A stretch of 64,000 nt of DNA, taken from positions 54,124,627 through 54,188,626 of the forward strand of contig CM026554.1 in assembly GCA_015143295.1 (NCBI GenBank), in the 5' to 3' direction. Under the pieces are notes generated by a model. It did not search any database. It was not told the DNA's origin and saw only the letters and a list, made by a program, of their open reading frames with translations. Position numbers and translations under genes: made by a program. How positions within the stretch are numbered: the first letter of the stretch is position 1; each line of letters opens with the position of its first letter. This DNA comes from Tetracentron sinense (taxonomy: Eukaryota > Streptophyta > Magnoliopsida > Trochodendrales > Trochodendraceae). Positions 1 to 64,000 of the stretch are shown here, in pieces.

Positions 1-393
1 ACTTTGAGTTCTTGCGATTCGGCCTTGGCTGCACAACAAATTGCAGATATCGCCGAAGGTGATAACCGTGGTCTTGCACTCCTATTACCCATAATTCCAG
101 CCATTGCTTGGGTGCTCTATAACATCCTCCAGCCGGCTCTTAACCAAATTAACCGAATGCAGAACAAGAAAGGTGTAATTGTAGGACTCGGGCTCGGTGG
201 GTTGACTGCGTCGAGCTTTGTCTCAACGCCTTATGCGTCGGCAAGTGAAATGGCCGTGATTGCCGATGCGTCATCGTCGAACGATAACCGAGGATTGCTT
301 CTGTTGTTTGTTGTGGCCCCGGCTATTCTTTGGGTGCTCTACAACATTCTTCAACCTGCTTTGAACCAGCTCAATAGAATGAGGTCTGAGTAA
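1..393 (+). CDS. psbY: Photosystem II core complex protein PsbY, chloroplastic (3' part of gene)
   Basis: Nuclear gene for a precursor that is cut into two small one-helix thylakoid proteins found at the edge of photosystem II near cytochrome b559. The frame is already open at base 1, so the transit peptide and start lie upstream of the window; 130 residues are visible. Two homologous units are seen. Each starts with DNRG, continues into one hydrophobic helix containing WVLYNILQPALNQ, and ends in a basic NRM segment. They are separated by a glycine-rich hydrophobic stretch (GLGLGGLTASS) ending in an Ala-Ser-Ala type processing site. This two-unit layout with an internal thylakoid-transfer signal is the known plant PsbY organisation. 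The C-terminus MRSE and the TAA stop at 391-393 are normal. No intron is seen in this part. Identification is confident from the duplicated motif. Confidence 0.95.
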   Translation, partial: TLSSCDSALAAQQIADIAEGDNRGLALLLPIIPAIAWVLYNILQPALNQINRMQNKKGVIVGLGLGGLTASSFVSTPYASASEMAVIADASSSNDNRGLLLLFVVAPAILWVLYNILQPALNQLNRMRSE

Positions 394-511
394 GACAGGA
401 TGCGTGGATGATTCCAATGTTGTTGCACCCCATCTTGTGAGAATTTTCACGTTTTTTTTTAATTTTTGTTTCATGTTGGAAGATGATTGCTCATATGAGT
501 TCTCTCATGGA

Positions 512-569
512 TTGTTATAAGTAAAAAAAAAAAGGGTAAATTGTTATAAGTAAAAAAAAAAGGGTAAAT
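512..569 (+). repeat. Tandem duplication of 29 bp at the left MULE border
   Basis: The string TTGTTATAAGT plus an A-run plus AGGGTAAA occurs at 512-540 and again from 541. The second copy runs into the terminal inverted repeat of the Mutator-like element. The first copy therefore carries the first bases of that repeat (GGGTAAATTG) outside the element. Confidence 0.85.
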
Positions 570-646
570 TGCACTCACCTCCCTGAGGTTTGGTCAAATT
601 GCAGAGACCTCCCCTCTAGTTTCTAAAATAGCACTGCCCTCCCCTG
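562..646 (+). repeat. Left terminal inverted repeat of the MULE
   Basis: 85 bp that match the reverse complement of 7144-7229, with a one-base length difference in a C-run and one substitution. Similarity becomes patchy further inside the element. Confidence 0.9.
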
Positions 647-1192
647 TGTTTTAATTGTAAGTAGCAAACTCCCCGTTCACTTAATCTACCGTTAGTAAGG
701 TGGATGAACTTTGATGATGTCATGCTCTAAACATTTTAAAATACCTAAATTGCCCTTGAAAGTGCCAGTGTGTGCCATTTCTAAGTCTTGCAAGTGTAAA
801 TGCAATTTACACACGACCTAAATGGCTTCAGTTATATGGAAGTATGATATGATTTGCAAGTTTCATATATTGACCTCAAGTTTATTGCCATTTAGTTTGA
901 AGTAATTCTTGATTCTTGAGTGGAATTATTTTCATATATTGACCTCAAGTTTCATATTTTGGGCACAATGTTCACCCTAATAGGCTACCAAACACCATGC
1001 GCAACAAGAATACTTCCCTTTAGCAATGTGATATTAGCTTTGAAGTTTAAAGAATGCACCCCTCATTATCACCAACACAGATATGAGAATTTTCCTTCCA
1101 CTATTTACTTTGAAAAAAAAAAGAGACCAAATTCTCTACAATTATGTCCACGTTGTTCTCTCTGTTTATACAATAGAAGAAAAAAAATGGCT

Positions 1193-1424
1193 CTATCTAG
1201 ATCCCAAACCGAGTCTACAAATATCCGCGGCCGGAGGAGAGTCCCAAATAACAGTACGTTTCTTCATATCCTCAAAATCTTGGACACACCCAGTCAACGC
1301 TAACTTCCCAACTCTATTCCTAACGGAAGCAAGCTTCTTCCCTGCAACTCGGTCGAAAATCTTCTCCCACCCTTTCTCCCAGTCGGCATGAGCGTCGCAG
1401 AGCTGAAGAGTCCCGTTCCTCCCT
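1193..1424 (-). pseudogene. Unidentified coding-like fragment inside the MULE
   Basis: On the minus strand a frame of about 75 codons is open from 1417 to a TAG at 1195-1193. It has protein-like composition (for example the pieces DAHADWEKGWEKIF, VRNRVGKLALTGC and RTVIWDSPP). It has a higher GC content than the surrounding DNA. An in-frame stop lies just upstream, and a possible splice acceptor (CTAAG) precedes it at about 1423. It runs in the same direction as the transposase. I do not recognise the family. It may be a last exon of a captured host gene or an extra 3' exon of the transposase transcript. Confidence 0.45.
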
Positions 1425-2192
1425 TAGTCTACCTGACAAATACATACCATGAAAATATAAGATAAGCAGTAAGTGTTGCATCCTGCAGTGATGTAAATTT
1501 ACAAAAACCAAAAAAAAGAAGGAATTTAACCGTATTCAAAAGAACAGGAAGTTAAAATCAGGAGTAAATATTATGTGATTTCAAAGTAAGCAGGACAAAA
1601 GAGTCCTGCAGTAATATAAGATAAGCAGTAAGTGCTGCATCCTGGGTGATTTCAGAAATGCAGGACAAAAGAGTTACTGACCTTAATAAGTGAAAATTAG
1701 GAGTAAATATTATGTCCTTAACATCACGAACTCAAGAAAGATTAAAACTCATCTGCAAAAGTTCTCTAACCAGACAACTCACAAGGCTCTTACAGCCAAT
1801 CTTTTGGAACTGCAAACTCATTTTAAAAATTCCCCAACGTGACATTATCTCATTATGAAATTGCAAGTTCTAAAGTAGAACTGATTATAGCATAATAACA
1901 GTAAAATAAATACTAAATCGTATAATGTTAAGTATACCCAAAACAAGTGAAACATTCTAGTTGGGTGAATCTTTTCTTATTAGTTCTGAAAATTTCCTTA
2001 CCACTCTAATTTAAACCCACGATTCAAAGACAAATAGAATTGAAACTCATAAATTATATATAATTGCGATGCAAAAAAGCATGTAATTTAGTTGAATTAA
2101 AACTAATATACCGCAACATTTAATAAAGCCTGAATTCTGACCAAATATTCTAAGTATATATCCAAAGGTTTTAGAATTAATGAAGAACTCAC

Positions 2193-2297
2193 CAACTGCA
2201 AGGTTGTCCTGCTGACGTACTCTTCAGGAGGCCATGAATGCTTTCTACAGTTGAAGAGATTAATCTTCAAAAAACGCTTCCTCTCCACTTCAACCAC
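2193..2297 (-). pseudogene. Captured exon fragment resembling plant non-lysosomal glucosylceramidase (GBA2 type)
   Basis: The minus strand encodes NLFNCRKHSWPPEEYVSR followed by TTLQL. As I recall the family, this closely matches the first residues of plant GBA2-type beta-glucosidases (bile acid beta-glucosidase-like proteins), which start with a similar NLFHCRK-SWPPEEYIS-TLQL segment. The frame ends at a GTGAGT splice donor (exon end 2193), the place expected for the first intron. The ATG expected just before NLF reads as other codons, so the copy probably cannot start translation on its own. It lies inside the MULE in the same orientation as the transposase. The match is from memory over about 25 residues, so the family call is probable rather than certain. 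Confidence 0.6.
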
Positions 2298-2921
2298 GTT
2301 TCAAACCATAACCATCAAAATTCTCCGAAAATGCAAATCATCAAACAAAATCTTTCACAAACCAGAACTTCTCCAGATTTCAAACAAATCTAATCAAGCA
2401 CATCTCCAAAAGATAACGTCGACACAAACACCATTAACATTTAATATCATTAATTAGTAAATATGTCCAAAAAAATATAAAAATGTCAAAAATAAACATG
2501 TCCAAAAGACATCCATAGTATAGATCTAGAGCCCCACAAACAAAAAATAATGGGGTCACCCAGCTCTAACATCCAAAGTAAACATGTCCTATCCATCTAT
2601 AGTATGCTATATGTATTATGTCCAAAAATCAGCTGTTATCGCTTTAAGTTAGCCCTTCCTCCAGAAGTACAAAAAACAACTACAAACACAGATAAAATAT
2701 CATATTAGAAAGGGTACAAACTTCATCTTACACCTACTTACAAAAATATATGTCCAACAATGTTACTTAGTACAAGTATGACCCTATACCTGTTTATGTC
2801 CACCATTAGGACATGCTCATAGAATACGCATGGTCCTATACATGAGGTCTCTCCCCCTATATTACACAAGTTAAACATGAGAAATATAAGCAAGAATTAA
2901 AATATAAGCAATACTTGAAAC

Positions 2922-5369
2922 TTAACAAATTAGGTAATGACTTCTTACTTGGTGTCTTGCATTTAATGAGCGTCTACTTTTCACAGGACCTCGCTGACAT
3001 GTACGTTTGTTGTGTCCAAACTGCTTACAAATGCAACACTTAATAGTGCTTGATCTACGAGATTGGCTCCCTGGGGTAGGCTCATCTGGTTCTCTTCTCC
3101 TATTTTTCTTAGGTCGACCAGGCAAGCGACGAAGGGGTGGAGGTTCTACTTGATTGTGATTTCCTACTGGCCACGTGCTTTCATCAGATAATGGGTGTAT
3201 GATACCACCATGTGCCTTCAAATATGTCTCCTTGGAGTAGTACCCATCACAATAATCTTCAATATTGGCCCTTTTACGTGCAATACATGCAGCTAAATGC
3301 TTACATGGCAGTCCAGATATTTCCCAAGCTCGACAACTACATGATTTAGCATCAAAATTCACCACAAATCTAGAAGAACCTTCAGTCACCTCATACTCCT
3401 CACCTCCGGCAAATACAACTACACACGTCCTTGAGTCTTGTTTGATGACATCCATTTTGCGTTTTATCTTAGGGGTCACTAAGCTCTCCCAAGAACATGC
3501 TTTTTCATACCTACATTGAATCCTATCCATTAACTTGACCCTTATAGAATCAACCAAAGTAAGGATTGGTTTGTCCCTAAGATCGCCAATCCACTGATTG
3601 AAGGATTCAGTCATGTTATTTGTTACGTGATCACTCCTCACTTTGGGGTCAAATGCATGCCTAGACCATGAATGCATAGGTTTTTCCATCAACCATTCGT
3701 AAGCTTCTTTTCTTTCTCTTTTCATTTTATCCATAGCAAAATTAAAGACCCTATTATTATATGCTCGAGCAGCAACCCAAAAGAAATTCCTCAATTTCAA
3801 CCCTGGAAACCTTTTTTTGAAATTGTTGTATAGATGCCTACAACACACTCGATGCGTAGCTTCTGGGATGATTTCATTAATGGCTTCCACAATACCCTAT
3901 AAAAAATATTTACATCACCCAACTATACCTTGCATTGAAAAAAAAATTAACATAATAATTATAAAACTATAAACATTGCATACCTTTTGTCGGTCAGTCA
4001 TGAAACACATAGGCCTTTGATGTGTAACTGTCCCAATGATAGTGTGTAGATAATGGAGAAAAAAATTCCAACTTTCCTTGGTTTCACCCTCCACAATAGC
4101 AAAAGCCACGGGAAATAATCTATTATTCTCATCAAGTGCAATGGCTGCCAACAACACTCCACCATATGGGCCCTTTAAATGGCACCCATCCAATCCTATA
4201 AAAGGTCTACATCCTTCTAAAAACTCATTCTTCATGGCTTCAAAGCAAATGAAAAATCTCTTGAATGTGGGATTTACATTGAGGCTGAGCCGATCATATT
4301 CAATCTTCACCAAGCTACCGGAGTTTGTCTCTCGAACCACTTCAGCATACACATACATTTTATTATATGACTTGCCATGGTTGCCCTCAATTTCATCCCT
4401 TGCTTTCACCCGTGCTCTATACAATTGCCATTTTTTGCTTGTTTCAATCCCATAAGTCTCACGAATTTCAGATCGTATACCATCTATCTTCATAGTAGGA
4501 TTAGCACGCAACCTTTTTGCAAGCTTCTTAGCAATCCACGCCGAGGTAGCATTAGTATTCTTGGTAGCTCTCACACATGTGTGCTCAGACTGAAATGTCT
4601 TGATCTTATAAGTTACCCCATCTGGCAAAGGAGATGCATGAATGCGCCATAGACATCCCTCACCTGAACAATGTGCAGTTACCCTTGCTTTCTCATTCTT
4701 ATCTCTAACAATTTCAAAGCCTTCTTGAATGATATAGTCCCTCAAAGCCTCCCTAAACTCTGTCACATTGCCAAACAACATGCCTACCTCCAATGAAACC
4801 TTCATACCCTCTTGCACTTCAAATTGTTTTCCACACATAAACCTATTAATATCATCACACTCATCATCAGAATCTGAATTAGAAATAAAATCAAAATCAT
4901 CATTGGATTGATAATCAGACAACACATCATTGTTCTCTTGCCGTCCACCCCCCAAATTAGATGCAATCATCTCACAAGCACTAATAGTATTCTCATTATC
5001 ACTACCAACCCTCCTCTCATCATCAACACTAAAATCACACTCTTTATCAAATATCACATTATCACCAACATCACCACTATCAATCTCTGAAGCCCCGAGA
5101 AAGACATGTATATTACTTATTCTTCGATATAGCTCGAACATCCGTAACACATCATCAGTAGAGGTAACATCCATTAAATCACCAAACCCAAGCATGGCAC
5201 AATGCATGGTGAGTACCATGCCCATAGTAGAAGGTTGATTACCTAGTGTCGCTTCACAAACATCAGTGAACATGTCCATGTAACAATATCGATCTGGGTC
5301 CACTTTTGTGATTATAAAAACTTTATCCATATAGTGGATAACCAAATTGTGCAAATAAATTGAAGCCAT
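2922..5369 (-). CDS. MuDR-family transposase (two coding exons)
   Basis: Transposase that cuts and inserts the surrounding Mutator-like element. Coding exons are 5369-3984 and 3896-2922, joined at a phase-0 GT-AG intron (3983-3897); the join restores the conserved TDRQKG motif. The product is 786 residues, a normal MURA-like size. The start ATG at 5369 was chosen because a TTTTTTTTCAG splice acceptor lies 6 bases upstream and the family-like sequence begins there. Domains: acidic N-terminus; MuDR N-terminal domain (about 196-265); MULE transposase domain with catalytic-type Asp394 (GLDGCHLKG) and Asp459 (MTDRQKG); later NNMTESFN; SWIM zinc finger Cys648, Cys650, Cys660, His662; GRPKK AT-hook-like segment; CCHC knuckle Cys749, Cys752, His757, Cys762. 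No internal stop is seen. A CAA|GTAAGA donor near 2956 could splice out the last residues to a further 3' exon. Confidence 0.9.
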
Positions 5370-5375
5370 TGAGAC

Positions 5376-7143
5376 CTGAAAAAAAATTCCAAAATAAGAA
5401 AAGACAATTACTTTTGAATCAATGTAAAATGCATTATAACAATATATCAAAATGGGAAGACAGATATAAGAAATTAAACAAGTCATAACAAATGCCCCAA
5501 CCTATCCAGAAAACTATCTGTAGAACTAATGTTTACAAGAATCCAATTTTTGCAACCTTTCAACATCATACATCCAAAATGGATGATCAAATAAGAACTA
5601 AATAAACAATCAAAATTAGGAAAAAAACATTTTTTTTTTTCCACAGCCACGAACTTGAACAATAAAATGATCATAGAAAGAGAATACTGAATGATACCAT
5701 CTATTTCTCAAACTTGCTTCACCATCTTTTATATTTATTTAAAAAAAATTATCCAAGCATTAATAACTTAAAAACAAATATCCAGATTTAACCATAGAGA
5801 ACCCTTATTTACTTCCTTTAAGTTAAAAAAAGAATTTTAATGATGTTAGTCTCTGTGTACACTGGAAGAGGAGGGATGGGGGTTGCAGACCCGCCTGGCT
5901 AGGGTTTTTTAGGGGATTGCCAAATTTGAAGAAACGTTATCGTACCGATGCTCCATCTACAGCAGTGGAAGGAGGGTTACTTCTTTAGATTAGGCAAACT
6001 TTCATTTTCGAGAACAGAGGTCGCCCTCCTCAAAGGACCTACTATTTTCTAAGAATATTTCAATAATATCTATCATTTCGGGTTTGATCCTAAGACATAT
6101 CCTCAAACCCTAACAGCCCAACTCCACAACCAAAATTCTTCAAAACTCCAAACCTTGACAAACCCAAACCAAAATCTGCACAAGCTGAAACCTAATTTCT
6201 CACAACCCTCAAGAACTAAAAGGTCCTATCCAGAATCCAAAACCTGAGAAACCCAAATCCCTAAAACCCCACCTTTACTAAACCAAACAAACCCAATTTC
6301 TTTCAAATCCCAAGAACACCCGGTCCTCAACAACCCAAATTGGAAACCACAAGTCCTCAAAATCTCAAATAAAAATAAGTCAGTTTCCAAGATCAGATCG
6401 CTTATGGTAGATAGGATAACCACAGAAATCCTAAAATCTCATAAATGTACAAATGAAGACGGACTATAAATTTGAAAATATAAACAAAACCCTCGATTTG
6501 GAAATTTGGCACGTTAAAACCAAGATCAGAATTTTCTCTAACCTGACTATATCCCATGGGCTATCTTGATTGTGTGGAATGAGGGTATCTGCATGGCCCA
6601 TGGGATTTAGTCAGACCCCATCATTTGGCAAAGTATGAAGCAAAGTACTTTTTGATATTTGCTTTGGTAGTTGGTGCGCCTGACCTTGATATAGAGAAGC
6701 ACCAGATTGATCTTACAAGGTTGCTTCTGCTTATTTACTTTGGAGGAGTTGGAGGAAGAGAAGAGCTCGGGACAGTGGACGACAAGCTTTAAGCTCTCCG
6801 AGTGTGGACGGATGATCAGAAAACAACCTTGTAAACAACTACCCAAAAGACAATCACCAAACCCTAGCATAAATAAGAAAGTTTTAAGAGAAGAAGAAGA
6901 GGGAACTTACCGCGGATGCCGGGTGTGGACGGATGCCGGCGTTGATGGTGGCCGGTGTTGAAGGAGGCTGGACGGAAGTTAGTTGTGGTGAGGTGAAGAG
7001 TTGATGAGAGAGCTTGAGACTTTTGAGGCGTGTTTTTTTGTTTTGAGCAGAGAGTTTTTTGTGTTAAAAGAAAGGCTTAAACTCACATAGGGGTAAAATA
7101 GTAAAACTACATTCCGTTAACGGTGTTAACTTGATTAACCTGA
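5376..7143 (-). promoter_or_regulatory. Leader and 5' intron region of the MULE transposase gene
   Basis: No protein is recognised here. On the minus strand a GC-richer stretch (about 7000-6911) ends in a good donor (CCGCG|GTAAGTTCCC, exon end 6911). The acceptor just before the transposase ATG is at 5376. This suggests an untranslated first exon spliced over a roughly 1.5-kb leader intron, with the promoter in or next to the right terminal repeat. Extra leader exons cannot be excluded. Confidence 0.5.
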
Positions 7144-7229
7144 CAGGGGAGGGCAGTGCTATTTTAAAAACTAGAGGGGAGGTCTCTGCAATTTGACCAA
7201 ACCTCAGGGGAGGTGAGTGCAATTTACCC
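7144..7229 (-). repeat. Right terminal inverted repeat of the MULE
   Basis: 86 bp, reverse complement of the left repeat; the element ends at ...GCAATTTACCC followed by 10 A. Confidence 0.9.
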
Positions 7230-7500
7230 AAAAAAAAAAGAGTAAATCATAGTCAAAGGTAATTACCAAAAAAAAAAAAAATCATAGTCAAAGGTGACTC
7301 TAAATATAGAAGTTCTAGTGAACACCTCTCCCTAACAACTTGACACATGACTTTTTTTTTTTTTTTGGACTTTGCTATAGAGACGCTCCACCTGAAATCC
7401 CGTGCTTTTAAAGCATGTTCTCGGTGGTCTCGGCCCTAAGAGGGTCTCCTTAGCTTTATCCTATTTTTTTAGAAACTAACCCGTTGGTTGTATGTATAAT

Positions 7501-7764
7501 TTTTTTTGGTTGAACACAATAACACCACAACGTGTTACTGTAGGCAATTGAAAGGAAAACACACCCCACACACCGCTTACCTCATGAAGCTTCACTCAAG
7601 TGAACCTCAAAACGGGTACCAACCGTTTGAGGCCCAATGGTACTTTATGAGGGAAAGTAGCTGGATGAACACATCTGAGGTGGGACTAAAGACTGACCTT
7701 GATTGTTTTTTTGGTTGAACACAATAACACCACGAGGTGTTACTGTAGGCAATTGAAAGGAAAA
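7501..7764 (+). repeat. Direct repeat of 59 bp spaced 205 bp apart
   Basis: 7501-7559 and 7706-7764 both read T7-GGTTGAACACAATAACACCAC through GTGTTACTGTAGGCAATTG to AAAGGAAAA, with only two differences. The 146 bp in between is unrelated. No gene is seen. The pair could be two copies of a small transposon end or the product of a local duplication. Confidence 0.85.
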
Positions 7765-8103
7765 GATGTATGTATAGATGGAGTGCTAAAATATGGTTTC
7801 TATATCTGCAATTTTTTCTTGCCAACGAAAAATATGGTTTCTTTGTGTACCTCTTTTCTTGTCAATGACTTTTTTTTTTGGTTTGGTCATCATTTATCTG
7901 ACATCGAATCACAACCAATCGACAACACGAATCACACCAATTACTATTGAACTTCATAACAATACATGTCCATGTTAACTCCTATTAAGGGGTTCAACAA
8001 TATAACCTTTATAGAAAAAACTTATTTAACTTTGGTTAAGAATTTTGAACCCTTGGGGTCTATAAAAAAATTATTTAAATTTGGTTGAGAATTTTAAACC
8101 CTT

Positions 8104-8106
<3 letters not shown>

Positions 8107-8168
<62 letters not shown>

Positions 8169-8183
8169 TTATTTATTTATTTA
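8107..8183 (+). repeat. (AT)n microsatellite followed by (TTTA)n
   Basis: About 29 AT units at 8107-8164, then five TTTA units. Confidence 0.97.
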
Positions 8184-11100
8184 GTTCAAGGAATGTTTGG
8201 TTACAACTTCAAATTAACTTCAAATTGTCTTCAAAAACCAAAGGCTCCATGGGGTAGATTTCAAATTTTTTTCTTTGTTACTTTTTGTCCTTTTTATTTC
8301 ATTTCTTATGTTTTCTTGCTAATCAAACCGAGCAATAGAGGAAACTATGATTTCTAGCTATTTACAACAGCAGGGAAACTAAACCTTTTGGACCGGACAT
8401 TTGTTTGGGAATCGGGCTGTCAAACCATTTACCTGAATTACCTTATCCCATATAAGAAGGTAAGGATAAGGATTTTTTATCCAATATAATTGATAAATAG
8501 GATATGTAAAAGAATCTTTACCAGTTAATACATAGGGAAGGTATGGGTAGAGTCTTACCCTATCATTTTACTCGATTAGCTGAAGATAATTTTGTACTTT
8601 CACAATATCCCTGTGGTTTAGACAAGATTGATAGTAGGATGGGATGATTTTTATAAGATTATATTATTGTTTTATGTATGAATTAAGTTTTTATGAGATG
8701 ACATGCTCAGTCGGGATTTTTTTATTTTTTATTTTGTAATTTAATAATTTTGTTGTTTTGTATGAATAAGAACTATTTGTCATATGAGGTTCATAATTTA
8801 TTTAATTTAACATAAATTGATTGGGTTTTACCTCTATTTACTTAAATATCAAATTACCTAAGAGGTAAAATTGCTTTAAAACATGTAATAATTTGAGGTG
8901 ATTATTTTACCTACCTATTTACTTGATTACCTTGAAAATCTATATCCACGTGTAAAGAAAATGTTTACCCTACCCTAAAGAATAAAGGTATAGCATGTAA
9001 AAATCATAAATAGGTTTTAAAAAAAAGTCTAACCAATACTTACCCTATCCATTGACACACTAAAAAAATCACGAAATGCTCCTTCTTGGATAGTGCGAAG
9101 TTTGCCTTCTCGAATGAACAAAGATATATAATTCAAATTCACCCTCAGTAAATAATCCCAGCGAGCCGAAGAAAAAAAAACAGGTTTTCATCGAATAAAA
9201 GAAATTAATTTGGAGGTTACCCTTGTACCCCAACATTGAAATGGTGACCCATTGAATAACTCGGTGTGGGTATGGCTGGCCCTAGTTGAGTGATACCAAG
9301 GCATTTTATGGTTATTCCGTTGTGAAGAAAGTTTTGGCCGTGACACTAAGCCCAAATGTGCATTTTATCCCACGACGAGGCAGATTTCCGGCACTCACTC
9401 TACCGGCACCACCCACTTTTTTTGGGTGGAAATGTTATCATATAACTACTAACACACATCCTAAACTCACACACACCAGACCTAAGGTAACCCCTAAGGT
9501 TTCATAAGGGTAAGTCTAAGCAATCACTCTAAAAGAGCATGTCCTAAGGAGGGTTGATGGCCCTTTATACAGTACCCCTGCGAAGTTCACTTCCCAACCT
9601 GGGACTAGTCTCAGGATACACCCTAACGCAAGCAGTGAAAAAAAACCAAATTGGTTTTTTTTTTTGAAATGTTATTATGTAATTAACACACACTTTAAAC
9701 TCACACACATAGCCAGACCTAAGGTAGCCGATAAGACACGACCCACTTTAATCGGAGTGTTTTGCTATCTCATGCCCTAGGTCCCCTTAATAATTTGTGC
9801 TCTCATTTCTATCATAAGGGTATAATATTATTTTAGGCCTTCATAATTAATATTAACATGATAATAAATACTTTTAAATAATTTTAAAAAAATTAAAAAT
9901 TATAAAATAATAAACCCATTACTTCACTTTCTTTTTTTTTAGTAGTTTTCTAAGGGTTTTGTTTAATAATAATAAATGAGGAGTGCTAGCCCTAGTGGCA
10001 TTTACTCCAAATTTTTCCATAGACACAAGATGGGGCTAACACGTGGAGAAGTTTCATTATTTTAATAGTTTAAAAAATAAAAGTCAGAGGATATTTGACA
10101 TTTGTAGCGGCCAAATTGCGTGCGTCTTTGGAAGATTTGCGATTAGGGCGAGCAAAATCCATTAAAAAAATTTACATTTTTGTATTTAATGATTATTAAT
10201 TCTAATACGTTACTTTCAATATTGAGCTTCCAGCCTCTAACAACCAAGTGTGGTCTTACATAGGAGGCTCAAGCTGTCTGGTTCATTTCGGGTTAGACTT
10301 TTGACCCATGGAAAATTCGAACCAAATCGGTGAGAGGTCCAAGTATCGAGACTATAGGTCCTACTAGGCAAGTCGTCGGTTCGAATTTAAAAACAATAGT
10401 TAATATGTAAAAGATTTATATGTATAATGTGAGGGAAACATCTGTTGTACGGACCTTGATACCACGTGTAGCCTTCTGAATAATTACACCAACCTTGATC
10501 TAATGGAATAGATAGGTAGGGTGACCTGCGCATGCACTCTAACGATCAAGTTAATAACGGGACAATAAAGGAGAATAAAAAGAGGAGAAAAAAACAGTAG
10601 TTTTACGGTTTTGAAGAGGGGAGGCTTGATATGCTTGAGTGGGAGAGAATGTGGTTTTCTTTCTCCCTTCCATACCTCTATATTTAAAGGAAATCGATTT
10701 AGGGTTAGCCAGTTACCTTCTCATCTCTACTTCTTTCCAGAATAGAAATCTTTCCATTCACGTAATATCCTACCAGCGGGGTGATAGATCCGGTTTCCTC
10801 TTTGTAGGGAAGATTGCCTTGATCGAGTTCAGGATCTTTTGTGATCAGATTGATACTGATATGCACTATTGTATAGGTAATCTAATGATTCTTGGTCTCT
10901 TTTGTTACGGACTCTCCGAGCTGGGATTGAGTCGAAAACTGCTTCCAACCTCGGATCCGAAATGGAAGTTGTGGTCGGATTGATCAATCAGGACATGAGT
11001 CTCGATGTAACCAAGGTCGTCGATGCTAAAAACTATTTATACGCATGTCTTTATCATTTTTTACCCTTACATATAATATAAATAATTCTTATGTAAATGA

Positions 11101-11260
11101 ACACTATTATATGTAATTGCAAAGGATATACAAAGGTAAACCGAACAAGACCCAAACCCCGACCCTCAGAGTAGTGGTCTTTTAAAAATTGAGCCCTACC
11201 CAATTTGCGTTAAAAAAGAAGAAAATTCTTCAAACTTTCAAGCTTAAGAGGGCTGGCCGG
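8184..11260. other. Gene-free repeat-rich DNA
   Basis: No coding sequence, tRNA or rRNA is recognised. Two diverged copies of a motif (ACACACA, then TAAACTCACACACA, then CAGACCTAAGGTA) lie near 9430-9495 and 9665-9730. 10450-11000 has LTR-like traits: a TGTTGTACGG start, a TATATTTAAAGG box near 10680 and no long conserved frame. No second copy is present in the window, so it is not called. The 114-codon frame at 10639-10983 resembles no protein I know. Confidence 0.5.
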
Positions 11261-11270
11261 GTACTTTCAT

Positions 11271-11431
11271 TTTTTTTTTTTTGTGCTAGAGTTATCATGT
11301 ACCTACATTAGTAATCTTGAATCAGTTAGGCTGTTAGGGGTTAGCATTGGGTAGGGAGTTCTTACTCATACCCTAGGGGATTCGAACCCCTTACCTCCCA
11401 CCTCATAGGCCACACCCCAACCACCGGCGCA
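11271..11431 (-). mobile_element. tRNA-derived SINE
   Basis: Read on the minus strand the element starts at 11431 with a tRNA-like head. It contains a B-box GGTTCGAATCC (plus-strand 11378-11388) and a degenerate A-box about 35 bp earlier, and ends in an oligo-A tail (plus-strand T-run 11271-11282). Flanks TACTTTCAT (11262-11270) and TACCTTCAT (11432-11440) look like a 9-bp target duplication with one change. It is not a functional tRNA gene because no cloverleaf closes around the B-box. Confidence 0.8.
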
Positions 11432-11440
11432 TACCTTCAT

Positions 11441-12820
11441 TAATGGAGGGCCATATTGCCCACGAGGATTTAAAGTTTAGCTCACGTGTGGGACCATCAA
11501 TTAAATGGAAAGCGCATAAAGTGAAGCAAAAGCGTTTCAGGAGTGGGACCCAAAATCGGACCTTTTCTTGTGAAGTTGGGCTCTCGTTCTGCACTTTTTC
11601 TGGCAAAAGGACAGAAGAAATAGTAGAACGACAGAAGAAACCCTTTCTGTTCGATGGTGGTGGCTCCGGAATAACATTCGTAATCGAAGTATCATTAGAA
11701 TCATTATTAAGTTAAAGCTCAATGAGATGTCTAAATCTTTTTAAAGAAGAGGTTTTACCTCCCAAAAAAAAAAAAAAAAAATCTCATTTCTCTTTATTAT
11801 TTTAGAGGTAAAAGTAAAAGCTTCTGACATTCAACTAAAGTTTAACTTAAGAATCTAAGTTCGAATAAGCTTAATTTTTAAATAAACATAAAACTTTTAT
11901 TTTAAGTTTTATCAAAGGCCACCTAAGTTACTTTCCCAAAAACAGGAACCAAATCCTCTAAGGTGTTAATCGGATTCTGGGAATCTGGTTAAGCCACTGA
12001 GGTCACCACGTGTCCCTTTTGACACCCTTAATTGTGTTTAAGAATCGCTCACTTCTAAGATTCACTCACTCATCTTTGATTTTTTAAAAAAATATTAAAA
12101 TATTTCAAAAAATTAATATTTTTGTAAGGATACTTTTACCCTCGGGTTTGAGAAGGCCTACCTTTATACTATCTTAACTCTTAACCTAGATAAATGACTA
12201 TCCCTATCCAAAAAAAAAAGCAAACCAAGCACTATCCAGAGAAACACCAACACTTAATAATTAGAATAGTGTTAGCCCTAATCTCTTTTCTATTTTCTAC
12301 TCTCACCCTAAGCCAATCACTTGTTCAATTTCTCTGTTAAAACTTGGCAATTAGTTAAAATCAGCTAAAAAGTGTGAATCTCAACAGTGAGAATGGACAA
12401 GTGGTTAGTTCATCGCTGAGAGTTTGAAAGACTTGAGAGTAGTTCTAAAACTCCTCTAAACAGAATCGATCAAGGGAGGGGACTGCTAGGGGTAATCTCT
12501 TCCCGTGTAATTGACCTAAAATTTAGAGTAACACAGGAGATCTAAAATGAATGATAAATTATATTTGGCATTCCAATCCTCCGCACAAAATCAAAGGCGT
12601 CAAACCCGTGAATGCCATTCATGTCCCCACCCCCAGTGTAGAGAGGAAATCTATATGATTAGCTAGGCTACTTATCCACAGTTTATAACCCTACCCAACC
12701 CCAACAAAACGAGATCTGGATAACAACAAAATCTACGGCGTTCATCCAATCCCATCACACCACGTGTCGAAAAGTGACATCTCACCATCATCCCTACTTA
12801 CAACTAAGATGCCTACGATA
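11441..12820. other. Gene-free stretch upstream of the CCT gene, with a foldback repeat
   Basis: No gene recognised. 11709-11851 is an imperfect inverted repeat (AAGTTAAAG ... GTTTTACCTC against its reverse complement) related to the larger foldback element at 35125-35394. The last few hundred bases must contain the promoter of the CCT-domain gene, but no core element is clear. Confidence 0.55.
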
Positions 12821-12830
12821 TCTCTCTCCC

Positions 12831-12920
12831 TCTCCCTCTCCCTCTCCCTCTCCAAGTCTATTCTTTGTTTAAAAGAGATCCTTTTGTCTGATTTTTTTTC
12901 TCAGGGAGAGAGAGAGAGAG
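12831..12920 (+). repeat. CT/GA-rich microsatellites in the presumed 5' UTR of the CCT gene
   Basis: (CTCTCC)n at about 12831-12855 and (GA)n at 12905-12920, the latter directly abutting the ATG at 12922. Pyrimidine- and GA-repeat leaders are common in plant regulatory genes; a function here is inference. Confidence 0.8.
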
Positions 12921-12921
12921 A

Positions 12922-15900
12922 ATGTGTAACAAAAACATTCGCTCTGATTCTATGAACAACATCCAAACCAGTCCTTTGCCAAAGCCCAGGAAACCTATGT
13001 TCCTCAGTCTCCTGCAAGAAGTCTCGCCGGAGTCCGGCGAAATGACCCACCAAAACCAGCTCAACTTATTTCCGTTACACCCAGAAAACTTATTTGAAGA
13101 GAAAGACATCCACGACGAGAACGTGGCTTACTTCTTCCATGCCGACGGTGGGGCCAACTTAAATGGCCTCCTCGGCGGGGAAGGTGAAGGCGAAGGTGAA
13201 GGTGAAGGGGGCAGCGTATTGTCCTCCCAGGAGAATTCCTTATCTCAGTCACTAACATACGCCTATGGGAGACAGGAGAGCGAAGAGTGTGCAAGTTCGT
13301 TGGCTCGGACGGCTTTGCGGCAGAAGGAGAGGGACTCCAGTGAGGAGAAGTGGGTGAATTATTCAGAGGTACTAGTGGAGAAGAAGGAGGAGGAAGTAAG
13401 TAGCTGTTCTGCGGATGTAGGGTATCAGAATCAGAATCAGAGAGAAGGGCTGTTATTGAAGCTTGATTATGAGGAGATCTTGAATGCTTGGTCTGATAAG
13501 GGCCCACTTTATATCCAAGGAGAGCGTCCGCAGATTGTTCCCGATATCCATGATGACTACCAGGCGCAAGATAGCCCCAGCGTAAGATTACTATTCGATC
13601 CCCTCCCCCTCCTCCATTTTTTAATGGATAGTCGCGTGCATGCATGTGCCAACCTACACTCGCCATAGGCGTACTAGTCTCACTCACTGAATGCATGTGA
13701 TATAGCTCCTACACTTTTTCCCTTTTGTGGGACCATGTACCCAGCTGCCCACTATTGGCGCACGTTAGCACCATCTCGATAGTTTTCATTTCAGATGAGT
13801 TCTAATCCAGACGCAATAAGTCAACATTTTCTAAAGACTCATAGTGTTGCTACCCAATACAAGGAGATGGTTTGACAGTAGGGCTGTCAATGGGCCGGGC
13901 TAGACCGGGCTCGGGCCTATTTTTTTATGGGCTTGAGATATTTAAGCCCAAGCCCTACCCATTTTTTAGTCAAGTCGGGCTGGACCGGGCTTTATAATTA
14001 ATAGGGTTGGACCGGGCTGGGCTCGGGCCGATCCATCTCTATCCAAACGTCCATTTTCCGATTGTTCACTATTCGGTTATCTTTCTTAATTTTATACAAA
14101 AATAAAAAAAATAAAAGAGTTGTCTTTCCTAATTTTAAACAAAAAATAATAATAAAAGTGATGAGATCGTAAAAAAGTGTCATACTATTTTGTCTTCTTG
14201 TATAAAAATAGGAGAGAATGGACAACTAGAAAATGGATGTAGCATTGCTCATCCAAATAAATATATATATATATACATGTGTGTGTATGTGTGTGCTCGC
14301 ATAAAATATAAATATTATATAATATACTAATAATAGAATAAGAAAAAAAAATTAGGGAAACAAAATCAAACTTGCATAACACTGTTATGCAATATGCATA
14401 ACCGTGACTGTCACTGTATGCATAACAGTGTGTACTATATTTGTTTCATTATTTTTTTTTTGTTGATATTTTATTATTATAATATAATAAAAAATATTAT
14501 TATAATAATATGACAAATGAGCTATGATACTATCAAGAATAATATTGATATATAAGCATTAGATGTTTTGCACTATATATTATGTATTATAATATATACT
14601 ATATGTATATATATATACATACACGTATATAACTTAGTAATGGTAAGTATTTAGATAATAAGCAAAATATATCGGTCGGACCGGGGTCGGGCTTTAAGTA
14701 GCCAAGCCCTAACCCAACCCATATTAAAATGGGCCTAAAAATGTGAGCCCGATCCTAGCCCTAGGACCTAAAATATGGGTAATGGATAGACTTTTTTCGG
14801 GCCGGGCTGGGTTGGGCCAGGCCGACCCGACTCATTGACACTCCTATTTGACAATTGTTGTCACTACCTTGCGATTGGGGCTAAGCATATACGTAGTTTT
14901 TATTTTTTGAGTAATAATTCCTTCCTTCGCCAATGAAGGGACTATTCACCCTCGTCCTCAAAAAGCTCCCTTTGAACTATGGTTAACAAGTTTAGACCCT
15001 AATGGTTAATTTTTTACTTAAAAATCAAGGTTAGATTATTTAACCCTAAGGATTAATAACTCTTAACTGTGATTAATTAAGAGAAAAAAGGAGACTTAGA
15101 ACATCTCCAACGTAAGTCTCCATAATCAATCTCCAAAACGGCATCTTCTCCATATATGGAGATGCTGGGCCCCATTAAAAAGTTTTTTACTCCAACCCAC
15201 CTCATCTTCAAAACACTATTTAATCTTCAAATCACTATTCAGTGTGAATGAATAGTGTTAATAGAGATATCATTTCTATGTATGCTAAGCCTCACTAAAA
15301 GTTTTTTATATTATTAAAACAATTCAAAAGGACAAAAAATGTATTGTAAAAAAGATTGAAAGACTAAAAAGGGATATAAACGGAATTTTATATGGATGAA
15401 TAGTGTTTTGGAGATGTGATCTTCCATTTTCTCTCTCGATCTCCATATATGAAGTCTCACTGTAGCAATTTGGAGATTGACCTCCAAATATAGAACACAG
15501 TTGGAGTGAGTTTTTGGAGTTTGATGTCCATATATGAAGAATTAGAAGACGGTTGGAGATGCTCTTAGTGAGTTAATGCCTGGCCTTTAAAGCTCGGTAG
15601 ATGCTGCATATTACAACTATCGCACCTCGAAACTCAATTTTGGAACCTAGCAGTTGCCTTGGCCTATAGACGGGCTAAATTTGGGTCTCAAAACCTTCTT
15701 ATAGATGGCCCCGTTTATTTAAAAATTACAAAAACTCAATCCCCAATCGATAACGGATTTACTATGGTTGAAACCCGAGTAAGTTACCCATGCCTGGCCC
15801 TATTGTCCTATGTGTGTCCTCGTTTAACTATAGTTAAGAATCATTAACCATTAGGATTAAAGAATCTAACCTTATTTTTTAGAAGAAAAAAAAAATTAAA

Positions 15901-17118
15901 AATTGCTTTAAATTTTTAAATCTTAACTTGTTTTTCTCTTCTAAAAAGCAAGGTTAGATTCTTTACTTCTAAGAATTAGTGAATCTTAATCATAGTTAAG
16001 GGAAAGAAGGCAAAGAGGCTAGGCCCAAGTAACTTACTTGGGCTTCAACCAGAGTAAATTCATTGTCATCCCAAGTCCTACTCATTGGGCATCAGATTAG
16101 CTCTTGCTCACGCCCGAGGTCCAGCCTTTGGCATCCACTCATCAACCGGCATGTGACCCTAAAAAGAGGAGAAGTCATTTCATTTTCTCCCTGTTTTTTT
16201 TTACTTCTCCCTAATTGATATCTCTCTCCTTTTTTATCACCACTCGGCATATGATGAGTGGTCGCACGAGGCTGGGCTTTGGGCATGCACTAGAGGTACT
16301 CTGATGCCGACCCATTGACACCCCTTAAGTATGTACCATCCAGATATTTCGGAGAGTTAGGAAGCATACCTAATGAAAAGAGAGAGAGAGAGAGAGAGAT
16401 AGCCCAGCTGCAGGATTCAATTTTTTTTCTTGACTTTTTTTCCAAAGTCTGACGTTGAGGGCAAGTGTGCAACAAATGGCATTGACCTCTTCATAGGTTA
16501 AAAAATAAATTAAAAATTAAGAAGAAGAAATTATGGCTTGTACCGATCCTTAAGGTAAGAGGGATATGCAACGACACTTGCTGCTATTATAATGGGACTT
16601 TTGAGAGTCTGTAAAGTAACAAAAAAAAATAGGCACTAGATAGACGGTAAGGAAAGGTCTAGCTAAACCGTACGAGGGTGACCCTATGGTTGGGAACTTG
16701 GGGATTACCCACTGCAAATTTGCTTCTTCTATTTTTTGGGACGAAATGAGTTATTTTAATGTGGTGCACAGGTATGGGTGGATGATGGGTGTGCAGGGAA
16801 TGGAGGGTTGTGGAGGGTGCCAGATGAAGGAAGCAGGGTGATAGAAGAGGGATGGAAGACGGGGGAGAGAGAGGCAAGGGTGATGAGATACAAGGAGAAG
16901 AGGCTGAGCAGGCTCTTCTCTAAAAAGATCAGATATGAAATTAGGAAGCTTAACGCTCAGAAGCGCCCTAGAATGAAGGTTTGTGTATTTTTATGCGTTT
17001 TTTCATTAAAGCCTGTATTTATCTCAGTATACCCCCCAAAAAAATTTATTTTTATTTTAGCTTTAAAAATTCGGCCTTTTTTTTCCTTTTGCAGGGTAGA
17101 TTTGTGAAGAGAAGTTGA
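12922..17118 (+). CDS. CCT-domain transcriptional regulator (CIA2/ASML2-like)
   Basis: Exons 12922-13581, 16772-16978 and 17095-17118, all joined in phase 0 at GT-AG borders, give 296 residues. A C-terminal CCT motif (about 253-295) is split over exons 2 and 3: [12 protein letters not shown], then [20 protein letters not shown], then GRFVKRS and TGA. CCT proteins act in the nucleus, where this basic motif serves nuclear import and DNA or NF-Y contact. A conserved [14 protein letters not shown] segment (181-194) before the CCT motif places it with the CIA2/ASML2-type single-CCT proteins, which lack B-boxes and regulate plastid-import, ribosomal or sugar-response genes. A Gly-Glu repeat lies at 86-97. 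The exact subfamily is not settled. Intron 1 (3,190 bp) is enlarged by at least three transposon-like insertions. Confidence 0.88.
13879..14846. mobile_element. Non-autonomous hAT-type element in CCT gene intron 1
   Basis: 968 bp with terminal inverted repeats TAGGGCTGTCAATGGGCC at the left and, read inward from the right, TAGGAGTGTCAATGAGTCGG. The ends are rich in GGCCGGGCT and GGGCTCGGGCC subterminal motifs in both orientations. The flanks TTTGACAG (13871-13878) and TTTGACAA (14847-14854) form an 8-bp target duplication with one change, the hAT hallmark. The interior is AT-rich and non-coding, so it must have been moved by a transposase from elsewhere. Confidence 0.85.
15099..15564. mobile_element. 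PIF/Harbinger (Tourist-like) MITE in CCT gene intron 1
   Basis: 466 bp, ends GAACATCTCCAAC and its inverted partner GTTGGAGATGCTC, flanked by TTA on both sides (15096-15098 and 15565-15567), the usual Harbinger target duplication. The interior repeats CTCCATATATG(G)AGAT motifs and has no coding capacity. Confidence 0.85.
15757..16059. repeat. Foldback element, best copy of a dispersed family
   Basis: A 303-bp inverted repeat in CCT gene intron 1. The outer arms are ATTTACTATGGTTGAAAC and, on the other strand, ATTTACTCTGGTTGAAGC. The arms continue through AGTAAGTTAC, TTAACTATAGTTAAGAATCA and AGAATCTAACCTT to a short centre. Related, mostly shorter copies occur at about 14978-15085, 17409-17590, 24974-25137, 41855-41990, 42490-43080, 43120-43270 and 53655-53765. 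A piece lies inside the element at 31191-31458. Confidence 0.75.
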
Positions 17119-17845
17119 CAAGTGTTTAATTTTGAGACTGATAATAATATTAATGAATAAGAAAACTGTGGTTCCTTGAGTTTTTATTATTTCTATTATA
17201 TATATATATATATATAGGGTCAGAGTCAGGATTTTTTCATTGGGGGGCCAAAATACATGTATAAAAAAAAAATTATTTGAGGGTATGGAAATTGGTGGTT
17301 CGGGGCGTAGCCCCTGAGAAAAAAAATTTTGGGTAGTTTTTTTTTTTGAGAATTTTTTTTCTTGGTAATGGTAATGCCTTTGAAGATGCCACATGTTCCT
17401 ATTAATAGCCCTTAATTATGGTTAAAATTCACCCACTTATCCTTTTTTAAAAAATATGAAATTTCTTTTCGAACCCTAGTTTAAAATTCACTAACTCCTA
17501 AGGTTAAAATTATTTAAATATTTTTTTTATAAAAACCAAGGATAAGTAGGTGAACCTTGAGATTGGGTGAATTTTAACCATAGTTAAGGGGTGTCAATAG
17601 GGACATGTGGCAACCTCAAGGGCATAAGGGGACTCTATTGGGGGGCCCACTATATATATGACAAAAAAAGTGGGAGGGGAGGGGGGGCACTATATTATAT
17701 AGGACAAAAAAAAAATTTGGGGGGGTTAGTTTAGGGGCCCACTATTCATACTACGTGAATAAGGATTTACAAAAAAATTGGGGCAGCCACAACTTAACAA
17801 AAAGAAAACCTAACCACTTGATGGAGTGTTAAGAAAATCATAGAT
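17119..17845. other. Gene-free downstream flank of the CCT gene
   Basis: Holds the CCT gene 3' UTR, an (AT)n run near 17200-17216, a foldback copy (17409-17590), and G-rich repeats of GGGGGGCCCACTATAT type between 17218 and 17760 that recur two or three times in diverged form. These look like parts of a decayed transposon that I cannot classify. Confidence 0.5.
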
Positions 17846-18182
17846 CTTTACATTTACAGATTCCACTATAATATAGGGAGCAAGCTAGAGTTTATAAGTT
17901 TAGAAACCGATATGTCAACATGTAACCAATTAAGACACTGTCAGTTCCCTTGGGACCTACCTTAGGCTGGTTAAGGTTAGGTAACCTGACTTGATCAAGA
18001 CATCCCCAAACCCTAAGATACTTTAGATTCGGTTTTCTACCTTTACATAACTCATAAGAAACCATTTTTTACTTTCTTTGCGATACTTGGTTCAAAATGT
18101 GACATGTTGTCAATAAAGCTTCATCCCACAGGTTAGCAGGTGCTCCTGAGCTGGTTAACATTGTGTTTACTATCTCTGTCAA
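17846..18182 (-). pseudogene. Inverted fragment of copia integrase region
   Basis: About 335 bp that is the reverse complement of 19790-20128 of the adjacent copia element, with roughly one difference per ten bases. It covers the end of the integrase core and the linker toward reverse transcriptase (for example the strand encoding SSGAPANLW). It ends abruptly at 18182 where LTR sequence begins, so the junction is a rearrangement rather than a normal element border. Confidence 0.85.
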
Positions 18183-18290
18183 GCGCCTCTCAATTCGAGT
18201 GATTCATTATATAATTATTGATTTTATTTATTTGTTAATGATAGCTAATTATGCTTTGATTTATGAATAATTTTAGACTAACCGTCAACA
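18183..18290 (+). repeat. Truncated 5' LTR remnant of the copia element
   Basis: 108 bp matching the last part of the 3' LTR (23662-23769), including TTCGAGTGATTCATTATATA and the terminal ACCGTCAACA. The rest of the 5' LTR is missing. No clear tRNA-Met primer site follows, as would be expected after an intact 5' LTR. Confidence 0.85.
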
Positions 18291-19344
18291 ATTTGAAGAT
18301 ATAATCATTCTCATATTGCTACTATAACAAAATTGAAAATGGTTTTTTACAAAGAGTGTCCTACGGTCATATGAGCTTTTTATTTAATAGCACCGATGTA
18401 ATTAATATAATGTGTATTGTCATTGAAAGGAGGTGGCTCACCCATGTTAATGTTTATGGTCATGTTTCCATATGCTAATGGTACTTATTGTAAATAATAT
18501 TGGTAATGATGACATCACCTAAACACTAATAAGATTTAAATATTTTCTTTTAAAATCTTGTATGCATTTTGGTATACAATTTATACGAAATTATGTAAGC
18601 ATATTAGTATGCATTTCTTGCATATACTTGATTTGTCTGCTACTTTATTGGTTCGAACTTTGCCTGGTACTCAGTTCTACTGTAATCGGTTTGCAAAACT
18701 TCTTTGTACAATTTGCATATTTTGTATTTAATTGGTTGAACATTTGATATGTGTAAATTGTTGCGTGTCTTGCAATTTTAATTTGATCAACTTGCATGAC
18801 AAATTATTTTATTTTGGTTATGGGTCATATCTAATGACATCTTGTTGTTTAGCTAGTTCTATCTTTTTTTTGGTTGATAGCTAGTTCTATCCGCGAGACA
18901 TGTTTTATATGTTTTGGTAACAAAGAATACGACACACTCATAATGACACTATTGTGGTTTTGAAGCATGCTAATGGTAATAGAATGAATAGAGAGAATCT
19001 CTACCGGTCAAATGGGTAAATGACATACTTTATAAATATTAATATTTCATATTATTGAGATTTGAGAAACTTATTTTGTGATTTATCATGTTATCAATGC
19101 TTAATATTTTCTGTTATTTCATTTTTTATTGGATTATTATATGAGAGTATTGTACACTTCATTAAATTTTAATTGTTATCAAGTGGCTTGTGCAATGCAG
19201 AAAGATTGGCAGATAAAGATTGGTGTAACTCACCAAAACTGTAAGGTCACACTCTTGATGAATTCTTGAAATAGTGGGGGAGATGAGCTAAAAAATAATT
19301 AATACAATGACAAAGGAGAAATAAGATATTTCAGGCAAATAAAT

Positions 19345-21775
19345 TCACTAATCGAATGTCATATCAGTGATAAACATGAAAAGTGTATTACTTGTAGTAA
19401 GTGCAAGATAACGAGAGCCTTGTTTCATAGAGTCAAAAGGTCCACTAAAACTCTAGATTTAATTCACACTGATATTTGTGAAATGACTAATTTGTCCCGA
19501 GGAGGTAAGCGATACTTCATCACCTTCATTGATGATGCATTCAGATTCTCATATGTATATCTTATACGAACGAAAGATGAAGCTGTTGAAAAGTTCAAAA
19601 TGTTCAAAGCAGAAGTCGAAAACCAACTTAAAAGAATATCAAGATTCTGAGATCCGATAGAGGTGGATAATTTATTGACACTAAATTTACAAAATTTTGT
19701 GAAATCAACGGGATTCAACATGAGATGTTTGCTCCCTACACACCACAACAGAATGAGATTGTTGGACGCAAAAATCAAACTTTAACTGAGATGGTAAACA
19801 CAATGTTAACCAGCTCAGGAGCACCTGCTAACCTTTGGGGTAAAGTCTTATTGACAGTATGTCACATTTTGAACCGCGTACCTCAAAGAAAGTCAAAAAT
19901 TGTTCTTTATGAGTTATGGAAAGGTAGAAAGCCGAATCTAAAATATCTCAGGTTTTGGAGTTGTCTTGCTCAAGTTAGGTTACCTAACCTTAACTAGCCT
20001 AAGGTAGGTCCCAAGGGAACTGATAGTGTCCTAATTTGTTACTCTTTGACAAGCAAATCATATCGGTTTCTAAACTTATAAACTTCTACCCCCTATACTA
20101 TAGTCGAATCCGTTAATGCAGATTTCTTTGAAAAATATTTTTCCATTTAAGAAAATTTTGGAAATAGCGGGGGTGCATCCGGAGTTCAGTGCTAAGAGAA
20201 AAGAGGCTGAAACTTCTATTTTGCTGGATCCTCATAGAAGTTGTAGAACTAAGGTTTCGAAAGATTTTGGTCCTAATTTCATCACATATATTGTGAATAA
20301 AGAACCTGTCAGTTATGCTGAAGCTATGACATCAAATGATGCTACATTTTGGAATGAAGCAATAGTTGATGAAATGCATTCTATATTGTCTGGCAACACT
20401 TGGACTTTAGTGAATCTTCTTCCTGGAAGCAGGGCTATTGGATGCAAATGGATCTTTAAGAAAAAGTTAAAACCTGATGGTATAGTTGCTAAGTTCAAGG
20501 CAAGGCTGATTGTTAAGGAATTCAGACAAATAATGAGTTTCGATTATTTCGACACCTATAGCCCAGTAGTAAGGATGACCACTATTTGATCGTTGATAGC
20601 TCTGGCTGCGATCAATGACTTGATCATCCACCAGATGGATGTCAAGACCGCCTTTCTCAATGGTGATCTTGAAGAAGATATATATATGGATCAGCAAGAA
20701 GGTTTTGTCCTGCCAAATAATCATAAGAAAGTGTGTAAATTGTTAAAGTCGTTTTACGGTCTTAAACAAACACCTAAGCAGTGGCACGACAAATTCAAGA
20801 GAATTCTCCTCTCTGATAGCTATCAAATAAATGGTGGTGATATTTACGTGTACAGCAAATTCAAAGAAAATTCTGAAGTTATCATTTGTCTCTTTGTCGA
20901 CGATATGCTAATTTTTGGAACCGATTTGGAAAGTGTTATGAACCCTAAAAGGTTTCTATTCGTTGAATTTTGACATGAAGGATTTGGGAGAAGCTGATGT
21001 AATTCTGGGAATTAAAATCATCAGAAGTAACCAAGAAATTGCTCTATCTCAATCAAATTACATAGAGATATTCCTCGGAAGATTTAATCATCAGTTCGAT
21101 TGCTCCCCTGCCCCAACTCCAGTTTATTCCAATATTAAATTAAACAAGAATGAAGGCAGAATTGTATCTAAACTTGAATACTCTCAAATTATTGGCAGTC
21201 TCATGTATGTCATGCGGTGCACAAGACCGGACATTGCCCAAACAGTGGGCATGTTGTGCAGATACACTAGTAATCCAGGGAAGGTTCATTGGAGAGCACT
21301 TATCAGAGTTCTCAGATACCTCAAGGGTACTTTAACTTATGAGATATATTTTGGGAGAATTCCAACTGTAGTGATGCAACTTGGAACTCATATCCGGATG
21401 AGTCTACATCTGTAACGGCCTGGATATTTACTTTGGGTGGAGGAGCCATATCTTGAAAATCCAAGAAGCAGATGTGCATTACTCATTCAACTATGAAATC
21501 TAAGTTCATCGCCTTGTCATCTGCAGATGAAGAGGTAGAATAGCTCAAGATTATATTGGTAGATATACAAATATGGGGTACACCTGTACCAGCTATCACA
21601 ATTTATTATGACAACCAGGTTGCAATGCTTAAAGCATACAGCGAGAACTACAATGAGAAATTCAGACAAGTTCGTCTGAAGCACAATCATGTGAGGGGTC
21701 TTATAACTGGTGGCAAGATAGTTGTTTAGTATGTTGGCAGATCATTTATCCAAAGGCCTTGACAGACCTTGTGAT
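19345..21775 (+). pseudogene. Copia pol: integrase, reverse transcriptase, RNase H
   Basis: Fragments in several frames. The zinc-binding domain of integrase (ITCSKCKIT) lies near 19390. The integrase core runs 19420-19997 (IHTDICEMTN, ITFIDD, APYTPQQNEIVGRKN). Reverse transcriptase runs about 20290-21400 (NTWTLVNLLPG, WIFKKK, MDVKTAFLNGDLEEDIYM, FYGLKQTPKQWHDKF, CLFVDDML, MKDLGEADVILGIKI, LMYVMRCTRPDIA). RNase H follows to 21775, ending in ADHLSKGL. Lesions seen: a frameshift near 19630, TAA near 19670 where GGE is expected in the SDRGGE motif, TGA at 20587-20589 probably from CGA, a frameshift near 20960, and TAG near 21541. The C-to-T type change is consistent with methylated-cytosine decay. 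Confidence 0.9.
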
Positions 21776-22419
21776 AAAAACTTCAAAGGGAATAAGACTA
21801 AAGCCTGTAAAATAGTTATATGAGGTGGAAACCCAACCTGATGAGTCTCTCAGGTTCAATGGGACAAACAAGTCTATATGTAATAACTATTGAGCACTAT
21901 CACTAAAAAAATTATTTCTTTCTATCAATCTCTTTTGAGATGTGTCCCTTCCTTGTATGTGATAAATAATGCATATCCTGTAGGCTGCTAACCTATAAAT
22001 GATCATGTGGTTATAGGTTGAGAATTATTAAGAATTCTCTTAATGAGTGTTATACACCTTAAATGGTGGGAGTGTGACAGGAGCACTCTTGATAGACTCA
22101 CATTTCTGAAAGTAAGAAGTTCGTCACTTCTTATGAGTTAAGGCTTATCTATAGAGCTCTCAGTAAATTGGGATTGAAGCATGGACGTAAAAATGCTGAG
22201 CTATTTGGTACCAATAACCTCTGAAAGGATTGTGTGTGCGACAGATCCGATTAGTCAGTTTGGGTTCATAGTTCAAGGTTTTATCCACTATGTTCCTTGA
22301 CTATCTTTGATTTGTTTGCACTAAGTGGAGGTTCAAGTTGAAAGACACTTTCATGTATGCACATGATATTCTTGAATGCTCATACATATATATATTTAAA
22401 ATAAAATCAAGTGAGAGTT

Positions 22420-23769
22420 TGTTGGATTTAATTTGATTTTAAAATAATAAATTTATTAGTGTTTATTATTATTAAATTATGATTTAATGTGTCTATGAGG
22501 AATATGCTAGTGTGTGTCTTAGTCTTTTGGTTTATTGATTCATTCAATCCTTATGAATCATTGGATCAAGTTGCTCTTGGAAACCAATGGCTATGATGAA
22601 GAGACAAGAACCAACTTTCATGTATACCCATTAGGTATTGCCTAGGGACTCCTCTTTATCCAACTTTTCTTGTGGAGGTTGTTTCTTTAAATACCAAAAC
22701 CAAAACGCATGGATCATGAGGTTTCTTTTAACACTTTATGTCATAATCATGATCATGGTGTGATGGGCTTTAAAGCCAAATCGTGTGATTATTGGTTTGC
22801 TTCAAAGCTTGGTCCCTTCACACTCTATAAATAGAGAATGAGTAAGAGAGCTTTGGAGAGTTCATCCTTAGGTGCGGAAGCTCTAGCGGGATTATATCAG
22901 ATCGAGAACTTGTATGCTCTGTCATAGAGGTATACATCGGTGGGTTCAAGAAATACTTCTCAGCCATATTATGTGGATTGATCTTTCTTGGGATCGGACT
23001 ATTTAGTTCGGACTCGTTTAATTGATCTAAACGGATTGTCTTTTTAGACAGACCTCGAGATCAATTTTGACAATCCAAATGGATCGTCTCTTGACTAGAC
23101 TAATTGAACAGACTCTTGTGGATTCGTCCTAACTGATTAGTATTTTGAGATAATCCAATCGGATCGTCAATTTTTTGGATCGGTCCTTAATTGGGCTAAT
23201 CCATCAACCTGAAACCAATTATACAAAGGGGAAACTCTAACGAATTTTGGACAATATGCAAACACTTAAATAATTTAATTTAAAAATTTCAATTTAGAAG
23301 TGTTTTGAATTAATCGGTAAAATAATTTAACCTGATTTTATAATCTCATATTATGAGACGTTTTGATCATGAGATTAAATTAAATTAATTTAATCGAAAT
23401 TAATTTTTGATGCAATAAAGCTAATTTGATTAATTTTATATATGTGGTTAAATTTAAAGTATTTGAAGAAATTCAATTTTTATTTACAATTGATTTATTC
23501 GAGCATTCTAAAGGAAGTTGGGTACCGTCGTCTTCTGTCAAGTAGTGCAAACTTGTAGGGAAAGACCTGATGAATCCGAGCTGAGTTGAATCCCAGAGAT
23601 AGAGCTATCGTATCCCTTGCACAATGGGAGACTTCGACTATCTTCAAGAAAGACTCTTCGAGCGTCTCTCAGTTCGAGTGATTCATTATATAATTATTTA
23701 TTTTATTTATTTGTTAATAGTAGTTAACTGTGCTTTGATTTTTGAATAATTTTAGATTAACCGTCAACA
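22420..23769 (+). repeat. 3' LTR of the copia element
   Basis: 1,350 bp from TGTTGGATTTAATTTG to ACCGTCAACA, preceded by the purine-leaning GTGAGAGTTT typical of copia 3' ends. It contains a good TATA box (CTCTATAAATAGAG, about 22823-22836) that would be the element's promoter. A run of related GGATCGTC/TTGATC-type motifs lies at 22970-23180. Confidence 0.88.
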
Positions 23770-24019
23770 AGCTAAAGTTAAAAGCTACCATTCCATCCTA
23801 TTTTCCTAGGATCAAAGTTTCATTTGAGGTTTTTCGATTTGAGTTAATTCTTTCGTTTTTTTTAATAAATAGTATATATTAACATAAATCTATAAATTTT
23901 AATTTAAAATCAGAATATTTTGAGTTATTAATTTATATTTTTATTATATGTTAATCAAAGTTGTTAACTTGTTTTTATAATCTTTCTTATCTAAAAATTG
24001 AGCATGTTTTGTTCACATA

Positions 24020-24172
24020 GGATCACAGCAATTGCAATTGAATTCAATTGCATGTGTGTCAAGTGTGGATTGAGAGGAAAAAAATATATAAATTTGTATT
24101 TCTCATTTTTTTTTCTCTTCCAATCCACACATGACACTATGCAATTGAATTCAATTGCAATTGGTGTGATCC
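24020..24172. mobile_element. Short palindromic MITE
   Basis: 153 bp. Its ends GGATCACAGCAATTGCAATT and the inverted AATTGCAATTGGTGTGATCC pair over about 55 bp, through ACAC-TTGACA/TGTCA-GTGT and TCCACACTT-type arms, around an AT-rich centre. TA on each side (24018-24019 and 24173-24174) suggests a Tc1/mariner-type target site, although the terminal bases are not the Stowaway consensus. Confidence 0.75.
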
Positions 24173-25310
24173 TATCTCTGTTTTGTTGTACAAGTGGGCA
24201 CACAATTTCGTGTACCCATAATACAAATCTGGAAATTTGCCCCCTTGTATGGTAATGAATATTTTTACCATAACAGACCCAGGCTGAGAAAACTTGATTG
24301 TAAATAGGCCTAGAAAACCCAATTCAAACTAATCCAAAACCTCAACAAACGAGTTTATGAAAATTAAAAGAGTAGTAATAGGCGTACTAAGAGTTGTATT
24401 TGACTTAGAGAAATGCTAGCCCTAATCTCAGTCAAACTCTATTTTCAGTCTCCATCAATCATTTGTCCATTCTTGATGAGAAAGAGTGTTTTAACTACCA
24501 TAACTGATTTGAAAATAAATAGGTGATTGGTGAAGGTTGAGAGTAGAGTTTGACCAAGAGTAGAGAAAGCACGCCTCTTTGACTTAAGGCGGGATTTCAT
24601 TGGTCCAGCCCGACTCTTAACTAAGGTTTGCAAATACATATGGCAGGTACGTTACACGCTTCCAGCGGTAGTGTTTCTCTCCTTGGTGGAGTGGCGACTC
24701 GTGTTCAAGTCTAGGTGCTAGGAGTGCCTGTCTAATCCTGATATAGATAACTAAAGAAGGATTAAAAAAACGTTTAACTATTTTCTAAATCAAAATGTTC
24801 TGTGGATTGATGGGACGGGTCAGAGATTGACACTGCACTAAGATTTAGGACATACTCGAACTGGAAAACCCTCGGATACTGGAAATGGTCCGACAATTCA
24901 AATCAGGCCATTTTACATTGAGAGCGGATCGCAATACGAGAGTTCAATCCCACCCATATGTCAACACGCGACCCTTTGAACTCCTATTAGTTGGGATTAA
25001 AATTTATTAATCCTAAATTCAACAATTTAACCTTTACTTTTAGAAAGCTTATTTTTTAAAAAATAACTTCTAAAAAGGAATGCTAGATTGTTGAATCCTA
25101 AGAGTTGGTGAGTCAACTATGGTTAATAGGTGTTAAAAGAGACTCAGATAGCACTCCTTGTAACTTTTACAGAGTTGGGGATCCAATCAATACTGTACAT
25201 CTGTACTATGTACTCTCTAAGATGGGCCCCATCGGATGATCCATCACAATTCACAATCCATCCACTTGCATACCGCGTTCCAAGCGTACGCAACACTATT
25301 CCCTTCCACC
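24173..25310. other. Gene-free stretch
   Basis: Holds a dispersed AATGCTAGCCCTAATCTC-type motif near 24412, a possible weak SINE-like segment at 24640-24760, and a foldback copy at 24974-25137. Nothing coding is recognised. Confidence 0.5.
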
Positions 25311-25681
25311 CAAGGTTTTTAATTTCGAAATTTTTGATGATTTCATCCGGCCAACCCAAATTGAAATCCCGAAATATTGTAGGATTTTGACGAAATTTCG
25401 AAATATTAATATTCTATTAAAATTTTATATATTTAATATTCTATTAAAATTTTATATATTTATATAAATATTATTATTTTATTTTTAAATTAATATATAA
25501 ATTTTCAAAATTTCAATAAAAATTTTGAAATATTTCAAAATTTTAAGTAAAAAACTATTTTAAAAAAAATCAGATTTCGACCGAAATTTGATTTTTGTAA
25601 TAAACACAATTTCGATGTCGGTGCCGGTGGGGTTGCCTGAAACCGAAATTTCGCGAAATTTCAACGAAATTTTAAACCTTG
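25311..25681. mobile_element. hAT-type MITE with CAAGGTTT ends
   Basis: 371 bp bounded by CAAGGTTTTTAATTTCGAAAT and, inward from the right, CAAGGTTTAAAATTTCGTTG. It is flanked by a perfect 8-bp duplication CTTCCACC (25303-25310 and 25682-25689). The interior is dominated by repeated AATTTCGAAA/TTTCGAAATT units and has no coding capacity. Confidence 0.85.
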
Positions 25682-25689
25682 CTTCCACC

Positions 25690-26804
25690 TCTATAGGGTG
25701 GAGAAATACAGGACACTTATAAACCGTCCGATGTATAGACTTTTTACTTAGACTGATCACACAGCAATAGATGAAGATAAAAAGAGAAAGATGATGGTGA
25801 GAACAGTATAGCATTAGCAGTAGACCTTACCTGAACTCAAATGGTGAAAACCATGGAAGAACCTTACGGCCAAGGCTCGGAAAATTCTGTTAACAGAAGA
25901 ACAGAGAGCACATGACTGCTCAAACCCAAGCCATCTTGGGTATGTTCACTTGTGCTCTCTATCTTCTGTCAACAACAAAAGCAATCTCAAAAGCCTTCTG
26001 CAACCAAAGAATAAAACACCCTCACCTAAATCAAAAACCACGTAATCACATACACCAGAATCTAATTACAGCTATAGAGGAGATGTTCGTACCTCAGAGA
26101 AGTTGAAAGAGTCATTTTCTTATTACAAATACTCAGATTTCAAGAGAGAAGAAGAAGGTCTACAAGGGTACGCAGAGCTTTTGAAAGACATGGAAGTGTG
26201 AGACCCTCTTGTCTTGTTTAGATGAGAAAGGTGCAGGTCAAGATCGTCGATCTGATCATCGAGAATAGGCGAGCCGTGGATGTAAACCTACAGCGTAAGG
26301 TCGATCCCCTTAGACCAAATTCAGGTGATAGACACTATAGATTGGCTTGCACATACCTTAGTCTTTCTTTTACAGAGAGAATCACTCGACGATTTTATGG
26401 CTACCGGTACGTTATATCTGATCAAAGGTTTTGGATCACATCTTAATGATGAAGGGTAATTGGTTATTGTAGCCAATAAATTTCAACAAAAGGTAGGGTC
26501 TTTGAACCAAGTAGTTGATTTGATCAAGGATCTCCATAGAAGTCTCTTTTGGCATCAACATCACATTGATAATGTGATTGAAGATCTTTTGAAACTTTCA
26601 TTTTCTCAATAGATGACCTTCGAGCCACGTTATTGAATTTCCATTCGTCGTTCAACCGCAAATGGCTTACTACTAGTAGATGATCTTTGAGCCATTTACT
26701 AAATCCGCATTCGCCGGTCACATGAAAATGAACTACTAATTTATTTTTTATTTACTAGCATAAGTTGATAAGTTCTCTTGACTTATGGTCACATGAATGA
26801 CGAC
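25690..26804. other. Gene-free stretch
   Basis: No recognised gene. A diverged local duplication of about 65 bp occurs at roughly 26606-26735 (GATGACCTTCGAGCCA... and GATGATCTTTGAGCCA...). The 74-codon frame at 26222-26446 matches nothing I know. Confidence 0.5.
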
Positions 26805-27006
26805 ATAGTTTAACCAACCGGGGGGTTGGTGTGCTGACCACGCCTCAAGAAGGAAGCGGAGGTCTTGAGTTCGATTCCTTTTCCCTTGATGGCCACCCCA
26901 GGGATTTATCCCACTTATCTGGTGCGTGTGGTTGAGGGCCTGCATGTGCCCAGGGGATTAGTCGGGTGCTCTAAGAGGACCGGACACCCTCATCACCAAA
27001 AAAAAA
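26805..27006 (+). mobile_element. Probable tRNA-derived SINE (Au-like)
   Basis: The head contains a B-box-like GAGTTCGATTCC (26867-26878). The body has GCGTGTGGTTGAGGGCCTG and GGGGATTAGTCGGGTGC, which resemble the angiosperm Au SINE as I remember it. It ends in GGACACC...CACC followed by an A-run (26998-27006). The flanking duplication is not clear. Confidence 0.6.
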
Positions 27007-27128
27007 TATTAGTAAGTGTCAGATGGTAATACCTTTCAAAACAGATAGAGAAACAACATAAACAAATGAGCAATGCTAAGTCCATATTCTGTCCTCAAAA
27101 AGAGAGTGAGTCTTCAAAGAAAGTAATG

Positions 27129-27273
27129 CCCCCCCTCCCCTATGATCATGGAAGACCACATCGAAATTCAAAACCGAGGCAGAAGAGAACTAAGGCTTAA
27201 TAAGTATTGAAAGTGGTTATTACCCCCCCCCCCCCCCCCCCCTAATGATCATGGAAGACCACATCGAAATTCG
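27129..27273 (+). repeat. Local duplication with poly-C run
   Basis: A C-run plus CTATGATCATGGAAGACCACATCGAAATTC occurs at about 27129-27170 and again at 27225-27273, the second copy preceded by an uninterrupted C-run of about 18. Confidence 0.85.
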
Positions 27274-27610
27274 TTTCTTACCCTGGTTGCTCCTCTAGTT
27301 TAGGGTTTCCCAAATACCTAAGTTTTAAAAACCATTAATATTAAAGAGTCCTATGCACAAGCGAAAATATTGGGTTTTGGACCATTCTAATCCTAACCAT
27401 TTATGAAAAAGAAGAGAGAGAGAGAGTGTGAGGTACTCGAGCTCCAACAAGAGGTATTTTACTCTAGTCGTAACAAGTAAGATAGTGAGAGATCGGCATT
27501 AACCGAAGAAAACCCTCATTCATAGATTTTTTGCATTTTTTAAATTAGTTAAAATCATTACATGTATGATTAGTCTAAGAAAAATACTTATAATTATTGC
27601 ATGTATAATT

Positions 27611-27795
27611 TTAATTTTTTTTTTTTTTTGTAACTTGAGGTGTCCCCAACCCTTTGGGTCAGGCTTAATCTCGATGATGTGACGTGAGCCCGCAACCCAT
27701 CACACCAGTTAGTCCAAAAAAATCCGGTGCAGGGCTAGGGAGTGAGAAGTTGAACCTAGGACCTTCCGCTTCTTGAGCCATAAGTCCTGAGAAGT
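27611..27795 (-). mobile_element. tRNA-derived SINE (minus strand)
   Basis: Read on the minus strand: A-box-like TGGCTCAAGAAGCGG, B-box-like GGTTCAACTTC about 30 bp later, a unique body, and an A-tail (plus-strand T-run about 27614-27630). No target duplication could be fixed. Confidence 0.6.
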
Positions 27796-29228
27796 GTTAT
27801 ATGGTTTTCTTAGGTGTTTCTTTTCATTTTTTTTTATGATTTACGATTTAAAGTCAATATTTAATGTCGATACCCTTGCTTTCTATGATTGAAGATGATA
27901 GGTACACATGTATGGACATTGGAAAATAGTATCAACTTGTATCCACATGTATCAATTTGCATCAATTTGCATCGACCTGTCTTCATCCTGCACGCAAAAT
28001 GCCACTAAAACTTCGAATTTTATGAATTATCATCTTTTTTAGGAACACTCCTATTAAAACGGTCTTACAACACTCATTACTATTAATAATATCAATAAGA
28101 GGAATAATGGAGGTGATGAAAAATCAAACATAATCTATTTAGGTTAAAGTAAATGTAAATCAAACATGTATTTTCACATAAAAAAATGAGTGAGAAGCTT
28201 GATGAGAGGGGAAGATGAAGGGAGTGAGGAGAGCTTTATTTGCGCCATAATCTTCTCTTAGACCATGCATGCTGAAGATCTATGGTGAACATAATTAACA
28301 AATATGAAACAGAAAACACACAATAACATCGGATTATTTGTTGATTACAAATTATACGAAAAAAGCTGGCATTCGACAAGTCTAACTTTTTGCTATGATC
28401 CTTAGCGTAAAGATTTGGAAACCTAAAGTGTGCGCTTCATTGACATCACCTGATATAGGCTACGTCTATTGAAAGGTTGCCTTCTTCACTTGTAAAAAGT
28501 AAAAAGAATACAAAGATAACTCTCTCACAGCCTCACAGACAAAGTTCTCTTTCCGTAGAATAATTGAAAACCCTAGAAACTTAATTGGAAATCCCGTATA
28601 ACTGTTTGGACTCGTCGGGTGCTCGCTCGAGCAAAGTTGACAAAACCCAAAAGCATGAAACTTTTGTCAGATTTCATACTTACTGGATTCCAAGTCCACT
28701 CTAGTGAATACTTCTCGCTTGAGCCAACATTCTCGCTCGAGCCATAGCATGCTCATTAGCGAAACATCACCGTGACAAGATGAATGCAAAGTCAAATTGC
28801 ACAACAGGTTCTACCTCTCAGTCATGCATGTCCACCCCTCTTTCCCTTTTCTTCTTTTTTTTAACACTGAAAGAAACTTCTTCTTTTTTAATGAAGTGTT
28901 GGTGATTGAGGATGGCTATTTAAGACTTTTATTAAATACTGAATACTAAATTATGGGAAAATACTCCCACCTCTTTAAGAACCTCTTTAAGAAATGATTT
29001 TTAAAACTTGGGTATTTAGTGCACAGAACTAAACTAGATGGGCAATCAAGGAAAAACCCCAGAGAATCCCTCTGCAAATTAGTTCTCATGAATGGCAATC
29101 ACGAGAGATCAAAGAATTCCGGTCTTGGCTCACTAGTCACCGCCAGACTCGGAGCGTAAAAGAGCTGAACTCGATGCATTAACCCCAAGCTAACAATGCT
29201 AAACATTTTATAGAATCCCTTGACTTTT

Positions 29229-29268
<40 letters not shown>

Positions 29269-29565
29269 CATGAAGACTCCAAAGAATCACTAGGTGCATA
29301 TCAAGGTATCCAAATTCCAAAATTCGAAGACGTTTTGATAGTCTTGTCAAGACTCTTATCTGAAGAGTTTGCAAAGAAAAATGGTGGCCTCCATGGACAC
29401 TAAGGTCAAGACAAGCAATCATGGGCCTGATAAAGAGAATCAACCTCCTGTTGTTGTAAAAGTTTTGCAAATTACATCATCAGAAATACTGTTTGTTACT
29501 TTCTATTCATTCCCTAACAGAATACTGTGTCCACCTCCACATCTCAACAAAGAGGAGAATATTGT
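27796..29565. other. Gene-free stretch including the KCR 3' flank
   Basis: No recognised gene or transposon. It contains CTCGCTCGAGC motifs near 28620-28745 and a (TA)n microsatellite at 29232-29267. The KCR 3' UTR and polyadenylation region must lie in the last few hundred bases, but no precise site is assigned. Confidence 0.5.
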
Positions 29566-32500
29566 CTACTCATTCTTCCTTGAGTCTTTGAGTTGTCCCC
29601 TCTTCCGTACGCCAAGGCAGAACCCCAGACGCCACGTGTCTATGACAGACTCTGGCAGTGAGTTTGCCAAACCCCATAGAACAGAATGTGGCCAGTAAGG
29701 CGTGCAACGCGGTTCATAGCCTATCCAGCGCATGGCAGCTCGAGCATAACCATCTGTGGATGGAACAAAGAAGGAAGATCTCCTGATTGATGCCATCTTT
29801 GTTGCCACATACAACGGGACCTGTATCCAAAGAACCCCTCAGCAATCAAAACAGAAATCAAAGCAAATCCTGAGATGTTAAACCCTCTCTAGTTGCTCAA
29901 TTTAAAGAAATGTGACGCCCAATTAGAAAGATAGGCAAGTAAAACTATAGGCTTGTAATAGTCAAGTACCAACATCACAACTCAGGCTTTCCAAATCCAA
30001 AGCTTGGTTGGACAATGCGGGAGATAGGATTACGAAAGGGGAACTGGGTGGTTCTCGAGAAACGAGGTACTACTATGAACAGATAGGGCGTATGTTTTGG
30101 GATTTTATTTTTGTATTTTTTTTTATCGGTAAACAGCAATTTCATTAAAGAAAAAGGGAAAATTCAAGATAGGTGAAAACAACAAAACCAAAGCTAACAA
30201 GGAAATGCTACCAACAACCAAACAATAACTACAACCCAACCCCACAAAAACCAACAGCCCTCCCCAGCTACCACTTAGGAAATCAACTCGTCAAACCCTA
30301 TCTCCCCCATGTCGGCTTTATTGGAAAGCCATTCCCACAACATCTCACGCGAACGGCTACAAATTCTCTCAATAGGTGACGACAAATTCTCGAACACCCT
30401 CCCATATCGCTCTTTCCACAGAGACCACACAACCACTCCAAGGAGGAAGGCCCATAAAAGCTCAATTGTAATTAAAGCAATATTAAAAGAGGGTCATTGG
30501 TAATTGTTTCCAATCAAATTTATCTTGAACAACAATTAGGACCCAACAAAACGTAAAAGCTATAAATAATATGAAACAAATCTCATTGAAGGTGGAGAAA
30601 ACAGAGTCAAAATAGTAGTAGCTGGAGGGAGGTCATGAGCTACTAGAAGTCTAGAATACATGCTTAGAGTAATGAGTTAGTAACCTATTTTTGTACTTAA
30701 AATTAATCCCATGTAATAATTTCATTATATATTACTAAGCTATTATTGTAATTTCTGAATAAATATTCAAAAATTTAAAACAAAAATATTAACCAATGCC
30801 TTTTGATGTATTTAGACCATGATTTCTTGAATAAAATTAAGTTTAAATTATTAGAAAATGACATTATTACATAAATAAAAAATATAAAAAAGGCATAGAT
30901 CATAAAATCTCATAAGAACACAGATGATGTGTATATGATATATCCTAGATGCAGAATTAGTTTTAGAAAATACCAATGTTGTTATTATTACATTATATAA
31001 GAAAACTAGAGTTACCCAATAATTATGTGGAGATAAGATTGTGGTATGTCGTAATTATGTAGTGTACTGTTTCTTCCTTTTTGTTTGTACCTTTGACCTA
31101 TAAAGTTTTAGAAAAGAAATGCACAGCAGCTTATGTCACTTGTTATGTACCTCACATTTCCTACTCTCTCTCTCTCTCTATATATATACACTAGCGGGTG
31201 GCACGTGAGAGCGAGGGAAGGAGTTAACCACAGTTAATAGGAGTTAAAAGGGACACGTGTAACTCACAGGTGCGATTGAACTCTCCCCGAGTTCAATCGC
31301 GATTGGCTATGATTCTATTCTTTAAATAGATAGATGAGCAAGGGATAGTTTGGGAATTAAAGTAAAATATTAAATCATAGGTTTGTTTTATATAAAGGCA
31401 GTTTGGGAATTTCGGAAAAATCAGGCTACGCCTACCTCTTGCATTATAATAGTAAAGATATATATATATATAATGAATTTTGAGTGTGTATTTATGCTTA
31501 ATTAATTTTTTAATATTTTATCTTAGATTTTCAATTTTCCCTGATGTTTCTATCATTTCCTTAACTCTTACAAAAATTCTTTAAACATCCTCAAAAATGT
31601 TTCCACTTCCTTAGTGACAGAATTTTTAAACCTTAGAAAGAAAGAGCTTCATTGGCCTGGAAATGCAACTAAAAGGAAATATTATGATCATCAAAGGTAT
31701 AAGATGGACCATAGGAAATGACGGAAACATCATGTTTTGGCTAGACAACTGGTCTACAAAGATACCATTGTTCAATTTGATCTGCAGATCGCTACTAAAT
31801 TGAATTGATTACTAACCTTAAAGTTGCAATTGAATTGATGGAAAAGATAGTGGAATCTGGACGCAGTCTGCGGAGAAGATTATCAGGATTCCAATCCCCC
31901 TTTTCTAAAGGTAGGACTAAATGTGTTGGGGTCCAAGCTCAAATGGGATTTTCTCCATCAAAACCGCAGCATGGCAAAATGATGAGCACCAAAATGATTT
32001 AAGACATGCCAGCAATCTCAACTTGATTTGGAAGGCCAATCTTGTCCAAAGATTACCTAGTTCACGTGGATGGCATGCATGGAAACAAATTTCCTATGCG
32101 TGTATTATTAAGAAGACTAAACACCACACTGGATTGTTCAATGTACGGAGATTCTGAGGAATCAGAGAACCATATTTTCATTTTATGTCCATACACGACA
32201 TTCATTTGGAGGATGGTTCAAAGTCACATCCATACCCCTTGACAGACAATGTTAATACTTTGGTGGAGTGGATGGATAGTCTCAGAGTTTGAAGACTAAA
32301 CACCACACTGGATTGTTCAATGTGCGGAGATTCTGAGGAATCAGAGAACCATATTTTCATTTTATGTCCATACACGACATTCATTTGGAGGATGGTTCAA
32401 AGTCACATCCATACCCCTTGACAGACAATGTTAATACTTTGGTGGAGTGGATGGATGGTCTCAGAGTTTGAAGACTAACAGACAAGCAGAAGAACGAGAA

Positions 32501-35500
32501 TGCGATCGAGAAGATATTTCTCCTCCAATATCGAGAAGATATTTCTCATAGCGATTTTGGAAGCAAGAAACACTGGAAGGGGATCAAATGGTATCCTCCA
32601 TACCACCTTGGACAAAGCTCAATTTTGATGAGTCGGTCTATGAGAAGGGAGAAGCAGCAATAAGGAATAATACGGAATTACGGAGGTTATCTGATTCGGA
32701 GCTTTGGTTACTCCCTAGGACATGCAACCATAATGGAAGCAGAATGTTGGGCTCTTTCTTTAGAGAGGACTCCAAGTAGCAACTGAGCTAGGTGCTCAAG
32801 ATGTTCTAATAGAAGGATACTCCACCACCATTATAGATGGGGCCTGCAAAAACAGTCAAATCCCTTGGACTTGGAGTATATGGACTTGGATTCAAGACAT
32901 ACCTATGATGTGCCAAACAAAGTTCAGAAGACTTAAGATCAATCACATTTACGGGGAAAGCGAAAAAAGTAATGGTTCGCAGGCAAAAATGGGATGTGTC
33001 AACATGTCCTAATTGATGGCAACAACCTCAATTCAGACCCCACTTAGGTTTTTAGGATTTTAGATTTTTGAATTGATTTATTATTTTCTTTAAAGTAATT
33101 TAATAAGAGTCTTAGTTAGGGTATGATTAGTCCTATATAGATTAGGAAAAGTCTTTTTCATTTTTGTATGAATAGATATGGCACTTACTTTTATTAGTTA
33201 GTGAATTGAAGAATAATATTTTCATTTTAACATTTTTGCAGTAGTTTGTTTAGTTTTTCGTGGTTGTTTGTTCCATTAATTGTGAATTTTTTTGGTGAGT
33301 TTAACTCTTCTCATTCCTTACTTGTCCTGCATCAAATTGGTATTAGAGCAAGTTCTGATCCCTCAAACGCAGAAAATTTTTGTAAAGCCTTACTTGTTGA
33401 AAGCGCAACAATCTGGTTTTTCGGTTTTGGCACCAAAATCCGCCTTATGACTTTCTTACCTCTCTCTTCTATAGCTAAATCTAAATCACTTTCTCTTTCC
33501 TCTTATGTCATTCTCTTACTTTATCCAATAAGTACTCACGGTTGTCCATATCTACTTATCAGTTTTTCCATCTTTTATAAACACGTTTCTTTTGTCTCTA
33601 AATTTCAAATTTGTCGCTCTACTACTCTCTCAGCAACATCATTTACTCCCATTTTTGTCAAAGTTGCTCCTTAATAAAAAATCTTTGGTCTTACTCTATA
33701 TTACAAGTTACCATATTACAACTATGCCACTCCCAATTTTATCTCTCCTTTATTCCCTCTAGCCAACCATACAATCACATGTCTCATTTTTTAAACTATT
33801 TCTCTCTCTTCCCTATTACCTAACCTAGCCATGTCATCCTTGCCTTTATAGATCATCTCTTTTCTTCATTAATAGCTTTCTTTCCTTAGACACCCTCAAT
33901 TTGTCTCATTATTACATTTTTGCAAGGTTTCATTTCCTATAGCTTTTTAACAAAAAGAAGGGGGGCAAAGAGGTATCCTTGCCCGTACGATTTGTGTAGG
34001 AACATTTGTATGCAAACATGTAGCGTCCTTGGTATAGTAAAGATATGGAAAATATTGAGAATTTACTAAAGCATATAACTGCTCAATCAGCCAACCGTGA
34101 AAAAAGAATCAATGGGCTAGAACAACGGCTTGATGATGGGTTTCAAACATTAATGGAGCATTTTGTTTGCCTTGAATTGAGAATCGGTGGCTCTAATCAA
34201 ATAGGTCCTGTAGATGGATCTGGAACTCCAAGCTAAGACAATGAAGTGGGAATATCAGGCCATGCAGAACTTACAAGCAGCTCAAGAAATGTTGAACCTA
34301 AAGGCAGACGTAAAGGTCTCTTAAATGGCCTAAGGATTGGAGAACCAGAGCAACGACATTAGCAGGAAGAGACACAAAGAGACTATCAAGCACCTCCTCG
34401 AGATGGCAGAGGTTTTGATAGAGAATATCATTATGATGCAAGAGGACAATTTGACTGTGCTCCCTCAACCATACATTCCCTATGAAGCTAGAGATCGTAC
34501 CATTTAACTAGAAGTGTCGGAATTTCACAGTAAGATGAATCCAGATATATTTTAAACTGAGTCGCAAATCTTGAAAGTTTCTTTGCATGACACAGGTTAA
34601 CAGAAGAGAGGAAAGTGAAATTCACTCAAAATTGTGAGGAGCTGCTATGTCTTGGTGGACTTGAATACAGGACAACTATCGACGAATAGGTCAGAGACAA
34701 CTAAAAACTTCTGACAAGTTAAAGTTGCTAAAATATCAATTCTTACCAACCAATTTTCAACAAAGACAATTCAATTTCGAAAACGGAAGCAATATGAAGA
34801 TTTTGTTGGTGAATATATACTGTAAAATTCTATGACTATATCTGGAGAATCTGAGGAGATATTGGCAGCACACTATCGTTCAGATCTAAAATTCCAAATT
34901 CAAAATGAGATGGCTGCAATTCGTGTGCGTACTGTTAGTGAAGCATATCAAGTAGCTTTACAGGTAGAAGATAACTTGCAGAAGATGATAGTTGCTAAGA
35001 AACAAACTGTTGACATTAAACCTAAATCTTCGGCGAGCAATAATGAGGTTTCAAATGTTCCATGTCAAGAAAATGATAGGAATAAGCCTAGGTCGGATAT
35101 CCAAGAAATCAAGGTGGTGTTTGATAACACTAATCTAATTAGGTAGAGCTTATTTGAAAATTGTGCTCAGTTGGACTTTAGAATGTTTAAATTGAAGGTT
35201 AATTGGATGTCTACATCTTTTTGAAGTAAGGGTTTTACCTCTTATTAAAAAAATAGCTATGAGGGACTTTTTTAATAAGAGGTAAAACCCCTACTTCAAA
35301 AAGATGTAGACATCCAATTAACCTTCCACTTAACAATATAAATTCCAAATAAACATAATTTTCAAATAAGCTCTACCTATTTAGATTAGTGTTACCAATC
35401 GCCACCCAAGTCTCAATGTGTCATAGATGTGATGGTCGAGGACACTTTTCAATTCAACGTCCTTCAACCCAAGTAACAAAAAATGCCATTTTTTTCAAAA

Positions 35501-38500
35501 ATTCGCGTTTTGTTAGTGAATTTTTGGGTTGCCGAAGTATTCAGTGTTTAAATCGCGATTTTAAAAAACACCTTTTTTACGAATTATTCGGGTTTTTTTA
35601 CGAATTTCCCGAATTATTCAAAAAAATTACTTATTTTGTATATATTTTAATCAAATTGTTCGGTATATTTTTAAAATTATTAATTTACTTATCATTTTTT
35701 TTCCTGAATTTTTCCAAATTTGATCCTTGCCGAATTATTCCCGATCCCTGACTTTGTTACTATGCCTTCAACTGCAATTCCTTCCAAGGTATCTTTCTTT
35801 CCCAGGAATGCTTCTTTAAATAAAATTCTTACTTGCGAATTGCGATCACTTAAAAATTACAGGGTGAGGGGATGACGAATCATTGTTTTCTGTGCCTTTA
35901 TGCGAAAGAATGGACGACTTACTTTTGCATTGTCCTATTGCATCTGAAATTTTGGGGGTTTTCTTATCTAGAGTAGACGTGGATTAGGTCTTTCCTTCTT
36001 CCTTTTTCAACTTCTTCTATTGTTAGTTTCTGATTAGTATGAAATATGGATAGTTCCCGATAGACTTTGTGATTAGTCCTTCCTGGAGTCATTTCATGGT
36101 CGATTTTGGAAGGAGAGGAACAAGAGGGGTTTTTTTTTGTTCACGTATAAATTGCTCATGCTTGAGTGGGATTAATTACGAAGGGTGGATGAGGATTGGG
36201 AAAGATTGTTGGGGGTGTGAATTTCTTAGCTAGGCATTCTCCGTGTTTGGGTTGCCCAACTTTAGAGGGAGTTTTTTATTCTCCCCCTTGAGTTTATGTG
36301 CTTGTAAACTATGTTTCTTTTCTTGCTTTGTTCTCCTCTATTAGCGTTGTTTGTATGTTCCAATTCTATGAAATTCTATGAGACTTACCAATTAAGAGAA
36401 AAAAACGTATTAGTCTGATTGATAATATTGATAACACTGAGAATGCCGAAAAATAAGGAAATTAAATAACATGAGGCTTCTCAAAATAAGCTTTTGTTAA
36501 TTGAGAGACAATTAGAAAATAAAACACAAGATACAGAGAATTGGAAGTGACACAACATATTCCGAAAAAGAGTAACTTGTGGAGAAGGTAAATAAGCTAC
36601 AATGGTGATAACGGTAGAAGTGAAGTCAATGCCATTTCAAAGGAAGTTGTTGACAAACTTGCTTTAGAGACCCACAACCATACTATGTTGCATGGGTTGG
36701 AGATCAACGAGTGAAGATTGACACAAAATGCTTGGTGATCTTTAAAATGAAAAAGTACACAGAAGACTTATTGGTATGATATCATGCTTATGACAACTAC
36801 ACAATTTTATTCTGGGTCGTCCATGGATGTACGACCAATGGGTAATTCATGATATGGTCGTGAAAATAATTATGCAGTCGGAGTTGATTCCAATAATTTT
36901 ATTTTAAAACCAATGAAACCGAAGAATGATAAAACCACATTTCGAATAAGTTGCTTTCTCCGGAAGGATCTGAAGATCAAGAGAGAAACATAGAAAGCTC
37001 GTGAAAAAGAGATCAATTCAAGAAGGCCTTATAGAAAGAATGGAAGATATCGATAAATGGGTTGAAGTAGCTTCTAGAGAAATTGAGAGAAACATTGAAT
37101 TTTAATGGCAATCATGACAAACTAAAGCATGCAAAGTGCAACCAACACCGTAACTCAACATAATCAAGTTCTTCCAAGCCAAGGAGAATGATGTGGAACG
37201 AGTCCACGTATCCTAATTGATAGCAACAACCTCAATGTGGACCCCTTGGGTTGTTAGGATTTTAGACTTTCAAATTTATTTAATTTTCTGTAGAGCAGGG
37301 TATGAGTTACTTGAAAGTAGTTGATTCTAATTAAAGTCCTAAGTAGATTAGGAAAAGTCTTTTTCATTTTCTATAACAGATTTAGTACGTACTTTTATTA
37401 ATTAGCGAATTGTTGAAGGATAATATATTCATTTGAAAATTTTCATAGTAGTTTGTTCTACTTTTCACGATGGTTTGTTCCATTAATTATTGATCATCTT
37501 TGGTGAGTTCAAGTAACTTCTTAATCTCCTTTCATTTTCTTCAACTCTTATCATTTCCCTACTTGTCTTGCATTTCTCCCTCCCCCCGACAACCCCCCAC
37601 CAAAAAAAAAAAAAATCCAAAAGTCAAAGGATGAATATTTTCACTTCAATTTTTTTTTTCCTTCTTCCAAAATCAGAAGCTTACAGCAGGGTCCTCTGTG
37701 TTTGTGGAGAGAGACAAAAAAGGGACGCGGTAAAAGAACCTTGAGATAGAAATCACGAAATCTACATTAAGAACCGAAATTCAAACAATGACAATAGAAA
37801 TTATAAATCCCGGTGAATTTCTTGGTACGTTACATTCTTCACTCATGCATCTAAATCATTCCTAAAACCTCCAGACAAAAAAAAAAAACAATCTAAAAAT
37901 TCTAGTGAAGGAAACAAACTGAACCATAAGAAGCAGAAAGGTGGATAAGGAAATAAATGCAAGAAAGAAATCTAATGAACCAAAAATGAATGACAAATAG
38001 AAGGGAATGCTCCCAAACAACAATGGCTGGGAAAGAACTCTTTAAATCTAAACATGTCATCTGTACAATATGAATTCTAAGATCTATTAAAAAGCATAAC
38101 TCATATAATCAACATAAAATGTTAATTGTGACAAATGGACTGGGTCTAAAATTTTCTCAATATGCTTAGCAGCGACTCTATTAGCCCATCTTATATTCAG
38201 TATTGCGCTTCAATCATATTTTTTTGGTAGATATGCTCTTCAGGCACTTGGAACCATAGTTACCAAGTACGAGTACGGGTATAATACAGTAATGATCCTT
38301 CGGGAAGTACGGGTGTTATACGGCAAAAACACAATAAAAGTATGGGAAAATTAAAAAATAATTAATAATTATAAATAAATAAAAATCTTGATATTAACTA
38401 ATAACAATCATTTAATACGGAATATACATTTACCACGGTGAAAGTATGGCAAAAATATGTGTATTGTATGCATTTAATACGTAATTCGCGTATTAAACAG

Positions 38501-40952
38501 ATATTATACGGTGATAGCATATAATACGTAACATGGCAAAAGTATGATGTTTTAAACGACGAGTCTGCGACCCCCCTAAAAGTATTATACAGGTACCATA
38601 CGGGACCATAAGTATATTACGGGTGTTTGGTAACTATGCTTGGAACACGTATAGACAAATAGAAATGGGGCGACGAGCAATGACACTATATGCACATCAT
38701 GGTGGAAAATATGGGTACGTATATTTTCAGGAAAACATGTTACAATCAGACATGGCCACCCAACTCATAATGGCATACAGTAATACAGACAGTTATATTT
38801 GTACCTAAAAATGACTATATATTGGTGCAAGTTGGTAAATGTAGAAATCAGAACCTTGCAGAAACAATGGTATTTTCTGGTGCGCCCTACAACATGGTTT
38901 TCCCCTCATATCTTGTCACACTAGATAATCTACTACTCCTTATCTACCATATGAAATACTAGTTTGCAAAAGATTAATATAGAGAAAAATACGTCTTACC
39001 TCTTGCATAGGCCAGATAGGCACTTAGACAATCCTGGATGCTCTACTTCTAACAATCACTTTCTATTGGGTGATTGAAAATTTCTTTAAGGTGGTCAACA
39101 TCCATGAGATTTTTTGTTTACAGCCCTCTCAAGGGCACCCTTCTCTTGATTGATCCCGAGCAATGAGAACACAAAACTACTAATACAAACAGAGATGACT
39201 CCCACCATCCATAGTTGGAGGCTTCCCCCATGCTATACTTCCACTTTTGCGTAGTTACTATGCAAACAAATAAATGATGCAAACTACTGATAAAGAAAAA
39301 CAAGTAAATTATGCAAACATCAAAAGAGTAAATCAAGAAAGAAAGCTCCTCTTTCCTACGATCCATAACAAAAGACGATGTGAAAACTCAATTCAGATTA
39401 AAGGATAACTCACAAAACATAAATCTCAAGAAATCGAACTAATATCAATTTGGAATTTCATCCTAATTGGCCTAACCAGATAATGCAAGAGTAATAAGAC
39501 ATACTGATGTTTCATACAGAAAAGATAAAAGGCTTTAAATTCAAATGGTTACTCTTAACTTCAAATTAACTAATTAAGATTAGAAGAATTGGATCAAATG
39601 GCCAAATTGTCTCAAGTGGATCCTGACAGAATAAAAAATCTGAATAGGATTCGTGCAGCCGATGACAAACAGTTGTGATAACTGATAAGACTTGGAATGG
39701 GCGGGCGACCATGATAATGACCAAATTGTCTTGAGACACCAACTAAAAAAGGCTAAGTTACATAGTGGACTAATCTGAACTACAAACAGCATACCTGACA
39801 CTGCACATCAATACCGCTCTTCTTGTACTCCACATAGAGGCATCTCGAGAACTGATCGATATACCTGAAAATAAACCACATAAAACCTCCTTCAGTACTA
39901 AAACTAGAAGAACTGAACCTCAACTGATCCACTCCTTCCAACAAATTTTGACACAAACACGAACAAAAAAAAATAGATAGAAATGAAAATTTTAGATATT
40001 CTGCTATGATGGAGTGTAACTTAACAGCAAGAAAATAAGGAAAAAAATATCAAACCTTTATTTTTTAAAAAAAGAACAAAAATGTGACATGCATATTTCA
40101 CTATGAAAATTAAAAGTTGTAGTTTAAAGTTCTGTAAGCATAATTTGAAACCATATAACAACCCCATATCAGATCTTCTCATCAGTTCCCTAAAACCCTT
40201 TTCGCTCCTAGCAAAGCAAGCTAGAAACCAAGTTAGAGCCAAGTATCCCTCATAAAACAAATCGCCAAAACACCTGGAAATTACAGAAGCGAACCAAAAG
40301 AGAAGAAAGCTTACGCTTTCGTGGCGGCATAAACAGCATAAAGAGGATCCGAAGGAATCACAATGGCAGCGCCTGAACCAATATTGACAATTGCACCTTT
40401 CTTCCTCTTAAGCATTCCTGGAAGAACAGCCTGGGTAACCTTTGTAGTGCCTTCAACATTGATTTTAATCAGATTTTTCAACAGCTCTTCGTCCACTTCA
40501 TGGAAAAACCTAGCATACGGGTAAGACATTCCAACGTTATTTATCAAAACCCCAACATCCAATCCTTCAATAGCTTCCTGAATCCGTTTAATTCCTTCAG
40601 AAAGATCACCAGTGAAATCAACAACAACAGTCTTGATCTGGGTTTTCCCGTATTTGGCCTTAATTGCATCTGAAACCTCCTTGAGCTTATCAGGATTCCG
40701 ACCAACCAAGATCAAATTGAGACCTTTTCGAGCTAACTGGAAGGCGAAACCCTTTCCAATGCCATCAGTTGGTCCTGTCACGAGTGCCCATGACCCGTAT
40801 TTCTTGAGATTCTTAGCAGGTCTCAGAAAAGTAACGAAAACCCATTTGAGAAAAGCTAAAGAGGATTTGAACAGAGAGAGGAAACCCAGACCCAAGAGCA
40901 AAAGAACCCAAAAAGGTTGAGCTTTGAGCTGCTCTGTGAAACAGAGCTCCAT
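29566..40952 (-). CDS. KCR1: Very-long-chain 3-oxoacyl-CoA reductase (3-ketoacyl-CoA reductase)
   Basis: NADPH-dependent reductase of the endoplasmic-reticulum fatty acid elongase, second step in making very-long-chain acyl chains for wax, suberin and sphingolipids. Exons on the minus strand: 40952-40315, 39864-39795 and 29820-29566, giving 320 residues, close to the family's usual length. Splice borders are GT-AG, and the first join rebuilds the Ala codon in TKAYIDQFSR. Features: N-terminal membrane helix (about 13-35); Rossmann motif TGPTDGIG (59-66); NNVG (138-141); catalytic Ser193, Tyr208 and Lys212 (YAATK); C-terminal [13 protein letters not shown] and YWPHS blocks; a lysine-rich tail (KDSRKNE) fit for ER retrieval. 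Intron 1 is 450 bp; intron 2 is 9,974 bp and full of transposons. Coding sequence looks intact. Confidence 0.95.
30115..30510 (-). mobile_element. LINE 3'-end fragment in KCR intron 2
   Basis: On the minus strand a frame of about 65 codons reads [21 protein letters not shown] and ends [11 protein letters not shown]...LIS-stop. This is the C-terminal region after the zf-RVT domain of plant L1-type LINEs. It is followed by about 190 bp of 3' UTR and a terminal A-run (plus-strand T-run about 30117-30125). Only the extreme 3' end was inserted, typical of truncated reverse transcription. Confidence 0.75.
31191..31458 (-). mobile_element. Probable small non-autonomous Helitron
   Basis: On the minus strand the segment starts TCTTTACTATTATAATGC directly after an A, and ends CACGTGCCACCCGCTAG directly before a T. 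This is the A^TC...CTAG^T signature of plant Helitrons. 268 bp, non-coding, and includes a piece of the dispersed foldback family (GTTAACCACAGTTAATAGG). The hairpin expected before CTAG is weak, so confidence is limited. Confidence 0.45.
31630..32989 (+). mobile_element. LINE fragment (end of RT to RNase H) in KCR intron 2
   Basis: Broken frames encode parts typical of plant L1 LINEs downstream of the polymerase. These include [15 protein letters not shown] near 31700, a zf-RVT-like segment around 32030-32240 ([13 protein letters not shown]), and an RNase H region from about 32590 ([20 protein letters not shown], later a WALSL-type block, ending near INHIYGES...AKMG). It is 5'-truncated, carries stops and a 179-bp tandem duplication, and is cut off at 32990 by a gypsy LTR. 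Confidence 0.8.
32112..32469 (+). repeat. 179-bp tandem duplication inside the LINE fragment
   Basis: Copy 1 is 32112-32290, copy 2 is 32291-32469. Only about two substitutions distinguish them, so the duplication is recent compared with the decay of the LINE itself. Confidence 0.95.
32990..33331 (+). repeat. 5' LTR of the gypsy element
   Basis: 342 bp from TGGGATGTGTC to CTTGTCCTGCA; shares blocks such as TAGATTAGGAAAAGTCTTTT and TTGTTCCATTAATTG with the 3' LTR. Confidence 0.8.
33338..33350 (+). other. Primer binding site (initiator tRNA-Met type)
   Basis: TGGTATTAGAGCA six bases after the 5' LTR; one change from the usual plant TGGTATCAGAGC complement of initiator tRNA-Met. Confidence 0.8.
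34045..35485 (+). pseudogene. Gypsy gag remnant
   Basis: Starts [20 protein letters not shown] with a coiled-coil-like N-terminus (ending near 34236). It continues in broken frames through a retrotransposon gag domain, the clearest piece being 34832-35146 ([10 protein letters not shown]-like, [29 protein letters not shown]). It ends at a zinc knuckle remnant [15 protein letters not shown] at 35410-35460, in which the last Cys is replaced by Arg. A 270-bp foldback element interrupts it just before the knuckle. Confidence 0.75.
35125..35394. mobile_element. Foldback element nested in gypsy gag
   Basis: 270-bp inverted repeat. The outer arms TAACACTAATCTAA..AGGTAGAGC pair with the reverse complement at 35380-35394. 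The inner arms GGTTAATTGGATGTCTACATC through GTTTTACCTCTTATT pair almost perfectly around a centre at about 35262. A smaller relative lies at 11709-11851. No direct target duplication is apparent. Confidence 0.8.
35765..36410 (+). mobile_element. LINE 3' fragment nested in the gypsy element
   Basis: Matches the 3' part of the LINE at 60364-60960. Shared features are KVSFF/KVFFF, then a KILTCE/KILTCD block, a degenerate zf-RVT cysteine region, and TGGTCGATTTTGGAAGGAGAGGAAC against TGGTCGATTTGGAGAGAGAGGAAC. It ends in an A-run at about 36401-36408. All frames are broken. Confidence 0.7.
36640..36960 (+). pseudogene. Gypsy protease-like remnant
   Basis: Broken frames give [11 protein letters not shown] and, in another frame, VWYDIMPM-like and GRPWMYD-like pieces. 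These are consistent with the retropepsin end that links gag and RT in plant gypsy elements. Too decayed for active-site assignment. Confidence 0.5.
37189..37572 (+). repeat. 3' LTR of the gypsy element
   Basis: 384 bp from TGATGTGGAACGAGTCC to CTTGTCTTGCA, preceded by the purine tract AAGGAGAA. Confidence 0.8.
37573..38254. other. KCR intron 2 remainder without recognised element
   Basis: AT-rich, contains poly-A and poly-C runs at 37580-37615; nothing coding seen. Confidence 0.5.
38255..38638. mobile_element. hAT-type MITE in KCR intron 2
   Basis: 384 bp bounded by CATAGTTACCAA and the inverted TTGGTAACTATG, flanked by a perfect 8-bp duplication CTTGGAAC (38247-38254 and 38639-38646). The interior has many TACGGGT(A/G)TTATAC and AATACG-type repeats. 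Confidence 0.9.
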
Positions 40953-41038
40953 CTATACAGAGCGCTTTCTCTCGATCTAGGACGAAAGAGCTGGATCTAA
41001 GAAATGGGTTTTTTTGGGGTGAGATTAAATAAGAAAAT

Positions 41039-41425
41039 CACAGAAAGAATCTATTGAAGGTGGGTTGGTCGAATTAGCTAAGATTTGACAGAGTAGAAAT
41101 GGATATCCCACAAAGAACAGAGGAGGTCATGCTTTTGAACAGAGAGGTGGTTACGAAGAGACGGATGGGCATTTAATTGATAGTTGTGTGATAAATGGGG
41201 CTAAGAGGTTGTTGCAGTAGATGAGCTGAAAACGCCCGCATTGAACAACTATCGATGTTTCAAAAATAAATAAATAAAATAAAAAACTACAAACAATGAT
41301 GACAGAACATGGGAATGGAATGGAATGGGATTGGATGCCCTGTTTTTCGTGATTTCTACGAGGATTTGGGGGGAAATTAAGTAATTAAATACTCAGTTCC
41401 TTCCATTTACAAGGTAGAATGAAAT
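41039..41425. repeat. KCR 5' flank, proximal copy of a duplicated segment
   Basis: Begins about 90 bp upstream of the KCR start codon, so it probably overlaps its promoter. It shares AGCTAAGATTTG, AATGGATATCCCACAAAGA, AAGAGACGGATGG and GTAGATGAGCTGAAAAC with 43875-44190 in the same order and orientation. This copy has an extra AT-rich block of about 50 bp (41246-41298). Confidence 0.85.
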
Positions 41426-41514
41426 GTGTGTATCGGGTTGACAGCCTGACATGGATTAATTTCCTTTTTGTGCGGCCTCTAGCGTCCTAACTCACAAATC
41501 AACTGATTACCCTT

Positions 41515-41547
41515 AAATTAAATTAAATTAAATTAAATTAAATTAAA
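41515..41547 (+). repeat. (TAAAT)n microsatellite
   Basis: About six AAATT units followed by an A-run. Confidence 0.95.
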
Positions 41548-42133
41548 AAAAAACTAACCTAACCGTACAGCCAACCCTCCTTCAATATTAAAAGTGCAGT
41601 GACGTTAAAAGAGCAATGATAGGTGCTGGGAAATGGATTTTTAAAACAAAAGAAAGGATGATCGCTCCGGGGGTGGGTGAATCTCATCCAGGGGTGTCAA
41701 AGGAGACACTAGTTGACCTTTAGGAGTGATAATCGGATTTGCCAAATCCAGTTATCACTGGAAAGGATTTGGCTCTAATAAAATAAGAGTCTGGGAAGAG
41801 GACCCCAGGGTCCTCTTCTAAGCTGACCGTGCTGTCCCCGTGTCCCTTTTAACACCTTTTTAACTATAGTTAAATTTAATTAAATTAAAATTATAAGTTT
41901 TGTCTTTTAAGAAACCATGGTTATATTGCTTAACCCTAATAGGTGAGTGAATCCTAACCACAGTTGAAAGATGGTAAAAAGGGCCGAGGATGAATCAGAT
42001 CACGGGGTCAGCTTCACGGGGTCAACTTAGAAGCTGACCTGGTCCGTTTTCCATTCCCCATAAAGTAATGGGGCTTTTGCATATCAGCTGTTAGGTTCTT
42101 CTTAGTTTGCAAATACAGTATTGAGTCAATCTA

Positions 42134-42321
42134 TGGGTACTCTCATTTATACTCCCAAATATACTCCCTAATCCTAATCGTTCATAACCAACCACTAAGG
42201 GTCGGGATTTCAGTTAGCTTATTTTGTCTTTTCTATTGCTACATCACCCTAACCGTTTAATAATTGAGATAAACGGTTAAGATTTGGGAGTATATATGTA
42301 AGTACACTTTGGGAGTATCCC
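42134..42321. mobile_element. TA-flanked MITE (Stowaway-like)
   Basis: 188 bp with ends TGGGTACTCTCATTTATACTCC and, inward from the right, GGGATACTCCCAAAGTGTAC, each next to TA. Both halves repeat ATACTCCCAAAT and CTAACCGTTTA motifs. A related copy in the opposite orientation lies at about 57054-57218. Confidence 0.7.
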
Positions 42322-42489
42322 TAGACTAATTCCACAGTATTATGTGTAAACATTTTGTAAATTAACTGATTTTTTCCAATATTCTACCTCAATCGTTGAA
42401 TCTGTCGTTCTGTCAGACTTTCGTTTGCAATTGTTAGTAAAATAATTATTATACTCTTAAAATATTTCATAACCTGGTAAAGACCCCTT

Positions 42490-43270
42490 TACCTGTCCTT
42501 GAACTATAGTTAATAAGTTTTAATCTCTGTAGTTAATTTGTCTCATTGTAACAGGTTAAGATTCATTAACCCTCTTAGGGTTAAAGCATCTAACCTTAGT
42601 TTTTTAAAAAATAAAAATTTAATGTGTCACTTTTAACTCCCTTTAACTATGGCTAGCAAAGATTCACCAACCCTATCTTCTAAAAAAAAAAATTCACTAA
42701 CTCTTATGGTTAAAGCATTTAACCTTAATTTTTAGAAGAAAAAAAAAATAGGATCTAACCTTGGTTTTTAGAATTTTTTTTGTTGAAAATTAATGTGTTC
42801 CTTTTTAACTCCCTTTAATTATGATTAAGATTTTTTTTTTGGTTAAACGTGGATATCCTGAGTCTTAAAGACTCATACTAGTCTCACATGCTGCATAAAG
42901 AAGACCCCCACCCCATACAACCAATATTGAGGAGAGCCTTGGAATCGACCTTGAGACCCCCAGAGATTTGGTTAAGATTCAATAACCCTTAAGATTAAAG
43001 CATCTAACCTTGGTTTTAAAAAATATTAATTATAGGGATTAAAACTTATTAACCATAGTTCAAGAGCAGTTAATAGGACTTTTTAACCCACCGATCAACA
43101 TGCGATCAACACGTGTCCTTTTTTTTAAAATTAAGCTTAGGGTCAAGAAATTTTAACCCTTAAAATTCTTAGGGCTTAAATTTTTTAAAAAATATTTTTT
43201 CTTAAAACTAAGGTTAGATTATTGAAGGTTAAAGAATCTTAATCATGGTAAATAGGGGTTAAAAAGGAAG
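42490..43270. repeat. Cluster of foldback-family copies
   Basis: Three to four partial copies of the family described at 15757-16059 (motifs AACTATGGTTAA, GGTTAAAGCATCTAACCTT, TTTTTAGAAG). They are interrupted at about 42831-42970 by a segment with a T-run and CTTAAAGACTCATACTAGTCTC that may be a SINE remnant. No gene is present. Confidence 0.65.
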
Positions 43271-43874
43271 GAGAGTTCAATCGGGATTGACTGTGATTCA
43301 ATCCCTTAAAGTACTTGTTTAATCTCAAATCACAAATTATATTATTATTGTAAATAAATTATGCAAATCTGAGAGCTTTCAAATATAAGAGAGCTCTCAA
43401 ATCAGGCATTCAGGAATACCAAGTGTCACAGAGATATTCTTCGTTAAAGGGGTTTGCTTTTGGTGGGAACATATTAATAGGTGCTAGCCGTGTAGTAAAG
43501 TTGGCGGTGCCCTTGCCAGCCTATCGGAGAAAATCCTGAGTCTTAAAACAATTTCTATACTCTCATTGTGGAGCAACATGTGTTCTTGAACTTGATGAAG
43601 GATAATAACAAAGTGTTGCACTCTCCATGAGAAATTAAATAAAATGAAATTTGAATTTTGCGAGTATTCCTTAATAAGAAAAGGAAAATGAGAAAATGGA
43701 TGCCCTTTTTCAAATTGACCACCCAATTATAAATTGACACATGACAATGAAACTCTTATTTTATTCTAATTGTATTTCTCTTTTTCAATATGTTGAAATT
43801 TGATTGGTGTTGATTGGTGTGGTCTGCTTAGAAAGAGGACCTCACGGTCCTCTAATCAGAACTCGAAAAGGAAA

Positions 43875-44190
43875 CACCGGAAAGAATTTATTGCAGGTTG
43901 GCGGAATTAGCTAAGATTTGAGCCAGTCCAAATGGATATCCCACAAAGAGATAGGAGATCATGCTTTTGAAGAGAGATAGTAAGAAGAGACGGATGGACA
44001 TTTAATTGATGATTATGTGATATTTGGGGCAAAGAGATGGTTGAAGTAGATGAGCTGAAAACTCCCGCATCATCAAAGACCAATGATAGAACATGGGAAT
44101 GGGATTCCCGATTCCCTGTATTATGTGATTTCTATCGAGGATTTGGAGGAAAAGAAGTAACTAAATATTCCATTCATTCCATATTCAAGG
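43875..44190. repeat. Distal copy of the KCR 5' flank
   Basis: Direct copy of 41039-41425 about 2.8 kb further upstream, without any following KCR coding sequence. It is moderately diverged. Confidence 0.85.
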
Positions 44191-45543
44191 GGGGATCGAC
44201 TTTCACACTTGCCTACTTGTCTCAGTGGCAGTGTGTATCAAATTGATCAGAGATCAATTCTCTTGTGATGTAGAGTTGATATCCCACTGTGAAGCCTAAC
44301 TTCCCATGTTAGACACTCTAACCCAATAATCATTTCACAATTATTAACCAAGTTAACCGGAATTGCAGCCTAACTGCATTGAGATAGACATTGAGTGCAA
44401 TCTGTTCCTCGTCCTCATCCACTAGATATGCTACCATGATTTTAGCTACCCCATGCTTAATAAATAGGTCATAGTTCTGCATAGAGTGGTCAAGGTAGGT
44501 GTGCCAAAAAAAAACCATTTTAAAGCATGCTAGCCCTACTCCTAGACATTCCCAGCCAAAAACCAACACTTGTTAAAGCAAGGGTAGGTTGGTTTTTGGC
44601 TGAAAATAAGAACACGTGTCAATTTTTGGCTGAGATTATGAAATGCTTAAGAGTGGGGTTAGCATGGCTCAAAAAAAAAAAAATTGTGAGCCATCTTTTC
44701 AATTGAGTGATAGTCTCCTCAAGAAGTGCTTGCCCCATACACATATTTGAAAATTTTCTCACTCTCTCACTGTGGTTATAGTTTTTACCTCTTGAACAGA
44801 TTCAAAAATTTTTTTCGAAGTAGAGGTTATAGTTTTGACCATTATTGGTTTATCGGAAGGTAGCAGGAAAAAGTAGCAACACACCCTCAATGAGAGTTTG
44901 GAAGCACGTGTCTGGAGCTAGCATTTCTTTACTCTCCCCAAGCACTGCACTGCACTGCACTGCACCAATCCTAAATGGTTCCCTGCATATGTGATGATGA
45001 TATATTTATTGTTTTTGGAAAAGTCTAATAATCGAATGGTCAGTATCATTCAGCCACTTTGCATAATAATAGCCTAATGAGGCTATTAGATGCAACTTGA
45101 AAGGGTCATGATGTGAAAAAAAAAACCGAATTTAGGGAAATATTTCTTAGGTCTGTATAGCTTTAAAATCCAAGTGGTTGTCTGATTAACATAGATTAAG
45201 TTTTGATTAAGAGATAAAGTTAGTAACCCAAACCGTGTTCCTACCTATCCACTCCTGCTCTCAAACTTCACTCTCACGGTTTGAGAGCGGACTCTCAAAC
45301 CTTACTCTCACGGTTTGAGAGCGGATTCATTAACGGACCGCGGTTTTTGTTTTAATAGAGTGCAGTTGTTGTTTGATTTCCTTTTCCCTTAATAAAAATC
45401 ATCAGTTTTACTGCTGTAGAAGATTGACATGTAAGGAAAAGACATCTTTTCATCCTTTTATTTTTGTTTTATTTACATTTTTTTTGTGTGTCCAATCAAG
45501 TAATCAGTGTTTTTGATTGTGTTAAGAAAACACCCTTTTTCAA

Positions 45544-45581
<38 letters not shown>

Positions 45582-47957
45582 CTCCGGAGGCGCTCTCGAC
45601 CTTATCCTAAATTAAAATTTGACACTACCGTACTCTCGCTCTTGCTCTGTTTACTTAGACAGGGATGTGCTCTGCACTACTTGCTGATACCAAGACCGGA
45701 TAAAAGAGAGGTTTAATTAACTCAGGTTAGTTGTCCGTGTAAAACTTTGCAAAATCCTATGGCATGACTCCTCAGTAATTGTTTTGAGTTTATGCTTGCG
45801 CTTTAACCAATATATGGCTCTTTGGAGAAATAGCAATCTGCCCTTAGTAGGAATATTTAAACGCATTGCATGCATTTGGCAACTCACTTTTAGGGGGCGA
45901 TTTTAAAAATTGTTTCATTTTTTGCACAATTTTAGTGGGTAAAAAAAGTCGCTTTTCATAATTAAATAAGAGAGACACACTTAAAATGAACGAGATAGCC
46001 GATACATAATAAGTTTTGGGTATTTTAAAACACTTAAAATTGTGTTGATGCATATAACCCCATTTAATGTCTATAATAATTATTTTCCATCTAAACATAA
46101 TTTTGTTGTTTCTTTTATTTATAATTGATTCTGATTGATATTTTTCAAACATATTCTTTGCACAAAATTGATTATAAGAATAAAAACTTATGAGATTTAA
46201 TTCTTTTCCATAATGAGAAAATCACAATAATTGAAGCAAAATCGGCCCTTCCATTTCCTCAGCAAACAAGAGCAGGAAATAGAGCTTACTTGCTTGGTAG
46301 AAAAACCATAGAGACCAGACCAGAGACAGACTAACACTCATGTTGTCTGATATCATATAGTTGGAACAAGACATTGAAAAAGAAAAAGAAGAAGAAGAAG
46401 AAACTTGAGACAACATTTACTCACATGAGCTTCAAGAGCTCTCTAATATGAGTCATGGGTTCTTCTTCTTTGTATGCTCCACTGTGAAGAATGTTTGCCA
46501 ATATGGCACTCAGAGAGGCCTGTCACATATCCATGACAGAACGAAGAAGGATCGCGCAACATCCTTCTTCATCAATTTGTTTGTTGAGCCATTGCTGACA
46601 CATTATATTGACAGACCCATCTTAATTAACAGTCCTAATTAATCAACTTCATCATTAGATAATTTATTAGCATGCTTATTAATCATATTATCATTACCCA
46701 CAAAATGGGGTAATTTTGTATGTTACATCATCAGCTAGTTCAGAGTTGCATATCATGTTCTTACAGTATTATACATACACTGCTCTCACCGCTGCTTGCA
46801 GGCTAAATTCAGCCTCTCTTTCCAGGTATGATAGAGAAATCAGTCTCTAGATTATCAACTAATCATACCCATATGACACAACTGGCCTCCATCAAACTGG
46901 TATATATAATTCTAACTAAATTCAAGCACATCTTGGATTATTGTGGGTCTGAATCACGAATGTTGCGGCCAGAGCCCCTCGTTGGATGTTCTTGATGAAA
47001 GAGGTCATCAGCGGTACCATTAGCAGCCCCATCACCACCTCCATGAGCTCATGGATGAACAAGTAATGGGGACTTAGAGCACCCCATAACTTTTGACGCC
47101 ATTAGTATTAGATAGTCTTAGAAAATACAATAAAATACTGGTGTAATAAGGTGAGATGAGCTCTAGGTAAATTTGAATATGGTTTAATTAGATTAGGTAA
47201 GATTATATTAAGTTTGATTGATATTTATTTATATCTTTAGTTGTTTTCATCTTTTTATAAACCCTACAGAAATGCTAGCCCCAATCGCAATATTCTAAAG
47301 ACGCAAGGTAATTGTAGCAACAAGTGTCAAACCATCTCCCTGTTATAGGGTAGTACACTGCATCATTGGAAAAAATTTGACGAAGTGCATCTGGAGTTAG
47401 CACTCCTCTAAACCCAATGAATCAGCCCGTCCTTTGGAAATAGTCTCGAGTTGCCCTGTGATCATACGGTAGTACGTAGCAATATTTCTCATCCTATACT
47501 GGTTGTGGATACTGAACACATATGGTTCAGTTCGAGGGACTAGAGCTAGCTGACCATGATTCAGTCTAGGTGCGGCAACAATGGTAGCTTAGGCCATGGG
47601 ACGGACCCTTCCTTCATTTTACTTGAAGATTTAGGCACCCTTTGGATTCGCGGTCGGTTTTCTTGACCCGTGGTCAACTAGGTTGCACCCTAACTCCTGC
47701 AAATTCTTAGAAATTAGAATAACAGAGGAGCCATTAAGGACAGTTAGAGCAAATCAAATCAAGCCGAGGCTCAACTGACCGTTACTTCCCACTATGCCCC
47801 ACGTAATATAACTCCCCACGATTGTAACTAACTTATAACTACACTCACCTTGTGCCTCATAAAGCCAATCCGAGGTTTTAAATAACTAAGAAATCACTCA
47901 AAACAATCTATTCGATCTACTTCCCATTTCTCCAAAAATTTTCCACAAAAGTTCAGA
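44191..47957. other. Gene-free stretch between KCR and the nodulin-like gene
   Basis: No gene recognised. Seen: an inverted repeat AGCCAAAAACCAAC/GTTGGTTTTTGGCT at 44550-44602; four GCACT repeats near 44944; a 36-bp tandem duplication with internal palindrome CTCTCAAAC...GTTTGAGAG at 45267-45326; (AT)n at 45549-45575; and GCTAGCCCCAATCGC at 47275, part of a dispersed motif also seen at 9986, 12270 and 24413. Confidence 0.5.
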
Positions 47958-48612
47958 ATGGCTTCTCTCTTCATGAATTCCACAAAATCTATTCTCCTGT
48001 TCTTCATCATCTTCTCTTCTCTTCAACACTTGTATGTCTCTTCTTTTGAATTCGAAGTTGGTGAAACCAAAGGTTGGGTCGTTCCCCCAGCCAACGACAG
48101 CAAACTCTACAACGACTGGGCTTCCGAGAACCGGTTCCGGATCGGCGACACCCTCCGTAAGTACATACAGATAGTTATATATATTAGCAGAAACTTTGAT
48201 AATTCATCTTGAAATCTGGGTGTTAATTTGATAGTACTTTTTAATTATTCTTTTTGAAATGTGGGTGTTCGAATTTCTTTCTATGGTTTCCATTTCAGGT
48301 TTTAAGTATGCTAAAGATTCAGTAATGGTGGTGATCGAATCGGATTACAAACGGTGTAATTCAACACGCCCCGTCTTCTTTTCGAACACCGGTAACACGA
48401 TTTTCAAGCTTGATCGATGGGGACTATTTTATTTCATTAGCGGAGCATCGGGTCACTGTGAGAAAGGACAGAGGATGATCGTCAAGGTGATGGCACCTGA
48501 GGAGTCCTCGTCCGGAGGAGGCAACGGTTCATCTGGTTCCAGTGGTGCAGTTCCAGCAATAGTTGTTCTAATTCAGTTAGTTTTCTCTGTGATGGGCTCC
48601 CGTATCTTCTAG
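47958..48612 (+). CDS. Early nodulin-like protein (phytocyanin family, GPI-anchored)
   Basis: Secreted plasma-membrane protein of the phytocyanin family, generally linked with cell-wall and reproductive functions. Exons 47958-48156 and 48299-48612 (GT-AG intron, split Arg codon) give 170 residues. Signal peptide about 1-29; phytocyanin domain about 30-128 (EVGETKGWVVPP, YNDWASENRFRIGDTLRF, YFISGASGHCEKGQRM); Ser/Gly-rich linker; hydrophobic C-terminus (AVPAIVVLIQLVFSV) fit for a GPI anchor. Cys86 and Cys120 match the conserved disulfide. The position of the copper-binding Cys is Ser114 and the first His ligand is absent, so it should not bind a type I copper; this is the rule for early nodulin-like members. 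The single intron after the GDTLRF block is the family's usual position. Confidence 0.92.
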
Positions 48613-51115
48613 CTTTTAGGACACTGTTTGTATGCTGTTTTAATTAGTCCTATAGTCAGTTTAGATTAAGGTGTCTTTAGTCTTTGTTGTTTGCTTCTCT
48701 GTATTAGGATGATATTACATGTACTCATGGTGTGGGATTATTGCAGATAATTTATTCGATATGTTAGCTTTATGATGCATAGAAAGGGTCCTAGAGGCCT
48801 CTGCAACTATCTTGCAAGGGCATTTTGGGAGCAACGCTAATATTTTGTATAAATAATCATGAACAGAAATGCCTTGGATAGGGGTATTTTGGAAATTACA
48901 TTAAAAATTGATTGACAAAAAATATTCTTTTATCTTTATAATTACCTATAACATAAAGCAATTTTGTGTTGCTCCGATTATTTCTTCAATTGGAGCTCCC
49001 GTTCATAGTTAATCTATAACTTTTGAGACAAAAATACATTTACTGGGACTGCTAGGGCATTATAAATGGAAAAGTTAAACCTCTTTTTTTTTTTTGAATT
49101 AATTATTGACATGATTGAGGCCAACATTCTCCACATTTCTTTGTTGGTATTATTCCCCCATACGGTGGTGCCTTCTAAAGATTTTTATAAGGAATCCTTG
49201 TAGAAACCTCTACAAAAGTTTTTGGAAGGTAACCTCTAATCTAAAACTGAAAAAAAAAGTAATGAGATTTTGGACCCTCAGGTTGAGTGATTTCTCAATC
49301 TGTTTATAATTAGTCAAAATTGGGCGGGACTCCTAGATCGGCTGGTTATAATATATAGTTATTTTGTTAATAAATATATAGTTATATCCTTTGTTATGTA
49401 TTAAATCTCAATTACAATTAGTATAAATGTTTTTAACATTTAAAGTATAGTTAATTTATTTTTTGACAGGTTATGGCTGAGGTGTCCCTTATTTGCTCAT
49501 TTCGGGGTCACCTTTTTCTAACCCATTTGTTGTTTGTGTCCAAGATATTGTTGTCCATTCTAAATGCTGTGGCGATAAATGAGTGGGGTTTGGTTGCGGG
49601 AATAAAAATATATCAGGTAATATGTGATAAAATTACTTTATTTTGTTTGGCTTCAGGGATTATTCATTCCTTTTCAATAGGTGCACTACTGCATACTTTT
49701 TTACTAGTCTAGGCATCATTCTAAGTGACTTGATATATTGTATGTGTCAATTGTCATTTAGTAAATAAGCCCGTGGGTCCACAAGGGGTGTTGTATTTGC
49801 AGTTGTTATGATTTACAACTAAAACAAGTTCTTATTACTACTAATGAAAGCCGGAGACGGGGAGGTCCACGGGGCATTCAGGGAGCATTTTTAGGAGATT
49901 TAGAGCATCGGGTATGCAATTTGCGAGATTGAATCTGGACGTGTGTGTTGGTCCAAGTCGTTGCTACCCCTTCATTCCATCAGCTTACGTGTTCCAATTG
50001 CAACCCTCCGATTCTATCATACCTGTTCCAAAGAGTTGCACTCTTCTCATTTTTCCCACATCATAACAGTATAACACAGATCAGACAACATCTCTTCGGT
50101 GCAAATCTTTGCATAGGGACACAACTCTTCACACGTTGGTTTGGTAAGGGACGCAACTCTTTACAGATTTAACTGTCTGTGAAGATCGAGCATGCTGTAA
50201 GCATTGCATTTACAGTTTTTTTCCTAATTTACCAACTCTTCAAGTGGTATTGGGGAGACGCAACTCTTCGAATATTTGGGAGGAGACGCAACTATCCACT
50301 TTTATATATCTGAAGGGCCGCATTGTGGATCGAAAGGTTTTTTTTTTAGGAGCTTCAACTAGGAAAAAATAAATACACCACCGTTTCCCCTCTTCTCTCA
50401 ACTAAAGCCTTCTCTGCTGAATATCTCCTTAAAATGGCACCTTTGGTTTGGTCTCCTTTTGCAATGGACACAAGTTTTTAGGGCTTCGTGGCACTTTAGC
50501 CATTTGAGGGATTCAAGCGCTCATGTACAGTTGGTGACTCTAAGTATTAGGATTTTTTATTTATCAACTGCTCCAAGGCTACTCCCAGTCTATTTCCTAC
50601 CACAACCATGAGAGGCATTTTTCTCCAGCGACAGATGAAGGATTTCCTATTTTATTTATAAGAGTATTGCATGTCTGAACGTTGCTTCGCCGTTGTCATT
50701 TATTGCTTTGTTTACTGCAACTTTTAAGTTTTAAGTGAGATCTTTGAAATTTTTGTTTCAATACTATTGACTTACGGTACTACATCGTTGGGTAATTTCA
50801 CTGGCCCGGCTTACATAGCTTCACTAACGTTATGTATAATTACAGATATTTCAAATTCCAAAAGGATTCGCAAAAATTAAAATTTTAAAAAAAATTCAAC
50901 AACAGATGCCAAATGGATGCATTACTCTAGGTACGTATTTGTAACGGATAAAATTTGTAAAAAGGAGCAAAAAGAAGGGGTAAAATAGGGATTTCTCATG
51001 CTCTCAAATTCTGACAATTTAGCCGACCTAAGCCCACTTGGGCTATGTGCTGGCTCACTTGAGTGTTGTCTGACAGGTGATCTTATCCTGACTGCACAAG
51101 TCATGATGACTGAAA
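48613..51115. other. Gene-free stretch
   Basis: Includes the 3' UTR of the nodulin-like gene. Between 49900 and 50300 the motif (G)ACGCAACTCTTC and close variants recur about five times at irregular spacing. No protein is recognised in any frame. Confidence 0.5.
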
Positions 51116-51139
51116 ATGCCAATAAATAAGCAAGAATCA

Positions 51140-51360
51140 CCAGAGAGAAGAGATGGATGGTGCGCAAGAGAGATGGAGGGTGCGAAAGGCAAGAGAGGAG
51201 AGGAAGGGCAGAAGAAGAAGAGGAGGATGGTGCAAAAGGCAAGAAGAATGGTGCTAAAGGCAAGGAGGATGGTGCGAAAGGCAAGTGAGGAGAGAAAGAG
51301 AAGAAGAGAAAGAGGAAGAGGAAGAGCAAGAGGAAGAGGAAGAGCAAGAGAAGCTTGAGT
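51140..51360 (+). repeat. Purine-rich low-complexity tract
   Basis: Repeats of GGATGGTGCRAAAGGCAAGR (about four units, 51160-51290), then GAAGAGGAAGAGCAAGAG units to 51350. The long frames here are a by-product of this composition. Confidence 0.85.
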
Positions 51361-51569
51361 CATTCACACTCCTACCCTGAAGTGCTGTGCAAGTGGTCAT
51401 TCCCCTGATTCTCTCATCTTCCTTTGGTGTTATCCGGCTACTTGATGCTCTTTATGGCCGTCAGATTCTCTCAAATAGGTCATGTCCGCCTGATGCTCTT
51501 CATGAATGGTCACACTGCCACTTGCAGGGCCTTGCAGTTGATCATCTGTTGAGTGCAATCACACTTGAA

Positions 51570-51770
51570 CTTGTGCCTGACGCTGTGAATAGTGCTGAGC
51601 TCGTTGTCGTGTTGCCTTCTGTGAATAGTGCCGAATACATTGTGCTGCGAACCCGTTGTGCTATGAATAGTGCCGAACTCATTGTGCTGTGAATAGTGCC
51701 GAATACATTGTGCTGTGAATAGTGCTGAATACGTTGTGCTGTGTATGGTGCCAAATCCGTTGTTACGTTG
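51570..51770 (+). repeat. Minisatellite A (about 26-bp unit)
   Basis: Units of the form GTGAATAGTGCCGAATACAT followed by TGTGCT, about seven imperfect copies. Confidence 0.8.
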
Positions 51771-51794
51771 TGTTGGGCATAGTGTCGAGCTCGT

Positions 51795-51935
51795 TGCCCG
51801 TTGTCTGATGTGCAACGTACCCGTCGTGCTATACAACGTACCCGTCGTGAAGTGTACAATGTACACGTTGTCTGATAGACAACGTACCCGTTGTCTGGTG
51901 GACAACGTACCCGTTGTTTGATGCACAACGTATGC
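51795..51935 (+). repeat. Minisatellite B (ACAACGTACCCGTTGT units)
   Basis: About five units built on ACAACGTACCCGT(T/C)GT, each itself nearly palindromic (ACAACG against CGTTGT), separated by CTGATGTGC-type spacers. Confidence 0.8.
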
Positions 51936-52033
51936 GTTATCAGAGCTAGAGTTACGTTGTCCGAGCTATCTCATCAGAGCTAGAGCTACGTCATCCGAGC
52001 TGCGTTATCTGAGCACGTCATCAGAGTATGAAG

Positions 52034-52740
52034 TCAGTGCTACGTTGTCAGTGCCTTGCCCGAGCTATGTGATCAGAGTTACGTTGCCGGTGCCTTGCCC
52101 TAGCTATGTGATCAGTGCTACGTTGTCAGTGCCATATCCGAGCTACGAGGTCAGTGCTACGTTGTCAGTGTCATATCCGAGCTATGAAGTCAGTGCTACG
52201 TTGTCAGTGCCATATCCGAGCTATGAAGTCAGTGCTACGTTGTCAGTGCCTTGCCCGAGCTATGTGATCAGAGCTACGTTGCCAGTGCTTTGCCCGAGCT
52301 ATATGATCAGTGCTACATTGTCAGTGCCATATCTGAGCTACGAGGTCAGTGCTACGTTGTCAGTGCCTTATCCGAGCTTCGAGGTCATTGCTACGTTGTC
52401 AGTGCCTTATCCGAGCTACGAGGTCAGTGCTACGTTGTCAGTGCATTATCCGAGCTACGAGGTCAGTGCTACGTTGTCAGTGCCTTATCCGAGTGATGTG
52501 GTCAGTGCTACGTTGTCAGTGCCTTATCCGAGCTACGAGACCAGTGCTACGTTGTCAGTGCCTTATCCGAGCTATGTGGTCAGTGCTACGTTGTCAGTGC
52601 CTTATCCGAGTGATGTGGTCAGTGCTACGTTGTCAGTGCCTTATCCGAGGTACGAGGTCAGTGCTACGTTATCGGTGTCCCATCCGAGCTGTGTGGTCAG
52701 AGCTACGATGTCTGTGCCCCATCCGAGCTGCGTTATCAGA
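52034..52740 (+). repeat. Minisatellite C (39-bp unit, about 18 copies)
   Basis: Unit TCAGTGCTACGTTGTCAGTG followed by CCTTATCCGAGCTACGAGG, with small variation and no length change over about 18 copies. Because 39 is a multiple of 3 and no stop falls in the unit, frames stay open for hundreds of codons. One translates as a 13-residue repeat SATLSVPYPSYEV. There is no start context, signal or domain, so coding is not assumed. Confidence 0.95.
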
Positions 52741-52904
52741 GTACGTTGTCAGAGCACGTTGTCTGTGCCTTATCAGAGCTACGTTGTCTGAGCCATATTC
52801 TTTGTGCCTCCTGAGCTACAATCTCCAGTGCATATACCCAGTGCCTCACCCGAGCTCGTCCTCAAGTGCATATGCCCAGTACCCTCACGATAAGTATCTC
52901 TATA

Positions 52905-53195
52905 CTGTGCTTGTGCCTTATCATGTGCTTGTGCCTTGTGCCTTATCATGTGCTTGTGCCTCGTGCCCTATACTGTGCTTGTGCCTTGTGCCTTGTGCCT
53001 TATCATGTGCTTGTGCTTTGTGCCTTATCATGTGCTTGTGCCTCGTGCCCTATACTGTGCTTGTGCCTTGTGCCTTATCATATGCTTGTGCTTTGTGCCT
53101 TATCATGTGCTTGTGCCTCGTGCCCTATACTGTGCTTGTGCCTTATCATGTGCTTGTGCTTTGTGCCTTATACTGTGCTTGTGCCTTATACTGAC
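52905..53195 (+). repeat. Minisatellite D (GTGCCTTATCATGTGCTT units)
   Basis: Mixture of short units GTGCCTTATCATGTGCTT, GTGCCTCGTGCCCTATACT and GTGCCTTGT arranged in a higher-order pattern. Confidence 0.9.
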
Positions 53196-54277
53196 TTTCT
53201 CATCGGAGCTTATTTCAGGGTGCACACCCGCCCCCCTCGGGCTCATTCACAGGTGGAGTTTTGCTATCATTCCTCTACCAGCAGAGCAGCTACAGACGCG
53301 TGGCGTGCACGGGATTTTTTTTCCTTTCAGTATTAATGACAAATCTGGAAATAATACTCAATACCTTCTTTAGGGCTCTTCACGCATCTCTCGACATTCC
53401 AAATGTAGAGCAACTCCCGGGCTTTTCCTTCTCCCCTACCAAAATTAGTGTTGGGAATTGCTGATGGTGGAGACACCCCACCTGTGTGTGAGAGAGAAAG
53501 AGAAGGGGGGGGGGGGGGGGGAGGAGTTGAGTGACACATGTGATGGACTGTAACACCCCTATTTTTTTTTAATAAAGAGCAGTAGTTCGCTGCATGGGCG
53601 AGAAGCGAACTATTGCTCTTTGCTCTCACAAAGCTGCCCTACCTTGACTCAGGTTAATTTCTAACCTTGAAGTTTAACTTTTTTTATTTTATTTTTCTAA
53701 AAACAGAGGGTAGATGTGTATAGTGAACCTCAAGCACAGTTACAGAGAGTTTAAAAAGGGACATGTGGGCTGAAAAGGAGACCCAAGACGCCCCTATTTG
53801 CGTCACCTACCGAGGACGTGAATATTTTCCTTTAATAAAATGGTTTACCAGTTCTAAATCGCACAACTTAGAATTCCCTTTAACTTCCCTTGAACCCGTA
53901 TGGTCAATATGTTAATCAAATGTCTTAATTTTTTTTAATGAGTTTGAAAGCAATTGTATCTAGCATTGCACTTTAGAGATGCATCAACATAAATTAAGAA
54001 TGTAAATTAATTTTTATTTCCTTTTGGCTTTTGTGTTGTGAAATAAAGAGAAATATAATTTAGCGGTGTACTGTTGTATACTTCCTTACTTTTTCTTAAT
54101 GATATATAGATGGATGTACCTCCTTACCACCTACAAATTTGATCGTTAATATTTTTAATCTCCATACTAATTTTTTTCCACAACCATTCTTTTATAATCA
54201 CCCACACCTTCTATTTGTATAATTAACTTGAAATTATAGTATCAATTTACGATTTATTTCCCTTCGCCATTTCATTT
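53196..54277. other. Gene-free stretch
   Basis: Contains a G-run (about 53507-53521), a foldback-family copy at 53655-53765, and AT-rich DNA. No coding sequence is recognised. Confidence 0.5.
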
Positions 54278-54304
54278 CCGTGCATCGCACGGGCTTTTGA
54301 CTAG
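54278..54304 (+). other. Helitron 3' terminus
   Basis: Hairpin CCGTGC-ATC-GCACGG (54278-54292), then eight bases, then CTAG followed by T. This is the standard 3' end of plant Helitrons. The matching 5' end was not found with confidence, so the element body is undefined; it may be part of the AT-rich DNA to the left. Confidence 0.65.
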
Positions 54305-54541
54305 TTAATGGTTAAAAAGAGGCTTTGAATGTAGGGACTGTTCTTATTTTACTTGAGAGATTCGAATTAGTTACCGATTTTGTTGGTTTTCAATTTTATT
54401 TAGGGTTAGGATAAAAAAACAATGGATCGGCTTACGAAGAAGTTTAATTAATTAATAAATGGTGTGCAAACTTTATAGTAATCATGTTGCCAAGGAAAAC
54501 TTTGATTAACCGGTAACACGTGAGAGAAGAGAGAGAGAGGT

Positions 54542-56740
54542 ATGCAAATTACCATTGCTCCTTTGAAAGGGCATGTAAAGCATCAGGAATGTTTGTTTCT
54601 AAGGGGACTCAGGCAAGGGGACCCCTTGTCCCCTTATTTATTCATTTTGTGTTCGGAAGCCTTCTCAGCCTTGATAGGCTCTGTTGAGCGCAATTGCTCC
54701 ATTTTGGGTATTCACCTTGCTAGAACTTCTCCCAAACTCACTCACTTGCTTTTTGCCGATGATAGTCTTATCTTCCTTAAAGTGGATTCCTCTAAAGCTA
54801 AAAATTTAAAGACTCTCCTCAGTAAGTATAGAAAGCAATCCGGGCAAGTTATAAAATTTGAAAAATCCAGTCTTTCGTTTAGTCGAAATACACCATGGTG
54901 CTTCAAACTTATCTTGGCGGATAAATTGCAGATGCAGTGTTCTGACTCTTCGGAGTTGTACTTGGTCTCCCCTCAAGTTTGGGACGGAAAAAATCATCCA
55001 TTTTCGCTGATATCAAGAGGAAAACTTAAAACCGTATGTCTGAATGGAAGAAGAAAATCCTCACTCAAGCTGGTAGGGGAATTATTATTAAAGCGGTTGC
55101 CCAAGCTCTTCCTAGTTATGCTATGACTTGTTTCCTCCTTCCTAAAAAAACCCTTCAGTAATTAAATTCATCAGCGGCAAATTTTGGGTGGGGTCAACAT
55201 ATGGAAGATCGCAAAATCCATTGCCTAAAATGGTCGAGTTATGTTGTTTGAAAAGCGAAGGGGGTATGGGGTTCAGAGATCTAGAACTGTTCAACAAAGC
55301 TCTTCTGGCCAAGCATAGCTAGGCTCTCATACAATCCCCAAATTCGTTATTGAACAGAGTCCTAAAAGGATTGTAATTCCCCCATAATTCATTCATGTCG
55401 GCAAAGCTGGGTTATTGACCTTCATGGGGATGACTGAGCATTTTAGAAGGTATGGAGGTTCTTGCTCTTGGCCTTCGATGACAGTTGAGTGACGACCATT
55501 CCATACGTGTGTGGTCAGATCCTTGGATCCCTGAGTTACCATCTTTCAAACTATTCTCGGCCTGTAGTGAAGGGGAGGAAGAGATTAAGGTGGCTTCCCT
55601 CATTGATTCTCATACTAATTCTTGGAGTTCGCAGATGATCTGCGATCGTTTTGCAATGGTGGAAGCTCAAGCAATCTTAAAAATCCCTTTTAGCACTTGG
55701 GGTGCTCAAGATCTCCTCATATGACATATAATAAGAATGGATAATTTTCTGTGAAGTCGTCTTATCATTTGCTCTCAAATGCTCAGAGGGTATCTTCTAG
55801 TAGCTCGGGAACTTCTTCGCCTATTATCTCAACAAAGGTATGGAAAAAAACCTGGAAGATCCCCGTCCCTCCAAGAATCCTTCTTTTTATTTGGTGGAGT
55901 TGTCTCAATTCCATTGCAGTGACAGATAATCTCTGGAAACGCCACATTCTGATTGATCCGGTTTGCCCTCTTTGCTGTGAGGATAGTGAATCAATAACCC
56001 ACTTATTTCTTCTTTGCCCTTTTGCTAGAGCAATTTGGCTGGGCATGTCTTTCCACTGGAGGGGTGATCCAGTTATTATGAGGGATTTTGCTAAATGGTG
56101 GTCTTTTTGGTTTATGGATCCAAGTTTTAGCTCGGATAATTTTCGAATGACCATCATGATTTGTTATGCTCTATGGGCTATTTGATTTGCTCGTAATACA
56201 ATAGTGATTGAAAATAAGAAGATAGAGCCAGTGAAATCCGTGGAATGGACAAATTGAATTTTTGTTGAGTTGCAAAATAATGGCCTCCCTCGATCTTTCT
56301 CGGAGGTTGTTCCAGCAAACCAAGTTATTTTCACTACTCCCTCTCGGTGGGAAAAGCCAACCATGGGTTGTTTAAAGATAAACTGTGATGGGGTGTTTTG
56401 TAGCATAGATGGTGTGATTGGGTTCGACATAGTAGCCCACGATCATAATGCAGTGGTAATTGCTCAAGTTTTCTAAGGTCATTGCGACAAGCTCAACACT
56501 CATGACAGGAGCTTGTGCTGTTCGTGAAAGCTTAGAACTAGCGTTTCGGCACGGGTGGGTTCATAGCTCTATCGAATCTAACTCAAGCCATCAACGATCG
56601 TTCCTCTGATTTGATTCAAGAATTGCGTCCAATATTTGAAGATATTCTTCAATTCTAAACCTTCTCTCTCACATGTGAGGGTTGTGTTCATTCTTGGTCA
56701 GACGAATTTTGTAGCTCATAATCTTGCTTAACAAGCGATC
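54542..56740 (+). pseudogene. LINE ORF2 remnant (RT, zf-RVT, RNase H)
   Basis: Reverse transcriptase motifs GLRQGDPLSPYLFILCSEAF and LLFADDSLIFLK (the ADD catalytic pair) are intact at 54605-54780. The segment SDDHSIRVWSDPWIP and a zf-RVT domain (CPLCCEDSESITHLFLLCPF at about 55965-56025) follow. The RNase H region starts near 56340 (GCLKINCDGVF) and ends FVAHNLA near 56730. Frameshifts fall near 55000 and 55125, with stops near 55160, 56185 and 56475. Confidence 0.85.
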
Positions 56741-56779
56741 AGGCGGGTCTGATCTTCCTCCCCCCTAATAGAGTATATG

Positions 56780-56884
56780 ATATGCATGAGATGCACCATA
56801 TCATTACCATAATCACAATTGGAAAGAATTGGATTTAGAATGAAATTGTGATTATGGTAATGATATGGTGCATCTCATGCATAT
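56780..56884. repeat. Perfect 41-bp hairpin in LINE 3' region
   Basis: Arms 56780-56820 and 56844-56884 are exact reverse complements (ATATGCATGAGATGCACC... and ...GGTGCATCTCATGCATAT) around a 23-base loop. 56885-56970 contains another partial copy of arm and loop, making a nested inverted and direct repeat structure. Confidence 0.95.
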
Positions 56885-57053
56885 AATCACAATTGGAAAG
56901 AATTTGATTTAGAATGAGATTGAGATTATTGGAAAGATTTTGTGCATCTCATGCATATCATATAGGGTCTCTAGTTTATTTGGCCCTAGCTCCCTGGTTT
57001 GGTTTGGGTTTTTTAGTTTTCTACTCAGGTTGTTTTATCTTTGACTTAGTCTA

Positions 57054-57218
57054 GGGATACTCTCAAATCCTAACCGTTTATCTCAATTATTGAACAGTTA
57101 AGAATGGAGCTGATGTGACATTAGAAAAAATAAAATAAGTCAACTCAAATCCTAATCCTTAGTGATTGGTTATAAAACGGTTAGGATTAGGGAGTATATT
57201 TGGAAGTGACAGACTCTT
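57054..57218. mobile_element. TA-flanked MITE, second copy
   Basis: Starts GGGATACTCTCAAATCCTAACC after TA, and contains GGAGTATATTTGGAAG near its right end. It is the reverse-oriented relative of 42134-42321; the exact right border is uncertain. Confidence 0.55.
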
Positions 57219-57432
57219 TATCTTTATGCTGACTAAAAAAAAAAAAAAAACATAGCCCTTAATTTAACCGAGTTAACTCAGTAAATACTCCGATTCCGAA
57301 TTTATTCTACCGATTCGATTCCGAGTTGACAGTTCATCCGAGGTCTCAAAAGAGCTTTATGTAAACAGCAATTCATTTTAGATGCAACACTAAACACTGA
57401 GTTGCAGAGAAAGCGTGTGTTACTTTCCGAGG

Positions 57433-60400
57433 ATGAAACGATTCTTCCAACCAGTACAGAAGGATGGATCGTTCAAAAAACCATGTACTTCTTCTCCAGC
57501 AACAACGGAAGAACAAAAAGATGGGAAGAACATAGAGAAGGCAGAGCCAGTGAAGTTCTTAACATGGAACGCTAACAGTTTTCTTCTTCGCGTTAAAAAC
57601 AATTGGCCCGAGTTCACCAAATTCGTCGAGACTCTTGATCCCGACGTCATTGCAATACAGGTGATTCACCATCTCTTTTGCTGTGTTCCCTCTTCGATTT
57701 CTTTGGATTATTTCCTCGCGAGATTTGATGGACAGTGCTGAATGTGTGTTTATATGAAATGGTTTGTGATGTTGTGTGTTTGATTTCGAATTTTGATGTT
57801 GTGGCTTGTGGAATTTGATGGGTTGTCTCGGTTGCTGGTATTGAAGTAGCACTTAAACCTACATTTTATGCTGCTCTAGGTACTGAGATTTCAATGGTTT
57901 TTTTTTATGCAAGTGGTTTTGTTATTTGGGTTGTTTTATGTGTGTTTTGTTAATGCTATGACTATTCTATGAGGTTGTTCTGACTTTTGAGTTGGACGTG
58001 GAGTGTTATAGATATAGACATTTTGATGAGTTCTTCTGTGCAAGCCTTATAAAGGATGGGATATTTTTACTACAATGGTGTGTTTTTTAGTAGATGGGTT
58101 TGGCATGGCTCTTGTGTTGGTTAATTGGGTTGTCTTTTTAGTGTGAAGTAGTGTCTAGCTACAGGTTATTAACTGTGGAGGGTTTAATGGTGGTTGAAGT
58201 AGATTGGGGACTTCTGGGTACTGAAACTTTAATGTTTTTGATTTTGTAGTAATGTTTGGTAGATGGGGTTTTACTCTATATTGGCGTGACTTGGTTGATG
58301 AGTGTGGCTTGATTTCTATATGTTAATTGGGCTTATTCAGATGACAAATTTGGGAAGTTGGGGGAGTTTTCTTTTAATTGAGAATTAAAAAACTTTTGTC
58401 CAAATAGAGAGACACGCTAGAGAGACCATTCACTGAAGAGGAAATCTTGGTGTGATTAGGGAGATGGACGAGAATAAAGCGCTGGAACCATATGGCTTCT
58501 CCATCGAGTTTCTGGAAGCTGTTAGAACATTAGTTGGCCAAGACTTCATCAGAGGGGCCGTTGATTTCCATAAGGACGGTAGTTTGGATCGGGTCTTGAA
58601 TAGCACCTTTACCATTCTAATTCTTAAAGTTGAAGGGGTTCTTGATTTGAAAGACTTTGATGATTTTGTCTGATAAGCTTAGTTGGGAGCGTTTACAAGA
58701 TTTTAGCTAAGGTCCTAGCATCAAGACTTAAATCAGTTTTGACCTATGTTATATCGCCATCCCAAGGTGCCTTCATTGACGGTAGACAGATCTTAAATGG
58801 GATTTTAATTGCAGACAAGTATGTGGATGAGAGTATCGCCAAGCTTTCTTTGTAAGATTGATATAAAGAAAGCATACAATCATGTCAATTGGGAAGTCCT
58901 TGATATATTCTGTGAAGGATGTGATTCAATATTAAGTGGCGTAATTGGATAAGAACTTGTTTTTCATCGACATCATTCTCTATTCTAATTCACGGTTGCC
59001 CAATTGCTTACTTTTGTAGTTCCTGTGGACTTCGCCAAGGTGATTCTCTCTCCCTGCTTCTTATTTATCTTTATAATAGAACTATAGAAGCTCCAAGTCG
59101 TATGATTAGTAAAATGGCCAACGTCCGTTCTAAGAGGCTTTTCTATTGGAAGGGCGAATGCTCATCTTCAGTTTGCTGATGACATGCTAAATGCTTCGAC
59201 TAGAGTCTAGATAGTTGGTCTTCCTCCAATGTCTATTCAGGTCTTTTGAAGCAGTGTTTGGACTGAAGATCAACTTCCAGAAGAGTGAGCTCTTAGGTGT
59301 AGCTTTGTAGGGGAGGTCCCAAACTAGCCGAACTTAGCGACCTGCTTGGGATGCAAAATGGGCTCATTGCCCACATCGTTCTTGGGAATGCATCTAGGGT
59401 CTAAATATCAAGCCCAAATGGCTTGGGTCCAGTAGTGGATTGATTTTCAATAAGACTAGGAGAGTGGAAATCCCTTTACCTATCAAAATGGGGCAAACTT
59501 ACTGTTCTCAAGTGTACCCTTAGCCCATAGGTGGTACCGAAAAAGGAAAAAACAAAGAGAGAAATTCAACCTTCACCTTCACTATCTCCTTCTTGAGAGA
59601 GAGAGAGAGAGAGAGAAACCCTTAGGGTACGTTTGTTTGGTGAGAAAGTGGGTGAAAGAAAAGAAAGGAAAAGAAAAGAAACTTAAATTTGCTCGCAAAA
59701 TAATCAAAAGATGAATGAAGTTTTTGGGAGAAAGTTTATTACTATTGAGAAAGTGCAAGAAAATGAAAGTGTGTATCTTGCAAACCAAACACAAGAAAAG
59801 TACAAGAAAACACACTTTTTTTCCTTTCCCTCACTTTCTTGCCAAACGAACACACCCTTAGGTAAAGGTCCCCAAAATCTATTACACTTCTTTCTTCTAC
59901 TAAGTAAATTTTATTTTAGTTATATATATATATGGCGTGAGGATGTGGAAGGGGATCATGTCTGTCGCTAGTTTAGTATTGCCTCATTGCGAGTTTAAGG
60001 TGGATGAATGGTCATATGTTAGACTTTGGAAGGATGTGTGGTGTGGTGCTTCGAAACTGTTGGATGTTTTTAATATCATCTATCATTTAGCTATTGATAA
60101 AAATGCATCCGTTAAGGATTACCTTGATAGGAGTGATGGGGTGGTGTGGGGTCCTAAGTTGAGGCGGGGTTTTAATAATGAAAAATCGATGTCTTCGGTA
60201 GGCTTTTGTGCATCTGGGAGCGTCTGCCCCAGTGTCTCAGGGCAGAGACTCTAGAATTTGGTCTAGAGGCAACAAGAGTCGATTCTCAGTAAGATCTCTA
60301 GTTTAGTCGTTCGGGTCTGTCTCGTCCTAATCTTTTCCTCATAGGATTGTGTGGAATCCAGACATTCCATTTAAGGTATTTTTCTTTCTTTGGACTGTGT

Positions 60401-61922
60401 TTCTATAAGATTCTCACTTGCGACCACTTGAAAAATATAGGGTGGAAGATGGCCAATCGTTGTTTTATGTGCCTTCAAGCAGAAGAGTCGGTAGATCACT
60501 TACTCTTACATTCCCCTATAGCATGTGAGATTTGGAGGTTTTTTTCTTTCCTAAGCAAGTGTGAATTGGGTCTTTCCTCTTCCTTTTACAACTTCATATC
60601 TTGTCAATATTTGGTAAGTAGAGGTAGTTCAAGGATGACTATATGGTCATTTCTACCTGGAGCCAGATCATGGTCGATTTGGAGAGAGAGGAACAAGAGA
60701 GTTTTTGAAGACTCCCACTCCATCCCTTCATGCATTTGTTCCAAGATCTGTTTGTTTGTTATGGATTGGTGCTCCAACAAGTATGAAGTGGTGGATTTGG
60801 GAGAAGTGTTAGCTTGATTGGTTTGTCTAGCTTGTTCTATAATGGGAGATCATGCTTTTTTGCTTTTTTCCTTTTGCCCCTCTCTCTTAGGTTCACAAGC
60901 TCGTGAACTTTTTTGATATTCAGTTATTGTAGTTCCTTTCCACTTTTAATCTACTTGCTTAATTAACGATTAAAAAAATCTACGTGGGTCTTGGGTGACC
61001 TTGGGACCATATTGCATCTTAATGAGCACTTGCCTAGCTGTTACAGGCATTAAGGGTCCCGCTAGGCAAAGCAGTCATATAAGTGATGCTTTGACTACAA
61101 TTGTAATTATTAAAAAGGGGGGGGGGGGGGGGGGGGGTATTGTTTGCTGAAGAATTGTTGCATTTTTATTGATAGATATTTACAACTGAATAGCAGATGA
61201 TAGGATATCAATGTTTATGGATGTGATTAAACAACAATTTATTAAAAGAAAGTTGAAATATGCAAGAAATGCACTTCCATAATACTGGGAAAAGATTACC
61301 ATTTAAATGGTCTATTGGCTAGATCGTTGTGCTATTGAACTATCACCCTGGTCCTGATTCTTGTGGCTTCTTTTTTAGTTTTCTTTTTGAGCTGTAGCAA
61401 AAGCGTGTGAACTAAACATAGGAACAGTTATATCAATCTTAGTAGTTCATTATTAGTGAATTTAATAAATAACTATCATGAAGATATAATTCCAGAATAA
61501 GCAATATAAATTAAGTACCATAATATGATAATAAGATTAAAGCTTTATTCACATTCTAAAATAATTTTCTTGAAAGTTATATTATGCAGTTATCTGAAGT
61601 CTACTTGTGAACTGTGGAAATGGGTATATCTTGGCGGAATATACCAATCATCCTAATGCATTTTAAAACCTCTTTGGTTTGTTTTTGGTATTTATTTAAT
61701 GTATAATCCTTTGAATATGTAAGATCTATCCTATCTTTAGTTTTGATGAAGCAAGTACTGATGCCCAACTAATTACTTTGGTAAGTGTGCCAATTACAAT
61801 CTATCTAATGGCACGTTAGATGGGTTTAGGAAGTAAGGATGCCTGCAGCTGGCTCCAAAGGTGCACCTAAAAGTCCAGGAGAGCTGAAAGATGATACAAG
61901 CTCTTCACGCGAGGAAAAGCAG
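57433..61922 (+). CDS. APE1L-type apurinic/apyrimidinic endonuclease (first two coding exons)
   Basis: DNA-repair nuclease of the exonuclease III/DNase I-like family, similar to plant APE1L (At3g48425 type as I recall it), which trims 3' blocked ends in base-excision repair and demethylation. Exon 1 is 57433-57660, exon 2 is 61830-61922 (both phase 0), giving 107 residues. It starts MKRFFQPV; KFLTWNANSFLLRVKNNWPEF is the family's first strand with the conserved Asn (residue 46 or 48). The join IAIQ|EVRMPAAG restores the metal-binding Glu77. Exon 2 ends REEKQ at a GTAGCA donor. Exons with the catalytic Tyr, Asp and His are not in the window; no next exon was found to 64000. Intron 1 (4,169 bp) is mostly LINE. 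The window shows no lesion in the visible exons. Confidence 0.88.
58440..60985 (+). mobile_element. L1-type LINE in APE1L intron 1
   Basis: Same strand as the gene. Reverse transcriptase remnants run 58452-59290 (KALEPYGFSIEFL, LKDF, VISPSQGAFIDGRQIL, IEKAYDHVNWEVLD, CGLRQGDSLSP, LQFADDML in shifting frames). The post-RT segment (CLGCKMGSLPTSFLGM) runs to about 59515. The element resumes at 59930 (SVASLVLPHCEF, VRLWKDVWCG) and the zf-RVT region is at 60400-60560 (CFMCLQAEESVDHLLLHSP). It ends in an A-run near 60973-60979. 59520-59930 is not LINE-like and holds a MITE. All frames are interrupted. Confidence 0.85.
59625..59857. mobile_element. PIF/Harbinger-type MITE nested in the LINE
   Basis: 233 bp with ends GGGTACGTTTGTTTGGTGAG and, inward from the right, GGGTGTGTTCGTTTGGCAAG, flanked by TTA on both sides (59622-59624 and 59858-59860). 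Confidence 0.8.
61117..61138 (+). repeat. Poly-G run
   Basis: About 22 consecutive G in APE1L intron 1, after the LINE end. Confidence 0.95.
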
Positions 61923-62721
61923 GTAGCATGGTCCAGTGAAACTCTTTCCTATTAGCAGTTTTGAATTATATATATATATGCTTAAATATCTGTTTCTATG
62001 TATATGACCATCTTGAATTTATTAATTATTTGCAACTGATGATTTCCATGCTCAATGTAGTTTAAAGTTAACAAATGGATGTTCTACTAGTTATGGAAAC
62101 TTCTCATTTTATATGGTCAGTGCATTAGATTTAGAAGTAGGTACTTTGGGTGTCCATGTGATGTGGCTCCACATTTTTCTTCCTTGAATCATTGAGATCT
62201 GCTAAAAATGGTGGACAAAAGGAATTGTTGATATTGTGATTGATTACATTTATTTATTTATTTATGTAAGTATGGAAGAATCCCCTCATTGTGATACAAA
62301 TATGAAGTCCTGTATTTTTTTCCCCAGCAAGTAAACTAGGTTTACAATTTTGATATTTACAGCCTGCAAGCATCCTCTTCTATGACATCCCTGTAAATGC
62401 TTGGAAATCCTGAAGGATAGAGGATCACTTCAGAGACAGTGGACAAGATAATTTCCAAAAGGGCAGTTACTTTTGGCTTCCTCTTCTTATTGATGTGCAA
62501 AGAGTAAGAAAATATGGCTTTAGGTTATAATAGAAGTTACGACTCAAAGGTAATCATGATAATAAAAGGAATTAAAATTGAGAAAAAAGAAAAGAAAACA
62601 TCTTGTTTCATAAGGATTCCTTGGAAGTGTGGATGAGTCTTTACTTATTTCTCCTTTTGCTTTTGAGTCATCAAGATTGCTCCCTTTAAATAACCTCTAA
62701 GACAACATCAGTCCAAAGCAA

Positions 62722-63642
62722 TGTTTTAAAACGTGAAGGCGTGAGGCGAGACGTTAAGACCTCAAGATGCATGAGGCGTAAGCCTCAAGGCGTGTGAAGT
62801 GTAAGCCTCACAAGAAAGCTTCGTGCTCTCTTATTTTAACAAATAAATAAAATATAAGAAAAATTATAAAAAGATTCAAAAAGTTAATGAATGATTATAG
62901 TATATATACATATATATAGAGAGAGATACATATATATATATATATATATATATTTGTATTTGGGTACATTATGTGATGTGTGCGAGTGGGCGCACGCGTA
63001 CACATAAGAAATGTTATATAAATTATTTAACTATAAAAAAAATAGAGATAAGAAATGCAAGCAAATGCTGAAATTTAGATTTACTTTTTTTGTTCATCTA
63101 CATATTGAAGATGATGTTCAATCATCAATTTATATGGATTTAGAATTTTAGTAAAAAATTGCAAATAAGTCATGAATTATATTGTAGGCCGGCGACTCCA
63201 AATTTTTGTAATGTTTACTAGGGAAATAATGTGAATTAGACTCAAAGGATTTTAAAAGCTTAAATACATTAAACATAATAAACAAAGTGTTAATTGAAAC
63301 CAATATCACCATCATCATTTTTAATGACTTAGCTGAAATAATTAAAGTATTATTAGTCTTTAGTTAAAACAAATAATAAATTAAAAAAAACTGATGTTTA
63401 AGTCTCAGTTGTGGCTAAAACCCTAATTTTAGTTAATGTATGAGGAGTACGTCATAGACATAAAACGAGCTTCAAGGCGTGAGGTGTGTGCCTTATGTGA
63501 GCCTCACACTTTGAAGTGTGAGCCTCATGAGGTTTAAGCCTCATGATTGAGCCTCAAGGTGTTTTCCTCAAGTTTCGCCTCAAGGCTTAAGCCTCACACG
63601 AGCCTCGAGGCGTAAGCCTCACACGCTTTTTAAAACACTGAT
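62722..63642. mobile_element. Probable hAT-type element with GCCTCA subterminal repeats
   Basis: Ends CAATGTTTTAAAACGTGAAG and, inward from the right, CAGTGTTTTAAAAAGCGTGTG. Both ends are dense in AGGCGT, AAGCCTCA and GCCTCAAGGC motifs (about 20 hexamers GCCTCA or TGAGGC in the last 170 bp and first 110 bp), with an AT-rich non-coding centre holding (TA)n at about 62932-62952. The architecture fits hAT-like non-autonomous elements, but no clear 8-bp duplication is seen. Confidence 0.6.
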
Positions 63643-64000
63643 ATATACCAGAGTGACCTTTTTGTAAGCAAACTTGTTATTGATATTGATATATATTATG
63701 TGAAGGCTTAAAAAATGGATTGGTGGCCATCTATGTACCTGGAGTGCTAAGAATATCACAATGTAATATACCTGGGTGGGAAATTGAATCCCATAATCTC
63801 GGAATGGAACACGAAGCATGTAACTCGAAAATTGTGAAGGCCATTAAACGTTTCTCACTTTTGACATTTGAATTTTGAACAAGTAGCAATAGTTGTTTCT
63901 TTGTGGCAATCAGGAGTATTGATTACTTGACGCTTAACTAATGAATGTCTTGCAGCTCTTGTAAGCTTTAAGGGCTTGACATGATAGCTTTTTCAAGATC

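Follow-up and report, generated by a model that had tools for sequence, protein, structure and literature searches.

The window, a 64,000-nt stretch of the Tetracentron sinense genome, carries at positions 562-7229 a full-length TIR-MULE, recognized by its element ends, its target-site duplication (TSD) and an open transposase frame. The left TIR (562-647, 86 bp, plus strand) and the right TIR (7143-7229, 87 bp, minus strand) were delimited by alignment to each other, and 85 of the 87 aligned columns are identical, with one substitution and one indel; BLAST gives 97.7% identity for the pair. Inward of these near-identical 86/87 bp similarity is weak, and the TIRs fall just below the 100-500 bp usually quoted for MULEs (PMC3310237, in the part of that text available). 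The left TIR has an internal periodicity of ~30 bp: over the first 120 bp, a shift of 30 gives 51 matches in 90 positions, and the runner-up among shifts of 20-49 gives 33 in 85. The element is flanked by a 9-bp TSD, AAAAAAAAA, at 553-561 and 7230-7238, whose left copy lies inside an A10 run (552-561); because of this homopolymer, the TSD edge in the window copy is ambiguous. Among other copies with both ends, the TSD is an exact, A/T-only 9-bp match in seven of eight and has two mismatches in the eighth, a count made with the ends of L011 and L014 shifted by 1-2 bases after their flanks were inspected. The original prediction of a full-length MULE with near-identical terminal repeats is borne out by the TIR alignment and the A-run duplication, the latter matching the 9-11 bp TSD that is a feature of the MULE class. 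Rfam (at gathering score), tRNA and viral-contig pattern scans returned no matches, and a literature search with the TIR start sequence found nothing related.

The transposase gene lies on the minus strand. Translation and Pfam place exon 1, with the DBD_Tnp_Mut and MULE domains, at 3984-5369 and exon 2, with the end of the MULE domain, a SWIM finger and a zinc knuckle, at 2922-3896. Between them is a predicted 87-nt GT-AG intron (3897-3983); of 11 relatives tried, eight align across it, with GT in all eight and AG in seven. Joining 5369-3984 to 3896-2922 gives 786 codons plus a stop with no internal stop, so that the uninterrupted 786-codon transposase claimed earlier holds. The stop-free runs measure 528 and 324 aa; in 300 mononucleotide shuffles of the element, no run exceeded 173 aa. 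Exon 1 matches PF03108 (1.2e-18) and PF10551 (9.3e-11), exon 2 matches PF10551 (2.9e-06) and PF04434 (2.9e-08), and the joined product matches PF10551 at 2.5e-24; with Pfam domains in both exons, the MULE/MuDR-type transposase expected of the class is present. Residues D394, D459 and E559, which we take to be the triad, are in place. Upstream, a 5′UTR intron is predicted at 5376-6910 (minus strand; donor CGCG/GTAAGT, acceptor TTTTCAG/GTCTCAATG). Again with 11 relatives tried, its donor GT is found in 9/9 that align, while the acceptor reads CAG in seven and CAA in three of 10. A PDB search with the transposase gave no match up to E=1, and the string HSWPPEE had no match in the literature. Exon 1 yielded two candidate stretches in viral contigs and 25 in a genome contig collection, none of which was confirmed.

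Two blocks of captured host sequence accompany this gene. Block A (1009-2404, minus strand) replaces a native segment of ~0.23 kb. In it, the 3′ end of a DUF7796 gene from contig C6 is nested within 5′-end sequence of a GH116/GBA2-type gene from C8. The DUF7796 exon piece (1181-1422, minus strand; donor C6:48589238-48589479, 95%) includes the native stop and some 3′ flank, and a further C6 piece lies at 1097-1143 (94%). Its assignment is certain from the sequence alone, since 1196-1423 (minus strand) matches PF25072 at E=4.3e-27; the C6 donor exon matches the same family at E=2.2e-134. The coding-like fragments of the original prediction are thus real, with the donors of the others coming from genome searches. 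The C8-derived sequence comprises 1418-1554 (minus strand, 96%), which corresponds to the locus downstream of the first coding exon, and 1639-2404 (minus strand; 1639-2258 at 87% and 2255-2404 at 79%, both with gaps), which contains 5′UTR-like sequence, the first coding exon (2193-2255), from which the ATG is missing, the native donor and the start of intron 1. Downstream segments of the C8 donor locus match PF12215; a PDB search with the GBA2-type exon gave no match up to E=10. Splice signals had been described as retained, and this is correct for the GBA2-type donor at 2193/2192. It does not hold for the AG at 1434-1433 beside the DUF7796 piece: that piece begins within its exon, and the C8 donor has TCT at this position, so the AG is no inherited acceptor.

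Block B (5806-6801, plus strand) is a PMI1-type NT-C2 exon piece from C15, split in two by 0.56 kb of sequence from C4:5.33 Mb. Its approximate right edge is set at 6801/6802 because the copy L013 aligns from 6802. The first half of the exon piece (5832-5970, plus strand) derives from C15:37582885-37583024 (91%) and the second half (6616-6799, plus strand) from C15:37582700-37582879 (93%). Between them are the C4 sequence (5984-6539; C4:5327751-5328309, 95%) and a short repeat (6560-6612) also found on C7, C12, C10, C1 and C18 (85-92%). A TatC identity for 6583-6789, offered by a PDB match at E=0.64, is at chance level and was set aside in favor of the PMI1-type assignment. Among nine other copies compared, only one shares block B.

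Copies, as the original prediction had proposed, and donors were searched for in the window's own 1.16-Gb genome, and related copies exist. The copy that shares block B, a sister on contig C9 (L009), carries the element together with its cargo and occupies a different site with its own 9-bp duplication. Block A is present there at 98.6%, and the composite cargo of the two copies is 97.8-98.6% alike. All 11 other readable copies have the native ~0.23-kb segment at the left cargo site and lack block A, which makes the cargo derived. The claim of captured host exons is therefore upheld: donors were found, and the fragments are not native to all relatives. The cargo has at least four genomic sources, on contigs C8, C6, C15 and C4, of which three are genes. 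We also considered whether the native ~0.23-kb segment is itself an earlier capture, of an exon from a gene at C2:1167.7 kb; by eye, that stretch also resembles the left part of the MULE, and an older copy of MULE-like type is its likelier identity. For the empty site, no second match to the right flank (7240-7480) was seen among 40 of 2617 candidates scored, and left-flank paralogues on C10, C18 and C23 end at or before position 458 of 551 and so do not reach the insertion point, near C4:54,125,187.

In the transposase tree, the window copy and its C9 sister form a clade with support 0.999; a more distant subfamily exists at 82-85% DNA identity. The terminal branch of the window copy is 0.0055, the shortest of nine, against 0.014-0.050 in eight relatives. 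The original prediction of a recently active, autonomous element drew on the near-identical TIRs, which we rejected as a clock: in DNA transposons the two TIRs may differ from the outset, and their identity provides no date. Recency thus rests on the short terminal branch, while autonomy and activity of the window copy are properties that we infer from its sequence.

Taken together, these data make it highly probable that the locus holds a full-length, potentially autonomous MuDR-like TIR-MULE, a recent ancestor of which picked up pieces of several host loci through copying at the DNA level. Capture through RNA was first suggested by the absence of ~0.26 kb from the GBA2-type piece. That route was rejected in favor of DNA because the missing stretch, around the ATG, is not bounded by GT-AG and because part of intron 1 is included. 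We tentatively infer a gap-repair route from the junctions, at two of which aligned pieces overlap by 4-5 bp. In this scenario, excision or breakage would open a gap in the element, and during its repair, copying would jump to unlinked host templates and then return, which would leave nested fragments, C8 around C6 and C15 around C4. The transposase frame is left whole by both blocks, as block B lies inside the predicted 5′UTR intron and block A past the stop codon. Since two loaded copies occupy different sites, the loaded element has probably moved at least once. The cargo itself appears mostly passive.

That movement need not have been powered by the element's own product. The loaded copies may instead have been mobilized in trans by another family member, the frame of the window copy being open through youth and unexpressed. 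Since the split from the C9 sister, the branch of the window copy has gained just 12 coding substitutions, 11 nonsynonymous and one synonymous; this gives no sign of purifying selection, and youth may be all that keeps the frame open. The stem common to both copies, with 11 nonsynonymous to seven synonymous, points to constraint weakly if at all. At 0.5% divergence only about 0.5 stops are expected, so an open frame is unsurprising. Moreover, among other MULE-like frames at 32-53% identity, which belong to other families or are host genes, many are open in exon 1. Among the copies scored, however, candidates for a helper within the family are scarce. The eight other long copies examined are all broken by stops, frameshifts or both, and an exon-1 census, with 92 of 843 candidates scored, gave seven matches spanning at least residues 4-462, of which two are stop-free: the window copy and C14:21624732 (78%), whose match in exon 2 is divided between two frames. 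The census and this frame change lowered our estimate for mobilization in trans from a sizeable minority chance to a smaller one, and we regard it as unlikely.

Two further readings concern the cargo. Successive insertions of host fragments into two existing copies could also yield nesting of C15 around C4 and of C8 around C6. Such later, independent events are very improbable given that the same composite cargo is present in both copies, that these are sisters in the transposase tree, that the native segment was replaced rather than split, and that those junctions inspected by eye show neither duplications nor terminal repeats. Slightly less probable still is a new functional chimeric gene in which the GBA2-type exon is spliced to the DUF7796 piece. 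The two pieces share a strand, the native donor at 2193/2192 is kept, and the AG at 1434-1433 is absent from the donor locus; however, the GBA2-type start codon is deleted and a TAA immediately precedes the DUF7796 frame. With the start lost and a stop intervening, an in-frame GBA2-DUF7796 protein was rejected.

The locus offers an unusually complete record of capture in one genome, with a loaded copy, a loaded sister, unloaded relatives that preserve the native state, and the donors. This record permits tests of the mode of capture, through junctions and the order of events, and of whether cargo is compatible with self-movement. We tentatively suggest, as a possibility of low probability, that a live, self-moving MULE can load host fragments without losing its own gene, the long 5′UTR intron and the stretch past the stop codon being regions that tolerate copying errors. 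If so, out-and-back switching among unlinked templates would build nested cargo, and autonomous elements, which packFinder sets aside, would contribute to gene shuffling unnoticed. In that scheme, as far as the available text of PMC8903248 describes it, any transposase match assigns an element to "autonomous" before gene hits are sought; a case such as this one would go uncounted as a gene carrier.

Pack-MULEs of rice, maize, tomato and other plants likewise hold host gene fragments, including introns, between MULE TIRs and are flanked by ~9-bp duplications. They are non-autonomous in the accounts available (PMC3310237; Pack-TYPE elements in PMC8903248, both in part), whereas the window element, with host fragments between its TIRs, has a full transposase frame of 786 aa and is for that reason not filed as a Pack-MULE. 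The term "autonomous Pack-MULE" together with transposase had no literature match. KAONASHI (KI-MULE) and other ULP1-carrying MULEs also combine a transposase with sequence of host origin. According to the accessible parts of PMC13317346 and PMC2528002, however, these have ULP1-domain cargo and are present in many copies, and KI-MULEs belong to the non-TIR type; the cargo here is truncated pieces of other genes in two known copies, and no ULP1 match was found in the transposase or in the 11 segments scanned of the 56 that lie outside it and stay stop-free for at least 35 aa. Further parallels are class II families of grapevine, in which non-ULP host exons and introns occur in transposase-bearing families, some common to several copies. 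Examples include a MULE family with a cellulose synthase piece, Pifvine-3, Cactavine-5 and Hatvine-6, and in Cactavine-5 the captured piece is found downstream of the transposase ORF (PMC2528002, available portion). Transposase and captured gene fragments in one element have accordingly been published already (PMC2528002 and PMC13317346, on the portions available), so the original prediction overrated how notable this combination is. The grapevine elements differ in family, host and donors, and the available text of PMC2528002 does not state whether fragment-bearing copies have an intact transposase. In contrast to that account, we could resolve for the window element the donors, the native state and where the cargo lies with respect to the introns of the transposase; the element is a clear, well-resolved case of a phenomenon previously described in plants.

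The element at 562-7229 is a full-length MULE, as the original prediction held, and its near-identical TIRs (562-647 and 7143-7229) agree at 85 of 87 aligned columns. The predicted open transposase of 786 codons was likewise borne out (786 aa, no stop), as was the presence of host-gene pieces inside the element. The transposase is read from the minus strand as exon 1 (5369-3984), an 87-nt GT-AG intron (3897-3983), and exon 2 (3896-2922). Its stop-free runs span 528 and 324 aa, whereas none in 300 shuffles was longer than 173 aa. Pfam searches place a MuDR DNA-binding domain (1.2e-18) in exon 1. The MULE domain starts in this exon (9.3e-11) and is completed in exon 2 (2.9e-06), where a SWIM finger is found as well (2.9e-08). 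By motif position, residues D394, D459, and E559 fit the catalytic triad; they are followed by a CCHC knuckle at residue 749. The first 120 bp of the element have a 30-bp periodicity (51/90 matches at shift 30, next best 33/85), which may represent repeated binding sites.

The window corresponds to C4:54124627-54188626 of the host assembly (1.16 Gb, 1479 contigs), which was searched with the whole element; the best 40 of 3135 candidates were scored, and family copy counts are therefore lower bounds. Fourteen family loci (L009-L022; L019 adjoins L020, possibly as one element) and the donor locus L023 were fetched and aligned. Two stretches of the window element, 1009-2404 (block A) and 5806-6842, align to no counterpart in the relatives; since L013 aligns from 6802, the right edge of the latter (block B) lies at ~6801, not 6842. 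Both blocks are common only to the sister copy L009 (C9:5784166-5791226; 98.6% and 97.8%). The block A site was compared in 13 copies, i.e., the window copy, L009, and 11 others (L013 and L019 were left out, as their sequence pieces lack the site). In each of the 11 others, a native segment of ~0.23 kb occupies the site, shortened to 177 bp in one and ~0.34 kb longer in another. Block B has no match in any of the eight other copies compared (L010-L017; the L015 range was set by eye, as its right end is unaligned). Judged from these alignments, the cargo blocks are the derived state. The native 0.23-kb segment (L010 1049-1281) itself contains a stretch that is open on the minus strand (CEVMPFKHLDSWIEMVHFNEEKSHGAQTTLAVQAL in L011) and partly retained in an old C2 copy. 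This stretch may stem from an older exon capture or be due to chance. The stretch matching block B also varies: L010, L011, and L013 share one content and L014 and L017 another, with L012 and L015 only partly like either. These may be other captured pieces.

Block A combines pieces from C8:18.880 Mb (1031-1065, 1418-1554, 1639-2258, and 2255-2404) and C6:48.589 Mb (1097-1143 and 1181-1422). The first coding exon of the C8 locus, read from its DNA as MVSGTLFNCRKHSWPPEEYVSRATLQL and followed by GTGAGT, is presumably the GBA2 first exon. This identity is backed by PF12215 matches in four same-strand segments lying a few kb downstream (36.2, 35.6, 52.9, and 42.6 bits, cutoff 30.2; a fifth, at 16.8 bits, falls under it) and by a C14 paralogue that keeps the same piece order. 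The captured GBA2-type piece has lost ~0.26 kb around the start codon, a gap without GT-AG ends; its native donor is still there, as is part of intron 1. At the C6 locus lies a DUF7796 gene whose frame is open over 267 aa (PF25072, 2.2e-134), of which the element carries the last ~75 codons and the native stop (4.3e-27); a TAA stands before this frame. Just before the DUF7796 piece, in C8-derived sequence, is an AG (1434-1433); it is not an inherited acceptor, because the donor sequence has no AG there and the piece starts within an exon. Hence, the prediction that splice signals are retained holds for the native donor of the GBA2-type exon and fails for this AG. In block B, 5832-5970 and 6616-6799 are halves of one nearly contiguous 325-bp stretch at C15:37.5827 Mb, within an open 851-aa frame with PMI1/PMIR (PF21745, 4.2e-31) and NT-C2 (PF10358, 9.8e-21) matches. 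Between the halves lie a piece of C4:5327751-5328309 (5984-6539, 95%) and a 53-bp repeat (6560-6612).

Both blocks are thus nested alike (C8-C6-C8 and C15-C4-C15), one host locus being interrupted by another and then resumed. Three donors are on contigs other than C4; the C4 donor is on the same contig as the window, 49 Mb off. The intron sequence in the cargo indicates copying from DNA. At two junctions (1418-1422 and 2255-2258), neighbouring pieces share 4-5 bp in the alignment. The nesting and overlaps fit gap repair with template switching, which would probably be the capture route; PMC8277862 discusses it for Pack-TIRs.

Survival of the transposase frame would follow from where the blocks lie. 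Block B is enclosed by a predicted 5′UTR intron (5376-6910) and block A is located past the stop codon (2922); the coding sequence is thus broken by neither. The predicted acceptor upstream of the transposase start (TTTTCAG, then GTCTCAATG; 5376/5375) and the predicted donor near the right TIR (CGCG, then GTAAGT; 6911/6910) were compared in 11 relatives, 10 aligning at the acceptor (CAG in seven, CAA in three) and nine at the donor (GT kept in all).

A tree of nine coding alignments groups the window copy with L009 (support 0.999), with a branch length of 0.0055 for the window copy and 0.014-0.050 for the other eight. Since their shared ancestor, the window copy has acquired 12 coding changes (11 nonsynonymous, one synonymous) and L009 40 (26 nonsynonymous, 11 synonymous, three stops); their common stem has 11 nonsynonymous and seven synonymous changes. 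By the 11:1 ratio, there is no sign of constraint on the window copy's branch. Stops, frameshifts, or both break all eight other long copies (the L009 indel count is inflated by a 128-bp stretch swapped for ~0.5 kb of other sequence). In an exon-1 census (best 92 of 843 candidates scored), two of the seven matches listed that cover at least residues 4-462 are stop-free: the window copy and C14:21624732 (78%), the exon 2 match of which is split over two frames. The window copy is thus young, its frame is open, and it may be active.

Both ends are readable in nine copies. Seven of the eight besides the window copy have an exact 9-bp direct duplication of only A/T, and L014 has one with two mismatches (for L011 and L014, the ends were adjusted by 1-2 bases once the flanks were seen). 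An A10 run flanks the window copy on either side, and L009 lies within a T run, so their insertion edges are not fixable. The left copy of the target is A/T only in 9/9, a possible target preference. In the left flank, a 29-bp tandem duplication (507-535 and 536-564) includes host flank and the element's first bases, and should therefore postdate insertion; with ATTG at its edges (by eye), it looks like post-insertion slippage. An empty site was looked for without success: the right flank (7240-7480) gave no second match among the matches listed (40 of 2617 candidates scored), and left-flank paralogues on C10, C18, and C23 stop at or before 458, short of the insertion point.

The MULE begins ~170 bp past the stop of a plus-strand gene whose end (1-395) has two repeats of a WVLYNILQPALNQ motif and which may encode the plastid protein PsbY; its paralogues are two on C10 and one each on C18 and C23. 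On the other side, 7501-7764, a stretch with many genome relatives (several side by side at C2:32.64 Mb), holds a 59-bp repeat in two copies, 97% alike and 205 bp apart. Further on, 19303-21415 contains Copia-type retrotransposon remains with integrase- and reverse-transcriptase-like frames, recognised by eye.

The cargo looks like that of Pack-MULEs; however, these are described as non-autonomous (PMC3310237 and PMC8903248), and the window element, which differs by its transposase frame, is on that description not a Pack-MULE. MULEs that combine a transposase with a captured ULP1 domain are already known (PMC13317346 and PMC2528002), and grapevine MULE, CACTA, PIF, and hAT families hold non-ULP host fragments (PMC2528002, section 10). 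Therefore, a transposase together with captured fragments is a known kind, of which the window element is a new and unusually well resolved case.
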